DNA of 64,000 bases from Anaeromyxobacter diazotrophicus (GTDB lineage Bacteria > Myxococcota > Myxococcia > Myxococcales > Anaeromyxobacteraceae): positions 186,001 through 250,000 of the forward strand of contig NZ_BJTG01000003.1 in the NCBI RefSeq assembly GCF_013340205.1, written 5' to 3'. The notes beneath the pieces are model-generated. The model saw only the letters and a program-made list of their open reading frames with translations, was not told the DNA's origin and searched no databases. The position numbers and the translations under genes were made by a program. Shown piece after piece: positions 1 to 64,000 of the stretch (its first letter is position 1; each line of letters opens with the position of its first letter).

Positions 1-1
1 G

Positions 2-640
2 TTTGCGACGCCGTACTCGCAGAGCACGGTGGCGCTCCACGCCTTCGCGGCGGCACGTCCGGACCTTGATCCGACGGCGGTCAGTCTGCCGTCACCGCTG
101 ACCGGGCGGAACACGCACCTCGACCCTGACTTCCGTCACATGACTTACGGTGACAGCGGCGCTCGGCGCGGGCGAGGGCTGTGCGAGTTCGAGCGGGGAG
201 ACCTCGTGGTCTTCTACGCCAGCCTTCGTCCCGTGCGCCCGTGCGAGCATCGCCTCGTCTACGCGATCATCGGGCTCTTCCGCGTCGTGGAGGCCATTCG
301 CTTGCGCGATGTGCCAAAGCACAGGTGGGCCGAGAACGCGCACACGCGACGGTTGGACCGAAAGGACACGGACATCATCGTCCGAGGCGATATCGCAACC
401 AGCGGGAGGCTGCGCCACTGCATCCCTATCGGAGAGTGGCGCGAGCGGTCGTATCGCGTCCGCCGCGATCTCCTGGAGGTCTGGGGCGACATCTCGTGCC
501 GCAACGGCTTCATCCAGCGCAGCGTCGTGCCCCCGACGTTCCGGGCCCCCGAGCGCTTCGTGGCGTGGTTCGACCGGCAGGACGCCGAACTCATCGCAGC
601 GAACAATCCAGAGACCTCCGAGATGGCGAGGGCACGATGA
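2..640 (+). CDS. Nmad3-like nucleotide-modification-associated protein (5' end outside window)
   Basis: The frame is open to the left edge, so the true start lies outside the window; the first internal start is a GTG at 29. The visible protein has the pattern of the Nmad3 family (nucleotide modification associated domain 3): a TYGD motif, a stretch reading GDLVVFYASL, then YAIIGLFRVVEA and a late FIQRSV segment. Members are small intracellular proteins often found in phages and modification or conflict islands; their biochemical role is not established. The stop codon overlaps the start of the next gene (ATGA), so the two are translationally coupled. The family assignment is from memory of the motif pattern and is moderate. 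No catalytic residue can be named. Confidence 0.6.
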   Translation, partial: FATPYSQSTVALHAFAAARPDLDPTAVSLPSPLTGRNTHLDPDFRHMTYGDSGARRGRGLCEFERGDLVVFYASLRPVRPCEHRLVYAIIGLFRVVEAIRLRDVPKHRWAENAHTRRLDRKDTDIIVRGDIATSGRLRHCIPIGEWRERSYRVRRDLLEVWGDISCRNGFIQRSVVPPTFRAPERFVAWFDRQDAELIAANNPETSEMARAR

Positions 641-1347
641 GGTTCTGGCTCTACAAGCTCACGTATGACAATGGCGGAGCGCCGTGCGCCTTCAGGTCCG
701 TCTTGTCGCTCGCGATCTGCAAACCGCGCATCAGGGAGTGGGCGCGGCCCGGAGACTGGATCGTGGGGTTCGGGGGGCGGAGCAGGCCGCAGTTGCGCGG
801 CGAGCGGCTCATCTACATGGCGGAGGTCGCGGAGAGGCTGACTCCTTGCCGCTACTACGAGGACGCCGCCTACGCCGGCAGGCCCGACTGCATCTACGAG
901 AGAAAGGGAGATGGACTCGTCTGGAAGCCCGGCAGCCGCTTCCATCTCTACGGGTCGGGCGTCGCGAGAGACCTCGGACCCGAGCCGCACTACCCCAAGG
1001 CGAACGTGCTCCTTAGCACCAACTTCCGCTACCTCGGCGCGGCCGGGACCGAAGACTACAAGGCCAAGCACCCCGCTCTCGCAGCGGCCGTGGAGGCGAA
1101 GGGGGTGGGGCAGTCGGCATACGAGCCGGGCTCGACCATCGGCCGCGAGCTTGCCGCGCTTCAGCGCGAACTCTGGCGAGAGCACGCCGACCGCCGCGTT
1201 CTCGGCCATTCGACAGAGCCTCCCGAACAGGGCGGCGAGTACGTGGACGCTGGTGCGGAAGGTCAGGTTGCCACGCGGCGCGGCCCGGGCTGCTCAGGGC
1301 CCAGAACCATCGTGCGTGAGCACCGACGACGCGGGGCGAGTTGCTGA
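637..1347 (+). CDS. Nmad2-like nucleotide-modification-associated protein
   Basis: This 236-residue protein begins at the ATG that overlaps the stop of the upstream gene. Its N-terminus matches the Nmad2 pattern well: a short strand (WLYKLTYDNGGAPCAF), then LAICKPRIR and GDWIVGFGG, followed by YMAEVAE and later NVLLSTNFRYLG. Nmad2 and Nmad3 proteins are commonly encoded side by side and have been linked by genome context to base hypermodification or its recognition; no reaction is proven. The C-terminal 60 residues are arginine-rich and low in recognisable structure and may be a degenerate extension. The pair sits just left of an IS66 transposon, so the operon may have been cut off from former downstream partners. 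Confidence 0.65.
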   Translation: MRFWLYKLTYDNGGAPCAFRSVLSLAICKPRIREWARPGDWIVGFGGRSRPQLRGERLIYMAEVAERLTPCRYYEDAAYAGRPDCIYERKGDGLVWKPGSRFHLYGSGVARDLGPEPHYPKANVLLSTNFRYLGAAGTEDYKAKHPALAAAVEAKGVGQSAYEPGSTIGRELAALQRELWREHADRRVLGHSTEPPEQGGEYVDAGAEGQVATRRGPGCSGPRTIVREHRRRGASC

Positions 1348-1450
1348 GACCCTTACAAATGTACGTTAGGACTGCCCACATTCCCCGACTTCCAGCGACT
1401 CGCTGAACAGCGCGCAACAGCCCAGAGTTCTGTAACCGCCCGGGAATTGA

Positions 1451-1488
1451 CGGGTGGCAGCGGTAGGCAGCCTGCGTCATCTCCTCCG
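1451..1488. repeat. Direct repeat, copy 1 (IS66 left-end subterminal sequence)
   Basis: CGGGTGGCAGCGG followed by GGCAGCCTGCGT and CTCCG occurs here and again at 2828-2863 with two mismatches and a 2-base gap. The copies flank the histidine kinase gene. This copy lies directly inside the transposon tip. Confidence 0.75.
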
Positions 1489-1613
1489 CGGTCTCATCGC
1501 GGAAAGAGCCGCGGACGACGACACAAGCCCACTGTGGACAGGCGACCACAGCGGGCGCCTGTGAGCTGGGTTCGCTACGAGCGAACAGACCTTCACGGCA
1601 CTACTTTCCGCCC

Positions 1614-2789
1614 ATGAAGCTGAGCGAATTCATACACGTCCATCAGAGTGAGATCGTTCAAGAGTGGGAGGCATTCGCTCAGACGTTGTTGCCCGCCGCC
1701 GCAGCCATGAGCAAGGCCGGGTTGCGCGATCACGCGTCCGAGATTCTCGCCGCGATCGAAGAAGACATCGAGACGCCGGAGGGCAGTGACGAGCAAGCGC
1801 GGAAGTCCAAGGGCCGGGGGCAGAGCGTACTGATGGGGACGGTCGGAAAGGTGCACGCGGTCCTTCGCATCGAGCATGGCTTCAGCATCGGTCAGCTTGT
1901 CGCCGAATACCGAGCCCTCCGTGCGAGCGTCCTCTGGCTGTACGAGCGTTCCGGCGGTCATGACGTGCGCGAGGTGACCCGGTTCAACGAATCGATCGAC
2001 GCGGCGCTGGCGGAAGCTACTACGCGGTTCATGGTCGTGATGGATCGGACACGCCATCAGTTCCTCGCCGTTCTCGGGCACGACCTACGCGCGCCGCTGA
2101 GTGCCGTCCTGATGACGGCCGCCCTGGTGGCCAGGGAAGGCGACAAGGGAGCCAAGGCCGCCGCGCGGATCGTCTCCAGCGTCGAACGGATGACGCGATT
2201 GGTAAACGACCTGATCGACTTGACCAGGACGCGACTGGGAAGCGGCATCCCCATCAATCCAGTCCCGGTGGATCTGGAGGTCATCGCCCGAGATGGAGTA
2301 TCGGAGTTCTGCGCGATCCACCCCGAATGCAACCTACAGTTCCATTCCAAGGGGGACCTCCGAGGCCACTGGGACCCGGACCGCCTCGCTCAAGTCTTGT
2401 CGAACCTGATCGGGAATGCGCTGCAACACGGAGAGCCCGGCAGGCCCGTTCGTGTCGCCGCGAGAGGCGATGCCGAACAAGTCGTCCTCGACGTCCACAA
2501 CGAGGGGGAGCCCATCCTCGATGCGCTTCTGGCGAACATCTTTGAGCCCATGGTGCGCCACGTGCGGGGGGGCGAGAGCGGACAGAAGACGAGCCTGGGT
2601 TTGGGGTTGCATATCGTCCGAGAGGTGACGTTGGCGCATGGAGGGACCGTGGCCGTTACGTCCACCGCTGGGCAGGGGACGACGTTTTCGGTTCGGCTTC
2701 CGCGCCGCGCCGTCGCAACTCCTCTCTCGCCCGCCTCGGCCGACCGGCCCGACGAGCATGATGCTACCGGAGGGTTCGTTGTCCACTGA
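1614..2789 (+). CDS. Sensor histidine kinase with RsbRD-like N-terminal domain
   Basis: This 391-residue soluble protein has no membrane segment. Residues 1-140 are helical and resemble the RsbRD (RsbT co-antagonist, N-terminal) domain of stress sensors. The HisKA dimerisation helix follows, with the phospho-acceptor His156 in the motif LGHDLRAPL. The C-terminal ATPase domain shows the N-box (NLIGNALQHG) and the G-rich boxes (SLGLGLHIVREV and GTTFSVRLP). It should autophosphorylate on ATP and pass phosphate to a response regulator, but none is encoded nearby, so the partner is presumably a host protein. It lies inside the IS66 transposon between two direct repeats, so it travels as a passenger gene. 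The 3' tail of about 25 residues after the kinase core has no recognisable domain. Confidence 0.9.
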   Translation: MKLSEFIHVHQSEIVQEWEAFAQTLLPAAAAMSKAGLRDHASEILAAIEEDIETPEGSDEQARKSKGRGQSVLMGTVGKVHAVLRIEHGFSIGQLVAEYRALRASVLWLYERSGGHDVREVTRFNESIDAALAEATTRFMVVMDRTRHQFLAVLGHDLRAPLSAVLMTAALVAREGDKGAKAAARIVSSVERMTRLVNDLIDLTRTRLGSGIPINPVPVDLEVIARDGVSEFCAIHPECNLQFHSKGDLRGHWDPDRLAQVLSNLIGNALQHGEPGRPVRVAARGDAEQVVLDVHNEGEPILDALLANIFEPMVRHVRGGESGQKTSLGLGLHIVREVTLAHGGTVAVTSTAGQGTTFSVRLPRRAVATPLSPASADRPDEHDATGGFVVH

Positions 2790-2827
2790 CCCGGATGCAT
2801 AGGCCGGCTGTTGCGAGTGTGTCGGCG

Positions 2828-2863
2828 CGGGTGGCAGCGGAAGGCAGCCTGCGTGATCCTCCG
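2828..2863. repeat. Direct repeat, copy 2
   Basis: Second copy of the 36-38-bp repeat at 1451-1488. Because copy 1 is the subterminal part of the present IS66 left end, copy 2 looks like an older inner left end that has lost its GTAACC tip. That would explain how the kinase gene became enclosed. Confidence 0.7.
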
Positions 2864-2941
2864 GGCAGCTTGTGGCGAGGAGCGGGCCGAACCCCTTCTT
2901 GCACAAGGTGACGACCGGTCAGGCCGGGGCATGCTTCGGCG

Positions 2942-3270
2942 GTGACGACTCGGTCGGCGAAGGCGGCGTTCTCGGGGCGGTGGCGGCTGTCGTGGACGCG
3001 GGTCTGGAGCAAGGATGCACTCGACCTCGTCGAGCCAGCGTTCATCGAGTTCAAGCGGGAGAGCGATGCGGACCTCGGCGCCTTCGCGATGATCGCGTTG
3101 ACCGGCTGCACTGCTACTACGGGCTGCGCGACGGACTCCCCGCGGTCGAGTTCACCTGGCAAGGCACGGACGAGGGGGACGAGCGTTGTGGCCGGGGCTG
3201 GGCAGTTCTCGAGTATGACGGAAAGCTTCGGGGTCACCTCTTCATCCATTGCGGGGACGACTCCGAGTTC
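2942..3270 (+). pseudogene. Frameshifted conserved hypothetical gene
   Basis: Two adjacent frames together read as one short acidic protein. The first frame (from 2942) gives SKDALDLVEPAFIEF; the second takes over near 3095-3105 and gives CYYGLRDGLPAVEFTW, DERCGRGWAVLE and HLFIHCGDDSEFVA. I recognise this as a common bacterial hypothetical family of about 110 residues whose members carry a GRGWA and a GDDS motif; the function is unknown to me. A single-base frameshift near 3100 breaks it. It lies inside the IS66 transposon next to the tnpC end, so it is a second, decayed passenger. Confidence 0.65.
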
Positions 3271-3693
3271 GTCGCAGAGCGCGAGCCGCAGCTCGCTCGC
3301 GGATCACGACGGGCCGGGACGAAGCGGCGTCCATCGGTGGGGTAACAGCTCGTCGATGCGCGCGGCGGGGTGCGTCTGCACGCGGAGCAGGACGTCGGCG
3401 AGGTAGGCGACCGGATTCACCTCGTTCGCCTCGCACGTCGCGATCAGCGAGTAGAGACCGGCCAAGTTATCCCCGGCGTCGTCGTGGCCGACGAAGAGGA
3501 AGTTCTTTCGCCCGAGCGCCGCGACGCGGAGCGCCCGCTCCGAGGCGTTGTTGTCGATGGGGAGGTGCGGGTCGGTGAGGAACAGGGTGAGCGCGTTCCA
3601 CTGCCCGAGCGCGTAGCCGATCGCCTCGCCCATCGGGCTCTTCGGTGGATGCCGTGGGTGCTCGGCGTCTAAATAGGCTGCACTGAACCTGGA

Positions 3694-4020
3694 TCAGATC
3701 CGCATGAGCCTGCGCTGCGCTGCGTTGAAGGCTCTTGGATCCATGCCAGCCTCGCGGCGCGTCGGGTACAGCTTCTTCTTGTGGTCGAGGCCGTAGAAGA
3801 GCGTGCCGTGGATGCCCTGGGCGGTCTTCTTGTCCACCGGGCGCGTCCACAGCTTCGCGAGAAGCGCGCCCCCGCGACGTTCCCCAAGGCGCTCGGCGAT
3901 CTCATCCGGGAATGCGATGTCTGTCTTTTCGGGGAAGAGCGCCTCGAAATCCTTCTCGCTGACCGCGAAGAGGCTGTACGTGCAGTTCCGGGCGTCGTCG
4001 ATCACCTGGATGTTCTTCAC
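3694..4020 (-). CDS. Hypothetical protein, passenger inside the IS630-type element
   Basis: This complete 108-residue frame has an even, protein-like composition: MKNIQVIDDARNCTYSLFAV at the start, IHGTLFYGLDHKKKLYPTRR in the middle and an RAFNAAQRRLMRI end. I recall similar small hypothetical proteins scattered in proteobacterial genomes but know no function. It is convergent-opposite to the transposase and lies entirely between the IS630 inverted repeats. It therefore moves with the element, either as cargo or as an accessory factor. It is not an antisense shadow, since the plus-strand frames over it have no recognisable product. Confidence 0.7.
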   Translation of the reverse strand: MKNIQVIDDARNCTYSLFAVSEKDFEALFPEKTDIAFPDEIAERLGERRGGALLAKLWTRPVDKKTAQGIHGTLFYGLDHKKKLYPTRREAGMDPRAFNAAQRRLMRI

Positions 4021-4134
4021 CTTAACCTCATCGAGGAGAAGCTGCGCTGGCTGCGGCAGAAAGATCGAGAGAGGGGACCAACTAGGCTACGAGTGAAGTC
4101 GCCAAACACCACTCAAGCCCAGGAGATCCCCGCG

Positions 4135-5175
4135 ATGACCATAAGCCTTCGGCTCGACCGAGGGCAACGACGACGGATGCAGCGGCTCCTCAAGAAGACC
4201 CGCAGCCGGATCGAGGCGCTCCGCGCCAGGATCCTCCTGCTGCTCGACGAGGGAGTCGTGCCCGGCGTCGTCGCCGAGATGGCGGGCTGCGCTCGCGCCA
4301 CCGTCTATCGCACGCTCTACCGCTTTGAGGACCTCGGTGAGGACGGGCTCCTCGACCAGCGCCAGCAGCGGCCGCCGAGCAAGGTCACGGCCGAGGTCGA
4401 GCAGCGCCTCGTCGGCTACATCGACGGCACGCCGCAGGGCTTCGGGTGGCAGCGAACGACGTGGACGCTGGAGCTGCTCGCGGTGCAGCTCACGCTCGAC
4501 ACCGGTGTACGCCTGAGCCGCAGTCACGTGCGGAACGTGTTGCTGGCCAACCAAGTGCGGCGCGGGCGCCCGCGCGTCGGCTTGCGCATCCCGGTGCGAG
4601 GTCGGCGTCGAATCCTGAACGAGATCGACCGCTTGGTGGAGAGAGCAGACGCCGAGGACGAGGTCTTCTATGTGGACGAGGCCGACATCGACCTCAACCC
4701 GCGGATCGGCACGACATACATGCGCCGGGGCAAGCAGCTCGTCGTGCTTACGCCCGGCAAGAACGTGAAGCGGTACGTGGCTGGCGGTCTCAACGCTAGG
4801 AGCGGCAAGGTCGTCCACGTGGCGGCCGAGCGAAAGAACTCCGAGCTCTTCCTTGCCCTGGTCGATGCGCTTCGCCGCGCCTACCGGCGTGCCAGGCGCA
4901 TCCACCTCGTCCTCGACAACTTCATCATCCACAAATCGAGGAGGACGCTTCGCCACCTGGCCGGACTCGTCGGGCGCGTCGTGCTCCACTTCTTGCCGCC
5001 CTACTCGCCGGAGTCGAACATCATCGAGCGGCTCTGGAAGCAGCTCCACGACCACGTCACCCGCAACCACACGCACCGAGCCATCGAGCCGCTCATGGAG
5101 GCCGTGGATGAATTCATCGCGGGAGCCCAACCCTTCCCTGGAACACAGGTCTCGACGCTGGCACATGCGGCCTGA
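4135..5175 (+). CDS. IS630-family DDE transposase
   Basis: This 346-residue protein starts at the ATG reading MTISLRLDRGQRRRMQ. The N-terminal half contains a helix-turn-helix region (VVAEMAGCARATVYRTLYRF). The DDE core shows VDEADIDL (first Asp), LVLDNFIIHKS (second Asp) and LPPYSPESNIIERLWK (catalytic Glu), the classic IS630 arrangement. Length and motif spacing match a full-length enzyme, so it may be active. It is encoded between the terminal repeats at 3669 and 5204. Confidence 0.92.
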   Translation: MTISLRLDRGQRRRMQRLLKKTRSRIEALRARILLLLDEGVVPGVVAEMAGCARATVYRTLYRFEDLGEDGLLDQRQQRPPSKVTAEVEQRLVGYIDGTPQGFGWQRTTWTLELLAVQLTLDTGVRLSRSHVRNVLLANQVRRGRPRVGLRIPVRGRRRILNEIDRLVERADAEDEVFYVDEADIDLNPRIGTTYMRRGKQLVVLTPGKNVKRYVAGGLNARSGKVVHVAAERKNSELFLALVDALRRAYRRARRIHLVLDNFIIHKSRRTLRHLAGLVGRVVLHFLPPYSPESNIIERLWKQLHDHVTRNHTHRAIEPLMEAVDEFIAGAQPFPGTQVSTLAHAA

Positions 5176-5240
5176 ATGTCTCAGGAAAAGTGCAGGCTAT
5201 TTAGCCACGCCCTGAACTCATCCATCACCGCGCGGCTACG

Positions 5241-6685
5241 CATGCGTGATCGGTTAGCACGCCCACCCGCGCTTCAGGGTGGCCCTGCCGACATTGGGGT
5301 CCAGCGCTTCTCGTGAGAGGAGACGGTGCCATTTCCGGAGCCGCGCCGCGTCGGGGACCTCGCCCAGGAGCGCCGCGACGAGATCGCCGGCGATGGTTGC
5401 GAGCGCGTCGGTGACGCGCCGTTCGGAGACGCGGCGCGCGGCGTCGGTGCGGTCGCGCAGGGAGCGCCACACCGAGCGGCTCACCGCGAGGCCGATGAGC
5501 GCGGCGTAGACGAGGGCCTCGACCACGGCGCGCTTGGCGGAGGCGAGCTGCGCCATCCGCAAGTGGCTCTTCAGTTCGCGGAAGACGAGCTCGATCTCCC
5601 AACGTGCAGCGTAGGTCTTCGCCACCTCGGCCGGCCCGAGGATCGTGATCGGCACGTTGGTGACGTACCAGTGGTGCTTGCGCGCGCCACCGTGGCGGAC
5701 GCCGACCACGCGGAAGTAGGCGCGCTCGCGGGTCTTGCGGCTGAGGTACGAGCGCCGCTCGAAGTCGACCTGCACGATGAGGTCCACCACCTCGCGCGCG
5801 AGCCGGTCCTTCACCTCGCCGAGCCGGTGCCCCCGCAGGCGCCGCGATGCCCCGCGCCAGCGACGGTTCTCGCCGATGATGAGCGGGTTCGCGTCATCGC
5901 GCAGCCGACTCACGAAGTAGCCGCCGTTCTTCTTGATGCGCTCGAAGAGGTGCCACTTGAAGTAGCCGAGGTCGAAGAGCAGCAGCCGGCCGCGCACCCA
6001 CGGGCCGACGGGGAGGCGGCGCCGCTCGTTCACGCGCTCGCCGGTGATGGAGACGCTGCGAGGTCCGGCGCCGACGACGCTCATGACGAGGTGCAGCTTC
6101 ATCGCGGCGCGGGTGTGGTTCGTGCGGCACGCCTTGTAGGCGCGCTCGAGCGCGTCGCGCAGCCTGATCACCGTCGCATCGGCGACGCAGACGTCCTTGA
6201 ACCGCGCGAGGTGATCGCGCAGAGGGCCTGCCGGCTCGGCGGTCCGCGCGATGGCTCGCCCGAGCGCAGCGCGCAGGAACCGGACCGTCCGCTCGTTGAA
6301 CCAGTCGTAGAAGGAGGAGGGTACGAGCGCGACGCCGGTCGCGCCGGCGAAGAACTTCCGCAGCGACGCGATGCTGCGACGGTGACCGGTTCCGAAGCCC
6401 AGCACGACCGCCCAGAAGAACGCCGCCGGGTCGACCTTGCGACGGCGCTCGACGAGCCCCGACTCACGTGCGGCGGCGTTCAGCCACCGGGTGGGGAACA
6501 GCCGTCGCAGCTCCGCGGGGATGCTGGTACTCTTGCTCGCGGCCATCGTTCCTCCGGATTCGGTTCACGCCTCGCAACGCGAACCAGATCAGAGGCCGGT
6601 GGCCGTTTCCACTTTTCGGATCGAAGAACCAGCCCTTACGCGCGTTCAGGCGAGCTCGGACCGCCCGCTAAACCGAACACGCATG
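5241..6685. mobile_element. IS4-type element inserted in tnpC, 10-bp target duplication
   Basis: The inverted ends read CATGCGTGATCGGTTAGC from 5241 and the complement of CATGCGTGTTCGGTTTAGC ending at 6685. The 10 bases CGCGGCTACG stand directly outside on both sides (5231-5240 and 6686-6695), the duplication length typical of IS4. Deleting the element with one duplication joins the tnpC frame. The element holds a single transposase gene. The two inserts are separated by only 37 bases of the host IS66. Confidence 0.88.
5254..6546 (-). CDS. IS4-family transposase
   Basis: This full-length 430-residue DDE transposase has catalytic residues in VCVADATVIRL (Asp), LLLFDLGYFKWHLFERI (Asp) and, far downstream after the beta-strand insertion, YAARWEIELVFRELKSHLRM. 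The last carries the YREK-like signature of IS4 with the catalytic Glu. It starts at ATG 6546 (MAASKSTSIPAELRRLF) and stops 13 bases inside the left terminal repeat. No frameshift is visible, so it may be functional. Confidence 0.92.
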   Translation of the reverse strand: MAASKSTSIPAELRRLFPTRWLNAAARESGLVERRRKVDPAAFFWAVVLGFGTGHRRSIASLRKFFAGATGVALVPSSFYDWFNERTVRFLRAALGRAIARTAEPAGPLRDHLARFKDVCVADATVIRLRDALERAYKACRTNHTRAAMKLHLVMSVVGAGPRSVSITGERVNERRRLPVGPWVRGRLLLFDLGYFKWHLFERIKKNGGYFVSRLRDDANPLIIGENRRWRGASRRLRGHRLGEVKDRLAREVVDLIVQVDFERRSYLSRKTRERAYFRVVGVRHGGARKHHWYVTNVPITILGPAEVAKTYAARWEIELVFRELKSHLRMAQLASAKRAVVEALVYAALIGLAVSRSVWRSLRDRTDAARRVSERRVTDALATIAGDLVAALLGEVPDAARLRKWHRLLSREALDPNVGRATLKRGWAC

Positions 6686-7870
6686 CGCGGCTACGCGTTT
6701 GCCGCATCGCGAGGTGCTCGGGCGTGCCGAGCAGATCCGCGTCCAGGGCGGTGCGCTCGATCCGGTAGACCTCGAGGATGAAGTCCATCGCCCGCTTCGC
6801 CGCGTCCGGCGCGGCAGACTGTGCGTCGAAGAACTTCCTGCGAAGGTGGGCAAGGCAACCGGCGCGCTCGCGGCCACCGGGCAGCGTCACCTTGTTGTAG
6901 CCGGAGTAGCCGTCGACGAGCAGCTTGCCGATCGTATCCGCGAGAACGCGCACGGGCGTCGCACCGGAGCGGCTTCGCGAGAAGACGTAGGCGATGATCT
7001 CCTTCTCGGCCTCGTCACGCCCGATGAAGCTCCAGAGCCAAGCTGTGCGCGTCTTGCCCTTCTCCTGCACGCGGTGCGTGGTCTCGTCGGCGAGCACGAT
7101 CTCCTTCTCGGCCACGAGGTGAAGCAGCCGCTCCGAGAGTGGCTTCGTGAGCTCGGCCGTGCGGTGGAAGAGATCACCGAGCGTCGAGTCGTTCACCTGC
7201 ACTCCGACGCGGCGATATGCCTTCGCCTGGCGATGCAGGGGGAGCGAGTCGGCGCACTTCGAGACCACGACCTGCGCCATGAACATCGGTCCGAAGCGGG
7301 CCTTGTCGTAGACCTTCTCGGGCCCGTCGGCGGTTACGATCCCCTCGCCGCAGCGACAGCGGAGCTTCTCCTGGATGTGTAGCTGCCGCTCGATCATCGC
7401 CGGCACGAGTTCATACAGCTCGGTCATCGCGCCGGCGCCGAGCGGCGTGAACTCGTGGCCGCCGCACTTCAGGCAGACCCTCTGGTCGTCGCGGACCGTG
7501 TGCTCGATCTTGCGCGTGACGAGCTGGCGCTTCTTCTCGGCGTTCTCGCGCCGAGTCTGGAGGGCGGTGAGCCGGTCGGCCTCCGCGCGTGCGGGATCGC
7601 GTATCGCCACCGCGACCGGCGGCATCTTCTCGGAGCGCTTGCCGAAGACGTGACGCTGCAGCTTCTCGATGGTCGCCTGCACGGAGGCGAACTGCTCGCT
7701 TAGCCTCGAAAGGGAGTCGCCTTGCTGCTGAATGATCTGGGCCTGTTCGGAGATGGTCTGCTGCGCGGTCTCGAGCGAGGTGGTCGCGGCGTCGAGCCGG
7801 GCGCCGAGACCCTCGGCCCGGTCGCGCCACTCGCAGCGGTGATCGTCGCTCCCCATCGACGATCGTCAGA

Positions 7871-8272
7871 TCACGTTGGGGGCGGCTTGTCCATGGGGCG
7901 ACCGGCCTGACGATCCACCTGGGATGGGGGCGTCCAGTGCTCGGGGCGGCGGACGCGGCCGAAGTCGATCCCGTCGAGCAACATCGCGAGCTGCGTCGCG
8001 TCGATCTCGACCGCCATCGACGAGGCATCCATGTGCGGAAGCTTGAACTGGCCGCGCTCGAGCCGTTTGTAGATGAGCACGAAGCCGCCCTTGTCCCAGG
8101 TGAGGATCTTCACCCGGTCGCAGCGCCGCGAGACGAACACGAAGAGATGGCCCGAGTACGCGTCCTTCTCGAGCTCCTCCTGCACGATGGCCATGAGCCC
8201 GTCGATGGACTTCCGCATGTCGATCGGCGTCGAGCCGATGAAGATGCGGACCGACCGCGGGATCGTGATCAC
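7871..8272 (-). CDS. tnpB: IS66 accessory protein TnpB
   Basis: The 133-residue protein is a typical IS66 Orf2 (TnpB): SVRIFIGSTPIDMRKSIDGL near the N-terminus, then LFVFVSRRCDRVKILTWDKG and LIYKRLERGQF. IS66 elements need it together with TnpA and TnpC for efficient transposition, although its biochemical role is unclear. It lies between tnpA (6 bases upstream) and tnpC (14 bases downstream) in the standard order. The gene is intact, so it could still support IS66-type cassettes elsewhere, including the one at 30.5 kb, if TnpC were supplied in trans. Confidence 0.92.
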   Translation of the reverse strand: MITIPRSVRIFIGSTPIDMRKSIDGLMAIVQEELEKDAYSGHLFVFVSRRCDRVKILTWDKGGFVLIYKRLERGQFKLPHMDASSMAVEIDATQLAMLLDGIDFGRVRRPEHWTPPSQVDRQAGRPMDKPPPT

Positions 8273-8278
8273 GCTGGC

Positions 8279-8662
8279 CTACAGCGCCGCGGCGAGGGCA
8301 CGGAGGTAGCTGACGTCCGTGCCGGCCGGGAACCGTACGCGGGCGCCCGACGGCAGCGCGAGCTCGAGGAATTCGTCGCCGGCGGCGACGATCAGCTGCC
8401 GCCGCGGCTTCGCCGCGGACGCTACCACGCGCACCGCCACGAGACGCGAGTCCTCGCCGTCGGCGGCGCACGCGGGCACTTGACCAGGCTGCTTTGTGTC
8501 ATCGGCGACGAGCGGCCGAGACTCCTTGCGCAGCCGGTAGAGCCAGTTGCGCAGGTTGCTGAACGAGATCCCGCGCTCGGTCGCGAACTCGCGCTGCGTC
8601 AGGTCGCTCGACTCGAAGTCGGCGACGAGCTTCATCCACCGGGCCCGCTCTTGGTCGTCCAT
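8279..8662 (-). CDS. tnpA: IS66 accessory protein TnpA (helix-turn-helix)
   Basis: This is the first gene of the IS66 operon, 127 residues from the ATG reading MDDQERARWMKLVADFE. The N-terminal half is a helix-turn-helix (LTQREFATERGISFSNLRNW), as in IS66 Orf1 proteins. The C-terminal half contains LELALPSGARVRFPAGTDV, also typical of this family. An upstream in-frame ATG at 8695 would add 11 residues but extends toward the terminal repeat, so the later start is preferred. Confidence 0.88.
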   Translation of the reverse strand: MDDQERARWMKLVADFESSDLTQREFATERGISFSNLRNWLYRLRKESRPLVADDTKQPGQVPACAADGEDSRLVAVRVVASAAKPRRQLIVAAGDEFLELALPSGARVRFPAGTDVSYLRALAAAL

Positions 8663-8866
8663 GTCTCTCCTCCGCTTGAGACCGCGGAGGATCACACCGC
8701 TAGACGGGCGCTTCTACACGTCGGTCGCCGGGCGGTTACAGAGTTCTGGCGCGTACCTTCTCTCGCGCGAGACGGTCTACATGGGCATCTGGCCGAAGCC
8801 GTGGGACACCGTGCACGCACAAGGGCCAAGGACAACCATCGAGCGCGAAGCGCGAGTAAGCGACGG

Positions 8867-8920
8867 TGTTGTACCGGAACGCGCTCTGCGCGTACCGGTA
8901 CAACACACATCTTGCCTGCT
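8867..8920. other. oriT: Candidate oriT: 11-bp inverted repeat followed by nic-like sequence
   Basis: The arms TGTTGTACCGG (8867-8877) and CCGGTACAACA (8895-8905) are exact complements with a 17-base spacer. Immediately after lies CACATCTTGCCTGCTC. In IncP (RP4) oriT an inverted repeat is followed directly by a nic site of the form ATCCTG/C; ATCTTG/C at 8909-8915 has the same geometry with one base changed. The site sits about 200 bases upstream of traK, where RP4 also has oriT. The nick position (between 8914 and 8915) is by analogy only. An alternative location is upstream of traJ near 53.1 kb. Confidence 0.5.
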
Positions 8921-9055
8921 CTGAGTTGACCAAACTCGACTAATCTCGGTCACGTTTACCGGTAGTGCGGTTGTGTTTGCCGAGTCTGGCCGAAGCGTTG
9001 CGGCCGGCTCGCGCTTTGCTTCTGAGCCCGAGGAGTTGCTGCGTTGTTCGCTTGG

Positions 9056-9069
9056 TCGACTCTAGTCGA
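9056..9069. promoter_or_regulatory. Inverted repeat upstream of traK
   Basis: TCGACT-CT-AGTCGA is a perfect inverted repeat with a 2-base spacer, 44 bases before the traK start. Variants of CTCGACT and GCCGAGTC recur in the preceding 120 bases. This would suit a TraK binding region or an operator; no direct evidence separates these. Confidence 0.4.
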
Positions 9070-9112
9070 GTGTGGCCGCGGTAAGCGTCGAGGTTCTCTT
9101 CGGGAGGTGCCC

Positions 9113-9451
9113 GTGACGAAGCCGAAGGTGAAGTGGGGAGATGCCCGAATCGCATTCAGGATCATCGCGCCGCGTGTTGAGGAGGCGCTGCGATCCGGGC
9201 GTACGGTGCGCTCGGTGTACGAAGAAATGAGAGCGCACTTCCCGGCGGGGTACGAGCAGTTCGCGAAGTACGCCAGAGAGTCCGGCGCGCGGACCAGGGT
9301 CCGAAGGACGACCGGCGCGCTTTTCGGTCACGTCCCGCCCAGCTGCGGCGACGGGCAGCGGAACAGGGGAGGGCCGCTGGAAATCGTGCTCGGTCCACCG
9401 GCACGTTTCAAGCACGACCCACGCCCCGACTCATCGGACGACCTCATCTGA
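9113..9451 (+). CDS. traK: TraK-like oriT-binding protein
   Basis: The protein is 112 residues from the GTG at 9113, preceded by GGGAGGTG. Its N-terminal half resembles IncP TraK: ARIAFRIIAPRVEEALRSG, then a short helix-turn-helix-like part (VRSVYEEMRAHF) and YEQFAKYARES. In RP4, TraK binds and bends oriT DNA and assists relaxosome assembly. The C-terminal half is proline- and glycine-rich and not conserved. It is followed 12 bases later by traL and then traM, the RP4 gene order, which supports the call more than the sequence does. Confidence 0.7.
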   Translation: MTKPKVKWGDARIAFRIIAPRVEEALRSGRTVRSVYEEMRAHFPAGYEQFAKYARESGARTRVRRTTGALFGHVPPSCGDGQRNRGGPLEIVLGPPARFKHDPRPDSSDDLI

Positions 9452-9462
9452 AAGGACCGGAC

Positions 9463-10197
9463 GTGGCGAACAACGTGCACTTCATCTTGCAGGCGAAGGG
9501 GGGCGTCGGGAAGTCCTTCATCGCCGCACTCCTCGCGCAGCACTACTGGAGCCGTGGTGGCGAGCCCGCCGTCTGCATCGACACGGATCCCGCCAACCTT
9601 ACGCTGTCAGGGTACAAGAGGCTCGGAGCTCGCCCGGTCGACATTCTCGAACCTGGGTCGACGTCTCGCGTGAACCCGCGCGCGTTCGACGCGCTGCTGA
9701 ACAGCATCGCCCAGGAAACATCTGACTTCATCGTGGATTCGGGCGCGAGCTCCTTTCTCACCCTGACCGACTACCTGCTTGAAACGCGGGCCATTGAGGC
9801 TCTCGTGGAGATCGGGAAGGAAATCCATCTCCACACCGTCATCACAGGGGGACAGGCGCTCCGCGACACGCTCAAGGGGTTCGACTCCCTCGCCCTCCAC
9901 GCTCCACCCGAGGCGAAGCTAGTGGTGTGGCTGAACGAGTACTTCGGGCCTGTCGAATCGGACGGAAAGGGGTTCAAGGACATGGCCGTTTACGAACGGC
10001 ACCGCGACCGCATCGCAGCTCTCGTGTCCATCCCGAAAATGAATCCCTACACCTCGGGCAAGGACCTCGAGATCATGATCGCGCGAAAGCTCACCTTCGC
10101 GGAGGCGCTCGCGGGTGACGCTTTCGGTCTCATGGAGAAGCAGCGGATCCGGGAGATCCAGAAGCACCTCTTCGCGCAGCTCGCGCTCATCGCCTAA
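9463..10197 (+). CDS. traL: TraL-like P-loop ATPase
   Basis: This 244-residue protein of the ParA/MinD-like P-loop class starts MANNVHFILQAKGGVGKSF, a deviant Walker A. CIDTDPANLTLSGYKRL follows, and DFIVDSGASSFLTLTDYLLE stands where Walker B is expected. The length and the C-terminal part (FAEALAGDAFGLMEKQRIR) match IncP TraL rather than plasmid ParA. TraL is an auxiliary transfer protein whose exact job is unknown. Its position between traK and traM supports the name. A purely partitioning ParA is less likely, because the ParB gene is 9 kb away on the opposite strand. Confidence 0.8.
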   Translation: MANNVHFILQAKGGVGKSFIAALLAQHYWSRGGEPAVCIDTDPANLTLSGYKRLGARPVDILEPGSTSRVNPRAFDALLNSIAQETSDFIVDSGASSFLTLTDYLLETRAIEALVEIGKEIHLHTVITGGQALRDTLKGFDSLALHAPPEAKLVVWLNEYFGPVESDGKGFKDMAVYERHRDRIAALVSIPKMNPYTSGKDLEIMIARKLTFAEALAGDAFGLMEKQRIREIQKHLFAQLALIA

Positions 10198-10202
10198 GCA
10201 AC

Positions 10203-10622
10203 GTGGACGCGAAGCTGCTCATAGCTGAAGTCGCAAAGCGGCATGGGATCCTCCTCGATGCGAACGACCCTGTGCTCGTGACGGTGACGCTCAACGAACT
10301 CGTCCTGGAGGAGTACCTGCGGCGGTTAAGTGCCGCCGTCGAGCAGGGGGAGCGGCGCGCCGTCGCGGCATCCGAGCGGCAGCTCGCGATGGCGAAGCAA
10401 GCGGCCGGCGAGATCGTCACTCGCACGGCGGCGTATGTTGCTGACCAGGTCCGGGCCGCTGCCGCTGAAGCCCGTTCCGAGATCGAACAGAGGGTTGCGG
10501 GCGCAGCAACATCCGTACGTGCCGACGCGAGCGCCGCCGCACGGCATCGTAACCTCGCGTTCGTGTTCATGATGGCAAGCGCCCTGGCAAGCGCGCTCGC
10601 GCTCAGCGGCGTCGCAATGTAA
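10203..10622 (+). CDS. traM: TraM-like conjugal transfer protein
   Basis: The protein is 139 residues from the GTG at 10203, five bases after traL. The N-terminal segment AKRHGILLDANDPVLVTVTL, followed by NELVLEEYL, is the hallmark of IncP TraM. A long alanine/glutamate-rich coiled coil follows, and a hydrophobic C-terminal helix (LAFVFMMASALASALALSGV) that should anchor it in the inner membrane. TraM is an accessory transfer protein in RP4. It ends the traKLM unit. The stop codon region overlaps an IS66-end-like sequence at 10619. Confidence 0.8.
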   Translation: MDAKLLIAEVAKRHGILLDANDPVLVTVTLNELVLEEYLRRLSAAVEQGERRAVAASERQLAMAKQAAGEIVTRTAAYVADQVRAAAAEARSEIEQRVAGAATSVRADASAAARHRNLAFVFMMASALASALALSGVAM

Positions 10623-10643
10623 CCGGCCGGCGACGGATGTCTG
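10619..10643 (+). repeat. Solitary IS66-end-like sequence
   Basis: GTAACCGGCCGGCGACGG followed by ATGTCTG differs from the right terminus of the cassette at 31466 (read inward) in only three of the first 25 bases. I found no matching opposite end with the same flanking octamer (GTCGCAAT), so it is probably a relic or chance. Confidence 0.35.
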
Positions 10644-10991
10644 CCGGAGGTGACCCGACGGCTTCATGCTTCTCCGCTCAGACGCGGAGTGGCGTCGGGC
10701 TACACCCTCTCAGCGGGGGCGATGCTGCTCCCTCAACTGTGTCTACCTCGGGGCTCGTTTCGGCGTCGGTAGCCGCCACCGGGCGCCTCGCGTCAGTTCC
10801 GCCTGCGCTTCGCCCTTCGTCCGCGCCCCCACTCCTCGCGAGTGCGCAAGCCCTTCGGCGCGTGCCGGTAACTTTCGTCGATGTCTTCCCGCTAGGAGCC
10901 CCGGACGCCCATGCCTGGCCCGGTTCTGGGCGTCTCTATGCGGCAGTATCGACGAACGCTGGGACGCCGGCCCACTTCCCGATACGGACAG

Positions 10992-11222
10992 CTTCTTGCC
11001 TCGCATCGGCCGAAACGCTTGCACCAGTGAGATGGACTTGACCCATCGGCCAAGATCCGGCCCCGAAGGCCACTCCATGACGACTCTCGGATAGGAGCCG
11101 CTCCGTCTTAACGCCGCAGCAGCTACCGCAAACACGTCGGGCGGCCAGACCGGCGGAGCGTCGGCCAACGCGACTCCCATCTGCTCAAAGCACTCCCGCA
11201 GGTGATCGGGATCGGGGGGCAC
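10992..11222 (-). pseudogene. Possible 5' remnant of a hypothetical gene
   Basis: Read from ATG 11222, the first 70 or so residues look like protein (HLRECFEQMGVALADAP, WPPDVFAVAAAALRRSGSYP, MEWPSGPDLGRWVKSI). The downstream continuation in the same frame then turns into low-complexity arginine-rich sequence. This suggests a truncated or frameshifted gene between traM and the next plus-strand gene. The product is not recognised. Confidence 0.35.
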
Positions 11223-11339
11223 GCCTCAGCATACACGCGGTCCAGTGCCTCTTCTCCGTCTTCGGACAAACGGGAGCGGGGCCGCTGGCGAATTCCGACT
11301 TGCCGACACATGCGGCTCGGCCTCAGGATCGCGACCGTT

Positions 11340-12533
11340 ATGAGCTGGGAAACCATCACGCTCGAACGGGAAGCCCTCTTCGCCGAGGTCTGGGCCGAGG
11401 CCGCCCAAGGGGTAGCGGCGCGTTACGGAATCTCTGGGCCAGCTCTCGCAAAGATCTGCAGGAAACTCGGAGTTCCTGTCCCACCGCGCGGGTACTGGGC
11501 TCAAAAGGCGGCGGGCCAGACGGTTCGCCAACCGGCCTTACCTCCACGAAGGCCGGCCGAAGCTACGTCATACCAGTTGACCGTCAGGCGGGACGATTAC
11601 GGCCCCGATGGATTCACGCTAGACGCACGCGTCGCCATCGCCAAGGCGCGCGCGACGGCGATCCCGGTAGCAGATGTGCTCGAGTCCGCCCACCCCCTCA
11701 TCAAGGAGTCTTCGGCGCTTCTCCGCAAGGCGCTCCTGAAGACACGCACCGAGGTCCTACCGAGCAAACGCTGCCTCGACATCGTCGCCTCTCGTGCTCA
11801 GATGCCGCGCGCGTTACGCATTGCGGACGCCGCGCTGAAGGCGCTCGAAGCGAACGGGCTTGAGGTCGAGGCAACCGAGCCGAAGCCCGCACCACCTGGC
11901 TACCTATCGTCATACGAACGCAGCAGGTATCCTCCGAGCAAGACCGGGATCCACGTGGGTGACGCGTTCTTTGAGTTCACGCTGGAGGAAGAGCTCGACA
12001 CCGTCAGGCCCGAGGAGCCAAAGCCCTCGCGCGATGCGCCCTACGAGAAGCGGTGGGACTGGGTGAAGCGTCACGGCAGCCCTGGATACGAACGGGTCCC
12101 CTCCGGTCGGCTTGCGCTGGGGCTCACCGGTGGGGGCTGGCTAGGGGCGGCGCGCTCATCATGGCGCGACGGGAAGCGCAAGCGGCTTGAGGAACAGCTC
12201 AACGACTTCGTTGCTACGGTCCTCGAACTCGGCGAGCGCCATCGGCTCTGGCGCCTCGAGCGCGAAGCGGCCGAACGCCGGTACGCGGAGGCTCAGAGGC
12301 GAGCGGAAGAGGAGGAGAGGCTCCGTACACTTGAGGCTGCGCGTGTAAAGGACCTTGATGAACGCCTTCGTGCCTGGTCGGATGCAGCGGGCATCGAGAT
12401 GCTTGTGACCGAATTCGAGCGCGTCCACGGGTCTGCAGCCGCGCCGGGGTGGGTGGCCTGGGCGCGGAAGCGTGCCGAGACCCTGCGCGCTCGAGCGATC
12501 GAACTAACATCTTCCGAGGGCCCTGCCCGGTGA
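11340..12533 (+). CDS. Conserved hypothetical protein with N-terminal HTH and C-terminal coiled coil
   Basis: The 397-residue protein starts at the ATG reading MSWETITLEREALFAEVW. The first 60 residues form a helix-turn-helix-like module (VAARYGISGPALAKICRK, then PVPPRGYWAQKAAG), which I recognise as the start of a widespread bacterial hypothetical family. The middle holds HPLIKESSALLRKAL and CLDIVASRAQMPRALRIADA. The end has SSWRDGKRKRLEEQLNDFV, then a charged coiled coil (about residues 310-375). No enzymatic motif is visible. A diverged relative lacking the HTH part lies at 56.7-57.5 kb. A longer upstream frame exists but looks non-coding. It may bind DNA; the role is unknown. Confidence 0.75.
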   Translation: MSWETITLEREALFAEVWAEAAQGVAARYGISGPALAKICRKLGVPVPPRGYWAQKAAGQTVRQPALPPRRPAEATSYQLTVRRDDYGPDGFTLDARVAIAKARATAIPVADVLESAHPLIKESSALLRKALLKTRTEVLPSKRCLDIVASRAQMPRALRIADAALKALEANGLEVEATEPKPAPPGYLSSYERSRYPPSKTGIHVGDAFFEFTLEEELDTVRPEEPKPSRDAPYEKRWDWVKRHGSPGYERVPSGRLALGLTGGGWLGAARSSWRDGKRKRLEEQLNDFVATVLELGERHRLWRLEREAAERRYAEAQRRAEEEERLRTLEAARVKDLDERLRAWSDAAGIEMLVTEFERVHGSAAAPGWVAWARKRAETLRARAIELTSSEGPAR

Positions 12534-12837
12534 GGACGCATTTCGCCGTTGGATAAGTGCTGTCTCACTCGCAGGTCGTCCAGACCTACTGCACATCGCA
12601 ATCACCTGCTGCGGAACCGGGCGGCGCAATCGTAATTCAGCTTCTGTGTCGAACGCCGCCGCTCGTGCCTCAGGTGGTCCCCCGGTCGGCCCGGATTCGG
12701 TCTGAACGTCGTCTCCGGGATGTTCCGTCGCATCGGGCGTCGGGTTGATCGCTATGTGCCACGAGCACGAGGCGCAGGCGTGGCTTGCGCACGTTCGCAA
12801 GCTCGCGGGTCGACGTTATTCGGCGGCTGACGAGTCG

Positions 12838-13191
12838 CTAGGCCGCCTTCGAGGGCTTCGGCAGCGGCTTGCCCTTCTCGAAGGCGGCGTCCTCGCCGAA
12901 CTTGGCGACGATCTTCCTCTTGGTGTCGAGCCCGGTCGCCTCGATGACGAACTTGGGCACACGGCGAGCGCGCCTGTCCGCCACCCACTTCGTGAGGTCC
13001 GCTCCGCGAGCCCGCGCACGGCGAGGTCCGCGACGCGCTCGGCCGGAGTTGCCGTTCACGTTCAAGTTCTTCTCCAACTCCTGCGCAGCCAGCTCCGCAA
13101 CGTGTCGCTGGATGGCAGGGCTGATCTTGGCGATGGCCTGCGAAACGGCGGCGACGATGATCTCTTCGATGGTTCCGGTAGGTCGGGGCAT
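12838..13191 (-). CDS. Small hypothetical protein
   Basis: The 117-residue frame starts at MPRPTGTIEEIIVAAVSQAI and is preceded by AGGAGG four bases before the ATG. The first 45 residues form an amphipathic helix pattern. A basic linker (SGRARRGPRRARARG) follows, then TKWVADRRARRVPKFVIE and a lysine-rich end. The charge pattern suggests a DNA-binding or nucleoid-type protein, but this is only composition. A stretch of about 300 bases without a gene separates it from the convergent gene ending at 12533. Confidence 0.6.
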   Translation of the reverse strand: MPRPTGTIEEIIVAAVSQAIAKISPAIQRHVAELAAQELEKNLNVNGNSGRARRGPRRARARGADLTKWVADRRARRVPKFVIEATGLDTKRKIVAKFGEDAAFEKGKPLPKPSKAA

Positions 13192-13224
13192 GGGCCCTCC
13201 TTGAGCACTCGGATTCAACGAACG

Positions 13225-13482
13225 TCAACGACTCTGTCCGTCGGATATTCCGTCTGCGTAGGCCTGAACCCGGACTCTGCACGCCGGGCACGCCCGTGCT
13301 TTCCGATATGTGTTGTCGTTCGCGGGGACCGCGTGTTTGCAGATGAGCACGTCGTACAGCCGTTCGCCTTGGCGCTCGTTCTTTTTGACAATGGTCCGCC
13401 AGACTTCCGGGACTGTGTACTTCTTCGTCTTCGACTTAGCTGCAGCCAACCTGTCTCCTGACCCCCGCAAAGGGCGCTGCAT
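13225..13482 (-). CDS. Small cysteine-containing hypothetical protein
   Basis: The frame is 85 residues from the ATG at 13482. The recognisable part is KSKTKKYTVPEVWRTIVKKN, then YDVLICKHAVPAND and ARACPACRVRV. Two Cys plus a C-x2-C pair suggest a small zinc site. It lies directly upstream of the gene starting at 13191 in the same direction, probably co-transcribed. The function is unknown. The start could be further upstream (13578), but that extension looks weaker. Confidence 0.5.
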   Translation of the reverse strand: MQRPLRGSGDRLAAAKSKTKKYTVPEVWRTIVKKNERQGERLYDVLICKHAVPANDNTYRKARACPACRVRVQAYADGISDGQSR

Positions 13483-13645
13483 GAGATAGCACGAGAGGTG
13501 CGGGAAGACTTGCATTTGTGCATCAAGCGCGGTGGTTGTGCCCTTCAGGTGACCGTGCCAACCCAGCTGCGAACGCATCGCATTTAGGCCTGAGTCGGCG
13601 CGGACCCTACGAGGCGACGAGCCGACGAGGCGCGGTCAGCCCCAT

Positions 13646-13993
13646 GTGCGATGTCTCCTGATCATGCTAGCGCTCGCCCTCGCCGCACTTCTCCTCGCGA
13701 GTCCGCCCTGCGCCGGCGACGGTCACAACCAGCACCGGAGCGCGTCCGCGAAACGTGCCTTTCGCCAAGCGCGGCCGTGCCCCGCAGGGCCCGACCGGGG
13801 TTCCGTGCACCACTGCCGCGGGTATGTCATCGACCACATATGTCCCCTCGCGTGTTGCGGCCTCGACGCTCCGCAGAACATGCAATGGCAGACCAAGGCA
13901 GAGGCGAAGGCCAAGGACCGCTGGGAACTCGACTGCAGTCGAAGCTGTGGCTGGACGAAGCAGACGGCCTCGCGCCCGGGCGAGAGCCGCTAG
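13646..13993 (+). CDS. Secreted HNH-type nuclease-like protein
   Basis: The 115-residue protein has a clear signal peptide (CLLIMLALALAALLLASPPC, cleavage near GDG). The mature part contains an HNH-like core: CRGYVIDHICPLACCGLDAP followed by NMQWQTKAEAKAKDRWE. The DH of IDH would be the metal/general-base pair, and NMQWQ is the asparagine segment typical of this secreted subfamily. Such proteins are small periplasmic or extracellular nucleases; the substrate is unproven. It starts at GTG 13646 or ATG 13664; both leave a signal peptide. It stands alone among minus-strand genes. Confidence 0.7.
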   Translation: MRCLLIMLALALAALLLASPPCAGDGHNQHRSASAKRAFRQARPCPAGPDRGSVHHCRGYVIDHICPLACCGLDAPQNMQWQTKAEAKAKDRWELDCSRSCGWTKQTASRPGESR

Positions 13994-14054
13994 AAGGGCC
14001 GCGGCAGCACATCCATGGGGCAGTTCTGGCGGCGGCTCGAGGGGACCAGATGCC

Positions 14055-14552
14055 TCAGCGGCGCTTCCGCACGATTGGCGGCCGCGCCGCAGGCGCTGGG
14101 GGCGTGGGGGGCGGCAGCACGACGGAGGCGGGGATGCGCGGCCTCTCCTCGATGGACCACCAGACGCGGAACCGCGGGTCCCAGCGCCACTCGGTCGTCT
14201 TGAGCTCAGTCCTGACCTCGATCGGCGGCACGCGATCGAAACTCAGCGCAGTTCGCGCGGCGTATACGCGCGTGTGGGCGGTCACCGGCTTCGGCGCGGA
14301 CGCGCCATGCCCGGCCGCGAGCAGCTCGCACAGTGAGCGCTCGCAGTTCTCGCAGACCTCCTCGCGCACCGTGGCGTCCCGCGCGAAGAGTGGCACGATC
14401 GGCTTTCCCGAGCCGTCCGGCCGCCCCGGCGAGAGCCCGGCGGCGCTACGAAGGCACGCGGGGCACCAGACCGCGTCCTCGGCGCTGTAGCCGAGGACGG
14501 CGAATGGCCTGCGCGCAACGATGCCCGCCACGACCTCCTCCGTGGGCGGCAT
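14055..14552 (-). CDS. Hypothetical zinc-ribbon-like protein
   Basis: The 165-residue protein starts MPPTEEVVAGIVARRPFAVL. Two Cys pairs (VWCPACLRS and VCENCERSLC) are separated by about 40 residues, as in a zinc ribbon. The C-terminal third has TEWRWDPRFRVWWSIEERP and then a proline-rich tail. The start codon follows the stop of the 56-residue gene upstream by two bases, so the two form an operon. The function is not recognised. Confidence 0.6.
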   Translation of the reverse strand: MPPTEEVVAGIVARRPFAVLGYSAEDAVWCPACLRSAAGLSPGRPDGSGKPIVPLFARDATVREEVCENCERSLCELLAAGHGASAPKPVTAHTRVYAARTALSFDRVPPIEVRTELKTTEWRWDPRFRVWWSIEERPRIPASVVLPPPTPPAPAARPPIVRKRR

Positions 14553-14554
14553 GG

Positions 14555-14725
14555 CTATGCCTCCTCCGGCTCGGACGAGTCGTACGGGGTGAACGGCTGC
14601 AGGTGGATGTCGGGCGGGTGGTAGTCGCCGCAGAGCTCGCACGCGATCAGCTCCAGGTGGACATCGTTGAACATCTGCTCGACGGCTTCGTAGAGATCCG
14701 TGAACTGCGCTGGCTTCGTCAGCAT
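14555..14725 (-). CDS. Short acidic hypothetical protein (56 residues)
   Basis: This short frame reads MLTKPAQFTDLYEAVEQMF, then NDVHLELIACELCGDYHPPD and an acidic end SSEPEEA. It has a C-x2-C pair with a nearby His. A good ribosome site (CAGGGAGACG) stands upstream, the same leader sequence that precedes the genes at 18315 and 21884. It abuts the gene starting at 14552. The composition is unlike a shadow frame. The function is unknown. Confidence 0.65.
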   Translation of the reverse strand: MLTKPAQFTDLYEAVEQMFNDVHLELIACELCGDYHPPDIHLQPFTPYDSSEPEEA

Positions 14726-14962
14726 GTGACCGTCTCCCTGTTCGGGCGGCGTCGCGCCGCTCTCACCCGAAGTGGAGCGGCCGACGGCGCCCGCGAGCGC
14801 GCGGAGGCCGCGCCGGGCCGGGCCACGCCGCAGTCGGCGGCGACCGTGCCAGCGAGCCTTTTGGAGCTGGCGCGGTCGCGCGCGCGTGGCCCGGCGGCTT
14901 TCCGGCGCGGCCGGAGCAAGCGGGGGAGACGGTCGCGTGCTCGGGCGGACCAGTTCCCACCC

Positions 14963-16255
14963 TCACGCGAAGAGCGCGTTCGACACGTTGGGCTCCAGCG
15001 TCGCGAGGTCGGTCACTCCGTGCGCCTCGTCGCACCAGGGCGCGAGCGCCGCGCCCGAGATCCCGATGGCCAGGCCGAAGATGCTCACCCCGAGCGCCGC
15101 CGCGCGCTCTCGCAGCCCCGGGGCAGCGGCGGCGTCGTCCTCTCCGTCGGAGATGAGGACGAGGTCGGCGCTCCGAAAGCCGCCGCGGGCATCCGCAATG
15201 ACTTTGAGCCCGCGCTCCACGGCAGCGGCGATGGAGGTCCCTCCGCCGCAGCGCACGAAGAGCGCCTCCTCCGGGAGCGGGGCGCCTGGGGGGACCACAT
15301 CCAGGTAGAACGGCGCAGCGTTGTAGGCGACGAGCGCAAACACCCGCCGCTCGGCGCGCGCGTGCTCGAGCAGCGCCAGCGCGAGCGCGGTGGCCCAGAC
15401 GTCCTTCAGGCCGCCGCCCTCGTCCATCGAGGAGCTCTTGTCGAGGAGCACCACGAGCGGGCCGCGGCCGAGGCGCTCGCTCCCGCCGAGCTGGTACTCG
15501 AGCAGCTGGCGCTCGGCGAGGCTGCGGAAGAAATCCAGGCGCCGCCGCGGGTCGGTGAGGCGCGCGAGCTCGACCGGCAGCGCCCGGGCGAGGTCCGCGC
15601 CCTGCGTGACGTCGGTCAGCTCGTCCGCGCCGTGGCGCACCCGCGCCCGGCGCTTCGAGGCGGCGATCCGCTTCATCCGGCCGGCGAGGAGCGCGATGCG
15701 CCGCAGGCGGGAGTCGCCCCGCAGCCGCGCCGCGAGGGGGCGTGCTCGGGCTCCCTCGCCGGCGCCGCCGCGCTGAGTGGACGTCCCGGGCGCGAAGGCG
15801 ACGCCAGCGAGCCCCTCCGTCGCCTCACGCAACTCCTCGACGGCGCGCGAGGCAGCGGCGCAAGCCGCGACGAGCGGCCGCCGGAGCGGGTCCTTCGCCG
15901 AGCCCGGCGCCCCGGCAGGCGCCGGATGCTCGGGCGCGGGGAGCTCGCCCAGCTCGTCGAGGAGGGATTCGAGCGCGGCGGCGGCCGCAGAGGCATCGCC
16001 GCGGCACTCCGACGAGAGGCGTCCGAACTGCGGTAGCGCCTCACAGCTCGCGTGGAGGCGCTCGGCCCAGGCGCGCAGCGCCGGGACGGCGTCGCGGTCA
16101 GGGAGGCGGTCACATTCGCCCGCGTAGAGTTGTTCGAAGAGCTCGTCTTCGAACCGCCGCGGGGGCGTGTCGTTCGTGGCTGGCAGCGGCAGACCGCGCG
16201 CGTCGCGGTGCTGGATGAGGTGCCACTTCGGGACGTCGAAGATGAGGCGGCGCAT
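14963..16255 (-). CDS. VWA-domain protein, partner of MoxR ATPase (ViaA-like)
   Basis: The 430-residue protein starts at ATG 16255, overlapping the stop of the MoxR gene. The N-terminal two thirds are helical and alanine/arginine-rich. The C-terminal 200 residues are a von Willebrand A domain with the MIDAS signature DKSSSM (DxSxS), then GGGTSIAAAVERGL (the MIDAS threonine) and VLISDGEDD. MoxR-VWA pairs act as chaperone-like metal or complex assembly machines (compare RavA-ViaA). VWA members of this kind in mobile elements are also discussed as parts of conflict systems. No signal or membrane segment is seen, so it is cytoplasmic. The nearly continuous frame through the upstream genes on this strand is a shadow. 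Confidence 0.85.
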   Translation of the reverse strand: MRRLIFDVPKWHLIQHRDARGLPLPATNDTPPRRFEDELFEQLYAGECDRLPDRDAVPALRAWAERLHASCEALPQFGRLSSECRGDASAAAAALESLLDELGELPAPEHPAPAGAPGSAKDPLRRPLVAACAAASRAVEELREATEGLAGVAFAPGTSTQRGGAGEGARARPLAARLRGDSRLRRIALLAGRMKRIAASKRRARVRHGADELTDVTQGADLARALPVELARLTDPRRRLDFFRSLAERQLLEYQLGGSERLGRGPLVVLLDKSSSMDEGGGLKDVWATALALALLEHARAERRVFALVAYNAAPFYLDVVPPGAPLPEEALFVRCGGGTSIAAAVERGLKVIADARGGFRSADLVLISDGEDDAAAAPGLRERAAALGVSIFGLAIGISGAALAPWCDEAHGVTDLATLEPNVSNALFA

Positions 16256-17421
16256 CAGCGAGCCCCTCCCAAGCCGAGGCCGTGCGTCACGGATCGCGCG
16301 AGGTCGGACTGGAGCTGCGCGATCTCCTGGCAGGCATCGGCGAGCGTCGCCTTCGCGCGCGGCCCAGCGCCGCGCGCGAGCTCCGTCAACCGCGACTGCT
16401 GCGCCTTGAAGTCGTCGAGCGCCTGCGCCGCGCTGGCGATGTAAGCCTTGCGATCCGAGGACCGGAGCCCCGCGACCTTCGCCGCCGTCTCGCGGGCGGC
16501 GTCCAGGATCTCGGCGGCCTTGGCGCTCACCGGATCGGCCAGCTCCCCCACGAGTCGCGCGACCTTGGGGCGCTCCTTCGGTTCGCGCCAGAGCGCGTCC
16601 ACGAGGACGAGGAGGTCCTCGGGGGTGGTGGCGGTCTCTCCGGAGAGGAATGCGTGCGCCTGCACGACGCGCAGGCTCTTCTTCCAGCGTCGGTCGGAGG
16701 CGACGATCCCCTCCGCCGCGCAGGCGTCCCGGGCGGCCATGAGCGCGTCCACGGTGGCGTCCGTGACGGTGACGCTCGCGGCCGCCGCCTGTGCGTCGAG
16801 GAGCGTCTGGAACGAGAAGGCGGTCGCGAGGCCGGGCTCGGGGCCCGTCACGACGGCGCGGAAGCTCGCCGGGCGGCGCAGGTACTGCACGTCGAACCGC
16901 AGGAGGAAGCGATCGAAGAGCGCCTCCAGCTCCTTCCCGTCCGGCAGCTCGTTCGAGGCGCCGAAGAGCGACACGAGCGGCATCGCGAGCGGCGCGCCGT
17001 CGTTGTGGAAGACGCGCTCGTTCATCGCGGTGAGGAGGCTGTTCAGGATGGCCGAGTTCGCCTTGAAGACCTCGTCGACGAAGGCGAACTGCGCCTCGGG
17101 CAGCTTGTCCGAGACGACGCGCGCGTAGCGATCCTGCTCGAGCGCCTTGAGGCTGATCGGCCCGAAGAGCTCCTCGGGCGTCGAGAACTTCGTGAGGAGG
17201 CGCTCGAAGTAGCGGCCGCCGAACGCTTGCGCGAGCGCGCGGACGAGCGCGCTCTTCGCGGTGCCGGGCGGGCCGAGGAGCAGGACGTGCTCGCCCGAGA
17301 GGACGGCGCACAGAGAGCCATCGATGACGTCCCGCCGCTCCGGGAAGCGGGCGTTGAGTTCCTGCCGGAGCTGCTGGATGGTGCTGAGAGGGTTCACTGC
17401 CGTGGTCGTGTTCTCGGTCAT
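16255..17421 (-). CDS. MoxR-family AAA+ ATPase (RavA-like)
   Basis: The 388-residue protein has the AAA+ core in its first 230 residues: Walker A GPPGTAKSALV, Walker B FAFVDEVFKAN, sensor-1 region LFGASNELPDG, and an arginine-finger-like FDRFLLRFDV. The order and spacing are those of the MoxR/RavA group. The C-terminal 150 residues are helical (lid plus coiled coil). It probably remodels or activates the partner encoded by the overlapping downstream VWA gene. The third gene upstream (17440-18315) completes a three-gene unit. ATP-driven chaperone activity is family knowledge; the target here is unknown. Confidence 0.9.
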   Translation of the reverse strand: MTENTTTAVNPLSTIQQLRQELNARFPERRDVIDGSLCAVLSGEHVLLLGPPGTAKSALVRALAQAFGGRYFERLLTKFSTPEELFGPISLKALEQDRYARVVSDKLPEAQFAFVDEVFKANSAILNSLLTAMNERVFHNDGAPLAMPLVSLFGASNELPDGKELEALFDRFLLRFDVQYLRRPASFRAVVTGPEPGLATAFSFQTLLDAQAAAASVTVTDATVDALMAARDACAAEGIVASDRRWKKSLRVVQAHAFLSGETATTPEDLLVLVDALWREPKERPKVARLVGELADPVSAKAAEILDAARETAAKVAGLRSSDRKAYIASAAQALDDFKAQQSRLTELARGAGPRAKATLADACQEIAQLQSDLARSVTHGLGLGGAR

Positions 17422-17439
17422 GGTCGTCTCCGATATCGG

Positions 17440-18315
17440 TCAGGAAGCCTTCGCCTGGAGGAGCCCCTCCACGTGGCGGGTGAGCTCGTCGAGCCTCGCG
17501 TCGAGGTCCGAGACCTGGACCTGGAGGACGGAGTGGTAGAGGTCGGCCTTCGCGCGCAGCTCGTCGAAGGTCGCGAGCCGGCGCGTGAGCGTTGCGGCGC
17601 GGTCGGGCGGCTCGTGCAGGAAGGCGTCGATCTCGGCCGTGAGCACGGCGAGGTCGTTCTCGAGCGCCGACCGGGCGGCGGCGCCGAGCGCCTGCGACGC
17701 CTCGGGGCTGGCGTGGATGGGCACCACGTCCAACCGGCTGGCGCCAATGCCGGCGACCGCGATCTGCAGGCGCCGGAGCGTCTCCGCGAATGGCGCCGGT
17801 ACCCAGTAAACGCCGCCGTGCTCCCGCAAGGTGACGGCCGCGCAGGCGGCCAGCGTCTTCACGAGCGCGCGCCGGACGTCGTCCGGCGTGTGCGTGGTGA
17901 GGAGGCGCTCGTAGCGCTCGCGCACGGCGCGGACGAGGTCGTGATCGGGCGCGTCGCTCCCGAGGGATGCCGCGACCTGCTTGCGCAGAGCGATGCGAGC
18001 CTCCTGGCGATGGTTCACGTTGCCCGCGCCGTCGCGCTGCTCCTCGACGACGGCGAAGACGAGCTCGTGCTCGTCGTCCTTCCCCAGCCGGATGAGGTGC
18101 CCCTGCTGTCCCACGGCGGCCTCCCGCACGGCGGCGCGGAGGGCCTTCTCCGGCGTGGGCGGTTCGGGGAGGAGTGCTGGAGAGAGCCCGGCGGCGGTCC
18201 AGACCTCCTCCAGGCGCGCCCGGCCGATGCGGGCGTCCTCCAGCGTCCACCACACCATGTCACCAAGGTGGTCGCCGGCGGTTTGGAGATGGCTGCGAAT
18301 CAGTGCGAGGCTCAT
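17440..18315 (-). CDS. Unknown protein, first gene of the MoxR-VWA trio
   Basis: The 291-residue protein starts MSLALIRSHLQTAGDHLGDM and has GDMVWWTLEDARIGRARLEE at the N-terminus, a middle segment LVFAVVEEQRDGAGNVNHRQ and a helical end with DELRAKADLYHSVLQVQVSD. I do not recognise it with confidence; similar uncharacterised proteins accompany MoxR-VWA pairs in plasmids and phages. It precedes the MoxR gene by 18 bases. Its start is preceded by the leader CAGGGAGACG and a GC-rich palindrome at 18340-18385, so this is the likely start of the three-gene transcript. The substrate or role is unknown. Confidence 0.7.
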   Translation of the reverse strand: MSLALIRSHLQTAGDHLGDMVWWTLEDARIGRARLEEVWTAAGLSPALLPEPPTPEKALRAAVREAAVGQQGHLIRLGKDDEHELVFAVVEEQRDGAGNVNHRQEARIALRKQVAASLGSDAPDHDLVRAVRERYERLLTTHTPDDVRRALVKTLAACAAVTLREHGGVYWVPAPFAETLRRLQIAVAGIGASRLDVVPIHASPEASQALGAAARSALENDLAVLTAEIDAFLHEPPDRAATLTRRLATFDELRAKADLYHSVLQVQVSDLDARLDELTRHVEGLLQAKAS

Positions 18316-18339
18316 CTGTGCGTCTCCCTGTCGAGTGGG

Positions 18340-18385
18340 CGCGGCACCGCGCCGCGCGCCAGCGCGAGGCGGCGCGGTGCTGCGC
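18340..18385. repeat. GC-rich palindromic repeat upstream of the MoxR operon
   Basis: GCGGCACCGCGCCGC and, after about 13 bases, GGCGGCGCGGTGC form a long hairpin. The same two half-sites recur at 20989-21035 and 47762-47804, and in degenerate form near 19088. It lies in the leader between radC and the trio. Confidence 0.65.
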
Positions 18386-18404
18386 TCGTAGGGAGATCGG
18401 GGCC

Positions 18405-19076
18405 TCAGCGGCGCCAGCGGCCCGCCTCAAGGAAGGAGTAGTACCCGCCGGTCGCCACGATGACATGGTCCCTGGCCATCACTCCGATCAGCTCAGAGGC
18501 GGCCCTGAGACGCTCGGTGAGCTCATGGTCCTCTGCACTGGGATCGGGCGAGCCGGACGGATGGTTGTGGACGAAGATCACGGAGTGCGCGCCGGCCCGG
18601 AGCGGCTCACGCAGCACGTCGCGCGGCGCGACCGGGCACTGCGTGAGGGAACCCTCCGAGACCTTCACCGACTTGATGAGCCGGCACCGCACGTCGAGCA
18701 GGACGACGTGGAACTGCTCGCGGTCGGCGTGGGCGACGTCGCGCAGCAGCTCGTAGACCCGCGCTGGGTCTTGCAGCCGCTCCCCACGCTTCGGAGGCGC
18801 CCACGCCCCGCGCCGGCCCAGCTCGAAGGCCGCCACGAGCGCCGCCGCGCGGGCGCGACCCAGCCCAGCGACCTGCTGCAGGTCCTCCGGCGAGGCCCAC
18901 GCGATCTCGGTGAGTGGTTTCTCGTCGAGGAGCCGCAGCGCCGCGTCACGGACGTTGTTCGTGCCCGCCGTCGGTCCGAGAAGCACCGCGACGAGCTCCG
19001 CATCCGAGAGCGCGCGCGGCCCGAGCTGCTCGAGGCGCTCGTGCGCGCTCGGCGTGTCGTTCACCTTCCACCGCAT
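18405..19076 (-). CDS. radC: RadC-family JAB/MPN domain protein
   Basis: The 223-residue protein starts MRWKVNDTPSAHERLEQLGP. The N-terminal helix-hairpin-helix part (DLQQVAGLGRARAAALVA) is followed by the JAB1/MPN metalloprotease-like core with the zinc signature HNHPSGSPDPSAED. A complete HxH-x-D set is present. RadC-like proteins are frequent on plasmids and ICEs; the old name as a repair protein is not supported and the true function is unknown. It lies between parB and the MoxR trio on the same strand. Confidence 0.88.
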   Translation of the reverse strand: MRWKVNDTPSAHERLEQLGPRALSDAELVAVLLGPTAGTNNVRDAALRLLDEKPLTEIAWASPEDLQQVAGLGRARAAALVAAFELGRRGAWAPPKRGERLQDPARVYELLRDVAHADREQFHVVLLDVRCRLIKSVKVSEGSLTQCPVAPRDVLREPLRAGAHSVIFVHNHPSGSPDPSAEDHELTERLRAASELIGVMARDHVIVATGGYYSFLEAGRWRR

Positions 19077-19239
19077 GTGCCACCTCCGTGCGAGGCGGCA
19101 CTGCGCCGCCTTCCGCCGGCGGAGGCGGCGCGTGGCGGTGAGCGAACTTGAGCGGCAGGAGGAGAAATGCCCCCGGGGCAGGAAGCCCCGGGGGCAGCGC
19201 GTCGCCGCGACAGGGAGTGCGCGACGCCGCGCAAGAACG

Positions 19240-20967
19240 TCAGGCGACTGCGGGCTCCGACTTCGCGCGACGTGCCGCACGCTTCGTCGCGAGCTCCTCC
19301 GCGACCGCCTTCTCGGTGGACGCGGCGTCGACGCCGTACAGCGCGACCGCGTGCGCGAGATCGCGGGGGAGCGTTTCGCCCGCCATCACGAAGTAGCCAC
19401 CGCGGGACAGAGACAGCTCGAGGACGAGCGCCCGCAACGCGCCGCCCGTGAGCCGGTCGGCGAGCTGTGCCAGCACGGCGGTGGGCTGCTCGCCCTTGGG
19501 CACCTTGCCAAGGCGCCGCTTCACCGTGTCGATGACGGCATTGTGGTAGCCGCCGTGGAGAAACGTCTCGTACACGAGCTTCATGAGGCGGTCGTCGTCT
19601 GGCGCGGCTGCCTCCGCGGCGGCGACCACGGCCGCGAGGATGCGCTGGCGCGTGAGGCGCGCCACATCGGCGGCGAAGCGAGCATCGGCGGGATCGCGAT
19701 GCTGCATCGAATGAGACTCGCCAGGTAGCTCGTCGGTCCCCAGGGAGTCCTCGCCGGAGTCGACGCCGTCCTCCGTCGTGCTCGTGTTCGCGGTGCGCAG
19801 AGCACCGAGCTCGATGCCGTTCTTCTCGAGGGCGTCGAGGGCCTCCGCCCGGTTCGCGAGCCGTACCGGTTTCCCGTGGGACGTGAAGGCGAGCGTCTGG
19901 GGAGGGCAGAGGTCGCCGAGGAGCTCGCGCCACGAGCGCCGCTCCGGGTGCTTTGAGCAGGGCGCGTCAAGCACGATCCACGGGCTGTTCCACGGCAGCG
20001 TCGACCCGCTGTTGAAGATGCGTCGGGACTCCTCCTCGACGAGCACGTTGCCTCCGGCGGCGAAGACCTCGCGCCGCTCGCGGTCGATGAACGCGCCCAC
20101 CTTCACCCGCCAGCAGGCGACGTCCGTGCACACGTCCTTGCGGTCGGGCTCGGGGAAGAGCTTCGGCTGGTTCGCGCTCCGCTTCGAGCACTTCGTGCAC
20201 GCGCCGGCGCTCGGGACGAGCTTCGGGTCGTCAGTCGGGAACGGCGCAGTGTCCATGCGGCAGGCGTAGTCGCGCTCGATCACGGCTGAGATGCCGTCTG
20301 CGTTGAGGTGGCCTTCGTCGTCGAGCTCCTCGTCGTACGCCTCCTCTTCGGCGTACCGGTTCATCCGCTCCCAGGCCTCGGCCTGGAGCGCCGTCGGGAT
20401 GCCGCGCGCGATGAGGAACGCGCCCGTCACGGACAGCTCGCCGGCGTAGAAGGCCTTCCGCAGCTCCGGCGCGAGCGCGGTGAGCTTGAGCCGGTGGTAG
20501 ACGTGCGCCGGCGAGCGCCCGGCAACCTGAGCGATCGAGTCGACGGTGTGGAGCGCGTTCCCCTTCTTGTCGCGTATGGCGAGGAGCCGCTCGTACGCCT
20601 CGGCCTCCTCGAGCGCGTGCGGATCCTGGCGCTGCGTATTCTCGAGGACCCTGCGCGCCTGCGCCTCGGCGTCGGTGAGGTCCTCCACGGTCGCGGGGAT
20701 CTGATCCAGGCCGACCTGCCTCGCGGCGCGCCAGCGGCGCTCGCCGAAGACGATCTCGAAGCGGTCGCCCTTCGGCCGGACCTTGATCGGCATCTGGATG
20801 CCGAACGTCCGGACCGACTCGGCGAGCGGAGCGAGGTCGATGTCGGCCTGGCGGTTCTCCGGTGACGGCTCGATCGCGGCGACGTCGAGCATCGCGACGA
20901 TGAGCGGCTTGGTCGCGGGCCGGCGCTTCGCCGCGCGCGCTGCTCCCCTCTTGACGGTGGCTGGCAT
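19240..20967 (-). CDS. parB: ParB/Spo0J-family DNA-binding protein with extra zinc-binding region
   Basis: The 575-residue protein is much longer than chromosomal ParB (about 290). The N-terminal ParB/Srx nuclease-like domain shows IEPSPENRQ, SVRTFGIQMPIKVRP and FGERRWRAARQVG, including the GERR CTP-binding motif. A helix-turn-helix follows (IAQVAGRSPAHVYHRLKLT). The C-terminal 350 residues carry Cys pairs (GACTKCSKRS and VCTDVACWR) and two long acidic/helical parts. This architecture is known from large plasmid and ICE ParB homologues, which may act in stability or regulation. No ParA gene is adjacent. The ATG at 20967 follows an AGGAGCTT-like ribosome site; an upstream extension of the frame crosses a palindrome and is rejected. 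Confidence 0.88.
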   Translation of the reverse strand: MPATVKRGAARAAKRRPATKPLIVAMLDVAAIEPSPENRQADIDLAPLAESVRTFGIQMPIKVRPKGDRFEIVFGERRWRAARQVGLDQIPATVEDLTDAEAQARRVLENTQRQDPHALEEAEAYERLLAIRDKKGNALHTVDSIAQVAGRSPAHVYHRLKLTALAPELRKAFYAGELSVTGAFLIARGIPTALQAEAWERMNRYAEEEAYDEELDDEGHLNADGISAVIERDYACRMDTAPFPTDDPKLVPSAGACTKCSKRSANQPKLFPEPDRKDVCTDVACWRVKVGAFIDRERREVFAAGGNVLVEEESRRIFNSGSTLPWNSPWIVLDAPCSKHPERRSWRELLGDLCPPQTLAFTSHGKPVRLANRAEALDALEKNGIELGALRTANTSTTEDGVDSGEDSLGTDELPGESHSMQHRDPADARFAADVARLTRQRILAAVVAAAEAAAPDDDRLMKLVYETFLHGGYHNAVIDTVKRRLGKVPKGEQPTAVLAQLADRLTGGALRALVLELSLSRGGYFVMAGETLPRDLAHAVALYGVDAASTEKAVAEELATKRAARRAKSEPAVA

Positions 20968-20986
20968 GAAGCTCCTTTTGGAATGT

Positions 20987-21037
20987 GCGGCGGCACCGTG
21001 CCGCCGCCCCCGAGCAGGGGCGGCGCGGTGCCGCCGC
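20987..21037. repeat. GC-rich double palindrome in the parB leader
   Basis: GGCGGCACCGTGCCGCC and GGCGGCGCGGTGCCGCC stand 13 bases apart, each palindromic and together able to form a larger hairpin. It lies between the divergent parB and Spy-like genes. It shares half-sites with the repeats at 18340 and 47762. Confidence 0.7.
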
Positions 21038-21190
21038 GGGCCACCAAGGAATGTGAACGGATGATGTACGGGCGGGCGAGCGCGTTGCGCTCTTCGTCGG
21101 GCGGCGCTACCGTCCATGGTGCGCGAGGCGTTGTGCCCGCGCGTCACAGTCCCGCCGGGAGCGACCAGCCCTGGCGAAAGGAGAGCAGCA

Positions 21191-21649
21191 ATGTTCCCAC
21201 ACACGATGGGTCGGTGGTGGTTCGCGCACAAGCGCGGCTGCGGGCCGCCGTTCATGCACGGCGGACACGGATCTGGCATGCACGGCGGCGGCGGTGGCGA
21301 CGATGGTGGCGGCTTCGGCGTCCGCCGGCCGCTCCGGTTCCTCGCCTACCGCCTCTCGCTCGACGACCGCCAGACGGCGGAGGTGGCACGGATCCTGGAC
21401 GAGCTCAAGACCGAGCGCGCGCAGGTGTCCGTGGACGAGCGGCGGACGGTGTCGGCGTTCGCGGACGTCCTCGAGGCGGAAACCCTCGACGCTGCGAAGC
21501 TCGACGAGGCCGCCGCTGCGCGCGTGCGGAGCTCCGAGCGCCTCAAGAACGCAGCCGTGACGGCGCTCAAGGGGATCCACGCGGTGCTCGACCCCGAGCA
21601 GCGGAAGCAGTTCGCGTTTCTCATCCGGACGGGCGCCGTCCAGTTGTGA
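21191..21649 (+). CDS. Spy/CpxP-like small protein
   Basis: The 152-residue protein begins at ATG 21191 behind GAAAGGAGAG. A His/Gly-rich start (HGGHGSGMHGGGGGDD) precedes a helical part with LDDRQTAEVARILDELKTER and LDPEQRKQFAFLIRTG, the LTxxQ-type repeats of the Spy/CpxP family. Those are periplasmic chaperones or metal-stress proteins. Here no hydrophobic signal peptide is visible, so it would be cytoplasmic, or the true start is missed. The His-rich segment could bind metal. It stands alone on the plus strand, opposite parB. Confidence 0.6.
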   Translation: MFPHTMGRWWFAHKRGCGPPFMHGGHGSGMHGGGGGDDGGGFGVRRPLRFLAYRLSLDDRQTAEVARILDELKTERAQVSVDERRTVSAFADVLEAETLDAAKLDEAAAARVRSSERLKNAAVTALKGIHAVLDPEQRKQFAFLIRTGAVQL

Positions 21650-21695
21650 ACGCTGAAGGCGGCGGGGGCGGCTTCGCCCCCGCCGCTCGCGGCCG

Positions 21696-21884
21696 CTACT
21701 TGCCGGCGGTGTCGCCGTTCTCGCGCGGCTCCTGGAGGAAGACGGCGAACTCGCCGTCGAGGTGGTGGAGGAAGAGGACGCCGTTCTTCCCGCCCTCGCG
21801 GATGAGGAGCTTGCCGATCTCCTGGTAGAACGTCTTCTCGCCCTGCTTCTTCGCCTTCTTCACCGTGTAGGTCGTGTTGGCCAT
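21696..21884 (-). CDS. Small hypothetical protein (62 residues)
   Basis: The protein reads MANTTYTVKKAKKQGEKTFY, then EIGKLLIREGGKNGVLFLHH and DGEFAVFLQEP. This strand pattern is shared by small unknown proteins on plasmids and ICEs, as far as I recall. The ATG follows GGAGACGGGAA; the leader contains ACAGGGAGACG, the same as for the genes at 14725 and 18315. No motif gives a function. Confidence 0.65.
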   Translation of the reverse strand: MANTTYTVKKAKKQGEKTFYQEIGKLLIREGGKNGVLFLHHLDGEFAVFLQEPRENGDTAGK

Positions 21885-22429
21885 TTCCCGTCTCCCTGTG
21901 GTGGGCGCGGCTTCATGCCGCCCTCACCCCGGGTTGGGGCGGCTGAGGCCAGCGACCGTGAGCGCGGAGAACCGGCAGATCGCGCGTCCGACGCTTCTCG
22001 GCGCCGCGGCGGAGCCCTCCGAAGGAGCCGTGCCACGGAGGCGGTTCGCGACGTGGCGCGGGCGGGCGCGGAGGACGCGCAGGCTTTCGGCCGGTTCGGA
22101 GCGCGGCCACTGGGAGCGGAAGGCAACCACGAATGTGTGAAGAGGGATCGACAGCGGGGCCACGTTCCACAGGAGAGTGTTGCTTGCCGTCGCTCGTGAG
22201 CGCAACGCCAACCCTCGAGCGCTGCGTCGTCGAGATCTGCTCGTGCCCGGCGCGCTCCTAAATGGCCTTCGTGGAAGCGCCAGCCATCGCTAGGCCAGTC
22301 ACCGAGCCGCCACGGACTGCCCGGGATGAGGGTACAGGCGGCCTGTCTGGTGTAAAAGGAGGGGTCGGGTCTTCGGTCTACTGCATGCCATACAAGAGTC
22401 GAGTCAACGGCGTTCCGCGCACATCCTAC
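21885..22429. other. Leader region without a gene
   Basis: About 545 bases lie between the 62-residue gene and the methylase operon. They hold a GC-rich hairpin (GGCGCGGCTTCATGCCGCC near 21905) and otherwise no convincing frame. The promoter of the defence-like operon should lie in the last 150 bases, but no clear -35/-10 pair stands out. Confidence 0.4.
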
Positions 22430-23203
22430 ATGTCGGCACAGGGCGACCAGCTCAGGCTTCGGGCGGTGCCCGTCGATGGTCGTCCCGCGCTACGGCCGTT
22501 CTTCGGCTACTACGGCGGCAAATGGCGGGATGCGACAAAATACTACCCCGAACCGAAGCACGGTCTCGTCGTCGAACCGTTCGCCGGTTCGGCCGGATAC
22601 GCGCTTCGCTACGCGCACCTGAAAGTAGTGCTGTGCGAACTGGATCCAGTCGTATTCGCCGTCTGGAAGTACCTCACCAAGGTGAAAGACAGCGAGATCC
22701 GAAAGCTTCCGCTCCTTCGCCCCGGGCAGTCGGTCGATGACCTGCATCTTCCGCCCGAACCGAGTTGGCTCATCGGATTCTGGCTGAACCGAGCGACCGC
22801 CAGTCCGCGTAAGAACCCCTCGGCGTGGATGCGCTCAGGCGTGCGCCCGGGGTCATTCTGGGGAGAGCGTGTTCGGGACACTATCGCGTCGCAGGTCGAA
22901 TTCATTCAGCACTGGAAAGTGTACCACCGCAGCTACGAGAACTGTCCGGTGAAGAAGTCCGCGACATGGTTCATTGACCCGCCGTACCAGAGGGCGGGGA
23001 AGCACTACAAACTTGGCTCCGAGCAGATCGACTTCCGGCAGCTCGCCGATTGGTGCCGGTCGAGAAAGGGCCAGGTGATCGTCTGCGAGAACCAGGGGGC
23101 GGACTGGTTGGACTTTCAGCCGCTCGCGAGTGTGAAGACAACGCGTCGGGGGCGGCGCTCGGTAGAGGTCATCTGGACGAACCAGCCGCGGGTTCGTCCA
23201 TGA
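22430..23203 (+). CDS. Dam-like (D12 class) DNA adenine methyltransferase
   Basis: The 257-residue protein starts at ATG 22430 (MSAQGDQLRL); an earlier ATG at 22385 would add 15 residues. It shows the D12 class order: FFGYYGGKWRD (motif X), VVEPFAGSAGYALRY (motif I, AdoMet binding), VLCELDPVVFAVW (motif II) and the catalytic FIDPPYQRAGKHY (motif IV, DPPY). It should methylate adenine N6 at an unknown site, marking self DNA. It is the first gene of a run of overlapping genes, with its stop overlapping the next start (ATGA). In that context it is the modification arm of a restriction-like system. Confidence 0.88.
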   Translation: MSAQGDQLRLRAVPVDGRPALRPFFGYYGGKWRDATKYYPEPKHGLVVEPFAGSAGYALRYAHLKVVLCELDPVVFAVWKYLTKVKDSEIRKLPLLRPGQSVDDLHLPPEPSWLIGFWLNRATASPRKNPSAWMRSGVRPGSFWGERVRDTIASQVEFIQHWKVYHRSYENCPVKKSATWFIDPPYQRAGKHYKLGSEQIDFRQLADWCRSRKGQVIVCENQGADWLDFQPLASVKTTRRGRRSVEVIWTNQPRVRP

Positions 23204-23736
23204 CAGCCGTAACCGAGGAACTGCACCGGGCACTTCTTGAGCCCTTGGGAAAGCGAGTCCTGCGCCACTCGGAACTCGGGAACAAGCCCTTGTCCGTCGA
23301 TCTTGCGCTGCCACTTCCGTCCAGGTTGCGCGTCTACATGTACACGCTCGTGGGCGGCGTCGGGACGAAGCGCGCGCAGGAGCACAAGGCTGTTCTTCGA
23401 GTCCCGGGACAGAAGGTGGGGCACTACGCCTCGTTCGACTTCTCGGGCGACCGGTTGGCTCTTCTCGTTGCCTATAACCGGCAGCTCGATGTGTTCGTGC
23501 TGTGGGACGCCAGCCTTCATCCACGATTCAAGCACGGTGGCAACATGCAGGTGCACGAGAACACCGTGTTGAAGGCGGCAGCGCTCGGGAGGGCTGAGCA
23601 AACCAGAGTCTTGTCCGGTGGCGAGCGTGAGGTGGTCATCGCGTGCCAGTCCTCTACGCTCGCGAAGGCGCTGGAGGACCGCGTCTCGTGGACTGGCGGC
23701 GTCCCGGAGGCGAAGTGGGCGGCCTTGCAGAGCTAG
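23200..23736 (+). CDS. Unknown methylase-coupled protein
   Basis: The 178-residue protein starts at the ATG overlapping the methylase stop. It reads as a compact alpha/beta protein: LRVYMYTLVGGVGTKRAQEH, then KAVLRVPGQ and LALLVAYNRQLDVFVLWDAS, followed by GNMQVHENTVLKAA. The DVFVLWDA pattern occurs in uncharacterised domains next to methylases in restriction-like operons (possibly the methylase-associated MTaX1 group, from memory and unverified). It could be the target-recognition or nuclease partner. No clear PD-(D/E)XK triad is seen. Its 3' end overlaps the helicase gene by 22 bases. Confidence 0.7.
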   Translation: MTAVTEELHRALLEPLGKRVLRHSELGNKPLSVDLALPLPSRLRVYMYTLVGGVGTKRAQEHKAVLRVPGQKVGHYASFDFSGDRLALLVAYNRQLDVFVLWDASLHPRFKHGGNMQVHENTVLKAAALGRAEQTRVLSGGEREVVIACQSSTLAKALEDRVSWTGGVPEAKWAALQS

Positions 23737-25829
23737 GTCTCAAGACCTCGTATCACAAGGGCCGCGATGACATCGCGGAGCAGTTCTACCTTCCGTGCAT
23801 GCGGAGAGCGGTCGCTCTGGACCGAGCCGTCGGCTTCTTCCGAAGTAGCGTCTACATCATCGCGTGGCCTGCGCTCAGGGACTTCGTGAGGCGCGGAGGA
23901 CACATCCGGGTCTTGTGTTCTCAGGTGCTGTCCCCGGAAGACCTGGACGCTCTGAAGCAGGGGTATGCCGCCCGTGCGGATGCTGCTCTCGCCGCCCGTT
24001 CCCTCGATGATGTTCGGGCACTGCTGAACGACGAAGTTCTGCGCGAGCCCGCCCGCATCTTGGCGGCGCTCGTTGCCGCGGGACACGTTGAGCTCAAGAT
24101 CGCTCTGTTACGCGGCGGTCAGACTGACGCAAGATCGGACCGCATCTTCCACGACAAGCTGGGGATCTTCAGGGACACCGACGGCAACCACGTCGTCTTC
24201 AAGGGCTCGATGAACGAGACCTGGGCCGGGCTTGCCGCCGATGGGAATCTGGAGTCCATCGACGTTGCGGCGAGCTGGCTCGGCGCGCGTGACCTGGATC
24301 GCGCACGTGTGGAAGAGGAGTACTTCGAGGATCTCTGGGGCAACCGTTACCCAACGCTTACGGTTCGCCCGTTCCCCGAGGTCGCGCTTGAAGAGTTTCG
24401 GAAGGCGGCAGCCGAGGACTGGGAGGCCGACCTCGAGCGAATTCTGAAACCTGCGTGTCCGCCGAAGCCAGGCGATCCTCGCGGACGCAAGCTGAAGGAC
24501 CACCAGCGAGAAGGCCTGAAGTCCTGGGCTTCAAACGGCAGGCGGGGCATTCTCGCTTTCGCAACCGGCAGCGGAAAGACCTTCACTGCGATAACGGCGA
24601 TTCGCGAAGCCCTCGGCGAGCGCGGCGAAGTGGCGGTGGTGGTCGTGCCGGACCAGGTCCTCTTCGGTCAGTGGTGCCAGGAGCTCGAAGAGACCACTCA
24701 GGACCTTGGCGTACAGATCCTCCGTGCGGGGGCGGGTTACAACAGATGGCGGGACAACCTGCACCTCTGGACTGCTCCGGGGCCGATGCGCCGCCTCGTC
24801 TTGGCGACGCTCAAGACGGCCGCATCCGAAGACTTTCGAAGTCGCCTCGCCGGGGGCACCCACCTCTTCCTCGTTGCCGACGAGGTTCACCGCCTCGGCT
24901 CGCCGCACCACCGCAAGCTGATGGATGAGCGCCTGTTCGGGCCAAGACTTGGTCTGAGCGCAACCCCGGAGCGCGCTGGCGACGAAGTTGGAACCGCCGC
25001 CCTGATCGGATTCTTTAGGGGCGTTCTTGAGCCAAGGTACACGTTGGCCGACGCCGTCAGAGACCGTGTGCTCACGCCGTATTTCTACCGGCCACACACC
25101 GTAAGGCTCGCGGATGATGAGGCGGAGGAATGGCGCCGACTCTCAACCGAGATCGCTCAACTGACCGCGCGGATGGCGACCGGAGATACGTCGCCGGGGC
25201 TCGATGAACGCATCAAGAGACTGCTCATCCAACGCGCCAAGGTCGTGAAACACGCTGCCGCCAAGGTGCCGCTTGCGGTCGAGGTTCTGAGTACGGAGTA
25301 CCAGTCCGGTCAGCGTTGGATCGTGTACTGCGATGACCTCTTTCAACTGGAAGCCGTGTGCGACGCTCTGCATGGAGCGGGGCTCCAGGCGATGCCGTTC
25401 CATTCACAAGGCGAGAGCGACCGCGCAGCAACCCTTCGTTGGCTTGACCTCCGAGGCGGGATCGTGGTCGCGATCAAGTGCCTGGACGAAGGTGTGGATG
25501 TGCCCTCGGTAACGCACGCGCTAATACTGGCGTCGTCGAAGAATCCGCGGGAGTTCGTTCAGCGCCGCGGCCGGGTGTTGCGGCGCGCCGACAACAAGGC
25601 TCTCGCGTTCGTACACGACGCCATCGTGGTGCCGCCCAAGGTAGAGGTGCCTGTTGGTGAACGGGCGAAAGATCCCATCACCACCGGCGAGTTGGCCCGA
25701 GCCGTTGAGTTCGCGCAGCACGCGGACAATCCCGCTGCTGCGGTAGACCTCCAGAAGATCGCGATCGAAGCGGGGATCGACTGGCGGACCCTCCTGAACA
25801 ATGGGAGTGAAGAAGATGAAGACGAGTGA
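23715..25829 (+). CDS. SF2 helicase with N-terminal phospholipase-D-like nuclease domain
   Basis: The 704-residue protein starts at GTG 23715 behind GGAGG. Residues 1-220 are a PLD-like domain: AVGFFRSSVYIIAWPAL at the start and FHDKLGIF...FKGSMNETW near residue 146 (HxK and GS-N-E pattern). The helicase core follows: Walker A FATGSGKTFTAI (near 281), DEVH box VADEVHRLGS (near 389), SATPERAGDEV (motif III region), IVYCDDLFQLEAV, and motifs V-VI CLDEGVDVPS and QRRGRVLRR. PLD-helicase fusions occur in phosphorothioate-linked and other restriction systems. It probably translocates on or cleaves unmodified foreign DNA. It overlaps both neighbouring genes. Confidence 0.88.
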   Translation: MGGLAELGLKTSYHKGRDDIAEQFYLPCMRRAVALDRAVGFFRSSVYIIAWPALRDFVRRGGHIRVLCSQVLSPEDLDALKQGYAARADAALAARSLDDVRALLNDEVLREPARILAALVAAGHVELKIALLRGGQTDARSDRIFHDKLGIFRDTDGNHVVFKGSMNETWAGLAADGNLESIDVAASWLGARDLDRARVEEEYFEDLWGNRYPTLTVRPFPEVALEEFRKAAAEDWEADLERILKPACPPKPGDPRGRKLKDHQREGLKSWASNGRRGILAFATGSGKTFTAITAIREALGERGEVAVVVVPDQVLFGQWCQELEETTQDLGVQILRAGAGYNRWRDNLHLWTAPGPMRRLVLATLKTAASEDFRSRLAGGTHLFLVADEVHRLGSPHHRKLMDERLFGPRLGLSATPERAGDEVGTAALIGFFRGVLEPRYTLADAVRDRVLTPYFYRPHTVRLADDEAEEWRRLSTEIAQLTARMATGDTSPGLDERIKRLLIQRAKVVKHAAAKVPLAVEVLSTEYQSGQRWIVYCDDLFQLEAVCDALHGAGLQAMPFHSQGESDRAATLRWLDLRGGIVVAIKCLDEGVDVPSVTHALILASSKNPREFVQRRGRVLRRADNKALAFVHDAIVVPPKVEVPVGERAKDPITTGELARAVEFAQHADNPAAAVDLQKIAIEAGIDWRTLLNNGSEEDEDE

Positions 25830-26010
25830 ACTGAAGGCTCTCCTGAAGACCGTGAAGATCATCGGCACCGAACTTCATCCCGATCTCAGTCCTGACTTCC
25901 TGGAAGCGGTGGTCAAGGCCGAGCAGGAGAACCCGGACGACGAACCGGCGGCCCAGCGCGAAATCGAGCAGGCGCTGGAGAAGGTCCTTTCGCGCAAGAG
26001 GAGTCGCTAG
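25801..26010 (+). CDS. Small hypothetical component of the defence-like operon (69 residues)
   Basis: The protein reads MGVKKMKTSELKALLKTVKI, then a PDLSPDFLEAVVKAEQENP segment and a basic end EKVLSRKRSR. It is helical and charged, with no motif. It starts inside the helicase gene (overlap 29 bases) and its TAG stop overlaps the GTG start of the ATPase gene, so it is translationally coupled to both. That placement suggests a structural subunit linking helicase and ATPase; this is inference. A start at 25816 is possible. Confidence 0.75.
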   Translation: MGVKKMKTSELKALLKTVKIIGTELHPDLSPDFLEAVVKAEQENPDDEPAAQREIEQALEKVLSRKRSR

Positions 26011-27944
26011 TGCTTACTCTCAAGCGCCTGGAGATCGAGGGGTTCGGCCCCTTCGCCGAAAAGCAGGTCGTGACCTTTCCGAAGTCGCACGGGGTCACCG
26101 TCGTGTACGGCGACAACATGAGGGGCAAGACCTCGCTTCTCAACGCCATCCGGTATGCATTCTTCGGCAAGGTTCTCGGCCGGGGTGCGCGAGAGAGGCG
26201 GCTTCACACGATCACGAACCGAGCGCGAGCCGCGGACGGCAAGTTCGGCTTCTCCGTTGCGCTGGCGTTTGACTATGACGAAACCGAGTACGAGCTCATC
26301 CGCTCGTGCCGAGCTGCTTCACTGACTCCCGCGAATGATGGGGATTACGTCCAAGAGGTGCTGCTCCGCCGCGGCCGGACTGTCTTGGGGCCCCAGGAGC
26401 AGGAGAAGCAGCTCCATCAAATCTTCCCTCACGAGGTCTCGCGGTTCTTCTTGTTCGACGGCGAGCTTCTCCAGGAGTACGAGGAGCTGCTCATCAACGA
26501 GAGCGACACGGGCCGAAGCATTTCAGAGGCTATCGAGCGAATCCTCGGGATGCCCATTCTCAAGAAGGGGCGCGCGCATCTTACGAAGCTCATGGAAGAT
26601 GCCGACAAGCTCGCGGCTAAGGAGGCGAGCAAGAATCAGCAGACGAAGGCCTTGGGGGCGTCTCTCCAAATGGCCGCCGAGCAACGGGAAGCTCACCAGA
26701 ACGAGATCCGCAGACTCCAGCATGAAATTGAGGAGTACACCGAGCGGAAGTCGGAGCTGGAAGAGCTGATGAAGTCGAATCAGAAGTACCGCGCTCTCCT
26801 GGACGAGAAGGAGAGGCTAGAGACAGAACTGGACCAGCTTGAGCGTCAAGAGCGAGCGCGGCGCGGGGACCTTCAGCGCGCCATGGCCGAGGCGTGGAAG
26901 AGCGTTCTCTTCGAGACCGTGCGAAGCGCCCGCGCCGAAGCGCAGGTCGAGGCGGAGAAGGACTGGGCGAAGATGGTGCTGATGCTCGGGGCAAAGGCGG
27001 CCACGTCCGGGCACTGCGACGTTTGTGGACAAGACGTGGCTGAGGCAGCTCGGGCGAAGCTCAGGGGCAGAACCGCGTCCGTACCACCCGACGGAACCCC
27101 CAGTGTCTCGCCAGCTATCACGCGCCTCGCGGATCTGGGGAAGTTCCATGAGGCCGATAACTCCGGCGAGATCCGTGAACTCTGGACGCAAGTGGACGCG
27201 ATGAGGCTACGCCAAGCTGTAGTGAGGGATCGGCTGGCCGATCTCAGGGGCGGGCTCACGGACTCCGACGAGACAACGCTCAGGCGGTCCGGTGCCGAGT
27301 ATGCGGAAGTGATCGAGAAGCTGGGGAGCGCCAAGAACGGGCTGAGAGAAGAGAACAAGAAGGTCGAGGAGATCGACCAGAACATCCAGCGCATCCGTAA
27401 GCAGCTTGAGCCGCCCGGGAATCCAGAGCGGAAGGCGTGGCAGTTGCGCGCCTCTGTTCTCGGGCAGGCGAGTGCGGTGTTCGCCGCGGCCATCGACCGC
27501 TACAAAAGCGAACTGCGCACCCGAGTTGAGGAGACCGCGAGCGAGCTGTTCCTGACGATGACGACCGAGAAGCGGGACTTCGCGAGGCTTTCGATCAACG
27601 AGAGCTACGGTCTTCACATCGTGCACAGGGACGGGAGGACGGAGGACTCGCGTTCGGCGGGAGCGGAACACGTCGTTGCGCTGGCTCTTATGGGATCGCT
27701 CCAGAGGAACGCACCTCTCCGAGGCCCTATCGTCATGGACTCCCTTTTCGGGAGACTCGACGGCGGGCATCGGAAGAACGTGATCGCGGCGCTTCCCGAA
27801 ATGGCCGAACAGGTGATCCTGCTCGTCCACGAGGCCGAGGTGTCGAAGCCCCAAGTGCGAGCGTTGCTGGGTGGTCGTCTCCTGAAGGAGTACGAACTGC
27901 AGCACGTCTCGGCGCGTCGGACAAATATCGCTGCCGTGAGGTAG
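26010..27944 (+). CDS. DndD-like SMC/Rad50-type ATPase
   Basis: The 644-residue protein starts at GTG 26010. The N-terminal half-ATPase has LEIEGFGPFAEKQVV and a Walker A GDNMRGKTSLLNAIRYAFFG (near residues 34-53). FFLFDGELLQEYEELL follows, typical of DndD. Two coiled-coil arms surround a zinc-hook-like CDVCGQ near residue 336. The C-terminal half has the signature SRSAGAEHVVALALMGSL and Walker B PIVMDSLFGRLDGGH, then LVHEAEV. In Dnd systems DndD provides ATPase activity for DNA modification. Here the sulfur-transfer genes (dndA, dndC) are absent, so its partner reaction must differ. It follows the 69-residue gene with a TAGTG overlap. Confidence 0.88.
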   Translation: MLTLKRLEIEGFGPFAEKQVVTFPKSHGVTVVYGDNMRGKTSLLNAIRYAFFGKVLGRGARERRLHTITNRARAADGKFGFSVALAFDYDETEYELIRSCRAASLTPANDGDYVQEVLLRRGRTVLGPQEQEKQLHQIFPHEVSRFFLFDGELLQEYEELLINESDTGRSISEAIERILGMPILKKGRAHLTKLMEDADKLAAKEASKNQQTKALGASLQMAAEQREAHQNEIRRLQHEIEEYTERKSELEELMKSNQKYRALLDEKERLETELDQLERQERARRGDLQRAMAEAWKSVLFETVRSARAEAQVEAEKDWAKMVLMLGAKAATSGHCDVCGQDVAEAARAKLRGRTASVPPDGTPSVSPAITRLADLGKFHEADNSGEIRELWTQVDAMRLRQAVVRDRLADLRGGLTDSDETTLRRSGAEYAEVIEKLGSAKNGLREENKKVEEIDQNIQRIRKQLEPPGNPERKAWQLRASVLGQASAVFAAAIDRYKSELRTRVEETASELFLTMTTEKRDFARLSINESYGLHIVHRDGRTEDSRSAGAEHVVALALMGSLQRNAPLRGPIVMDSLFGRLDGGHRKNVIAALPEMAEQVILLVHEAEVSKPQVRALLGGRLLKEYELQHVSARRTNIAAVR

Positions 27945-27947
27945 CCC

Positions 27948-28292
27948 ATGAACGATCTCGACACCATCGGCCTCACGCCGGACTCGCGGCGGGCACTTAC
28001 CGAACTGGAGGCGAAGGGCTGGTTTCAAGACGGCCAAGACGCGGCCAGGTTCTGCATGGCTTACGCGATTCGCGCAAAGCTGCCCGAGGGCGTCACCGAA
28101 GACCGCACTACGCAGTGGGCGGCCGGCAACTTCGACAAGAGCGGCGAGATCCGCGCACTCCTTGCTGCGCTCTACCCGGACTGCCAGACGCCAGTTCGCC
28201 TCATGGAGCACTTCGTGAACCAAGGATTGGTCATGGTCGCCGCCCGTGTGCGTTCCGATGCCGTCGGGCCGGCAGAACTTCTGGCTGACTAG
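27948..28292 (+). CDS. Small DndE-like partner of the ATPase
   Basis: The 114-residue protein lies three bases after the ATPase gene. It reads LTPDSRRALTELEAKGWFQD, then ARFCMAYAIRAKLPEGV and ALYPDCQTPVRLMEHFVNQG. The helical pattern and its position after a DndD-like gene recall small DndE-type proteins, but I cannot assign it firmly. The family is known to me only as small proteins next to DndD-like ATPases. A DNA-binding or complex-scaffolding role is plausible. It ends the tightly overlapping part of the operon; the glycosylase gene follows after 168 bases. Confidence 0.7.
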   Translation: MNDLDTIGLTPDSRRALTELEAKGWFQDGQDAARFCMAYAIRAKLPEGVTEDRTTQWAAGNFDKSGEIRALLAALYPDCQTPVRLMEHFVNQGLVMVAARVRSDAVGPAELLAD

Positions 28293-28460
28293 GTTGTGAA
28301 CCGTCTCCGAAGCTCGCAGGCGCGCCGCGCGCTCGAACGGAAAGCGGCAAACGTGACAAACGGCTCAACCGCCCGGGCAACCACCGCTCGCGGCGGTAGT
28401 CCAAGAGCGTCATCCTGCGCCCCCGTACGCGGAGGACCGTCGCGCTTGGATGAAGGCGCA

Positions 28461-29423
28461 ATGATCACGGGCGAGCAGATGGAGACGAGGCGCATCATCC
28501 GCTGGTACTTCGAAACCGGGCGGACTGATGGCGTGCCCTTCTACTGCGATCCAGAACGCGTCGGTGCTTTCGCGGTACAGCGCGATGAGCTGGCGGCCGG
28601 AAGTGACCGAGCCGTATTCCGTCTCTTCGTCACCCTCTCGATGTATCAGGCGCTGCGCGATGTCGTGATCATGCGCCAGCAGCGCTCCATGCAGCGCAGG
28701 TTGATTCGCGTCGTCGCCGACGTGGGGACCGTGAAACGGGCAATCTCGAGCCACGCTTGCCGGGCGCTGGGGTCCGTCGAGGCCTTCGAGGGTTGTGATG
28801 TTTCGAAGAACGGTCAGGTCATCGACTGCGGCACATGCCCAGGTATCGCGTGTCATGTGAAGGACGCGACGCGCGTCTTCAAACGCATGGGGGACATGGG
28901 CAAGCTGCCGACATCGGCGTGGCTTCGTTGTTGGCGGGGCGGCGGGATGCAAGCGCTGCTTGAAGAGGTTTGTCGCGAGGAGCCGTCGCCGACGAAGAGG
29001 GCTGAGCTTCTCGTTCAGCGCTTCGCAGCAGTGCATCGGGTCGGGCGCAAGCTCGCGAGCATGTTCGTGAGCTCGCTCTCGACTCCGGCGCTCGCTCCGG
29101 GGCTCACGCCCTGGTTCCCTGAGATAGACGGCAACGAGCTCGTGGTCGTGGACACGAACGTGGCGCGTGCTGTCGATTCTCTTCGTACGCCGGGCGGGCC
29201 CCGGACTTACAACGCGCGCGAGCGGTGGGTACGGGAACAAGCTGCTCTGATCGACCTGCGCGTGTTTCACCCGGACCTGCCCGCTTACTCTCCGAGACTC
29301 GTGCAGGAGGCGCTGTACGCGTTCTGCTCGAAGTCCAACCGCCTCGCTCGGGGCGACACATGCGCTGGACGGGGCACGCCGTGCGCGGATTGCGCTCCAG
29401 CGTTGTGTCCGTTTGGGATGTAG
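28461..29423 (+). CDS. Endonuclease-III-like HhH-GPD DNA glycosylase with [4Fe-4S] motif
   Basis: The 320-residue protein starts at ATG 28461 (MITGEQMETRRIIRWYF); an in-frame start at 28296 would add a low-quality basic leader. It has the hairpin and catalytic lysine of the endonuclease III family in VHRVGRKLAS (compare LPGVGRKTA; Lys near residue 197) and the catalytic aspartate in VVVDTNVARAV (compare VDTHIFRV). At the very C-terminus are four cysteines as C-x6-C-x2-C-x4-C (CAGRGTPCADCAPALC), close to the C-x6-C-x2-C-x5-C cluster of EndoIII/MutY. Both key residues and the cluster are therefore present. The N-terminal 150 residues, with Cys in CDVSKNGQVIDCGTCPGIAC, are unfamiliar and may recognise the target base. 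Confidence 0.82.
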   Translation: MITGEQMETRRIIRWYFETGRTDGVPFYCDPERVGAFAVQRDELAAGSDRAVFRLFVTLSMYQALRDVVIMRQQRSMQRRLIRVVADVGTVKRAISSHACRALGSVEAFEGCDVSKNGQVIDCGTCPGIACHVKDATRVFKRMGDMGKLPTSAWLRCWRGGGMQALLEEVCREEPSPTKRAELLVQRFAAVHRVGRKLASMFVSSLSTPALAPGLTPWFPEIDGNELVVVDTNVARAVDSLRTPGGPRTYNARERWVREQAALIDLRVFHPDLPAYSPRLVQEALYAFCSKSNRLARGDTCAGRGTPCADCAPALCPFGM

Positions 29424-29464
29424 TCGAACCTCGATGTGGAAGCGACGGACGCCGCCTCGCCCCA

Positions 29465-29812
29465 TTACTCCGCGGTGGGGCGGGGCACTCTCTGCGTGCG
29501 TGGTGCCGCCTTGACGGGCCCCTTAGCGCCGGAGGCGCGGGCGCATCTGCGTGAGCAGTAGAGCGCCGGACACGCCAGCACGAACCCGGTATCGAAGAGC
29601 GGGATCTGCTTTCCGGCTGCGTTCAGCCAAGCCCGCTTATCGCCGAGATCGCACACCCACCCCGCGGGCAGCTGCTCCGGGAAGGTCGGAAGGAGTCCGT
29701 CACCCTTCGCGTCGGCTTGAGCGCCGCATCGCGAGCAGGTTAGCGTCCACGAAAACGTGCAGCGGTACACGGGGCGAGCGCGGCGAGCGGTACGCGTGTG
29801 CCTTGTCTTCAT
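29465..29812 (-). CDS. Small zinc-finger-like hypothetical protein
   Basis: The 115-residue protein starts at MKTRHTRTARRARPVYRCTF. It has LTCSRCGAQADAKGDGLLP and, further on, CPALYCSRRCARASG, so two Cys pairs could hold one zinc ion. Between them is PAGWVCDLGDKRAWLNAAGK. Its architecture resembles small metal-binding proteins of phages and plasmids. It is convergent with the glycosylase gene and separated from it by about 40 bases, so it is probably not part of that operon. The function is unknown. Confidence 0.6.
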   Translation of the reverse strand: MKTRHTRTARRARPVYRCTFSWTLTCSRCGAQADAKGDGLLPTFPEQLPAGWVCDLGDKRAWLNAAGKQIPLFDTGFVLACPALYCSRRCARASGAKGPVKAAPRTQRVPRPTAE

Positions 29813-29898
29813 CGTGTGCCCTTCCTTCCGCAGGAAAGTCGCCTGCGAGTGGGCAGTACGCCGCCTCTGCCGGCGTAGGAGCGGGGCTGTCCGCGTTC

Positions 29899-30381
29899 GT
29901 GCTGAAGGCGCGCGCCCGCCGGTGTGAACTCGTCCGGCGCCGCTACGAACAGCTGTACGCTCCGCTAGACGCGATGTGGCTGACGACCCACCTTGAATCG
30001 GCGACGCTCATCATGCACGGGCACCTTCGGCAGCGTCTGCGCCGGGCGGGCCGCAAGCTCAAGGGGGGAAGCGCGAGGGCCGCAGCGGCGGCGCTGTTCG
30101 ACAAAGGAATGAGCACGTCCGCAGCGCTCCAGTTCGAGGGGGACTTCCCGTTGAAGGAGATGCACCGAGTCCTCAAAGGGAAGGCGTACCTCGCGGATCA
30201 GGCGTTGATCGAACTAGTCAGGCGCGCCGACTACTCCCGCTACGAACCCGACGTCGGACCCGACGTCCTCACCGAGGAGGAGTGGGCACTCTTCCTCCAC
30301 ATTCGCTCCCACGTGCGCAGGCTGCGAAAGCAGTTCGAGAAGGTTGGGATTGAGCCGGGCGGCGAGCGAACGACGGAGTAG
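29899..30381 (+). CDS. Hypothetical basic helical protein
   Basis: From the GTG at 29899 the protein is 160 residues: CELVRRRYEQLYAPLDAMW, then HLRQRLRRAGRKLKGGSARA, a segment FDKGMSTSAALQFEGDFPLK and an acidic EPDVGPDVLTEEEWALFLHI. The last 100 residues look most protein-like. Other starts, such as ATG 29973, are possible. No motif is known to me. It lies just before the IS66-type cassette. Confidence 0.5.
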   Translation: MLKARARRCELVRRRYEQLYAPLDAMWLTTHLESATLIMHGHLRQRLRRAGRKLKGGSARAAAAALFDKGMSTSAALQFEGDFPLKEMHRVLKGKAYLADQALIELVRRADYSRYEPDVGPDVLTEEEWALFLHIRSHVRRLRKQFEKVGIEPGGERTTE

Positions 30382-30526
30382 GGGTGCCCCGGACGTCACG
30401 GAGCGGACGCGCGGCGACCTTGGTCAAGCGCCGTGCGGTGGTGCACGGAGCGCCACGGGTGTTCTGGGCACCTTGAAGGCCGTGGCCTGCGGGTCGTGCA
30501 GGTAGAGTGACTCGACCCGGTGCGCT

Positions 30527-31466
30527 GTAACCGCCCAACGATGGACGGCTGGCGTGCGTGATCGCAGCAAGTGATCCTCCGCGTTCTAACGGATGGCGGT
30601 GGCCATCATCGACGGCCGAGTCGCGCCGTTCGCCAGCGGCGGGAGCGGGGGCCTGTGCGACGTGGGGCCAGTCAGGCCGGCGATGAGGCTAGAGCGTGAC
30701 CAGCTCGGCTAGCTTGGCCGCGACGTCTGCCATGGACGCTTCTGCAGTGCTCAGGCCGCTTCGCGAGCCGAGCAGGGGGCTAACTTCGCGGAGAGCTTCA
30801 TACGTCGTGCCGTGCACGATGGGAACGAGCAGGTCACGCGCTAGGAGTGCCGAAAGCTCTTTGTCGGCGATGCCCTCTCCTCGAACGCGCCCCAACAGCG
30901 CAGGGGTCACTAGCACAATACCGACTCGCGACTTCGCTAATCCCTTGTCGATTTCGCGGAGCAACGACGTGCCGAGGGCCACGTCCTTCTCGCTAAACCA
31001 GACCGAGACACCTCGCGAAACGAGCAGGTCGTGAAGCTCCTTGGCGGCTCCTCCCCGGTCGTCCCACGCATGGCAGAGAAAGACGTCCCGAGGGTCAGGC
31101 AGGGACGCTCGCTTCTCGACGCTGTTGCGGATCGGCGTGAGTGCCCGCACCTCGGCAGGCGAATACACCACGGACGAGCCTGCTCGCGACCAGCGCGGCC
31201 TTCCGCTGCTGCCTGACGCGCCGACACTGCTCAGGCTGCCGCCGGTGCTCTGCGACGGGTAGTAGGACGGGGAGGAGTATGACCCGTAGCCTCTGTAGCG
31301 GCCACCGCGGCATGCAGGGCACGCCGCTGCAGCGCTCGCTGAGCGATGTCCATTTACTGGTGCTGTGCATCTAGCCATATCGCGGATGATACCGGCTACC
31401 AGGTAAGAGCAGCGAGGATCTTTGGCGGGCATCACGCTTGCCAGACGTCCATCGCCGGGCGGTTAC
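30527..31466. mobile_element. IS66-type mobile cassette carrying a TIR-domain gene, 8-bp target duplication
   Basis: The left end reads GTAACCGCCCAACGATGGAC from 30527; the right end, read inward from 31466, is GTAACCGCCCGGCGATGGAC. They match at 18 of 20 bases, and both continue with CTGGC. The octamer GGTGCGCT stands directly outside each end (30519-30526 and 31467-31474). Only one gene, a TIR-domain gene, lies inside and there is no transposase. The right end is identical over its first 15 bases to the right end of the IS66 transposon at 8739. It is therefore a non-autonomous cassette of 940 bases that an IS66 transposase could move in trans. Confidence 0.88.
30689..31378 (-). CDS. TIR-domain protein with N-terminal zinc-ribbon motif
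   Basis: The 229-residue protein starts at MARCTAPVNGHRSASAAAAC; the Cys/His start (C-x4-GH, then CPAC) looks like a small zinc knuckle often seen before bacterial TIR domains. A serine/tyrosine-rich linker (YGSYSSPSYYPSQS) follows. The TIR domain covers about residues 95-225: DVFLCHAWDDRGGAAKELHD (box 1), then VSVWFSEKDVALGTSLLREI, where Glu in SEKD is the expected NADase residue, and VGIVLVTPALLGR. Bacterial TIR effectors usually cleave NAD+ or make signalling nucleotides upon infection. No sensor gene is next to it inside the cassette, so it may sense by itself. Confidence 0.88.
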   Translation of the reverse strand: MARCTAPVNGHRSASAAAACPACRGGRYRGYGSYSSPSYYPSQSTGGSLSSVGASGSSGRPRWSRAGSSVVYSPAEVRALTPIRNSVEKRASLPDPRDVFLCHAWDDRGGAAKELHDLLVSRGVSVWFSEKDVALGTSLLREIDKGLAKSRVGIVLVTPALLGRVRGEGIADKELSALLARDLLVPIVHGTTYEALREVSPLLGSRSGLSTAEASMADVAAKLAELVTL

Positions 31467-31994
31467 GGTGCGCTGGCTGGAAGCGTCTCCTGAATGTCTC
31501 CCAACTGCGGGGGCAACAAGGGGGACGGGTGGGCAATACCGGGGCACAGGACTGAACCCGGAACCGGCCGTCTGGACAGGAAAAACGACGAAAAGGCGTC
31601 GGTCGTCGCGTGGTTGTCCGAACAGCGCCGGCCGGGTTCGAATCCTGTCTCCCCGAGACTCCAAGCCCTTGTCAGTTCGGGCTTCCCGGGTTGCACGTAC
31701 GTGGCACGGCAGGTGGCAACGCCGCGGTCGCTTGGATCGACGGGGCGGCTACCTCCCGAAGCGAGAGCCTCGCGACCGAGGTGAGTCCCGACGCTTCCGG
31801 AATTCGAGGTTCCTGCTGGCCGGGACGGCTACACGACCCCCTTCACCTTTCGAGCAGCGTTCGAGGAAGTGCCCCGTGGTCCGCGCTGCGGCCCGGTGGT
31901 CCGCCGGGCAGCACTAGCCGGCGCATCGTTGACCCGCCGCGGGCCGATCATCAGCGGGATCGCGGCTGGACCGCCGCGTGCAGAGCGACGCCTC
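31467..31994. other. Region without a gene upstream of trbB
   Basis: About 530 bases between the TIR cassette and trbB. Around 31637-31655 there is GGGTTCGAATCC followed by TGTCTCCCCGA, which looks like the T-arm and 3' end of a tRNA, but no complete cloverleaf is seen. The trb promoter is expected here. Confidence 0.4.
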
Positions 31995-33113
31995 ATGCAC
32001 GCCGACGCGAAGCACGGAAGCCCGTGCGAGACGGCACGCCCGACACCGCAGACCCCCGCTGGTCAGCCCGTTGGGCCGGGCTCTCTCGCACCGGGTTCGC
32101 AGCCCGTCGATACGCAGCCCGTAGTTACGGTCGGGGAACTCGCGCTCGCAGCCCGGCACAGGCGCGCCGTGGACGAGCGGTCGCGCCGCGTTGGCGAAAA
32201 GCTTCGACGGGAACTGGGTGAGGAGGTCTGTAGGGCCCTCGATGACCACCGCGTCATCGAGATCATGCTGAATCCGGATGGAAGGCTTTGGGTCGAGCGC
32301 CTCGGGGAGCGGATGAAGCCGTTCGGGACGATGTCCGCGAGCCAGGCCGAATCCCTCCTCGCCACTGTGGCTGCATCCCTCCGCACCGCGGTGACGCGGG
32401 AGACGCCCATTCTCGAATGCGAGCTGCCGCTCGATGGGAGCCGGTTCGAGGCGCTCCTGCCGCCAGTGGCGGCGGCGCCGATCTTCACGATCCGCAAGAT
32501 GGCTTCACGGATCTTCACGCTCGACAACTTCGTAACCCAGGGCGTCATGACATCGACGGAGCGGGCCGCACTGGGTCGAGCAGTGGCGGAGCGAAGGAAC
32601 GTGCTCGTCGTGGGAGCAACCGGGAGCGGGAAGACGACCTTCGCGAACGGCATCGTCCACGAGATGACGTTGAGCCACCCCGGGCATCGCCTCGTCGTCA
32701 TCGAGGACACGCCGGAGATCCAATGCTCCGCGCCGAACCACGTCCTGCTTCGAACCACGACCACCGTCGACATGCTGCGACTTCTCAAGGCGACGATGCG
32801 GCTCCGCCCTGACCGGATCGTGGTGGGCGAGGTGCGCGGCGCGGAGGCGCTCGCGCTCCTCAAGGCCTGGAACACGGGCCACCCGGGCGGCTGTGCGACC
32901 GTGCACGCGAACTCGGCTGAAGCGGGCCTGTGGCGGCTCGAGCAACTCGCATCCGAAGCGAACACGGGGCGGACGGAGCGCCTCATCGCGGAGGCGGTCG
33001 ACCTCGTGATGTTCGTCGAGAAGCGGGCCGAGAAGCGGTGTGTCTCCGAGATGATGGCCGTCCTCGACTACGACGCGACAACGCAGCGGTACGTGCTCGA
33101 GCCGGCAGCCTAG
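31995..33113 (+). CDS. trbB: TrbB (VirB11-type) secretion ATPase
   Basis: The 372-residue hexameric-type ATPase starts at ATG 31995; the frame is open further upstream but unlike protein. It has Walker A GATGSGKTTFANGI, an Asp box IEDTPEIQC, Walker B region RIVVGEVRGAEAL and the His box GHPGGCATVHANS, all in the order of VirB11/TrbB. It powers pilus assembly and substrate transfer at the inner membrane. It is the first gene of a ten-gene trb operon, with trbC starting 33 bases later. The N-terminal 60 residues are unusually proline-rich. Confidence 0.93.
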   Translation: MHADAKHGSPCETARPTPQTPAGQPVGPGSLAPGSQPVDTQPVVTVGELALAARHRRAVDERSRRVGEKLRRELGEEVCRALDDHRVIEIMLNPDGRLWVERLGERMKPFGTMSASQAESLLATVAASLRTAVTRETPILECELPLDGSRFEALLPPVAAAPIFTIRKMASRIFTLDNFVTQGVMTSTERAALGRAVAERRNVLVVGATGSGKTTFANGIVHEMTLSHPGHRLVVIEDTPEIQCSAPNHVLLRTTTTVDMLRLLKATMRLRPDRIVVGEVRGAEALALLKAWNTGHPGGCATVHANSAEAGLWRLEQLASEANTGRTERLIAEAVDLVMFVEKRAEKRCVSEMMAVLDYDATTQRYVLEPAA

Positions 33114-33146
33114 CTGCACTACACCGACAGGAAGGAGCGATACGAC

Positions 33147-33485
33147 ATGCGGAAGATGTTCTTCGGCGCGGCCGCGCTCGCGGCCGTGGTGGTCCTCTTC
33201 ACGCCTGGACTGGCGTGGGCGGCACAGGCGGGGGCGGGCCTCGCCTGGGAAGGGCCGCTGCAGACCCTGACGAGGTCGATCCAGGGGCCGGTCGCGTTCG
33301 CGATCTCGCTGCTCGGAGTCGTCGTGTGCGGGGCGATGCTCGTCTTCGGTGGGGAGATCAACGAGTTCGTGCGGAGGGCGATCATGCTCGTCCTCGTGGT
33401 GGCGATGATCGCGTTCGCCGCGAACATCCTCACCGGCCTCTTCAACTACGGAGCTCTCGTCCCTGTGGCGGGAGGCCTCCCGTGA
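33147..33485 (+). CDS. trbC: TrbC (VirB2-type) pilin
   Basis: The 112-residue prepilin has a long signal segment (AAALAAVVVLFTPGLAWAAQ, cleavage after AWA) and two further membrane helices (AFAISLLGVVVCGAMLVFGG and MLVLVVAMIAFAANILTGLF). That is the standard TrbC/VirB2 layout. In IncP systems the TraF peptidase makes the mature pilin cyclic; a traF gene is present at 48.5 kb. It overlaps trbD by four bases and is preceded by GGAAGGAGCG. Confidence 0.92.
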   Translation: MRKMFFGAAALAAVVVLFTPGLAWAAQAGAGLAWEGPLQTLTRSIQGPVAFAISLLGVVVCGAMLVFGGEINEFVRRAIMLVLVVAMIAFAANILTGLFNYGALVPVAGGLP

Positions 33486-33772
33486 GCGAGGTCCTGCTTA
33501 GAACCCCCATCTGCCGCGCGCTGCACCGGCCGGCACTCCTCCTCGGCGCCGAGCGGGAGCTGATGCTCCTCACGCTGCTCGCGCTCGGCGGTCTGGCCGT
33601 GTCCGCGGCGAATCTCGTCGCCACGGCCGTGTGCTCGATCCTGTGGCTCGGGGTGAGCCACTTCCTGCGGGAGATGGCGAAGGCAGATCCCCGCCTGTCG
33701 CGGATCTACCTCCGCCACCTGCGCCACGCTCACTACTACCCGGCGCGTTCGCGGCCGTTCTGCCGCGCCTGA
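33482..33772 (+). CDS. trbD: TrbD (VirB3-type) inner-membrane protein
   Basis: The 96-residue protein starts at GTG 33482, overlapping the trbC stop. It reads LLRTPICRALHRPALLLGAE, typical of TrbD/VirB3, followed by two hydrophobic stretches (LMLLTLLALGGLAVSAANLV and ATAVCSILWLGVSHFL) and a basic tail. It is a small pilus-assembly component that usually works with the VirB4-type ATPase encoded next. Confidence 0.88.
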   Translation: MSEVLLRTPICRALHRPALLLGAERELMLLTLLALGGLAVSAANLVATAVCSILWLGVSHFLREMAKADPRLSRIYLRHLRHAHYYPARSRPFCRA

Positions 33773-33776
33773 GAGG

Positions 33777-36248
33777 GTGCCCGTGCTCGCGCTCAAGCTG
33801 TTCCGGAGCCATGCCGAGGGATTCTCGGACCTCCTCAACTGGGCGGCGCTCGTCGCGGACGGCGTCGTTCTTGGCAAGGACGGCTCGCTCCTCGCCGGCT
33901 TCTTCTACCGGGGGCAGGACCTCGAGAGCGCCACCGCGGGCGAACGGAACTACGTCGCGGAGCGCGTCAACGCCGCGATGACGCGACTCGGGAGCGGGTT
34001 CGCGACCTGGCACGACGTGACCCGTCTCGCCGCGGCCGAGTACCCACGGCGGGACGCCTCGCACTTTCCTGACCCGGTGACGCGACTCATCGAGGAGGAG
34101 CAGCGGCGTCGGTTCCTGGCAGCTGGACAGCAATTCGCCTGCGAGCACGCGCTCCTCGTCCAGTACACGCCGCCGTCTCGCCAGGGTCGCAAGATCCTCG
34201 ACCTCGTCTATAGCGGCGAAGGGGAGGGTCCGAGTGCGGCGGACCGAGTCCTCGAGCTCTTCGAGCGCCGACTCGGTGAGGTGGAGGACCTCCTCTCGGC
34301 GGTGCTCGCGCTCCGCCGCATGGGCTCGTTCACGGTGACGGACCGGCACGGGCGGCGGCATCGGCAAGACGAGCTCGTGAACTATCTCCAGGGGTGCCTC
34401 GCCGGCGAGCCGCGTCCCCTGAATCTCCCGCCTGGCGGGATGTACCTCGACGCCGTGATGGGCGGGCTCGACCTCACCACGGGCGATCACCCGAAGCTCG
34501 GCACGAAACACATCGCGTGCGTGGCGATCGAAGGTTTCCCGGCGGAGTCCTACCCAGGGATCCTCGACGTCCTGGACGAGCTCGCGATCCCGTTCCGGTT
34601 CTCGTCGCGGTTCATCCATCTCGATCAGCGGGAGGCCGTCCGCGAACTCGAGTCCTACGGGCGGAGGTGGAAGCAGAAGACTCGCGGCTTCTTCGCGCAA
34701 GTCTTCCGCACCGACGGGGTTCTCGACGAGGACGCCGTGCTGATGGGTGCGGAGACCGAGCGGGCGACCGCCCAGGCGAACTCGGGACTCGTCGGATTCG
34801 GCTACTACACGCCGGTCATCGTCCTCATGCACGAGGAGCTGGGGGCGCTGCTCGAACGCGCGCGCGTCGTGTCCCGCGAGATTCAGAGGGAAGGCTTCGC
34901 GACCCGGATCGAGAAGCTCAACACGCTCGAGGCCTACCTCGGGTCGCTGCCGGGTCACGGGGTCCCGAACATCCGCCGGCCGCTCCTGCACACCGGGAAC
35001 CTCTCTCATCTCTTGCCCCTCGCGAGCGTGTGGGCGGGCCGGGAGAGCTGTCCCTCGCCGCTTTTCCCGCGCGAATCACCCCCGCTCCTCCACGCCCGGA
35101 GCACCGGCGCCACTCCCTTCCGCTTCCACCTCCACGTCGGTGACGTCGGGCACACGCTCATCTTCGGGCCGACGGGCTCGGGAAAATCAGTCCTTCTCGC
35201 CACCATCGCGGCGCAGTTCCGCCGGTACGCGGGGGCGACTATCTGGGCCTTCGACAAGGGCCGCAGCCTCCTCCCGCTCGCTTCCGCCTGTGGCGGCCGG
35301 CACTACGACATCGCCGGGGATGGCAGCTCCGTCGCCTTCTGCCCGCTCGGCGAGCTCACGGCCGACTCGGATGCGGCCTGGGCCGAGGAGTGGATCGCGT
35401 CCGCGTACGAGCTCCGGGCGCAGAGGCGCCCGACACCGCAGCAGGCGCAGGAGGTCCACCGCGCTGTCCGGCTCATGCGTGAAAGCCCGCACCGGTCGCT
35501 CACGGACTTCGTGACCACGGTCCAGGACGAGGACCTCCGGGCTGCGCTCGCGCACTACACGGTGGATGGCGCGCTGGGGCACCTCCTCGACAGCCGCGAG
35601 GACGGCCTCGTGGACGGCTCGTTCCAGGTCTGCGAGGTGGAAGAGCTCATGGGCATGGGGGAAGCCGCGGTGCTTCCCGTGCTGCTCTACCTCTTCCGCC
35701 GCTTCGAGCGGCTCCTCCACAGGAACGCCGGTGCCCCGTCGCTCCTCATCGTCGACGAGGCCTGGCTCGTCCTCGGGCACCCGGTCTTCCGCGCCAAGCT
35801 CGTCGAGTGGCTGAAGGTGCTCCGGAAGGCGAACTGCGCGGTCGTCCTCGCCACGCAGAGCCTCTCCGACGCGACGAGGAGCGGCCTCGTCGACGTCCTG
35901 CAGGAGGCCTGTCCCACGAAGATCTTCCTGCCGAACGAGGAGGCGAACCGAGCGGGAGGGGAGGGCTACGCTGGCCCGGGCGACCTCTACCGGAGCTTCG
36001 GGCTCAACGAGACACAGATCGAGATCGTCCGGACCGCCTCCAAGAAGCGCCAGTACTACGTCGTCTCGCCGGAAGGGCGGCGGATCATCGAACTCGGGCT
36101 CGGGCCCGTCGCGCTCGCCTTCGTGGCGGCGAGCGACAAGGAGAGGCTCGCCCGGATCGCGCGGCTCCGCTCGGAACACGGAGACGCCTGGCCGTTCAAG
36201 TGGCTCGAGGAGAACGGGGTGGCCTATGAGCACCTTCAGGTGGAGTAG
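33777..36248 (+). CDS. trbE: TrbE (VirB4-type) ATPase
   Basis: The 823-residue protein has an N-terminal CagE/VirB4 domain (about residues 1-430, including NAAMTRLGSGFATWHD and RFIHLDQREAVRELES) and a C-terminal ATPase domain. The latter has Walker A FGPTGSGKSVLLATI, Walker B LLIVDEAWLVLG, and ATQSLSDATRS. It energises assembly of the transfer channel at the inner membrane. The start is GTG 33777 or 33783, four or ten bases after trbD. Its end overlaps trbJ by 23 bases. Confidence 0.93.
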   Translation: MPVLALKLFRSHAEGFSDLLNWAALVADGVVLGKDGSLLAGFFYRGQDLESATAGERNYVAERVNAAMTRLGSGFATWHDVTRLAAAEYPRRDASHFPDPVTRLIEEEQRRRFLAAGQQFACEHALLVQYTPPSRQGRKILDLVYSGEGEGPSAADRVLELFERRLGEVEDLLSAVLALRRMGSFTVTDRHGRRHRQDELVNYLQGCLAGEPRPLNLPPGGMYLDAVMGGLDLTTGDHPKLGTKHIACVAIEGFPAESYPGILDVLDELAIPFRFSSRFIHLDQREAVRELESYGRRWKQKTRGFFAQVFRTDGVLDEDAVLMGAETERATAQANSGLVGFGYYTPVIVLMHEELGALLERARVVSREIQREGFATRIEKLNTLEAYLGSLPGHGVPNIRRPLLHTGNLSHLLPLASVWAGRESCPSPLFPRESPPLLHARSTGATPFRFHLHVGDVGHTLIFGPTGSGKSVLLATIAAQFRRYAGATIWAFDKGRSLLPLASACGGRHYDIAGDGSSVAFCPLGELTADSDAAWAEEWIASAYELRAQRRPTPQQAQEVHRAVRLMRESPHRSLTDFVTTVQDEDLRAALAHYTVDGALGHLLDSREDGLVDGSFQVCEVEELMGMGEAAVLPVLLYLFRRFERLLHRNAGAPSLLIVDEAWLVLGHPVFRAKLVEWLKVLRKANCAVVLATQSLSDATRSGLVDVLQEACPTKIFLPNEEANRAGGEGYAGPGDLYRSFGLNETQIEIVRTASKKRQYYVVSPEGRRIIELGLGPVALAFVAASDKERLARIARLRSEHGDAWPFKWLEENGVAYEHLQVE

Positions 36249-36954
36249 GGCCGCCGTCCTCGTGGCGGCCGTCGCAGCACCTGTGTGCGCCGCCGCGAGC
36301 ATCGTCACCGGTGACGCTACCGAAGCGACCCAACTGCTCAACCTCGCGCAGCTCCTCGCGCAGGCGCAGACGCTCGGGGAACAGCTCCGAGCCGTCACGG
36401 AGACGCTCGACATCGCGCGTCGAAACGTCGCGAAGCTGAGATCGGGCTGGTCCGGCACGGGTCAGGAGCTCGCCCGCCTCCAGGCTCTCGTGAGTCAGGG
36501 CGAGCACCTCGCCTACACGGCGCGGGATCTCGACTCCGCCTTCGCGGAAAAGTACCCGGGGTACGCCCAGTACGTCACGCAGCGGCTCGGGTCGGGTGCC
36601 ATGGCGGCGAAGTACGACCAGTGGTCGCGCGAGACGAGAGACAGCGCCAGAGCGGCGCTCAGGGTGGCGGGGGCCCACTCCGAGGAGCTCGCGACCGAGG
36701 CGGGCACGATACGGTCCCTCGAGAGGGCTGGCTCGACGGTCGAAGGACAGCTGCAGGCGATCCAGGTCGGTCAGCAGATCGCGCTGGAGCAGGTCCGCCA
36801 GACGCAGAAGCTCCGGCAGCTCATCATGATGCAGATGCAGCTCGAGGCGGACTTCCGGGCGGCGGAGCAGGACCGCGCCGATCTTCAGCGCGGGGCCATG
36901 CGCGACTTCACGAACGCCTCACCGCCACCGCCGGACGACGGCGAGCGCTTCTAG
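36226..36954 (+). CDS. trbJ: TrbJ (VirB5-type) protein
   Basis: The 242-residue exported protein has a signal peptide (RWSRAAVLVAAVAAPVCAAA). It contains long helices such as LLNLAQLLAQAQTLGEQLRA and a late segment IQVGQQIALEQVRQTQKLRQ, which is a hallmark of TrbJ/VirB5. It is probably a minor pilus component or adhesin. It overlaps trbE and is followed by trbL after only five bases; the usual trbK lipoprotein gene between J and L is missing. Confidence 0.9.
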   Translation: MSTFRWSRAAVLVAAVAAPVCAAASIVTGDATEATQLLNLAQLLAQAQTLGEQLRAVTETLDIARRNVAKLRSGWSGTGQELARLQALVSQGEHLAYTARDLDSAFAEKYPGYAQYVTQRLGSGAMAAKYDQWSRETRDSARAALRVAGAHSEELATEAGTIRSLERAGSTVEGQLQAIQVGQQIALEQVRQTQKLRQLIMMQMQLEADFRAAEQDRADLQRGAMRDFTNASPPPPDDGERF

Positions 36955-36959
36955 GACCC

Positions 36960-38228
36960 ATGCGCGCGAAGATTTCGCCTGGTGCGTACCTCGTCGGGAT
37001 GGCCGCTCTCCTCGTGCTGATGCTGCCGGGAGACGCGCTCGCGCAAACCGCGCCGCTCAACAACCACCTCGATGCGATCGTGCGGGTGTACCGCGATCAC
37101 GCTCGCGGGTGGACGAGGGTGCTCACCACGTACGCCGTCCGGCTCTTCTGGCTGCTCGCCGGCGTCGAGTTCACGTTCGCGGCGTTCGGGCTCGCCTTCA
37201 AGGGAGCGGACCTCGGCGAATGGGCGTCGACGATCGTGAATCAAATCCTCTTCATCGGGTTCTTCTACACCCTCCTCACGCATAGTGCGGAGTGGTCGGG
37301 AGCCATCGTCGAGAGCTTCCGGACCGCGGCGAACGGCGCGACAGCCGCCGCGGGGGGCACCGCAGGGGTGAGCCCGTCCAACGTGTTCGAGACCGGCGTC
37401 TCGCTCGCGGCGCGGCTCATGTCGAAGGCCTCCTTCCTCCACCCAGGCGACTCCCTCGGCTTTCTCATCTCCGCGCTCGTCGTCGTGATCTGCTTCGCGC
37501 TCATCGCCGCCTCGCTCGTGGTGGCGCTCGTCGAGATGTACGTCGTCACCTCGGCCGGGGTCCTCTTCATGGGCTTCGGAGGCTCGCGGTTCACGAAGGA
37601 GATCGCGCTGCGGATGCTCGTCTACGCGGTGAGCGTCGGGGCGAAGCTCTTCGTCATCTCGCTGGTGGTCGGGCTGGGCGAGTCGATGATCATGGGGTTC
37701 CTCACCCAGTTCGGCACCTCGGACGTGGACCTCTTCCTTATGGTCGGGGCCGCGATCGTCTTCCTCGCGCTCGTGCACGCGATCCCGCAGCTCGTGCAGT
37801 CGCTCGTCGCCGGAACATCGCTCGCAGGCGGGGCCGGGGTGATGTTGTCGGCGGGCGCCGGAGTCGCCGCCGGCGCGGGGGCGGTGATTGCGGGGGGAGC
37901 GTCCATGGGGCTCGCGGCGCGTGGGGCGTACCAGCTCGCGAAGGAGCAGCTCGCGTCGGCGACGACGGCAGGTTCCGCGCCGCCAGCGGGGATGGGACGC
38001 GTGGGGAGAATGGCCGGGCTCATGGCGGGGAACCTCGGGCGTGCGGCGCTGGCGGACGTGGGGAACCGCCTCGGCGGACGCCCCGGGGCGCACCACGGGA
38101 ACGCCTTCGGGCGCATGGGCCTCGCCATGAGCGACGAGGCGAAGCTGCTCGAGAACCGGAACAAGAAGCCAGCACCCGCCGGCGGGAGCTCAGCCCCACA
38201 GCCCGGCACGAAGCCGCCGAACGCGTAG
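36960..38228 (+). CDS. trbL: TrbL (VirB6-type) polytopic membrane protein
   Basis: The 422-residue protein starts at ATG 36960. It has a signal-like first helix (YLVGMAALLVLMLPGDALAQ) and at least five further membrane helices (for example FLISALVVVICFALIAASLV and LMVGAAIVFLALVHAIPQLV). The Gly/Ala-rich loop AGGAGVMLSAGAGVAAGAGA and a hydrophilic C-terminal tail are typical of TrbL. It forms part of the inner-membrane channel. The same frame is open further upstream across trbJ, but that is a shadow. Confidence 0.9.
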   Translation: MRAKISPGAYLVGMAALLVLMLPGDALAQTAPLNNHLDAIVRVYRDHARGWTRVLTTYAVRLFWLLAGVEFTFAAFGLAFKGADLGEWASTIVNQILFIGFFYTLLTHSAEWSGAIVESFRTAANGATAAAGGTAGVSPSNVFETGVSLAARLMSKASFLHPGDSLGFLISALVVVICFALIAASLVVALVEMYVVTSAGVLFMGFGGSRFTKEIALRMLVYAVSVGAKLFVISLVVGLGESMIMGFLTQFGTSDVDLFLMVGAAIVFLALVHAIPQLVQSLVAGTSLAGGAGVMLSAGAGVAAGAGAVIAGGASMGLAARGAYQLAKEQLASATTAGSAPPAGMGRVGRMAGLMAGNLGRAALADVGNRLGGRPGAHHGNAFGRMGLAMSDEAKLLENRNKKPAPAGGSSAPQPGTKPPNA

Positions 38229-38285
38229 CTCGGAAGACGAACGGGGAGACCGCTCGGGGCGGATGGCGCCGGGGACGGGGGTGTC

Positions 38286-38984
38286 ATGTCGAAATTCGGT
38301 CGGGAATGCTCCGACGAGTGTGCGCTCGGGTCGAACTCGGAGCGGAACGTCTATCTCGACGCGCGCCGGGAGTGGAACGAACGCTACGGTAGCCATGTGG
38401 CGTGGGCGAGGGCGCTCTTCGTGCTCGCGCTCGCGGCCGTGTTCGTGGCGGGCGGCGCCGTCGTCGCGCTGTACGCCGTCGCGCGCCAGAACCGGGTCGT
38501 CCCGTACGTCGTCGAGGTGGACAAGCTCGGCGCGCCTCTCGCGGTGAAGAGAGCTGACGAGGCGGCTCCGGCAGATCGCCGCGTGATCCGGGCCCACCTT
38601 GCCCGGCTGGTGGAGTGCGTCCGCACGGTCCTGCAGGACCCGTATGCCGAGCGGGCTCTCATCGAGGAGGCGTACGGCGCCATCAACCGCAACAGCGCCG
38701 CGCGCGGCACGCTGAACGACTACTTCCGCGAGCGGTCGCCCTTCCGGAGGCTCGAGACGGAGCTCGTCTCGGTGGTGGTGCGCTCGGTGCTGCCGCTCAC
38801 CGGCGAGACCTGGCGTGTGGAGTGGGACGAGACCGTGCGCTCCCGCGACGGCCGCGTCCTCGCCGCGGAGACGTGGCAGGGGACCTTCACCGTCGTCGTG
38901 AGCCCGCCGACCGACGAGGCGACCGTGCTCAAGAACCCCCTCGGCATCTACGTGTCGAGCTTCGCCTGGGCGAAGCGCCTGTGA
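38286..38984 (+). CDS. trbF: TrbF (VirB8-type) protein
   Basis: The 232-residue bitopic protein has a short cytoplasmic start (YLDARREWNERYGSHVAWAR), one membrane helix (LFVLALAAVFVAGGAVVALY) and a periplasmic NTF2-like domain with VVPYVVEVDKLGAPLAV and ETWQGTFTVVV. The end NPLGIYVSSFAWAKRL is the TrbF signature. It is an assembly factor for the channel. A 57-base gap after trbL is the largest inside the operon. Confidence 0.92.
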   Translation: MSKFGRECSDECALGSNSERNVYLDARREWNERYGSHVAWARALFVLALAAVFVAGGAVVALYAVARQNRVVPYVVEVDKLGAPLAVKRADEAAPADRRVIRAHLARLVECVRTVLQDPYAERALIEEAYGAINRNSAARGTLNDYFRERSPFRRLETELVSVVVRSVLPLTGETWRVEWDETVRSRDGRVLAAETWQGTFTVVVSPPTDEATVLKNPLGIYVSSFAWAKRL

Positions 38985-38994
38985 GGAGATCACC

Positions 38995-40074
38995 ATGAAC
39001 GCGCTCACCATGGGCTTCCTTGCCTTCACGCTCCTCGCTCCGCTCGTCGCAAGTGCCGATCCGGGACCGCCGGCGCCGGCCAAGCGCGCCGTCCCGGCGC
39101 TCAATGCGGAGGGAACGGAAGTCGACGAGCTCGCTCCATCGCGCCTACCGCTCGAGAGAACGCGCCTGCGTGGCGGCGACGAGAAGCGAAGCCTTGCCGC
39201 CCCCGTGGCACGACCGAAGGGCGTTTCAGCGCGGACGAAGAGCCCGCCCCGCCGATCCGAGGAGGAACCCTGGCTGCACGGGGGGACGAGCCTTCCCAGA
39301 CAGCTCCATCCCAAGGAGCGCGCGGCGCTCCGGGTGTCGACAGAATGGGTGGACGGGGCGGAGTCGCCGGCGCGAGGAGAGGCGGGCGCGGTCGTCTACA
39401 CGTACGGGACCTCGCTACCGAGCGTCATCTGTACGCCCCTCCACGTCTGTGACCTGACGCTCGAGCCGAGTGAGCGCGTCGCCGAGGTCCACGTCGGCGA
39501 TCCCGTGCGCTGGAAGGTCACCCTCGGCACAGGCGGACCCGGCGGCGCGATCACTCACGTGCTCGTCAAGCCCGCCGAGCCGGACGTCGAGACGGATCTG
39601 CTCGTCCTCACGGACCGCCGGACGTACGTCGTACGGCTCGTGGCCCACCCACGCGAGTGGATGCCCCGGGTCGCGTTCTCCTACCCGGAGGAAGCGCGGC
39701 AGGTCTTTCTCTTCACGCAGCAGAAGGAAGAGGAGCGGCGGAAAGCGACGACGCTCCCGGGCGTCGGCAGCATGAGCGCGCTCGACTTCCACTATGAGAT
39801 GACCGGCGACGAGCCCGGCTGGCGGCCGCTGCGCGTCTACACGGACGGGGTGAAGACGTACATCGAGTTCCCCGAATCGATGCGAAGCGGCGAGGCGCCG
39901 GCGCTCGTCACGGTGGGGAAGGGTGACGAGAGGGGCCTCGTGAACTACCGCCAGCAAGGAACCAAGTACGTCGTGGACAAGGTCCTCCAGCGCGCGCTGC
40001 TCGTATCCGGGCTGGGCCGTGAGGAGGAGCGCGTCGAAATCCTCCACGACTCCGTGCGCGTGAAGGAGAGGTGA
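38995..40074 (+). CDS. trbG: TrbG (VirB9-type) outer-membrane core protein
   Basis: The 359-residue protein has a signal peptide (MGFLAFTLLAPLVASADP). A long Pro/Arg-rich linker is followed by the VirB9/TrbG core: TYGTSLPSVICTPLHVCDL, DLLVLTDRRTYVVRL and, near the end, DGVKTYIEFPESM with TKYVVDKVLQRALLVSGLG. It forms the outer part of the core complex with TrbI and TrbH. The linker is longer than usual. Its stop overlaps the trbH start. Confidence 0.92.
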   Translation: MNALTMGFLAFTLLAPLVASADPGPPAPAKRAVPALNAEGTEVDELAPSRLPLERTRLRGGDEKRSLAAPVARPKGVSARTKSPPRRSEEEPWLHGGTSLPRQLHPKERAALRVSTEWVDGAESPARGEAGAVVYTYGTSLPSVICTPLHVCDLTLEPSERVAEVHVGDPVRWKVTLGTGGPGGAITHVLVKPAEPDVETDLLVLTDRRTYVVRLVAHPREWMPRVAFSYPEEARQVFLFTQQKEEERRKATTLPGVGSMSALDFHYEMTGDEPGWRPLRVYTDGVKTYIEFPESMRSGEAPALVTVGKGDERGLVNYRQQGTKYVVDKVLQRALLVSGLGREEERVEILHDSVRVKER

Positions 40075-40493
40075 CGACGATGCGCACCTTAGTGGCGGCA
40101 CTCACCGCTTCCGCCCTCTCCTGCACGCACTGGGCGAAGCTCGTGACGGTTCCGATCGATTCTGCCGACGCTTCCGTCCTCGTGGACGACGCGTTCGAGT
40201 TCCTGTCGAGTGAGCTGCCGCCCGCGACGAGCGTGATCGTCTTCCCCCGCGACTCCGACACGGAACCGCTGAACGGCGGCTTGCGGAGGACGTGCGTGCG
40301 CAGCGGGTACGCCCTCGGCCCTGCGTACGGTCCAAACGCAGCGCGGAGGGTCTGGGCCTCGTTCCGCCGGGCGGGCGGCGGGTATCTCCTCGAACTAGAC
40401 CTCACCGGTGTCGCCATGACGAGGTGGTACATGCGGACGCGAGCGGGGAAGCTCGTCGCTGCGGGTCCGCGTATGGTGCGGAGGGCGTCGTGA
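40071..40493 (+). CDS. trbH: TrbH-like protein
   Basis: The 140-residue protein starts at GTG 40071 (or ATG 40080). A short hydrophobic leader ends in ALSCTHWAKL, where the Cys could be a lipid-attachment site, as expected for the lipoprotein TrbH. The rest (DAFEFLSSELPPATSVIVFP, AGGGYLLELDLTGVAMTRWY) fits the TrbH place between trbG and trbI. The identification is mainly by position; the sequence is poorly conserved in this family. It overlaps both neighbours. Confidence 0.72.
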   Translation: MTTMRTLVAALTASALSCTHWAKLVTVPIDSADASVLVDDAFEFLSSELPPATSVIVFPRDSDTEPLNGGLRRTCVRSGYALGPAYGPNAARRVWASFRRAGGGYLLELDLTGVAMTRWYMRTRAGKLVAAGPRMVRRAS

Positions 40494-41671
40494 TCCGAGA
40501 CGACGACGGGCCGGAGAGATCTCCGATCCTCCTCGCGCCCCCGGCGGCTGGGCGGCGCCTCAATCGCGTCCCGCTCGCCATCGCGATGGCGTTCCTCACC
40601 GCGGTCATGGGTGTGATCGGCTACACCGTGCACGCGCGCGCGGAAGCAGCGCAGAGGCGCGCCGAATCACGAGAGCGGGGCGAGACCGAAGCCGCCGAGG
40701 CGGCCAGTGCGGAGGACGCGCTACGCGACATCCCGGACAACGTGCGGGCCGTCCTCGATCAGAAGAGCGCGGGTGCCACGCGCCCCCAGTCGAGAGTCAT
40801 CGTTCCGGATCTACCGCTCGTCGAGACGGAAGAGCGGGCCTTGCCACGAGAGGACGCGACGGCGCGCGACGAGCGGCTTCGACGCGAGACGGCGAGGCAG
40901 TCTGCGCTCGAGGCGGCCCTGAATGCCCCAACCACGATCCCGATCGGGCCGGCCCATGAGCGCCGGCTCTCGGCGCGCGACGAAGCGGCGTCCACCGAAT
41001 ACGCGGCGGAGAGGGTCGCGCGCGCGTCTGCAGCGCGTCCGAGAGTCGAAGAGCGGCGGGACCCGTATCTGGCAGCTACGCGCGAGAGGGCCGTCTCCCC
41101 GTACGAACTCAAAGAGGGCGCCGTCATCCCGGCGGTCATGATCGGAGGGGTGAACTCCGATCTCCCCGGACAACTCCTCGCCCAGGTCCGGGAGAACGTC
41201 TGGGACACCGCGACCGGCGCCCATCTCCTCGTGCCTCAGGGCGCGAAGCTCGTTGGCAGCTACGACAGCCGGGTCGCGGTCGGGCAGGAGCGGGTACTCG
41301 TGACCTGGCACCGTCTCGTCTTCCCCGACGGCTCGACGCTCGCGCTGGGACGCATGCCCGGCGCCGATGGTGAGGGCTACGCCGGGTTCCACGATCAAGT
41401 GAACAACCACTACCTGAAGGCGTTCGGGGGAGCGCTCCTCTTGAGCGTATTCGGGGCGGGAGCTCAGCTCAGCCAGCCTCGTCCATCTCCGGGCGAAGTC
41501 ATCACACCGGGGCAGATCGCGGCAGCCCAGCTCGGGCAGCAGTTCTCGGCCCTCGGAACGGAGCTCGCCCGCCGCAACCTCCAGGTCCAGCCCACGCTCG
41601 AGATCCGGCCGGGCTACCGCTTTAACGTGTTCGTCACGAAAGACATCGTCCTCGAGCCATGGACGGAGTGA
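40490..41671 (+). CDS. trbI: TrbI (VirB10-type) core protein
   Basis: The 393-residue protein starts at GTG 40490, overlapping the trbH stop. It has one membrane helix (VPLAIAMAFLTAVMGVIGYT), a long charged periplasmic linker, and the VirB10 domain: YELKEGAVIPAVMIGGVNSD, AHLLVPQGAKLVGSYDS and the end IRPGYRFNVFVTKDIVLEPW. VirB10 spans both membranes and senses ATP use. It is the last gene of the trb operon. Confidence 0.93.
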   Translation: MIRDDDGPERSPILLAPPAAGRRLNRVPLAIAMAFLTAVMGVIGYTVHARAEAAQRRAESRERGETEAAEAASAEDALRDIPDNVRAVLDQKSAGATRPQSRVIVPDLPLVETEERALPREDATARDERLRRETARQSALEAALNAPTTIPIGPAHERRLSARDEAASTEYAAERVARASAARPRVEERRDPYLAATRERAVSPYELKEGAVIPAVMIGGVNSDLPGQLLAQVRENVWDTATGAHLLVPQGAKLVGSYDSRVAVGQERVLVTWHRLVFPDGSTLALGRMPGADGEGYAGFHDQVNNHYLKAFGGALLLSVFGAGAQLSQPRPSPGEVITPGQIAAAQLGQQFSALGTELARRNLQVQPTLEIRPGYRFNVFVTKDIVLEPWTE

Positions 41672-42308
41672 CCGCGGGCCGGCGGGTACGCCATCGCCCG
41701 TCAGGCGCGCCCGCCGCCGCGGAGAGTACGGACGCGACGAATACGAACAAGCGGGCAGACGCCCCGTCGCGACCGGGAAACGCGGTCGTCCGTGCACCGT
41801 ATGCTGGACCATGGCTGAGGTCGGTATCGAGCCACGCGGGGCCCTGTCTCGAGCATGCGACGAGAGGAAGCGCAGGTGAGCCCACGCGTCCGTCTCGTCG
41901 CGGCGAGAGCGCCGAGGACCTGGGGCGAATCTCGGACGAATCGAGCCGCGTCGAACTGGAACGCGGGGTAGCCGATGCGCCGCACTTGTGGGCATCAGCG
42001 CCACCACGGCAGCGAGACGCCGCTGCGGCGCTCCGAGGTGAGCAGGATCTGCGAAGTGGCGTAACCGGCCGGTTGGGGCCGAGAGCCACCTGACCGTGCG
42101 CCTCGAGTCGGCATCGAAGCGCCGGCCGGCAAAGGCGTTCGGCGAAGACGTTGCAAGGTCGGCCTGATACGCTCCGACCCTGTGGCGGAGCTCCGAAGAC
42201 TACTCATCCCCGGGATCGCTCGGCGATGCCGCTGCTCGCCGAATGCCGTCCCCCGACGCTGCGTGCAACGAGAGCCGCTATCCGCAAGACTGGAACAGGT
42301 AGGGGGAC
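41672..42308. other. Region without a gene after trbI
   Basis: About 640 bases. Open frames on the plus strand look like shadows (arginine/proline-rich, no motif). A palindrome AACCGGCCGGTT occurs at about 42062-42073. No transcription terminator with a U-tract is visible. Confidence 0.4.
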
Positions 42309-43709
42309 ATGAAAGTCATTCTCGGGAAGCTGAACAATGAGCTGCTCGCGAATCTTGCTTTTCAGGCGGCTGCGTTCTGCACCGAGGTTGAAGCTGCGGT
42401 CGCTTACGCGCACGGCTCTGATCATCCCCTTCTTCGGGTATGCGAGGAGAAGGGGCCCCGGCTCGTGTTCTACGGCCTCTTGGACGACAGCGGCGCCGTC
42501 GGCATCTCGTTCCTAAAGACCCTGCTGGCGTGGGGGCCGTCGCGTGCTCAAGTGCGCTTGGTTAAGGGGAACTACCACCCGAAGGTAATATGGTGGCATG
42601 GGTTCGGGGCGTACGTAGGGTCCGCTAACCTGACAGATAAGGCATGGTTCAACAACATCGAGGCGGGCGTGTTCTTTGAGGACGCGGAGCTTGCTGCCAA
42701 CGGCGTGGGGTCCGAACTTGAAGGGTTGTTCGAGCACCTTGCTGTACGATCCACTCCGGTAACCGATGAACTTATAGCGAAGCTCGAAAAGCTACATGAA
42801 TCGAGTCGAGCGGTCGATGAAGTGGTGGCCAAGCGCAAAGCCAAGTTCACGGAGCTGTTCAAACACATACCCGATAATTCCGGGTTGATCGCGAAACCGC
42901 CGAAAGGAGCCAAGGAGAATAGGGCACTCAAACGCTTTATGGGCGAATGGATGACGACGCTGCAGCTGATGAGAGGACTCGCGAAGGAATTCGCAGCGCT
43001 CGGGCTCAGGCCGAAATGGGTGGACGTAGACGCGCATCCAGTGATTCACTTCGACCAGTTCCTTCACGCGTACTACTACGACTACATTAGGGGAGGCGTT
43101 GGGGATGAAGACGACGATCTATCGGGAATCGAGAAGGTCGAGGCTTCGTTCAAGAAGCACCGGGCAAATCCTGCTGCTGCCTTGAAGGAGGCGGCGGCGT
43201 GGTGGGCAGCGCTGCCGACGAATAGCTACGGTGAAGAAGACTTCATACGGCATATCGCGCCGGACATGCAGAGACGCCTCAGCCAGAGTGCCGTGCAGAA
43301 GATGGATCTGCAGTCCTTCACTGAAGCCCTTCGGCACGTCAACGCATTCAGAATGCACGCGCGCCAGGTGAAGAACGTCGAATTCGGGCTCCCCGTCGAG
43401 CATCATGAGACCCTCGACCAACGCGTAGACCGTCTATGCGCCTGGCAATGGAATCAGCGGTCGCCGAAGCGTAAGACGGTGCGCGATGTGTTGGAGTTCG
43501 TCCTCTGGGCTACAAGCCCAAGCGACATGGAGGAGCGGTTGTGGCTGGGCGTATCGAGCGAGCAGTACCGTATTCCCCACTTCGGTCAGAGTACGTTGGG
43601 GGAAGCCGTTGGATGGGCGCGTCCAGACGACTACCCACCGAGGAACAACCGCACCAACAAGGCCCTGCGCTCGCTAGGGCACGACGTGAAACTGTTTTCG
43701 AAAACATAG
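42309..43709 (+). CDS. PLD-like nuclease-domain protein
   Basis: The 466-residue protein has an N-terminal PLD-like domain: FCTEVEAAVAYAHG, YGLLDDSGAVGISFLKTLLA, and the catalytic-type NYHPKVIWWHGFGAYVGSAN (HxK then GSAN) around residues 95-112. Only one such motif is present, so a dimer would be needed for a full active site. The C-terminal 330 residues are helical (for example FTEALRHVNAFRMHARQVKN) and unfamiliar. Base composition is noticeably less GC-rich than the trb operon, so this is probably recently acquired. Restriction or antiphage function is plausible; no partner is certain. Confidence 0.8.
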   Translation: MKVILGKLNNELLANLAFQAAAFCTEVEAAVAYAHGSDHPLLRVCEEKGPRLVFYGLLDDSGAVGISFLKTLLAWGPSRAQVRLVKGNYHPKVIWWHGFGAYVGSANLTDKAWFNNIEAGVFFEDAELAANGVGSELEGLFEHLAVRSTPVTDELIAKLEKLHESSRAVDEVVAKRKAKFTELFKHIPDNSGLIAKPPKGAKENRALKRFMGEWMTTLQLMRGLAKEFAALGLRPKWVDVDAHPVIHFDQFLHAYYYDYIRGGVGDEDDDLSGIEKVEASFKKHRANPAAALKEAAAWWAALPTNSYGEEDFIRHIAPDMQRRLSQSAVQKMDLQSFTEALRHVNAFRMHARQVKNVEFGLPVEHHETLDQRVDRLCAWQWNQRSPKRKTVRDVLEFVLWATSPSDMEERLWLGVSSEQYRIPHFGQSTLGEAVGWARPDDYPPRNNRTNKALRSLGHDVKLFSKT

Positions 43710-43813
43710 CCGTGCGTAGGGCTTGCGCCTCGACGCTGTGATCTTGGTTTGCTAAAGCGAACGCGGCGTGATCCATGTCAACCGATTCGGCTTTGTCGCC
43801 CGTGTGTCAGGCA

Positions 43814-44815
43814 TCACTTCTTGAGGACGCCGCCGCTCGCCGGCTGGTCGCGAATCCAGTGGAGCACCTGGTCGGCGTGCGCATTGGCGAGTTGCTCCGG
43901 ATCGACGCCCGCCAGGAGCGGAAGCGGAGAGACCATCCACCCCGTCGTGGCGCCTGGAACCTGAAAACAGACTGGGACTGGAAGGCCCTTCGGCGGGACA
44001 ACGCTGGAGTGCTTGCTGAGCCCAGGAAGCTGCAGGATGAGCGGGCTCGCGACAGCCGCGGGCCACGCCTCTAGCCATAGGCCAGCCCACCACCATCTTT
44101 TCGCCTTCGTGATCTGGAAGCCTTCGTAGCCTAGGGTCGAAGAGTTAAACCCCCCGACGTGGATCGATGAATCCCGAGCGAGCGCGTCGTGGAGAGCCTG
44201 CGTCGCTCGAAGCGCACCTGCGAACGCCAGCGCTGCTGTTCCGTCACGCAAGAGCGCTTCCTCTGCAGCGGTGAACGGACGCGGTGCAGGGCCAAGCCGA
44301 TGCTCAATCAGCCGCGCAAAATCCCGAAGGTACGTTCCTAAGTCAGAGCCGGCCCGTGACGCTGACTCGGCCTCGCAGAACGCCGCAACCTGCTCCCAAG
44401 TGACGCACTTCGGGGAGCAGCGGTTCCCGACCTGCGCCTTCGCGTCGCGGTGCATCGCTGCGAGCGAACACCGCGGGCCGAGCAGGAGCAGTATCGAATC
44501 CGTTCCGTTCGCGGTCGCGTATCGGTCCAGCCATTCAACGTAGGGCAGCAGCTGATCGTCATGCAGCCACGAGGCAAGCTTCGCTTCGAGAACGACCGTG
44601 ACACTTGGCGCAGTGAAGACGACATCAGGCCGCCCGTTCAGGACAACGAGTTGCGTCTGAACTGCCACACCGGAAGTCTTAACGTCTGCGAATTCAAGCA
44701 AGAACCGTTCGGCAAGGTTCCCGTGCCGCAGCAGATGGGAAAGTGCTTCCGTGAAGCGGTCCTCCTCGTTCTCGGCAAGTAGCGCGTGCAGCGGGTTGAA
44801 CGAGGTTGGCTCCAT
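43814..44815 (-). CDS. PD-(D/E)XK nuclease-like protein
   Basis: The 333-residue protein has the N-terminal pattern of PD-(D/E)XK proteins: ENEEDRFTEALSHLLRHG (Glu of the first helix), NGRPDVVFTAPSVTVVLEAK (Asp and the E-x-K pair), then LLPYVEWLDRYA. The remaining 200 residues include RWWWAGLWLEAWPAAVASPL and have no known fold for me. The nuclease core appears complete. It is convergent with the PLD gene and could be a separate defence gene. It starts at ATG 44815. Confidence 0.75.
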   Translation of the reverse strand: MEPTSFNPLHALLAENEEDRFTEALSHLLRHGNLAERFLLEFADVKTSGVAVQTQLVVLNGRPDVVFTAPSVTVVLEAKLASWLHDDQLLPYVEWLDRYATANGTDSILLLLGPRCSLAAMHRDAKAQVGNRCSPKCVTWEQVAAFCEAESASRAGSDLGTYLRDFARLIEHRLGPAPRPFTAAEEALLRDGTAALAFAGALRATQALHDALARDSSIHVGGFNSSTLGYEGFQITKAKRWWWAGLWLEAWPAAVASPLILQLPGLSKHSSVVPPKGLPVPVCFQVPGATTGWMVSPLPLLAGVDPEQLANAHADQVLHWIRDQPASGGVLKK

Positions 44816-44942
44816 GTCTCACCTGTGTACGCCAACCGCGCACGGCCGCAAGTCTACGGCGGCCCATCGCGCGCGCGTGCGCCAGCGAGCGAGCTGCGCG
44901 CGCCGTGAGCGGGACGATGCTCGCGGCGTGGGTGCTGCTCGC

Positions 44943-45458
44943 CTACGTCGCAGTGCTTGCGCCGGTATGGGGGTGGATCTTCTCAAGCGCCGCGCGCTCG
45001 CGGATCCACTCGTAAATTGCCCTTGCTCGTTGGTCGGTCGCCGCTTCCGATCCGTATCCTCCCGCGAAATTCAGCTGCTGCCCGAACGCTTGGTTCAGCA
45101 GGCGGTGTGCGACGCGGCACGCGTACATCTTGTCATCCATCTCGGTGATGCGGCCCGGGAACTTGCTCGCGGGGCGGAACCTTCGGATCGCCTTCCGAAA
45201 GGAGCTCGGGTCGATGTCGCACTCGAAGCCGTCTCGCATCCCGGTCGCGGACAGCACGAGGTGGAACGCGATAACCAGCGCCTCGGCCACCGGTACGTCT
45301 TGCTGAACGGCGCGCTCCCGCTCCGCGCGCGCGCCCTTCGGTAGCGGCTCGCCGTCGGGGAGCTCGCCTCGGATGGTGAACTGCTCGTCAGCTGCGCACT
45401 CGTGCGCCGCCCGCTTGTCGATGAACAGCGAACCGCAACCGGGACACTTCCAGTACAT
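44943..45458 (-). CDS. Hypothetical protein with N-terminal zinc finger
   Basis: The 171-residue protein starts at MYWKCPGCGSLFIDKRAAHE, with C-x2-C and a later H-x-C that could bind zinc. The rest includes VAEALVIAFHLVLSATGMRD and a region KMYACRVAHRLLNQAFGQQL. The function is unknown. It is the last gene of a four-gene minus-strand unit that contains a VRR-NUC nuclease. An upstream extension of the frame is Ser/Arg-rich and rejected. Confidence 0.65.
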   Translation of the reverse strand: MYWKCPGCGSLFIDKRAAHECAADEQFTIRGELPDGEPLPKGARAERERAVQQDVPVAEALVIAFHLVLSATGMRDGFECDIDPSSFRKAIRRFRPASKFPGRITEMDDKMYACRVAHRLLNQAFGQQLNFAGGYGSEAATDQRARAIYEWIRERAALEKIHPHTGASTAT

Positions 45459-45492
45459 GAGCACTCCGTGGGCGGATGGAGAACCGGGGCAG

Positions 45493-45705
45493 CTAGTTGA
45501 CGCGATCCAGGGGAACTGCCGGGACGCGCGGGCCGAGTGCGTTCCGTAAGCGGAGGCAGCGATAGCACATCGTTCGAAGCGTCGCCGAAACGCGTGCGCC
45601 ATGCTGCGCACAGACGGGCTCGCAGCAGAGGATGCACCTGCCAACCGACGAGCGTTGGTGCCCACGCGTTGAGCAGCTGACGCAAGCGGCGATCGCCTTT
45701 CTCAC
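45493..45705 (-). CDS. Small Cys-rich (zinc-finger) protein
   Basis: The 70-residue protein starts at the GTG overlapping the stop of the VRR-NUC gene. It has CVSCSTRGHQRSSVGRCILC, CEPVCAQHGARV and MCYRCLRLRN, enough Cys and His for two zinc ions in a cross-brace arrangement. It is probably a binding module co-translated with the nuclease. It is read from the overlap and from its Cys spacing, not from a known family. Confidence 0.6.
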   Translation of the reverse strand: MRKAIAACVSCSTRGHQRSSVGRCILCCEPVCAQHGARVSATLRTMCYRCLRLRNALGPRVPAVPLDRVN

Positions 45706-46301
45706 CCACCCTCCACGTGCGCGATGACGCGCTCCCGCCTGATCTCGGCAGTCGTGCCGCTCAGGTCCACCTGGTAGCGCATCGTGAAGCGCCGAGGTCT
45801 TCGCCGTTCCTGCAGGAACACCACGTCTGCCGGGCAGCAGAGGTGCTGTCGGATCTGGGCTAGGCACACGAGCTGATTGTCCTTCACCGTGTCCCCCTCC
45901 TTCTTCACTTCAAGGAACATGAGCTCGCCGGAAGGCTTGAACAGGAACAGATCGGGCTCGCCGTACCCCTTGCGACCGTCCGGCAGCGCACGTCTCGCGT
46001 CACGTAGCTCTCGGAGCATCGGCGCTGGTGCAAGCTGCTCGAGCGTCATCCGCCCGCGGTAGTGTCGCGCGATGTTCGGTTCGACTTCAGGCATGAGCAT
46101 GTAGTCAGGAAATCCGAGCCACCCCTCTGTACGGTGATAGTGATCCAGGACGAAGGCCTCGCCGAAATGGTAGGCGGGCTGGTTCGTGACGATCGCTCGC
46201 TTCTCGATGAACGCGGGCATCAGCGACTTGTCACCCGTCTTCCATGCCATCAGCTGGTCAGCCTCGTACGAGAGCAGCTTCTCCTCGAATACGTGAGTCA
46301 C
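45702..46301 (-). CDS. VRR-NUC nuclease-domain protein
   Basis: The 199-residue protein contains the VRR-NUC core of the PD-(D/E)XK superfamily: YGEPDLFLFKPSGELMFLEV then KKEGDTVKDNQLVCLAQIRQ. The PD, the E-x-K (EVKK) and the downstream Q in NQL are all there, as is VVFLQE. The N-terminal 60 residues (AYHFGEAFVLDHYHRTEGWL) are unfamiliar. VRR-NUC proteins are structure-selective nucleases in phages and repair enzymes. It is the second gene of the unit 46644 to 44943. Confidence 0.82.
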   Translation of the reverse strand: MTHVFEEKLLSYEADQLMAWKTGDKSLMPAFIEKRAIVTNQPAYHFGEAFVLDHYHRTEGWLGFPDYMLMPEVEPNIARHYRGRMTLEQLAPAPMLRELRDARRALPDGRKGYGEPDLFLFKPSGELMFLEVKKEGDTVKDNQLVCLAQIRQHLCCPADVVFLQERRRPRRFTMRYQVDLSGTTAEIRRERVIAHVEGG

Positions 46302-46320
46302 GCGTCCTCCGTGTTCGATG

Positions 46321-46644
46321 TCAGAGGCAACTGGCGGCCTTACTCTTGCAGTCGAGATCCGTGCTGCGGAAAGTAATTGCTGCGAACACCCCTAGCCCCT
46401 TCGCGAATACGCCTTCCGCCTGCGCGTACCTGAGGATCGTGATGGTCTCGAGCCCCTTCGGCAGCTGCGCAAACGGCAGGCGAACGCGGCAACGGCGTCC
46501 ATCTTTCAGCTCTCCTTCGCAACTCGTAACGTCCGACCAGCTCAGGCCCGGTCTCGTCTCGAGCCGCAGCACAACGACCCGGGAAAGGCGCGGGTCGTCC
46601 CAGGATACGATGCGGGTTCGAAGCAACTGATGGACAGAAGTCAT
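46321..46644 (-). CDS. Hypothetical protein (107 residues)
   Basis: This short protein reads LSRVVVLRLETRPGLSWSDV, then LKDGRRCRVRLPFAQLPKGL and FAKGLGVFAAITFR: an all-beta pattern. The ATG at 46644 has GGAGGACATT upstream. Nothing is recognised. It is the first gene of the nuclease unit and starts about 320 bases from the double terminator, where the promoter should lie. Confidence 0.6.
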   Translation of the reverse strand: MTSVHQLLRTRIVSWDDPRLSRVVVLRLETRPGLSWSDVTSCEGELKDGRRCRVRLPFAQLPKGLETITILRYAQAEGVFAKGLGVFAAITFRSTDLDCKSKAASCL

Positions 46645-46940
46645 GACTAATGTCCTCCGGCGAGATGACCTTCAATCCGCGTTCAACGCGCGAAGTTGCA
46701 GGCATCGTCGGCTCAGCAGGTAAGTGGCTGAGCAGCCGGTACCGTCCGTTGGGGATTTCGCGATGAACCAGCGGCTTGGAACGGATGTGAGGCGAACGAG
46801 TCCCCCTCGTGGCGCTCTGCCACGCTGAGAACGGCTGACGAGTTCGAGGGTCCTCTACCTGAAGGCTAGGGGCGCGGCGGCAACGAGGCCAGCCGTCCGT
46901 CTGCGTCGATGCATCGCGGCCTCCGTAGAACCTTCGGTAC

Positions 46941-46968
46941 AAAAAAAGCCGCGGCGGGCCGCGGCTTC
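46941..46968 (-). terminator. Rho-independent terminator 1
   Basis: On the minus strand a 9-bp stem (AAGCCGCGG / CCGCGGCTT, 4-base loop) is followed by a run of seven T. It would stop transcription coming from the tra operon side before the nuclease unit. Confidence 0.8.
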
Positions 46969-46983
46969 ACGAACTCTGGGTGC

Positions 46984-47016
46984 AAAAAAGCCGCGGTCTC
47001 CCGCGGCGGCGGCTTC
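46984..47016 (-). terminator. Rho-independent terminator 2
   Basis: A second minus-strand hairpin (stem GCCGCGG / CCGCGGC, TCTC-type loop) with a run of six T, 20 bases before terminator 1 in the direction of transcription. The pair acts in tandem. Confidence 0.78.
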
Positions 47017-48025
47017 TGGTGGGCTGCTCCTGCCCCTAAGCGTCGATTACGATAGCGAAAGGGCCTACAAATGTCAAGAGGATCCGACGCCGTCGCCTAA
47101 TGCGGCGCGTGTCGGGCTAAATAGAAGCCGCGAGTTCGGCGGCCGATTCTCTCCGCCCTCAGGCGAGAGCGATTGCTCGATAACCTCTGGTTGCGTGTCG
47201 GAGTGTGGCTGCCTCCAGCCGAATCGCGAGCAGTTCCTCCACCGTGCTGGCATTGTTCGCCGTCACCGTGAGGCTCACCAGGGTGCTGGTTGCGCGCAGC
47301 GGAAGCCCGACGACGATGACCTGTCGGGTCCGGGCGTTCTCGAACCGCAGCGATACGCACATCCGCGGAATCCACGGCGCTGCAGGACACGGCGCCCCCG
47401 TCTGGCGCCGGCTCCTTGTGCCGGCCGACATGACGCCCGCCAAGTTCCACGCCGGCGGCGAGCATCCGTAGGTCCTCAGAGGCCGATGTCCTCGCGAGGG
47501 TCCCCGAGAGCCCAGGACCAGAAATCCGCGGGTGCGAGTTCTCCGTCCTCGGCATCCGCCATCGGCGCGAGAACCGCGACGACGGCGCGAGTTCTCGCCG
47601 GAGGCAACAGGGCCAATGCGCTTGTGCCGTGGAAACCGCCCTCATTAAGGCGGCGAGCGCTGCCGAGGCGAGGACCAAGCTCGCTCGAGCCGAGAGGGAC
47701 TGCGGGAGTGGAGAGCAGCTTGTGCTGGCATCGGCCCATGATTCCGACCTCGAGGAGCGGGAGCGGCACCGCGCCGCTCGCTCCGGCAGGCGGCGCGGTG
47801 CGGCGAGTACCGGCGCGCGCGAGTCGCTACGTAAGACGCTCCGTCAATGGGCCTGTCTGCACCGCCCGTTCCACTCGGTGTCCGACGCGCGTTGCTCCAG
47901 GGACCTGCCCCCCGGACCGAGCCGCGTATGACTGTCAGCGAATGGAGTGATGCGCCGCGCATCCCGGAGGGCGTCGCAAGCTGCTGTCGGAGGCGAACTG
48001 GGATGTGGCGACCCGGCGAGAGCCG
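47017..48025. other. Region without a confident gene downstream of the tra operon
   Basis: About 1 kb. Short minus-strand pieces look protein-like in different frames (VAVLAPMADAEDGELAPADF near 47500; VVGLPLRATSTLVSLTVTAN near 47250), so a frameshifted gene is possible. A dispersed palindrome is at 47762-47804. No domain is recognised. Confidence 0.4.
47762..47804. repeat. Dispersed GC-rich palindrome, third copy
   Basis: GCGGCACCGCGCCGC followed after about 13 bases by GGCGGCGCGGTGC; the same half-sites occur at 18340 and 20987. Confidence 0.6.
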
Positions 48026-48514
48026 CTACTTCCGCCGGTGCTTCGCCTTGCCGCGCATGAGGAGGCGGTGCGTCTCCAGGACGCGGCGAACGTAACCGTT
48101 CGCAAACCCGCCCCGGGCGTCCCCGGTGTTGTACGCCGAGAGCGCGTCGAGGAGTGCCCGCTGGTCGGGGCCCTGCCGCGCAGCCATCGCCGCGTAGTTC
48201 GCGCTGAGGATGGCTGCACCCGCCCAGACGTTGGTGCAAGGATCGAGCGCGTCTTCGATCGAGAGTCCGAGACCGGGAAGGTTTCGGCTGTTCACCTGCA
48301 TGAGCCCTAGATCGACGGTGTATCCGGCGCGGATGGCCCAGCTTGCGATCCGTGCCGCCTCGCCTCGGTTCGCCGGTCTCGCGATCCACGGGCCATTCAC
48401 ATGAACGGCGTGCGGGACGCCGGCCGATTCGGCCTGGATGATGGCGAGGAGCGTCGTGGGCCCGACGTTGGGCGCGCACAGGGCGACGAGCAGCTCCAGC
48501 GCGGGGAGGGTCAC
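48026..48514 (-). CDS. Lytic transglycosylase (VirB1/TrbN-like)
   Basis: The 162-residue protein has the SLT fold pattern: LLAIIQAESAGVPHAVHVN (catalytic Glu), DLGLMQVNSRNL (GLMQ-VN motif), CTNVWAGAAILSANY and LSAYNTGDARGGFANGYVRR (AYN motif). It cuts peptidoglycan to let the transfer channel through. A clear signal peptide is not seen: the N-terminus is MTLPALELLVALCAPNVG. Its start overlaps the traF stop (four bases), so it ends the traJIGF unit. Confidence 0.9.
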   Translation of the reverse strand: MTLPALELLVALCAPNVGPTTLLAIIQAESAGVPHAVHVNGPWIARPANRGEAARIASWAIRAGYTVDLGLMQVNSRNLPGLGLSIEDALDPCTNVWAGAAILSANYAAMAARQGPDQRALLDALSAYNTGDARGGFANGYVRRVLETHRLLMRGKAKHRRK

Positions 48515-49035
48515 CTGTAGCTCCAGACCGGCCGCACGGCGGACTCGAGGTCCGTCACTCGGACGGGACCGTAGTAGCGGCTGTCCCAGCTCAGCCGGTG
48601 GTAGGTGGACACGAGCCAGATCTCCCCGTCGTGCACGACGTGTCGCCCCGGCGGATACGGCCGCAGCAGCTCGAGGGGGCGAACTTCGATCGGGCGCGTG
48701 TTCGGGAGGAGGCGGCCGTTGACCCGTAACCCCTCGTGTCCGATCTCGACGACGTCACCCGCCACCGCCGCCACCGGCTTGACGAGGCGAGGCAGCCGGC
48801 CGGGGCAAAACCCCGAAGGTAGGAAGCCGGCCTCCCGCCCGGCCCTGAACCGCGGCTCATCCGGCGGGCAGAAGGTCACCACCGAACCGCGCCCGATCGG
48901 CTCGCTTACCTTCCGCCACAGTCCGGGCGGAACCGACTCGCTCGCCACCCAGAGGAAGCCGAGTTCACGGGCAGCGACAACGGCGAGGACGAGGGCGCCG
49001 ACCGCGACGCAGACGACCCGAAGAACGACCGTCAT
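48511..49035 (-). CDS. traF: TraF conjugative signal-peptidase-like protein
   Basis: The 174-residue protein starts at ATG 49035, overlapping the traG stop. It has one N-terminal membrane helix (VVCVAVGALVLAVVAA) and the S26-type active site: nucleophile Ser34 in ASESVPPGLW and the Lys in RLVKPVAAVAGD. In RP4, TraF matures and circularises the TrbC pilin; here trbC is at 33.1 kb. The C-terminal part (HDGEIWLVSTYHRLSWDSRY) matches TraF. The longer frame upstream is a shadow of traG. Confidence 0.9.
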   Translation of the reverse strand: MTVVLRVVCVAVGALVLAVVAARELGFLWVASESVPPGLWRKVSEPIGRGSVVTFCPPDEPRFRAGREAGFLPSGFCPGRLPRLVKPVAAVAGDVVEIGHEGLRVNGRLLPNTRPIEVRPLELLRPYPPGRHVVHDGEIWLVSTYHRLSWDSRYYGPVRVTDLESAVRPVWSYR

Positions 49036-50936
49036 GTCCGCGTCTCTTCCCGCGCGGCACCGGACAGGACGAACGGCGCTGGGCGGATGATCCCGCTCGA
49101 CGGGGCCGGCATCCGCGCCCGGCGCTCGAACACCGGGTCTCGGAAGTACAGGATCTGGGTAGCCGCGATCGGACTGTGTCCGGCCACGAAGACGAGGACC
49201 TCGCCGGGGTCCGTGATGCGCCCCGCCGGATCTTTCACCGCTGCTCGCAGGCGCATGCACTCGTCCGGTGTGAGGAGGGGCCGCTTCGACTCGTGGACCG
49301 TCCGCGAGACGTGGCCGAGGAGAGCAGCAAACCGCTGCCCCGACATGTTGAAGTCCTCCGTCACCACCGTCGCGGTTCCCGTCATGCGCGAGAGCCACTC
49401 GGCGGTGTCGAGCTTGTTCGGCGCGTAGGCGATACGGACGTGGCAGTTCGAGATGATCGACTCCTCGCGCCCGTACGCGCCCCAGAGCTGCGCGAGGTCC
49501 TGCATCACGATGTACGCCTTGATGCCGTAGCCACCGAGATAGGCGAGGGCCTCCTGGAAGACCTCGAGCCTCCCAAACGAAGGGAACTCGTCGAGCATGA
49601 GGAGCATGCGGTGCTTGTGCGGCGGGACGGGCTCGCCTCCCTCGAAGCGGAGCCCCTCGCGCACCAGTACCCGGACGATCTGGTTCACGACGAGGCGCAT
49701 GAGCGGCCGCAGCCGGTCCTTGTCGGCCGGGCGGACCACCAGGTAGAGCGACACCGGTCTCTCATGGTCCATGAGGTCCGCGATGCGAAAGTCGCTGTGG
49801 CTCGTGTTCCGGGCGACGAGCGGGTCCCGGTAGATGGACAGGTACGACATGGCCGAGGACAGCACGCTCCCGCGCTCCTCGGCGGGGCGGTTCAGCATGT
49901 CGCGTGCCGCGGCCGCGATGACCGGGTGCTGCGCGCCGCCCTCGAGATGCTCGTTCGCGAGCATCGCCTGGTAGAGGCGGTCCACCGGCTCCTCGGGATC
50001 CGAGAGTGCGAGCGCGAGGTCGGCGAGGGTCGCTGGCCGGCCGCTCGCTCGCGCTTGAAAGGCGAGGTGAAGGACGACGCCCGTGAGGAGGGCGTGGGCC
50101 GTCTTCGCCCAGTGATCGACGAGGCCCTTGCCGTCGGGGTCTACGAGGATGGTGACGAGGTTCTGGACGTCGGCGACCTCGTGCAGGCTGCCGAGCCGGA
50201 TCTCCTCGAGTGGATTGAAGGCGCTGCTGCCGCTCGGAGCCGCCGGGTCGAACTTCACGACCACGTTCCCGCCGCCGCGCGACCGCCAGCCTGCGGTGAG
50301 CTCCCACAGCTCGCCCTTGAGGTCGTGGGCGATGACCGAGCCCGGCCAGGAGAGGAGCGTTGGCACGACGAGCCCGACCCCCTTTCCGCTCCGGGTCGGG
50401 GCGATGGCGACGATGTGCTCGGGCCCGTCGTGCCTCAGGTACCTGAGGGTGCCGTCCTCTTCTCTCCAGGCGCCGACGTACACGCCGGCTCTGGGCCCGC
50501 GACACGGCGCGAGGAGGCCAGTCGCCTCGATCTCCCGTCGCGAGGCGAAGTGCGCCGTCCCGTGGCGGCCGGCGTGCCGGGCCGTGCTGCGCACCGAGAG
50601 GCCGTAGAAGAGCGCATGCGCGAGCCCCGCCAGCAGGACGAAGGCGACGAAGACGACCTGGACGGACGCAAAGAGCTTCGGGGCCGCACGGTCGTGGTCG
50701 AACGCCCACGAGACCCATCCCCACGGCGCGTACACGTGGCCGAACCAGGGTCTCCCCAGCGCCGGATGGTAACGGAACCGATGCGCGACGTACGCCGTGA
50801 TCGCCGCGCTCGCGGCGAGCACGGCCATGATGCAGGCGAACAGCCCGACCGTCGCGACGACGAGTGCTCTCGGGTGCCGGCTCCTCGGTGTCACAAACGT
50901 GCCGAGATGCGCGCCGCATGCCAGAGCGCGCATCAA
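49032..50936 (-). CDS. traG: TraG (VirD4-type) coupling protein
   Basis: The 634-residue protein has two N-terminal membrane helices (ALVVATVGLFACIMAVLAAS and VQVVFVAFVLLAGLAHALFY) and the cytoplasmic TraG/VirD4 ATPase: Walker A IAPTRSGKGVGLVVPTL, Walker B RMLLMLDEFPSFGRLEVF, and MQDLAQLWGAYGREE. It links the relaxosome to the Trb channel. It lies 45 bases after traI and overlaps traF. The length is normal for the family. There is no traH between traI and traG, as RP4 has within its traI gene. Confidence 0.93.
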   Translation of the reverse strand: MMRALACGAHLGTFVTPRSRHPRALVVATVGLFACIMAVLAASAAITAYVAHRFRYHPALGRPWFGHVYAPWGWVSWAFDHDRAAPKLFASVQVVFVAFVLLAGLAHALFYGLSVRSTARHAGRHGTAHFASRREIEATGLLAPCRGPRAGVYVGAWREEDGTLRYLRHDGPEHIVAIAPTRSGKGVGLVVPTLLSWPGSVIAHDLKGELWELTAGWRSRGGGNVVVKFDPAAPSGSSAFNPLEEIRLGSLHEVADVQNLVTILVDPDGKGLVDHWAKTAHALLTGVVLHLAFQARASGRPATLADLALALSDPEEPVDRLYQAMLANEHLEGGAQHPVIAAAARDMLNRPAEERGSVLSSAMSYLSIYRDPLVARNTSHSDFRIADLMDHERPVSLYLVVRPADKDRLRPLMRLVVNQIVRVLVREGLRFEGGEPVPPHKHRMLLMLDEFPSFGRLEVFQEALAYLGGYGIKAYIVMQDLAQLWGAYGREESIISNCHVRIAYAPNKLDTAEWLSRMTGTATVVTEDFNMSGQRFAALLGHVSRTVHESKRPLLTPDECMRLRAAVKDPAGRITDPGEVLVFVAGHSPIAATQILYFRDPVFERRARMPAPSSGIIRPAPFVLSGAAREETRT

Positions 50937-50981
50937 GGCGCGACGCGCAGGCGCGGATGCTGCCGAGGCGAACCCGAACGT

Positions 50982-52694
50982 TCAGGAACGGCCGGGTTGG
51001 TGTGGGGCCGCTACCCCACGCGCTTCCTCCCGCGCATCAGTCGGTGAGCCGTGATCCTCGGCTGAGTTGCGCTCCGAGACGACGGTCCCGCGTGCGAGAG
51101 GGGCACCGCGCTCGTTGGAGCCATCCGCAAAGATGAGTCGCGGCGCGAGTTCCCGGGCGATGGCGAGGACGTCGCGGCAGGATTCCGGGCTCCCGCGGAC
51201 CTCGACCGGCGCGTCGCCGAACCTCGCCGAGGCAATCGCCACCGCCGTACGAATGGCTTCCGGCGTCCGGTGCGCCACCTCCACGCCCGCGGAGGAGTCC
51301 ACCACGCGGCCTCCGTCGGGAAGCGAGTAGACGATGGATCCGTCCTCTCGGACCTCACTCGCGATGCCGAGGAGGAGAGGGGAGGCGTGGGCGGCGGCAT
51401 CCGGTCCGGTGAGAAACGGACCCTCGACCGCCGGAGACGCGCTCGCCGCCTCGGTCCGTCTCCGGGTCGACTTGGCACGCAGGATTTCGAGCGCAGCGAC
51501 ATCGCCCTCCTCCGCGCACACGACGAGAAACGCATTCCAGGTGGGGAGCGGGTGGTTTGCGGAGATGGCGTTGCGCGTCGACCGCCGTCGCGCCCGCGCC
51601 GCAGCGAGGTCACTCTGTCGCTCGCGGGCGAGCTCCATGTACGCGATGCGCTTCTCGGTACGGGAGAGGGTCGTCGCCTGCCGGATGAGGGTGCGGCGCT
51701 CCGCATACCAGGCGCGGAGCTGCTCGGTGAGACGGTGCTCCTCGCGACGCGCCGTATCACGCGCGTCCTCTCGTTGGGCCAAGATGCCGGAACGGGCCTG
51801 CTGATACGCTTCGAAGAGTCGGGCCGACGCCGCTGAGCCGTGGAGCGGCAAAGGGCGATACGAGCTGACCGGAACGACGTCCGTCACGCCCGGCCCAGCA
51901 GGCACGTAGGGCCCGAGCCGCTTCTGAAGGGCGCGAAACGAGAGATCGCGCGCGAGGTCGCTCGGGCGCGCGGTGGCTCGTGCGTGTCGTGCCTTCACCA
52001 CGAACCCAGCCCCGCGCGGCCGTAGCTCGAGATCGAAGCGGGCGAGCGCCGCGTGAAAAGCCTCCCAGGTCGGGCCGCTCGTCGCGAGGACCTCCCGCAG
52101 CGCAGGCAGGACGTTCGCCCGCGTCCACCGGAGGAATGACTCTGCCCGGACGGAGCCATCGACCATTCCCGCGCCCGCAGAGCGGGGGGTGCGCCGGTCA
52201 CCACGCTCCGTACGGGAGCGGAGGCGCTCGAGCCCGTGTCGCACCTCGAGCTCGCGGCACACTTTCTGGAGCGCGAGCTTGTCGTAGTACGGCTCGACGT
52301 TCCGGAACGTCACGGGATGGATCTTGTTGACCGCGACGTGAAGGTGAACGTGCGACGTGTCGATGTGAACGGCCGAGATCCGCTGGTGTTCGGCGAGCCC
52401 GATGGCCTCGACGAGCGTGTGCTCGACGTCGCGGAGCTGCTCTGGCGAGGGCCTCTCGCCTGCGGGGAACGAGACGACGAGGTGATAGCTCCGGTCCGCC
52501 CTGGCGCGGGTGTTCTTGGCCTGGGTCGCCGTGATGACCGCGATGGGGAGGTCGAACCCGTCCTCGGGTGCCGAATCGACGTTCGTCGCGCGCGCGAGCT
52601 CGACCTTGGCACCCTCGTGCTTCGCGTCGAGGATGTACCGGGCGAGCCGCTCGAAGCTCGACCCCTTCTCGCGTGGGATCCGCTTCGCGATCAC
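50982..52694 (-). CDS. traI: TraI relaxase (MOBP family)
   Basis: The 570-residue relaxase has its catalytic Tyr20 in FERLARYILDA and the HUH metal motif in VHIDTSHVHLHVAVNKIHP, the MOBP pattern (H-x-D-x2-H-x-H-x3-N). It should nick oriT, stay covalently bound to the 5' end and be piloted to the recipient. The middle shows KLALQKVCRELEVRHGL, as in IncP TraI. The C-terminal half is basic and coiled; RP4 TraI is longer (about 730), so the C-terminus is shortened. Its start overlaps the traJ stop. Confidence 0.93.
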   Translation of the reverse strand: MIAKRIPREKGSSFERLARYILDAKHEGAKVELARATNVDSAPEDGFDLPIAVITATQAKNTRARADRSYHLVVSFPAGERPSPEQLRDVEHTLVEAIGLAEHQRISAVHIDTSHVHLHVAVNKIHPVTFRNVEPYYDKLALQKVCRELEVRHGLERLRSRTERGDRRTPRSAGAGMVDGSVRAESFLRWTRANVLPALREVLATSGPTWEAFHAALARFDLELRPRGAGFVVKARHARATARPSDLARDLSFRALQKRLGPYVPAGPGVTDVVPVSSYRPLPLHGSAASARLFEAYQQARSGILAQREDARDTARREEHRLTEQLRAWYAERRTLIRQATTLSRTEKRIAYMELARERQSDLAAARARRRSTRNAISANHPLPTWNAFLVVCAEEGDVAALEILRAKSTRRRTEAASASPAVEGPFLTGPDAAAHASPLLLGIASEVREDGSIVYSLPDGGRVVDSSAGVEVAHRTPEAIRTAVAIASARFGDAPVEVRGSPESCRDVLAIARELAPRLIFADGSNERGAPLARGTVVSERNSAEDHGSPTDAREEARGVAAPHQPGRS

Positions 52695-53023
52695 GGCCTT
52701 CGATGGACCCTGTTGATGGCCTCGAGGAGCTTGGCCTGGGTTGCCTGGAGGTGGCGCAGGAGGTCCGAGAAGTCGCTCGACCCACCTTCTCCTTGCGACA
52801 ACGACAGCTTGAGAAGCCCGCCGAGCCGTCCCTGGTCGGCGTGGATGCGGGCGAGCGCGAGGACGGCGTCAGCATCGAACGCGCTCGCGGGCTCGTAGCC
52901 GAGCCCGACGGTCCTCAGGTAGGCAGACTGCGACAGGCCGGTGGCACGAGCGAGCCGCTGGATCTCGGCGCGCTCGTCCGCAGTGGCCCACACGCAGATT
53001 GGTTTTCCTCGTGGTCTCGTCAT
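52691..53023 (-). CDS. traJ: TraJ relaxosome accessory protein
   Basis: The 110-residue protein starts at MTRPRGKPICVWATADERAE, followed by LARATGLSQSAYLRTVGLGY, the ribbon-helix-helix pattern of IncP TraJ/MobC. TraJ binds the oriT repeat next to nic and recruits TraI. The ATG follows no strong ribosome site; an upstream frame extension is Arg-rich and rejected. In RP4 traJ and traK diverge from one oriT; here they lie 43 kb apart, so the transfer region has been split. Confidence 0.88.
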   Translation of the reverse strand: MTRPRGKPICVWATADERAEIQRLARATGLSQSAYLRTVGLGYEPASAFDADAVLALARIHADQGRLGGLLKLSLSQGEGGSSDFSDLLRHLQATQAKLLEAINRVHRRP

Positions 53024-53932
53024 CGCAGCGATCGTTGTGCCTGGAAGCGCGCGGCTCTCCACCCGGGCTCCGCTTCTCGTAGGTCGCGCGCCCGGACGTG
53101 TCGGTCCTTGCAGTTGTCGGGCCCTTCCCGCGAGGTTGCGAACCGATGTCTCCGCGCCGCTAAGGACCCGTCCGTGCGCCTCGTCCCGTCCACGAAACGG
53201 ACCTGCGGTGCAGGTCGCGGACCTCTGCGGCGTGGGCCGCCAGCGGTTCCGGCGAAGCGAGCAGCTTGTGAGCCGGACCCGCGGCACCAGATCGACGGGG
53301 GCAGAGCCGTCCCGGCCACAACGAAAGACGGTCAGGACACCTGATCGGTCGCGGCCCGCGGCGGCCGCCACGAAGAAAGCCCCGACGTCAGCGCTGCAGC
53401 CGGCCGGTCACGACATCGTGTCGGTCGGCGGAAGTCAGGGGCATCCTCGCTGCGCGCCCGCAACCCGGGGGCCGTCCGCGCGGCGACCGTGCCGGCCGCG
53501 CGGCGGCCCTCGGATCCGGGCTTCTCCTGTTCCGCTGCCGGCGCCAGTTCGGCCGTCACTACCCAGCGTACGCATCCATCGGTTCAACATCGCGACGCCG
53601 GCACAGGACGCGAGCGCCGGCAACCCGCGCGCCTTGTACGAGCGCGCTACGACTCGCGCGCGCCAGAATCGTCGAGAACGCGCTTGAGCCACGCCAGGGA
53701 GGCGTGGGCCTCGCCCTCGTGGCCGCAAGGGCACGGTCCGAAGGCACTTACCGCGTCGCGTCGCTCCCTGGCATTGACTCACCGTCATCATAGGAATCAT
53801 GTTCGCGGCGGCGGCACCCTCCTTGCAACCGTGGAGCGGGGAACGCGCCGGCCAGTGCCATCATCCGGCCGTTGTTGAGCTCACGCAGCAAGTTCACCTG
53901 CTACCGGCATGCTGTTCCGCCAAGGAGGCAAC
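53024..53932. other. Region without a gene upstream of traJ
   Basis: About 900 bases. It holds short hairpins such as ACCTGCGGTGCAGGT near 53204 and CCGT-CCACGAA-ACGG near 53189. It is the alternative oriT location by analogy with RP4, but no ATCCTG-type nic sequence stands out. Confidence 0.45.
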
Positions 53933-54379
53933 GTGCGTCTCTTCAAGAAAGTGGTCGGCGTGGTTGTCGCGGCCGCGCTTATCGTGAACGTCACTGGATG
54001 TGCCGCGATGTTCCACGGCACCTCGCAGCAGGTCGCGATCAGGAGCAACCACCCGAAGGCCGACATCTACGTGAACGAGGCGTATCTCGGGAAGGGAAAC
54101 ACCGTCACCTCGTTCAGAAAGAGCCAGAACTACACGATTACCGTCCGAGAGGAAGGCTGCGAGGCATCAACCCTTCCTGTCTCCAAGTCCTTCGACGCCG
54201 TGACGCTCCTCGGCGTTCTGCTCGACTTGGGCGTCATCAGCATTCTGGTCGTCGACGGTGCTGCTACCGGGGCGTGGACCCAGTTCGACCAGACCAGTTA
54301 TGTCCTGGATCCGCGCTGCGTGACAGTGACCCCCGCTGCGGCGAGCTACCAGCCCGCATCGCACCGACCCGGCACATAG
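53933..54379 (+). CDS. Putative lipoprotein
   Basis: The 148-residue protein starts at GTG 53933 with AAGGAGG five bases upstream. A signal helix (KVVGVVVAAALIVNVTGC) ends in the lipobox VTGC, so it is a lipoprotein. The mature part reads SNHPKADIYVNEAYLGKGNT, a PEGA-like pattern, and a hydrophobic stretch LLGVLLDLGVISILVVDGAA. The function is unknown; an outer-membrane surface role is possible, for example in exclusion or in cell contact. It is not obviously part of the tra operon (opposite strand). Confidence 0.72.
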   Translation: MRLFKKVVGVVVAAALIVNVTGCAAMFHGTSQQVAIRSNHPKADIYVNEAYLGKGNTVTSFRKSQNYTITVREEGCEASTLPVSKSFDAVTLLGVLLDLGVISILVVDGAATGAWTQFDQTSYVLDPRCVTVTPAAASYQPASHRPGT

Positions 54380-54483
54380 CGTATCGGTACGAGTCGCGTC
54401 GAGCGGTCCCCGAGGCCCTCAACCTCGCCGGTGAGGGCCACTGCCGCGGCCTCCCAAACGACTGCAGAACGACTGTGGTACCG

Positions 54484-55245
54484 TCAGTGGACTCGCGTCG
54501 CGTCGACGGATTCGTGATCTTCCGTGTTGATCAACTTATCGTCACACACGACGATATCCGTCAGGGGGAGCCAGAGAACAGTCGTGACAGTATCGATCGG
54601 GCTGATCTCCCAGGCCGACCCGTCTTCGAGGTTCACGATTTCGCCGTCCGCAGAGACCTCCTCCACCCAATGTCCGGATTCACACGACCCGGTGTAGCCG
54701 CCGCGCGCAGTTGGGCGGCCCGGGTTCGAGCGACGGTTCCCGCGTGTCGGTCTCGACGCCCGAGCCGCGTCGGCGGCGTTCCGCTCGGCCGCGCGCACGC
54801 GCGTCAGCTCCTCGCTGCTGAGCCAGTCGTGGTTGCAGAGTGTCAGGTACCGTCCGGTGAGGCACGTGTCGAGGTTCACCTGGAGCTCCGCCTTCCGCAC
54901 GGAAGCGGCCTCAGTGGGCGTGAGCAAGTTGTGTGTGCACAGGGTGGGGTAGCGGCCTGCAAGGCACGTTTCCAGGTTCACACGGCGCTCGGCGTCACGA
55001 ACTGCTGCTAGCTCTTCCTTCGTGAGTAGGTCGTGTTTGCAGAGCGTGGGATAACGCCCCGCCATGCAGGCGTCGACGTTCGCCCTCCGCTCTGCCTCAC
55101 GGACGGCGGTCAGCTGATCCTTCGTGAGCAACTTGTGCTTGCAGAGGGTCGGGTATCGCCCGGTGAGGCAGGTTTCGAGGTTGTCTGCTCGGGCCGGAGC
55201 CGCGGCAGCGATCAACGTCGCTACCATCAACGAGAAGCGGAGCAT
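54484..55245 (-). CDS. Secreted protein with four tandem Cys repeats
   Basis: The 253-residue protein has a signal peptide (RFSLMVATLIAAAAPARAD). Directly after cleavage come four repeats of about 35 residues with the pattern NLETCLTGRYPTLCKH, then LLT and an AVREAERR helix. Each has two Cys (C-x7-9-C), so a disulfide per repeat is likely. An Arg/Gly-rich linker and a C-terminal 75-residue domain (ESGHWVEEVSADGEIVNLED) follow. Similar repeats are seen in proteobacterial secreted proteins of unknown role. It is divergent from the genes right of it and not in a clear operon. Confidence 0.78.
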   Translation of the reverse strand: MLRFSLMVATLIAAAAPARADNLETCLTGRYPTLCKHKLLTKDQLTAVREAERRANVDACMAGRYPTLCKHDLLTKEELAAVRDAERRVNLETCLAGRYPTLCTHNLLTPTEAASVRKAELQVNLDTCLTGRYLTLCNHDWLSSEELTRVRAAERNAADAARASRPTRGNRRSNPGRPTARGGYTGSCESGHWVEEVSADGEIVNLEDGSAWEISPIDTVTTVLWLPLTDIVVCDDKLINTEDHESVDATRVH

Positions 55246-55637
55246 GCAGTTCCCTCCGTTGGAACGCTACACCGGTCAACGATGGTTCGGACAGACTTCG
55301 CATCGGCAAGCGCCAGACGCTGAATTCGGTCGCGGGGGAACTCTCGCCGGTTCCCCCTGCCCTGGAGTCCCGCCGCTCAGCACCGAAAGTCCACCTCAGA
55401 GGCGGCGGGGGGACGGACGAAATGACGACCGGCAAGTCCGCGAGCGCGGGCTTCCGTGCGATGCCTGTGGTCGGCGCCGACGGCCCTGCAGTAGACCAGT
55501 AGACCTGAAGAGCAGAAACGCCTTCCCTCGCGCGTAAAGCTGGCGCTGCACCCTGTGGTTTGCGTCAGCCTACTCGCGTCGATCTCTTGGGCGACAGCAC
55601 GTCGTTGAGCGCGGGGTCCGGCAGACTAGATCAACGC
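55246..55637. other. Intergenic region, nothing recognised
   Basis: About 390 bases between two minus-strand genes. No convincing frame, repeat or hairpin with a U-tract. Confidence 0.4.
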
Positions 55638-56330
55638 TCAACGCCGAACTGCAGCTTGATCTCGCAGTGCGCCTAGTGTGCCCTGAAGCGGCGTCCACCC
55701 GCCCGGCGCCGGCCGCAACCGAGGATCCTCGAGCCCGAGTTGCTGGAGCGTGTAGTCCGTCTTCGCGTAGTTGCACGGCCCGCACGAGGTGACAAGGTTC
55801 TCCAAGTTCGTGGCGCCTCCCCTGCTGTGCGGTACGACATGATCAGCGACCGCGGTGAAGCAACGCGCGATGCCGCTGTTGCTGCGATTCGTAGGCCCGC
55901 GCGGAAAGTAGTCGTTTCCCATGAGCGCATGAAGAGCCTTTAGCAGCTCCCCCGAGACCACCGGGGTATGGCAGTAGCGGCATCGATACCCGTCACGCAC
56001 GAAGACGGCCTCCACCATCGCCGCCGGCGGGTCCTTCTTCGCGTCGAGCAAGCCGTTGTACTTGGGGAGTGTCTTGGTGCCGAGAGTTGCCACCCGCAGT
56101 TCGCCGGCCCAGAGGCCGTGCTCGTCGCACCAGTCGTGCAGGTCCCGATCCTGAACCAGGCGAAGGCTCGCCTGGGCAACTGGGATCTCGCCGCGCGCAG
56201 CCGACAACACCGCTGTCTCGAAATGCTTGAAGGATGCGCTGTGCCATTCCGGGCGGGGCAGTAGCGAGAAGCGGCTCCATTGCGCGGGCGTTTCGCCAAG
56301 AGTCGGACAAGGCTGCTGGGTTCGGCACAT
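55638..56330 (-). CDS. HNH endonuclease-domain protein
   Basis: The 230-residue protein starts at MCRTQQPCPTLGETPAQW. Its C-terminal half is a zinc-coordinated HNH nuclease: CRYCHTPVVSGEL (first Cys pair), TAVADHVVPHSRGGATNLEN (DH plus HN-type Asn) and LVTSCGPCNYAKTDYTLQQL (second Cys pair). The N-terminal 120 residues are unfamiliar (FETAVLSAARGEIPVAQASL, DWCDEHGLWAGELRVATLG). Such HNH proteins are nicking or restriction-type nucleases in mobile elements; no methylase is adjacent. A longer upstream frame lacks protein character. Confidence 0.8.
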   Translation of the reverse strand: MCRTQQPCPTLGETPAQWSRFSLLPRPEWHSASFKHFETAVLSAARGEIPVAQASLRLVQDRDLHDWCDEHGLWAGELRVATLGTKTLPKYNGLLDAKKDPPAAMVEAVFVRDGYRCRYCHTPVVSGELLKALHALMGNDYFPRGPTNRSNSGIARCFTAVADHVVPHSRGGATNLENLVTSCGPCNYAKTDYTLQQLGLEDPRLRPAPGGWTPLQGTLGALRDQAAVRR

Positions 56331-56701
56331 GTTCGCCTCGGTGCTCGCTAGCCTACCTGACTTGAGCGGCGAGAGGCCTCCGTTTCGGGCCCAAGCGCGC
56401 CGCAAGACCGGGACCGCCGAATCCCAAGGCGAGCGTGACACCCGGAGTGGGCTTGTGTCGGTTGGTCGCAGCCCCTGCCGGTGCGGCCGTGCAACACTGT
56501 GGGTGATATCCGCGGCGGCGTAGCGGTCGGGGTCAGCCGCCTTCATCTCCTGCAAGATGAGGCTGACGGCACTCAGGAGAGGAATGGTAGTTACCACACC
56601 CGACAGGGGCTCGCGTGCTCTGTAAAAGTGGGCCATTAGCGGTGCACGCTACCCGATGCGACAGAACCAATGCGGATGCCGGGTTCGGGACAAAGGCGTC
56701 G

Positions 56702-57529
56702 CTACGGGTCACCTTCTTGCACGCTGCCGCATCGGGTGAGCGGGTCCATCTCGTCAGCGACGGAGCGCGCCCATGTAGCCCAGCGCTGTTGCCCGTCATC
56801 GTCTGCTCCGCGTGCCTGGAGCACTGCGGCGGCGTATTCCCGGAGCAGCGATGCCTCGCGCCACGCGCGAGCATCCGTGAGGAGCTCGCCGCGTCTCGCT
56901 TCTTCCTGTTCGCGCCGCTCTCGCGCTTCGGCCTCGCGCCGTTCCTGCTCGGCCCAGGCGCGCCTCCGCCGCTCAAGCTCGACCTCGGCGTCTCGGTTCT
57001 CTTGAACAAGGCGGCGAAGCAGCGCCGGTACTTCGGCGAGAGCATGCTCCAGTGTCGCGCGCTTGCGCTCCGCGAGCCGGGCACGGTAGCGGTAGCCGAC
57101 GTTTGGGTCGTAGACTTCGAGCGTGAAGCGGTTCGTCGGGTGATAGTCGGCCTTAGGGACGGAGTGGAAGTGCGGGTGCGCTGCTATCTCCCGTCGTTCT
57201 TCAGGCGTGGGGCGGTGCGGGGTCCGCGCGTTCTCTTCCTTGAAGCGGAAACGGAACTTCTCCCCGTCCACTTCGAGCATCGTCTTGTCGTCGACGAAGA
57301 AGACGCGTCCAAGCACGTCAGGGCCCTCTATGGTCCGGACGAACATGTCCAGGAGACGGCCCGCGCGTTCCGTGTGGTCGCGCGCGACCGCAATCTGGAT
57401 GAATCCTCGCGGTGTGCGAAGGAGCTTGTCATCGAGTTCGGGTCGGTACGATAGGCGCGGGTCTGGCTTGAGAGCCCGGAGCGCCTTCCGCACGAGTGGG
57501 TGAAGATCGGGAGGTACCACGATACGCAT
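56702..57529 (-). CDS. Hypothetical protein, HTH-less relative of the 11.3-kb gene
   Basis: The 275-residue protein starts at MRIVVPPDLHPLVRKALRAL. It parallels the middle and end of the protein at 11340-12533: HPLV-RKAL, FIQIAVARDHTERAGRLLDM, EKFRFRFKEE, TNRFTLEVYD, then ATLEHALAEVPALLRRLVQE and a charged coiled coil (ERRRRAWAEQERREAEARE). The N-terminal helix-turn-helix module of that protein is missing here. Function unknown. It is divergent from the gene starting at 57595. Confidence 0.65.
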   Translation of the reverse strand: MRIVVPPDLHPLVRKALRALKPDPRLSYRPELDDKLLRTPRGFIQIAVARDHTERAGRLLDMFVRTIEGPDVLGRVFFVDDKTMLEVDGEKFRFRFKEENARTPHRPTPEERREIAAHPHFHSVPKADYHPTNRFTLEVYDPNVGYRYRARLAERKRATLEHALAEVPALLRRLVQENRDAEVELERRRRAWAEQERREAEARERREQEEARRGELLTDARAWREASLLREYAAAVLQARGADDDGQQRWATWARSVADEMDPLTRCGSVQEGDP

Positions 57530-57594
57530 GCCGCTGCTCCTTGATCGGACGTCGATGGGCATCTTCACTGGTGCATCAGAAGAACGTTACGAAA

Positions 57595-58113
57595 ATGGAG
57601 TGGCCGATGGCCTGGATGATGGGCATTCAGATGAAGCGACCCCCAGCTCAGGATGTGCCCTCGAAGAACGACCCTTACTTCTGGAAACGACCGCCAGAGC
57701 GGCTCGTGTGCGCGACGTGCGGCAAGAAGACGAGAGCGCGTTGGGCGTCGGTACTTCAGGGGTGGTACAGGGGGACTGACGAAAAGCACTACTGCGGGCC
57801 CAAGTGTCTGCCCAAGCGAGCCGCCGCAGGAAAGCGACGGGAGAGGCCGATCTACGCTCGGATGACCGCGCCTGAGGGAACGACGGCCGACGACCTGGAC
57901 AGATGGGCGGCGTGGACGAGGCGAGCGCTCGTCGAGATCATGAGCAAGAAGGATGAGTACAGCGACACCGCAGAACCGGAACTTGGGCACAGTACGCGCC
58001 TGCGGGAGAAGGCGGAACGCCTGCGGCGCGATGCGAAGCGCCTCCAGCTCGAAGCTGACCGCCTAGAACGCGAGGCTGACGTGATCGCGACGCCGCGCGA
58101 GAGCGTGCGCTAG
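57595..58113 (+). CDS. Hypothetical zinc-finger/coiled-coil protein
   Basis: The 172-residue protein starts at ATG 57595. It has RLVCATCGKKTRARWASVL with later EKHYCGPKCLPKRA, a four-Cys zinc site. The C-terminal 60 residues are a coiled coil (LREKAERLRRDAKRLQLEAD). No family is recognised. It may bind nucleic acid. It stands 65 bases from the divergent gene at 57529, so they may share regulation. Confidence 0.6.
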   Translation: MEWPMAWMMGIQMKRPPAQDVPSKNDPYFWKRPPERLVCATCGKKTRARWASVLQGWYRGTDEKHYCGPKCLPKRAAAGKRRERPIYARMTAPEGTTADDLDRWAAWTRRALVEIMSKKDEYSDTAEPELGHSTRLREKAERLRRDAKRLQLEADRLEREADVIATPRESVR

Positions 58114-58219
58114 TTCCTTGTGCTCCTCGGGTTATCGAGCGCGATGAACCCCCGACGCGCGGCGGCTTTGTGTCAGAGCGGTAACCTATGCTGTGCCGCA
58201 CAAGCGAGGAGGAGCGTGC

Positions 58220-59455
58220 GTGGGACTAAACCCCTGCATCGGAGAAGAGGAGCAGCGCGTCCTGCGCGCAATCTTTATCGCACCCGAGGACGTGAACGTT
58301 CCGCAGTTCCGGGCGAAGCATCCTAAGGATCGGAAGATCGTCGATCGGCTTATCGGGCGGTACATTACGACGCGTTCCGATCATTACCGCCTGACGCTCG
58401 CGGGGCTGTACGCATGCGATATGGACGGGGCGCGGCACATAATCGAGATGTTTAACGCGCTCATCCCCGCCCTGCAGAAGCTTTACGTCGCCGACCCTGC
58501 AGGTCAAAAGAACATCCCGCTCGTTCTGGAACAAGCACGAGCCAACGGTCTCCCATCCGTAGTCGCCGCCGACGCTACCCGCGCGCTGTCGTATGTCTTG
58601 CCGGAACTCAACGTGTGCGGCGGATGGAACTGGGGTTCATCCGGTACCACCATCAGTAGCTTCACGCTTACCGATCTGGTGTATGACCTCGAGCCGCTTC
58701 CGATCCGCGTCCTCGCGGACGAGGTGCCTGGGCCGCCTGTCGCGTTCATCACCGTTGAGCGGATCCAAGCCGCAGCCGACGACGTAATACGGTTCATGGC
58801 TCACTATCGAACGACGCCACTCGACCCGAACGTTGGGAAGCACGAGTTTTCTGGGCCGACCCTCATGGAATCAGTGGGGATCTCTCCCGGGCTCCTGAAC
58901 GACGCGGTGATGATGAGCGAGAGTACAGGGTTCGTTACGTCTGTCGCAGACCGTGCTGCTGCGCCATATCGCTTCCGCAGAGTATGGCTGACGGATGATG
59001 GAAGGGCGTACGCGAGGGAGCTTCAGGATGGGTGTGCGCGTCGTCAGCCTACGGCTCCGCCCGTTCGCGCGCTGGACATCTCTGCACTGCACGACTCCGT
59101 CAAGCGTGTCGCAGAGCGGCTCGCGACCGATGGGCACTTGCGCCAGGCGGTCATGGACACGTACATCGCGCTCGACAACGAGGTCGCCTCGAGGTCGGGC
59201 CTCGGTGAGAATGGCGACGCGCTCATGAACAAGGCGTTTGCACCTAGAGTCGGCACTGCCGCCGTTCTGCAACTCTCCACTAACGATGAAGAGCAAACAG
59301 GATTCATGTTTCTCTATAAGGGAGCAATGAAGGCCGTTCGAAACCGGTACACGCACCGGTCGGACCTCGCCCCAGGGTCAGCTGAGGAGGCTGCGGAATG
59401 GCTCGCGTTCGTCTCACTGCTCTTCCGTGTTCTCGATTCTGCGAAAAGGAACTAA
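58220..59455 (+). CDS. Ymh-family (HEPN-like) protein with unknown N-terminal domain
   Basis: The 411-residue protein starts at GTG 58220 behind GGAGGAG. The C-terminal 125 residues fit the Ymh family (TIGR02391-type): LHDSVKRVAERLATDGHLRQ, ENGDALMNKAF, GFMFLYKGAMKAVRNRYTHR and EAAEWLAFVSLLFRVLD. RNRYTH would be the R-x4-H motif of HEPN RNases, a fold used by abortive-infection toxins. The N-terminal 270 residues (VLRAIFIAPEDVNVPQFRAK, DLVYDLEPLPIRVLADEVP) are not recognised and may sense the trigger. No antitoxin gene is adjacent. Confidence 0.72.
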   Translation: MGLNPCIGEEEQRVLRAIFIAPEDVNVPQFRAKHPKDRKIVDRLIGRYITTRSDHYRLTLAGLYACDMDGARHIIEMFNALIPALQKLYVADPAGQKNIPLVLEQARANGLPSVVAADATRALSYVLPELNVCGGWNWGSSGTTISSFTLTDLVYDLEPLPIRVLADEVPGPPVAFITVERIQAAADDVIRFMAHYRTTPLDPNVGKHEFSGPTLMESVGISPGLLNDAVMMSESTGFVTSVADRAAAPYRFRRVWLTDDGRAYARELQDGCARRQPTAPPVRALDISALHDSVKRVAERLATDGHLRQAVMDTYIALDNEVASRSGLGENGDALMNKAFAPRVGTAAVLQLSTNDEEQTGFMFLYKGAMKAVRNRYTHRSDLAPGSAEEAAEWLAFVSLLFRVLDSAKRN

Positions 59456-59512
59456 ACAGCGGCGCAGATAGAGGGCGCGGTTCAGGGTCCTTCTTCTTCC
59501 TCCTCGGGCCGC

Positions 59513-60500
59513 TTAACCTGCCCCGCATGACCAAACAGTTAGATCTGCCAGTCCTGTCGGACCCCTACCGAACTCCGACGGTGTCAAGTGTGTGTCCAGC
59601 GAACCGTGAGGCCGGACCTCGTTGTAGTCGGTCCGGTACGCTTCGATCTTGCGGCGCGCGTCGTCGAGGCTGATGAACCAGTTCTCGTTTGAGGCGCACG
59701 TCGCGGAACTTCCCGTTGAAGCTCTCGATGTGCGCGTTCTCGATGGGCTTGCCGGGCCGGATGAACTCGAGCTTGATGGCGCGGTGGTACGCCCAGCTGT
59801 CCACGATGCGGCTCGTGAACTCTCGCTGCCGTTGTCGATGCGGATCACCTCCGGGACCCCGTGCGGCTCGACGAGGCACTCGAGGACCCGCACCACGCGC
59901 GGACCGGGGAGTGACAGGTCGACCTCGATGGCCAGGCACTCGCGGGTGAACGCGTCGATGACGTTCAGCGTTCAGCGTGCGGAACGTGCGCGGCGTGGCC
60001 TCGTCGGCGCTGGAGGGACGACGCGCAGCGCAGACGCCATTCGTTTGCCCTTCATTCACCGGACGGCCAGCCCTTCCGCGCGATAGACGCGGAACACGAG
60101 CTTGTGGTTCATGTAGTGCCCTTCGCGCTGCAGAAGGACGTGGACGCGTCGGTACCCCCTCCAGCGCGGCCGCTGGCCAGCGAGAGCCTTCAGCTTCTCG
60201 CGCACCTCGACCCGCTCCGGCCGCCGAGCTCGGTACTAGTAGATCGCCGGCGGCGAGCCCGACACGCGGCAGGCCCGCCGCTTCTTCACCGCGAACTCCG
60301 CCCGCAGGACCTCGACGGCCAGGCGGAGCGCGGCGGGCGCCAAACGACAGAACTCTTGCTCCACGGTACGCGGCGCGGACGGTGGTCCGCCGGCCGGCCG
60401 TAAGCGGCATTTCAGTGGCTGCACCGGCGAACTCTGCACACAGCGAACCGAATGACGACCTGCCCACCGACGTCGTGCTTGTTCCACCGGCACGGTTCAC
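59513..60500 (-). pseudogene. Frameshifted IS3-family transposase (OrfB)
   Basis: On the minus strand two frames together give an IS3-type OrfB integrase core: PEVIRIDNGSEFTSRIVDSW (second Asp with NGSEF), IRPGKPIENAHIESFNGKFR (ESFNGK with the catalytic Glu) and, in another frame, RKIEAYRTDYNEVRPHGSL. Frames change at least once near 59700-59900, with further damage upstream, so no functional protein can be made. No intact OrfA or terminal repeats were found. The remnant ends just before the Xis-like gene. Confidence 0.75.
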
Positions 60501-60531
60501 GCAACGGGGCGTTCCTCATCGGAGGAACCGC

Positions 60532-60756
60532 ATGGGATCGAAGGGAGCGGCCGTGCAGAGCAGCCAAGGAGACAACGAGAACGAGCCGCTCTGGGATGCC
60601 AGGGACGTCGCCGGATTCCTGAAGGTGTCACGCTCGTGGGTCTACTCCCATACCGAAGATGGGACGCTTCCAAGTGTCCGGATCGGTGGACTGAGGCGCT
60701 TCATCCCCGCGCACATCCGTTCTTTCGCGCGACGTGAATCCGTGCCGGCCTCGTGA
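60532..60756 (+). CDS. Xis/helix-turn-helix protein
   Basis: The 74-residue protein starts at ATG 60532 with GGAGGA five to ten bases upstream. It reads LWDARDVAGFLKVSRSWVYS then DGTLPSVRIGGLRRFIPAHI, the MerR-type HTH_17 pattern typical of excisionases. Its place immediately before the integrase gene fits a recombination directionality factor that drives excision from tRNA-Arg. A role as a simple repressor cannot be excluded. Confidence 0.78.
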   Translation: MGSKGAAVQSSQGDNENEPLWDARDVAGFLKVSRSWVYSHTEDGTLPSVRIGGLRRFIPAHIRSFARRESVPAS

Positions 60757-60920
60757 CGTTCGCGGCTCATCCCGCTGAGGGCCGGCCCCAGCTGCTGCAC
60801 ACTTCGCGCTCGCGATCGTGAAACGATGTTGGTGTCACGAGCGTCGAGTCGCGATGATGTCCAAGTCGCCTTGCGGCGAGGGGTGCTGCGCGGCACGTAT
60901 CGGCAGAGCGGATGAGGTGA

Positions 60921-62318
60921 ATGATGGCTTCCGTCTACTCGCGCGATGACAAGTGGTATCTCCGGTACAAGGACGCGTTCGGCCGCTGGAAGGCGAAGGC
61001 GTCCACCGCCGCCACGAAAGCCGAAGCGAAGCGCCTCGCGTTCGAGCTCGAGCGGAAGGCAGAGCGCCAGCGCCTCGGCCTCGAGCCTCTCCCCACGGAC
61101 TTCACGACGACCCTTACCGAGCTCTGCGGGTGGTGGCTCGTCGAACGGTGCCCGGAGAAGTCGAAGTACGCGGAGCGGAGCCGCCTCTCGACGCACGTCT
61201 TCTCGTCGCCGCTCGGCGCGCTCGAGATCCCCCGCGTCACCACGGTGCGGATCGACGAGCACCTCCGGTCCATGCAGCGAGCCGGCCTAGGCGCGGGGTC
61301 GGTGAACCGGCTCCGCGCCATCCTGCACTGCGTCTTCAACGCGGCGACGAAGGCAGGGAAGTGGACGGGGCCGAACCCGGTCGCGGCGGCGGAGCGCCGA
61401 AGCGTGCCGAAGAAGGCGTACTCGACGCTGCGCGCGGACGAGGTGTCGGTGTTCCTCGCCCACGTCCCGGAGCGCCACCGCGCGCTCTTCGCCGCCGCGA
61501 TCTGGACCGGCATGCGGAAGGGCGAGCTCATCGGCCTCCGGAAGTCGGACGTCGATCTCGAGCACGGCATCATCTTGGTGGCGAGGAGCTACGACAAGGA
61601 GACGACGAAGGGCGGGCACGCGGACGCGATCCCCATCGCGGAGCCGCTCCGACCGTTCCTCGAGGACGCGATCGCGCGCTCGCCGTCCGAGCTCGTCTTC
61701 CCGCGGAAGAGCGGCGCGATGGGGAAGGCATGGGAGCCGTTCGAGATCGTGCTGCGCGCGTCGCTGAACCGCGCCGGGCTCGTTCTCGGCTACGACCACA
61801 CCTGCCGGCGCTGCAAGAGGAACGGGACCCCTCACGTCGAACGTCACCAGGACCCGGTGGAGCGTCACTGCCCGCGTTGCCACATGGCGCTCTGGCCGGT
61901 ACCGGTGCCGCGTCCGATGCGGTTCCACGACCTGCGGCACACGACCGCGACGCTGCTCCTCCGTGCCGGCGTCGACGTCCACCGCGTCCAGAAGATCCTC
62001 CGCCACAAGGACGTGCGGACGACGACGATGATCTACGGGCACCTCGACGTGGAGGACCTGCGGAGCGCGGTGAACCAGCTCATGCCGGGCTGGGAGGCGC
62101 CCGTCTTCGAGCAGCGCCCGGTTGTTGAGGTCGACGCTCAGTCCGGATCAGGGGGCCTTGTTACAACCTTGTTACAGGAGGGGTCCGGAGGGCATGAGAA
62201 GGCCGGGACCCCCGACGAGAAACCCGTGGAAATCCCGGCCTCTGTGCTGGCGCGCCCTAGAGGATTTGAACCTCTGGCCTTCGGATTCGTAGTCCGACGC
62301 TCTATCCAACTGAGCTAA
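60921..62318 (+). CDS. int: Tyrosine integrase of the element
   Basis: The 465-residue protein starts at ATG 60921 or 60924 behind GAGGTGA. An N-terminal arm-binding part (MASVYSRDDKWYLRYKDAFG) and a SAM-like domain precede the catalytic domain: IWTGMRKGELIGL (Arg I), FHDLRHTTATLLL (H-x-x-R), LRHKDVRTTTMIYGHLD (His and the Tyr nucleophile). An insertion with two Cys pairs (CRRCKRNG and HCPRCHMALW) interrupts the domain, an unusual zinc-ribbon-like feature. The C-terminus (RPRGFEPLAFGFVVRRSI) is translated from the tRNA-Arg gene, as in many ICE integrases that target tRNA 3' ends. Confidence 0.93.
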   Translation: MMASVYSRDDKWYLRYKDAFGRWKAKASTAATKAEAKRLAFELERKAERQRLGLEPLPTDFTTTLTELCGWWLVERCPEKSKYAERSRLSTHVFSSPLGALEIPRVTTVRIDEHLRSMQRAGLGAGSVNRLRAILHCVFNAATKAGKWTGPNPVAAAERRSVPKKAYSTLRADEVSVFLAHVPERHRALFAAAIWTGMRKGELIGLRKSDVDLEHGIILVARSYDKETTKGGHADAIPIAEPLRPFLEDAIARSPSELVFPRKSGAMGKAWEPFEIVLRASLNRAGLVLGYDHTCRRCKRNGTPHVERHQDPVERHCPRCHMALWPVPVPRPMRFHDLRHTTATLLLRAGVDVHRVQKILRHKDVRTTTMIYGHLDVEDLRSAVNQLMPGWEAPVFEQRPVVEVDAQSGSGGLVTTLLQEGSGGHEKAGTPDEKPVEIPASVLARPRGFEPLAFGFVVRRSIQLS

Positions 62319-62324
62319 GGGCGC
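62252..62324 (-). tRNA. tRNA-Arg (anticodon ACG), integration site
   Basis: The minus strand gives a complete cloverleaf of 73 bases: acceptor GCGCCCT/AGGGCGC, D-arm GCTC...GAGC, anticodon stem TCGGA/TCCGA with loop CTACGAA (anticodon ACG) and T-arm AGAGG TTCAAAT CCTCT. CCA is not encoded. The 3' end faces the integrase gene, so the right attachment core lies within about 62252-62300. The tRNA stays functional after integration. Confidence 0.95.
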
Positions 62325-62353
62325 AAAGCTATGTGGTGCTGCGTGCTTCCTCT

Positions 62354-62380
62354 GCGGCGGGGGACGAGCCCCGCCCTACG
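62354..62380. repeat. Chromosomal palindromic repeat, copy 1
   Basis: GCGGCGGGGGACGAGCCCCG followed by CCCTACG; nearly the same sequence is at 62813. Neither occurs left of the tRNA in the parts I compared, so it marks chromosomal DNA. Confidence 0.65.
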
Positions 62381-62417
62381 GCCGGGGAGCTGTGAGGCCT
62401 CCCCTCTACCTGCGAAA

Positions 62418-62510
62418 TGGCGGAAAGGGAGGGATTCGAACCCTCGAACCAGGTTACCCCAGTTACTGGTTTAGCAAACCAGCGCCTTCGGCCTCTCGGC
62501 CACCTTTCCA
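62418..62510 (-). tRNA. tRNA-Ser (anticodon GCT)
   Basis: The minus strand folds as a class II tRNA with a long variable arm. Acceptor GGAAAGG-type stem, anticodon loop TTGCTAA between CTGGT and ACCAG (anticodon GCT), T-arm GAGGG TTCGAAT CCCTC. CCA is encoded (complement TGG at 62418). Confidence 0.95.
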
Positions 62511-62533
62511 AGCAACCTTGGTCTTCTTCCACC

Positions 62534-62623
62534 TGGCGGAGGAGGAAGGATTCGAACCTTCGGAGGGCGTGAACCCTCTGCGGTTTTCAAGACCGCCGCC
62601 TTAAACCGCTCGGCCACTCCTCC
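62534..62623 (-). tRNA. tRNA-Ser (anticodon TGA)
   Basis: Another class II tRNA on the minus strand: acceptor GGAGGAG, anticodon loop CTTGAAA between GCGGT and ACCGC (anticodon TGA), long variable arm, T-arm GAAGG TTCGAAT CCTTC, with CCA encoded. Confidence 0.95.
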
Positions 62624-62812
62624 GAACCCGTCGAATCCGTGCCTCAGCCAGAACTTCGAGACGCGTCGATATACGGGAGAAGGGCAGAAGGATCAAGGGG
62701 GTATTCCGGTGGGGTGGAGGGGCGGGGATCGGTGAGGTGCGCGGGGGGCGGCCCCCGCTCTCTGGCCCTCTCCCGGTGGGGGGCAGGGATCCGGGAACAC
62801 GAGGCGGTCCGC

Positions 62813-62839
62813 CGGCGGGGGACGAGCCCCCGCCCTACG
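62813..62839. repeat. Chromosomal palindromic repeat, copy 2
   Basis: CGGCGGGGGACGAGCCCCCG then CCCTACG, matching the copy at 62354 with one extra C. It can form a hairpin. Confidence 0.65.
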
Positions 62840-62973
62840 TAGCCGTCGCAGGGCGGGAGGCGACGTGTCTGCCGTCGCAAGGCGGCGACGAGGGGTCGCA
62901 AGTCCCTGTTGGGACTACGTTCCAGGGCATTTTGCCGCACGCCTGGAGGGTAGGCGCTGGCTAGGTTCGGGGC

Positions 62974-64000
62974 GTGCCCGCCATCGGCTCGGTTCTCTTC
63001 GCGGCCGCGCTCGCGGCCTCGGCGGACGCGCTCACCTTCGACGAGGCGCTGGGGCTGGCGGAACGGGCCCCCTCGGTCGAGGCTGCGCGCGCCGCCACGT
63101 CCGCGCAGCGCGACCTCGCGTCGCGCATCTCCTCCCAGACCTCGAACCCGCTCCTCACGGTCGAGCCTGGCTACCGGATCTCGTCGAGCCCCACCTCGAC
63201 CACCCGCTTCGAGGGCACCGCCACCCTCAGCCAGTCCTGGAACCTGGCGGGCCTCGCCTCCCGCCGGCGCGAGGCGGCGCGGGGGGAGGGCGACCAGCTC
63301 GACGCGGAGGCGCGGGCGACCGCGCTCGCCCGGCGGCTCTCGGCGGCGCAGGCGTGGGTGGACCTCTGGGCGGCGCAGGCGGCGCTGGCCGACGCGCGGC
63401 AGGAGGCGGAGCTCGCGGCCGACCTGGCGGCGCGCACGGGCCGGGCGGCCGAGCAGGCGCTCCTCACCCGCGCCGACGCGGCCGACGCGGTCACCTACCG
63501 CGCGGAGGCGCGGCTCCTGGCGCTCTCGGTCGAGGGCGAGACCACCGACCTGGGCTTCCGGCTGGCGCGCGAGACGGCGCGGCCGCCGGCGGCGCTGGCG
63601 ACCGCGGGCGAGCTCCCGTCGCCCACCTTGCCGCCGCCGGGCGAGTGGGCGGGGCTCGTCGCGCGGGCGGGCGCGCTGCCGGAGGTGGCGGCGCGGCGGC
63701 TCACCGCGCGCGCGGAGTCGGCCCGGGCGGCGGAGGCGCGGGCGGCGCGCGGCACGGCGCTCACCCTGGGTGCGGCGGTGCAGCGCGACAACCTGGGCGA
63801 GTACGTCGTCTTCGGGCAGGTGGGCGTCTCGCTGCCGCTCTTCGACCGCGGCGAGCGCGAGGCTGCGCCCTTCGCGGCGGCGGCGGCGCGGGCGCAGGGC
63901 GAGGCGGAGGAGGCGGGGCGCGCGGCGGCGGCGGAGCTGGCGCGGGCCTTTCACGAGGTGGAGCACACGGGCGAGGTGCTCCACGAGCTGGAGCAGGGCT
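62974..64000 (+). CDS. TolC-family outer-membrane efflux protein (3' end outside window)
   Basis: The frame is open from GTG 62974 to the window edge, at least 342 residues. It has a short signal sequence (GSVLFAAALAASADALTFDE) and the TolC coiled-coil repeat pattern: LTFDEALGLAERAPSVEAAR, PLLTVEPGYRISSS and LGEYVVFGQVGVSLPLFDRG, the second-repeat VSLPLFDRG hallmark. It would form an outer-membrane channel for a tripartite efflux pump, probably with an RND or ABC partner further right. It is chromosomal by position beyond the tRNA genes. Antisense frames on the minus strand here are shadows. Confidence 0.88.
   Translation, partial: MPAIGSVLFAAALAASADALTFDEALGLAERAPSVEAARAATSAQRDLASRISSQTSNPLLTVEPGYRISSSPTSTTRFEGTATLSQSWNLAGLASRRREAARGEGDQLDAEARATALARRLSAAQAWVDLWAAQAALADARQEAELAADLAARTGRAAEQALLTRADAADAVTYRAEARLLALSVEGETTDLGFRLARETARPPAALATAGELPSPTLPPPGEWAGLVARAGALPEVAARRLTARAESARAAEARAARGTALTLGAAVQRDNLGEYVVFGQVGVSLPLFDRGEREAAPFAAAAARAQGEAEEAGRAAAAELARAFHEVEHTGEVLHELEQG

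Follow-up and report, generated by a model that had tools for sequence, protein, structure and literature searches.

The last gene of a seven-gene operon in Anaeromyxobacter diazotrophicus (28296-29423) is proposed to encode a dedicated antiviral DNA glycosylase of the HhH-GPD superfamily, a portable last-gene accessory that would remove an abnormal or modified base from invading DNA; weighing the structural model and the sequence comparisons together, we give this reading a probability of about one half. The window, the whole stretch of DNA analysed here, spans 64,000 nucleotides of the 4.83 Mb genome of this member of the Myxococcota. The operon occupies positions 22430-29423, where seven consecutive genes, all confirmed, lie on the forward strand:

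22430-23203, + strand: D12/Dam-type DNA methyltransferase (motifs FGYYGGK, VEPFAGSAG and DPPY)
23200-23736, + strand: MTaX1 (methylase-associated X1) protein (Pfam PF20296, E 6.3e-11)
23715-25829, + strand: PbeA, a fusion of a PLD(HKD)-like domain and an SF2 helicase (PADLOC PbeA, 7e-196)
25801-26010, + strand: PbeB-like small protein of 69 aa (position; homologue in locus L037)
26010-27944, + strand: PbeC, a CxC-clade ABC ATPase with a CxxC hook, HCDVC (PADLOC PbeC, 1e-183)
27948-28292, + strand: PbeD/DndE homologue with two predicted beta-alpha-alpha units (AlphaFold and Foldseek)
28296-29423, + strand: HhH-GPD [Fe-S] DNA glycosylase-like protein (AlphaFold, Foldseek, hhalign and conservation)

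Successive genes overlap by 4, 22, 29 and 1 bp; the DndE-like gene then follows after 3 bp and the glycosylase-like gene after a further 3 (or 168) bp, the latter starting either at GTG 28296, 3 bp past the preceding stop as in L037 and L015, or at ATG 28461. The best start of PbeA, GTG 23715, was chosen by comparison with L037.

The first six genes constitute a methylation-type PbeABCD (CxC-ABC-ATPase/DndE) system with a D12 methylase and MTaX1. The methylase matches PADLOC MTase_II (4.5e-31) and, below the cut-off, Pfam D12 (E 0.0045), and its core motifs are kept across the methylase alignment (A4). PbeA scores 9.7e-96 against NCBIfam TIGR04095, below cut-off, and the 69-residue protein has a weak match to Pfam Sp-DndD (E 0.0014), likewise below cut-off. 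PbeC also scores against PADLOC DndD (2e-47), and its hook cysteines are kept in L037 and L138. The DndE-like protein has no library match, and a PDB sequence search with it returned chance globin hits only; modelled by AlphaFold with two homologues (pLDDT 81.5), it has DndE structures throughout its best 16 Foldseek matches (probability 0.99-1.00). By model and fold search, a DndE cognate with two RHH units is present.

PbeABCD has been described by Aravind's group as a CxC-ABC-ATPase/DndE system with variants that carry a methylase and MTaX1 instead of sulfur modification (PMC10853773). The operon shares with the published systems the PLD-SF2 helicase, CxC ATPase and DndE in the same order, with a candidate for the small protein in the matching place, but its methylase is of the D12, adenine type, whereas those published are of cytosine type (PMC6459918; PMC10853773). 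A search of the whole genome found no dndC; the Pbe operon is therefore of the methylation type, and the sulfur-type, phosphorothioation-coupled form is ruled out. A preliminary description of this DNA had pointed to missing sulfur genes, which holds for dndC genome-wide. Its ‘unknown partner’ of the methylase is MTaX1, and the likeness it saw to the Hma class gives way to a PbeABCD/CxC-DndE core, Hma being just another system joined by the same glycosylase family. Several Hma operons do end in a glycosylase homologue (L031, L033-L036, L039, L028); however, HmaB and HmaC are missing here, neither being among the listed PADLOC matches of the window proteins, and Hma membership of the operon was rejected on that ground.

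The seventh protein, on the evidence of its predicted structure and profile alignment, belongs to the HhH-GPD superfamily. No model of Pfam, NCBIfam, PADLOC or PHROG matches it significantly; Pfam HhH-GPD (PF00730) reaches E 0.038 at best, in three of 34 family members, and the glycosylase profile found no match among PDB sequences. With the sequence libraries silent on HhH-GPD, the assignment rests on structure and profile comparison. The AlphaFold model, built from an alignment of 34 homologues, has a pLDDT of 91 and a pTM of 0.91, and its best 30 Foldseek hits in the PDB are without exception HhH-GPD glycosylases, including MUTYH, OGG1 and MagIII; the best E-value is modest (0.011), the top probabilities are ~1.00, and no competing fold appears. 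In a single hhalign comparison with the host's own Nth family (E 2.5e-4), VGRK aligned with the motif of the catalytic Lys and VVDT with that of the catalytic Asp, and the C-terminal Cys clusters also coincided. Counted from the alternative start at 28461, K197, D231, C301, C308 and C311 occur in 34 of 34 homologues and C316 in 33 of 34. The preliminary description had named just these features (Lys in VGRK, Asp in VDT and the Cys cluster), and its picture of a defence operon to which an HhH-GPD glycosylase has been added is supported.

Four extra cysteines (C100, C112, C123 and C131) are also invariant among the homologues and may form a second metal site. Given its invariant catalytic Lys, the enzyme is probably a glycosylase/AP lyase. 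Like Endonuclease III, MutY and OGG1, this family has the predicted fold, the catalytic Lys and Asp and a C-terminal C-x6-C-x2-C-x4-C; it differs in lying below Pfam HhH-GPD recognition, in a longer Lys-Asp spacing (34 residues), in the four additional invariant Cys and in its defence-locus setting. Fold likeness by itself cannot tell a glycosylase from a related transferase, and the protein might use its HhH-GPD scaffold to modify bases, as a transferase akin to the phage amino acid:DNA transferases, in place of acting as a hydrolase. An amino acid:DNA transferase does rank second in the viral structure library (E 5.7e-3), helical domains of 5-hmdU DNA kinases rank fourth and fifth, and DefensePredictor systems include related nucleotide-modification domains (PMC13092281). 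First rank, however, goes to an archaeal-virus endonuclease III (E 2e-3), the Fe-S Cys and the catalytic Lys and Asp are kept as in glycosylases, and there is no PHROG or Pfam affinity to transferase families; with thymine-hypermodification proteins as the next named viral fold matches, the transferase is retained as a minor rival, and a very improbable one.

Relatives of the glycosylase were found at 36 further loci in at least three phyla, the sampling comprising one GTDB scan (32 loci), one viral scan (one more locus, from a viral contig) and one phylum (12 of 195 Myxococcota genomes, one match being partial only). The GTDB record titles include Myxococcota/Deltaproteobacteria, Planctomycetota, Nitrospirae, Aromatoleum and others, some of them doubtful as taxonomy (one titled ‘Comamonas’ is the same contig as a Myxococcota-group genome). 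Genes on the contigs were called by a simple script; neighbours were annotated with PADLOC and Pfam, and names were then transferred by tblastn. The survey of neighbours covers loci found via the glycosylase itself, from which the tblastn queries were also drawn. At or near the end of an operon, homologues accompany BREX, Hma, Iet/McrC, GmrSD-HEPN, Druantia I, DruA-SspF/DndH-like, Pbe and lone-methylase arrangements, which besides Pbe are:

L015, also near L027: PglX-PglZ-BrxL (BREX) and glycosylase
L029: BrxHI-PglXI-PglZ and glycosylase
L031, L033-L036, L039: Hma and glycosylase
L028: Hma-McrC-Iet and glycosylase
L026: McrC-Iet and glycosylase
L027, L032, L041 (HEPN alone in L030): GmrSD-like/HEPN and glycosylase
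Ten loci with a GHKL-DruA pair: Druantia I with DruA, and DruE1 where scanned, and glycosylase
L044, L047 (parts in L056): DruA-SspF/SspG/DndH-like and glycosylase
L016, L038, L040, L048: methylase with little else and glycosylase

Thus, at least seven types of antiviral cluster that are not otherwise related carry a relative of the glycosylase at their end. In most loci, the glycosylase starts -4 to +28 bp from the stop of the preceding gene; the weakest linkage is that of L058, where a cytosine methylase at a distance of 2.6 kb is the sole gene of defence type. As a control, none of 10 genes adjoining canonical HhH-GPD genes had a PADLOC match, and a search of 20 canonical HhH-GPD loci for the defence proteins turned up a single weak AAA match; since the tblastn queries were taken from glycosylase loci, the PADLOC control is the fairer of the two. 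The recurrence across unrelated clusters suggests a common, transferable weapon directed at the DNA of viruses.

Several of these loci are unusual in their own right. L014/L221 (G013:C152) holds a co-directional composite operon, HmaA-HmaB-HmaC-AAA-McrC-IetA-IetS-glycosylase. In L047:339-9935 and L044:320-9936, DruA is fused to an SspF/DndF-like region and followed by SspG-like and DndH-like genes and then the glycosylase, an arrangement that reads as a Druantia-DndFGH hybrid system with the glycosylase as end gene. A GHKL ATPase with a weak MzaB match lies immediately 5' of DruA and the glycosylase in L043:6301-9941 and nine similar loci, and HEPN-domain proteins of the RiboL-PSP / MAE_28990 type lie 5' of the glycosylase in L027:5455-6552, L041:9214-9954 and L030:179-934.

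The glycosylase tree divides into two clades, A and B, with full support; the context of the catalytic Lys is GRK in clade A and S/N-x-K in clade B. The seven-gene operon was found again in a Nitrospirae genome (L037), with identities of 60-73%, so that a homologous operon does carry the glycosylase, a recurrence that the preliminary description had proposed to look for. The Pbe glycosylases of the window and L037 are not sisters: the window copy clusters with Iet and GmrSD copies (a set of five, with support of 97/89), and branches with strong support require at least two origins of the glycosylase in Pbe. The tree indicates, accordingly, that the glycosylase moves between defence systems. 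Methylase-Pbe operons also occur without it, in L138 (viral contig) and L092 (Aurantiacibacter plasmid), as do the sulfur-type Pbe of L093 and the Pbe operon of L114 (genome G060). The glycosylase is a portable, optional component of the operon. At L138:5364-11312 (IMG/VR 3300035523_000137), methylase-MTaX1-PbeABCD stands beside apparent phage replication genes; L092 is the nearest plasmid Pbe operon (PbeA 43%), and its last gene encodes a sigma-factor-like HTH protein (L092:13597-14910) instead of the glycosylase.

The superfamily is common to Nth, MutY and OGG1, and the gene might accordingly be an ordinary chromosomal repair glycosylase that merely lies beside a defence operon. Against this stand its recurrence with many defence systems, its apparent movement between them and its location on a putative integrative element; the gene is also missing from the other listed genomes of the host's genus and family. 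The host has four HhH-GPD Pfam matches elsewhere in its genome, the window gene not among them, and the family stands apart from these ordinary repair enzymes, a grouping that the preliminary description had singled out for checking. An ordinary repair gene is refuted as far as sequence allows, and we regard it as extremely unlikely. Spread of the glycosylase by plasmids or phages was also considered and rejected: tblastn searches of 72,556 plasmids and 50,697 phages returned no match to either the window protein or one clade-B glycosylase.

The element in question appears to be bounded downstream of the operon by two overlapping features:

60921-62318, + strand: tyrosine integrase, judged by sequence, its 3' end overlapping the opposite-strand tRNA-Arg
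62248-62324, - strand: tRNA-Arg(acg), the putative attachment site

An imperfect 52-bp copy of part of the tRNA-Arg lies 75.7 kb upstream (G000:C3:172503-172554). The integrase/tRNA-Arg and this copy are likely to be the ends of the element, and on these features the operon is taken to be carried by an integrative element some 75.7 kb long. Genes resembling a conjugation apparatus, as judged from their sequence, lie between the two ends. An apparent TIR-type ORF (30689-31435, - strand) is found just 3' of the operon, and 5' of it an apparent MoxR-like AAA ATPase and a neighbouring ORF (16255-17421, - strand) resemble a RavA-VWA type pair.

The partners of the two clades differ in methylation. 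A methylase is present in 17 of 20 clade-A loci vs 2 of 17 clade-B (Druantia-type) loci (Fisher p 5e-5, calculated on 16 of 20, the clade-A count prior to extending L028). The association of clade A with methylating systems would also fit a methylation-linked role of the glycosylase. The R.PabI-type fold differs from HhH-GPD. R.PabI-type enzymes nevertheless offer a precedent for a glycosylase as restriction component beside a methylase (PMC10273834), and the window protein could by analogy excise a normal base at sites that the partner has left unmethylated. Consistent with such a pair, three of the 195 Myxococcota genomes encode the window-type D12 methylase, always at a glycosylase locus, and L037 likewise has the two together; the lone methylase-glycosylase pair of L016 overlaps by 4 bp; and methylases predominate in clade A, as counted above. 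However, closely related glycosylases (~72-77% to that of the window) serve systems with wholly different methylases (D12, PglX, HmaB and others). What the glycosylase targets therefore probably does not depend on the site specificity of its partner, a common recognition site is unlikely, and restriction by site-matched pairs is improbable in general, though possible for lone pairs. The family, unlike R.PabI-type enzymes, also occurs in methylase-free systems, and in Druantia-type loci without a methylase such an enzyme would attack the host. We consider this explanation distinctly unlikely.

Alternatively, the glycosylase may be a self-repair helper that clears host lesions made by the defence system itself, for example through collateral alkylation by the methylase. 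The company that clade A keeps with methylating systems would fit, as would the presence of the H. pylori 3-methyladenine glycosylase MagIII among the fold matches; but clade B accompanies methylase-free systems, and several HhH-GPD enzymes are present in hosts anyway, with four matches in the genome of the window, which leaves self-repair about as improbable as R.PabI-like restriction. That the methylase always comes with the glycosylase does not hold outside cells: viral contigs often carry the D12 methylase family (218 matching stretches), and the glycosylase is missing from all 80 viral loci that were kept (L132-L211). Phages may use this methylase family against systems of this type; the methylase tree is too weakly resolved to place the cellular copies relative to those of phages.

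In the preferred reading, that of a dedicated antiviral glycosylase, two activities would complement each other. The PbeABCD-MTaX1-methylase core would mark self DNA by methylation, and unmarked DNA would be attacked by the helicase-nuclease; independently, the glycosylase would flip out and remove an abnormal or modified base of the invading DNA. The resulting abasic sites or nicks could block replication and provide an entry point for the helicase-nuclease, and the glycosylase would thereby cover phages whose modified bases shield them against the partner system. We infer this enzymatic activity, base target and antiphage effect from the model and the sequence comparisons. A variant, in which the lesions mainly serve as the substrate sensed by the partner helicase-nuclease and the glycosylase is not protective alone, draws on the SF2/SNF2 or DruE-type helicases present in most partners, and on the Hachiman helicase, reported as a DNA-damage sensor (PMC12278908). 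Helicases are common in defence systems in any case, though, and the lone methylase-glycosylase pairs of L016 and L048 have no evident helicase, so that such damage marking seems unlikely.

The dedicated glycosylase would have a functional parallel in Brig1 and Brig3, which belong to the uracil-DNA-glycosylase superfamily; Brig1 homologues are often found near BREX/Pgl, and a role complementary to those systems has been argued (PMC11078745, PMC13160076). The comparison with Brig1 drawn in the preliminary description stands for the proposed function, base excision from invading DNA by the product of a defence-island gene, and fails for the family: fold and catalytic residues differ, and no uracil-DNA-glycosylase fold is among the listed fold matches of the window protein (PDB and viral structure library). 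An antiphage glycosylase of the HhH-GPD superfamily would therefore be convergent. That description had also called the glycosylase an unfamiliar addition, and in the open-access literature searched no HhH-GPD or glycosylase gene is described with BREX, Druantia or phage defence; a term search of the two PbeABCD papers found no mention of a glycosylase with that system (PMC6459918; PMC10853773). PADLOC-DB v2 has no model for the gene, and surveys made with it consequently overlook it.

A wider proposal, which we advance tentatively and at somewhat less than even odds, is that one as yet undescribed HhH-GPD [Fe-S] family acts as a general bolt-on antiviral effector, recruited repeatedly by at least seven mechanistically unrelated systems (Pbe, BREX, Hma, Iet/McrC, GmrSD-HEPN, Druantia I and DndFGH-like) and divided into two partner-specialised clades, one for methylating and one for Druantia-like partners; it would excise an invader base that the partner systems cannot handle. 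Antiviral DNA glycosylases are a recent discovery, confined in the literature searched to the uracil-glycosylase superfamily. If the reading holds, a second, unrelated superfamily would serve as a portable last gene of many systems and would show base excision to be one of the general layers of immunity in bacteria. It would also explain how methylation-based systems handle phages hidden behind modified bases, and the family would be a source of enzymes specific to unusual DNA bases.
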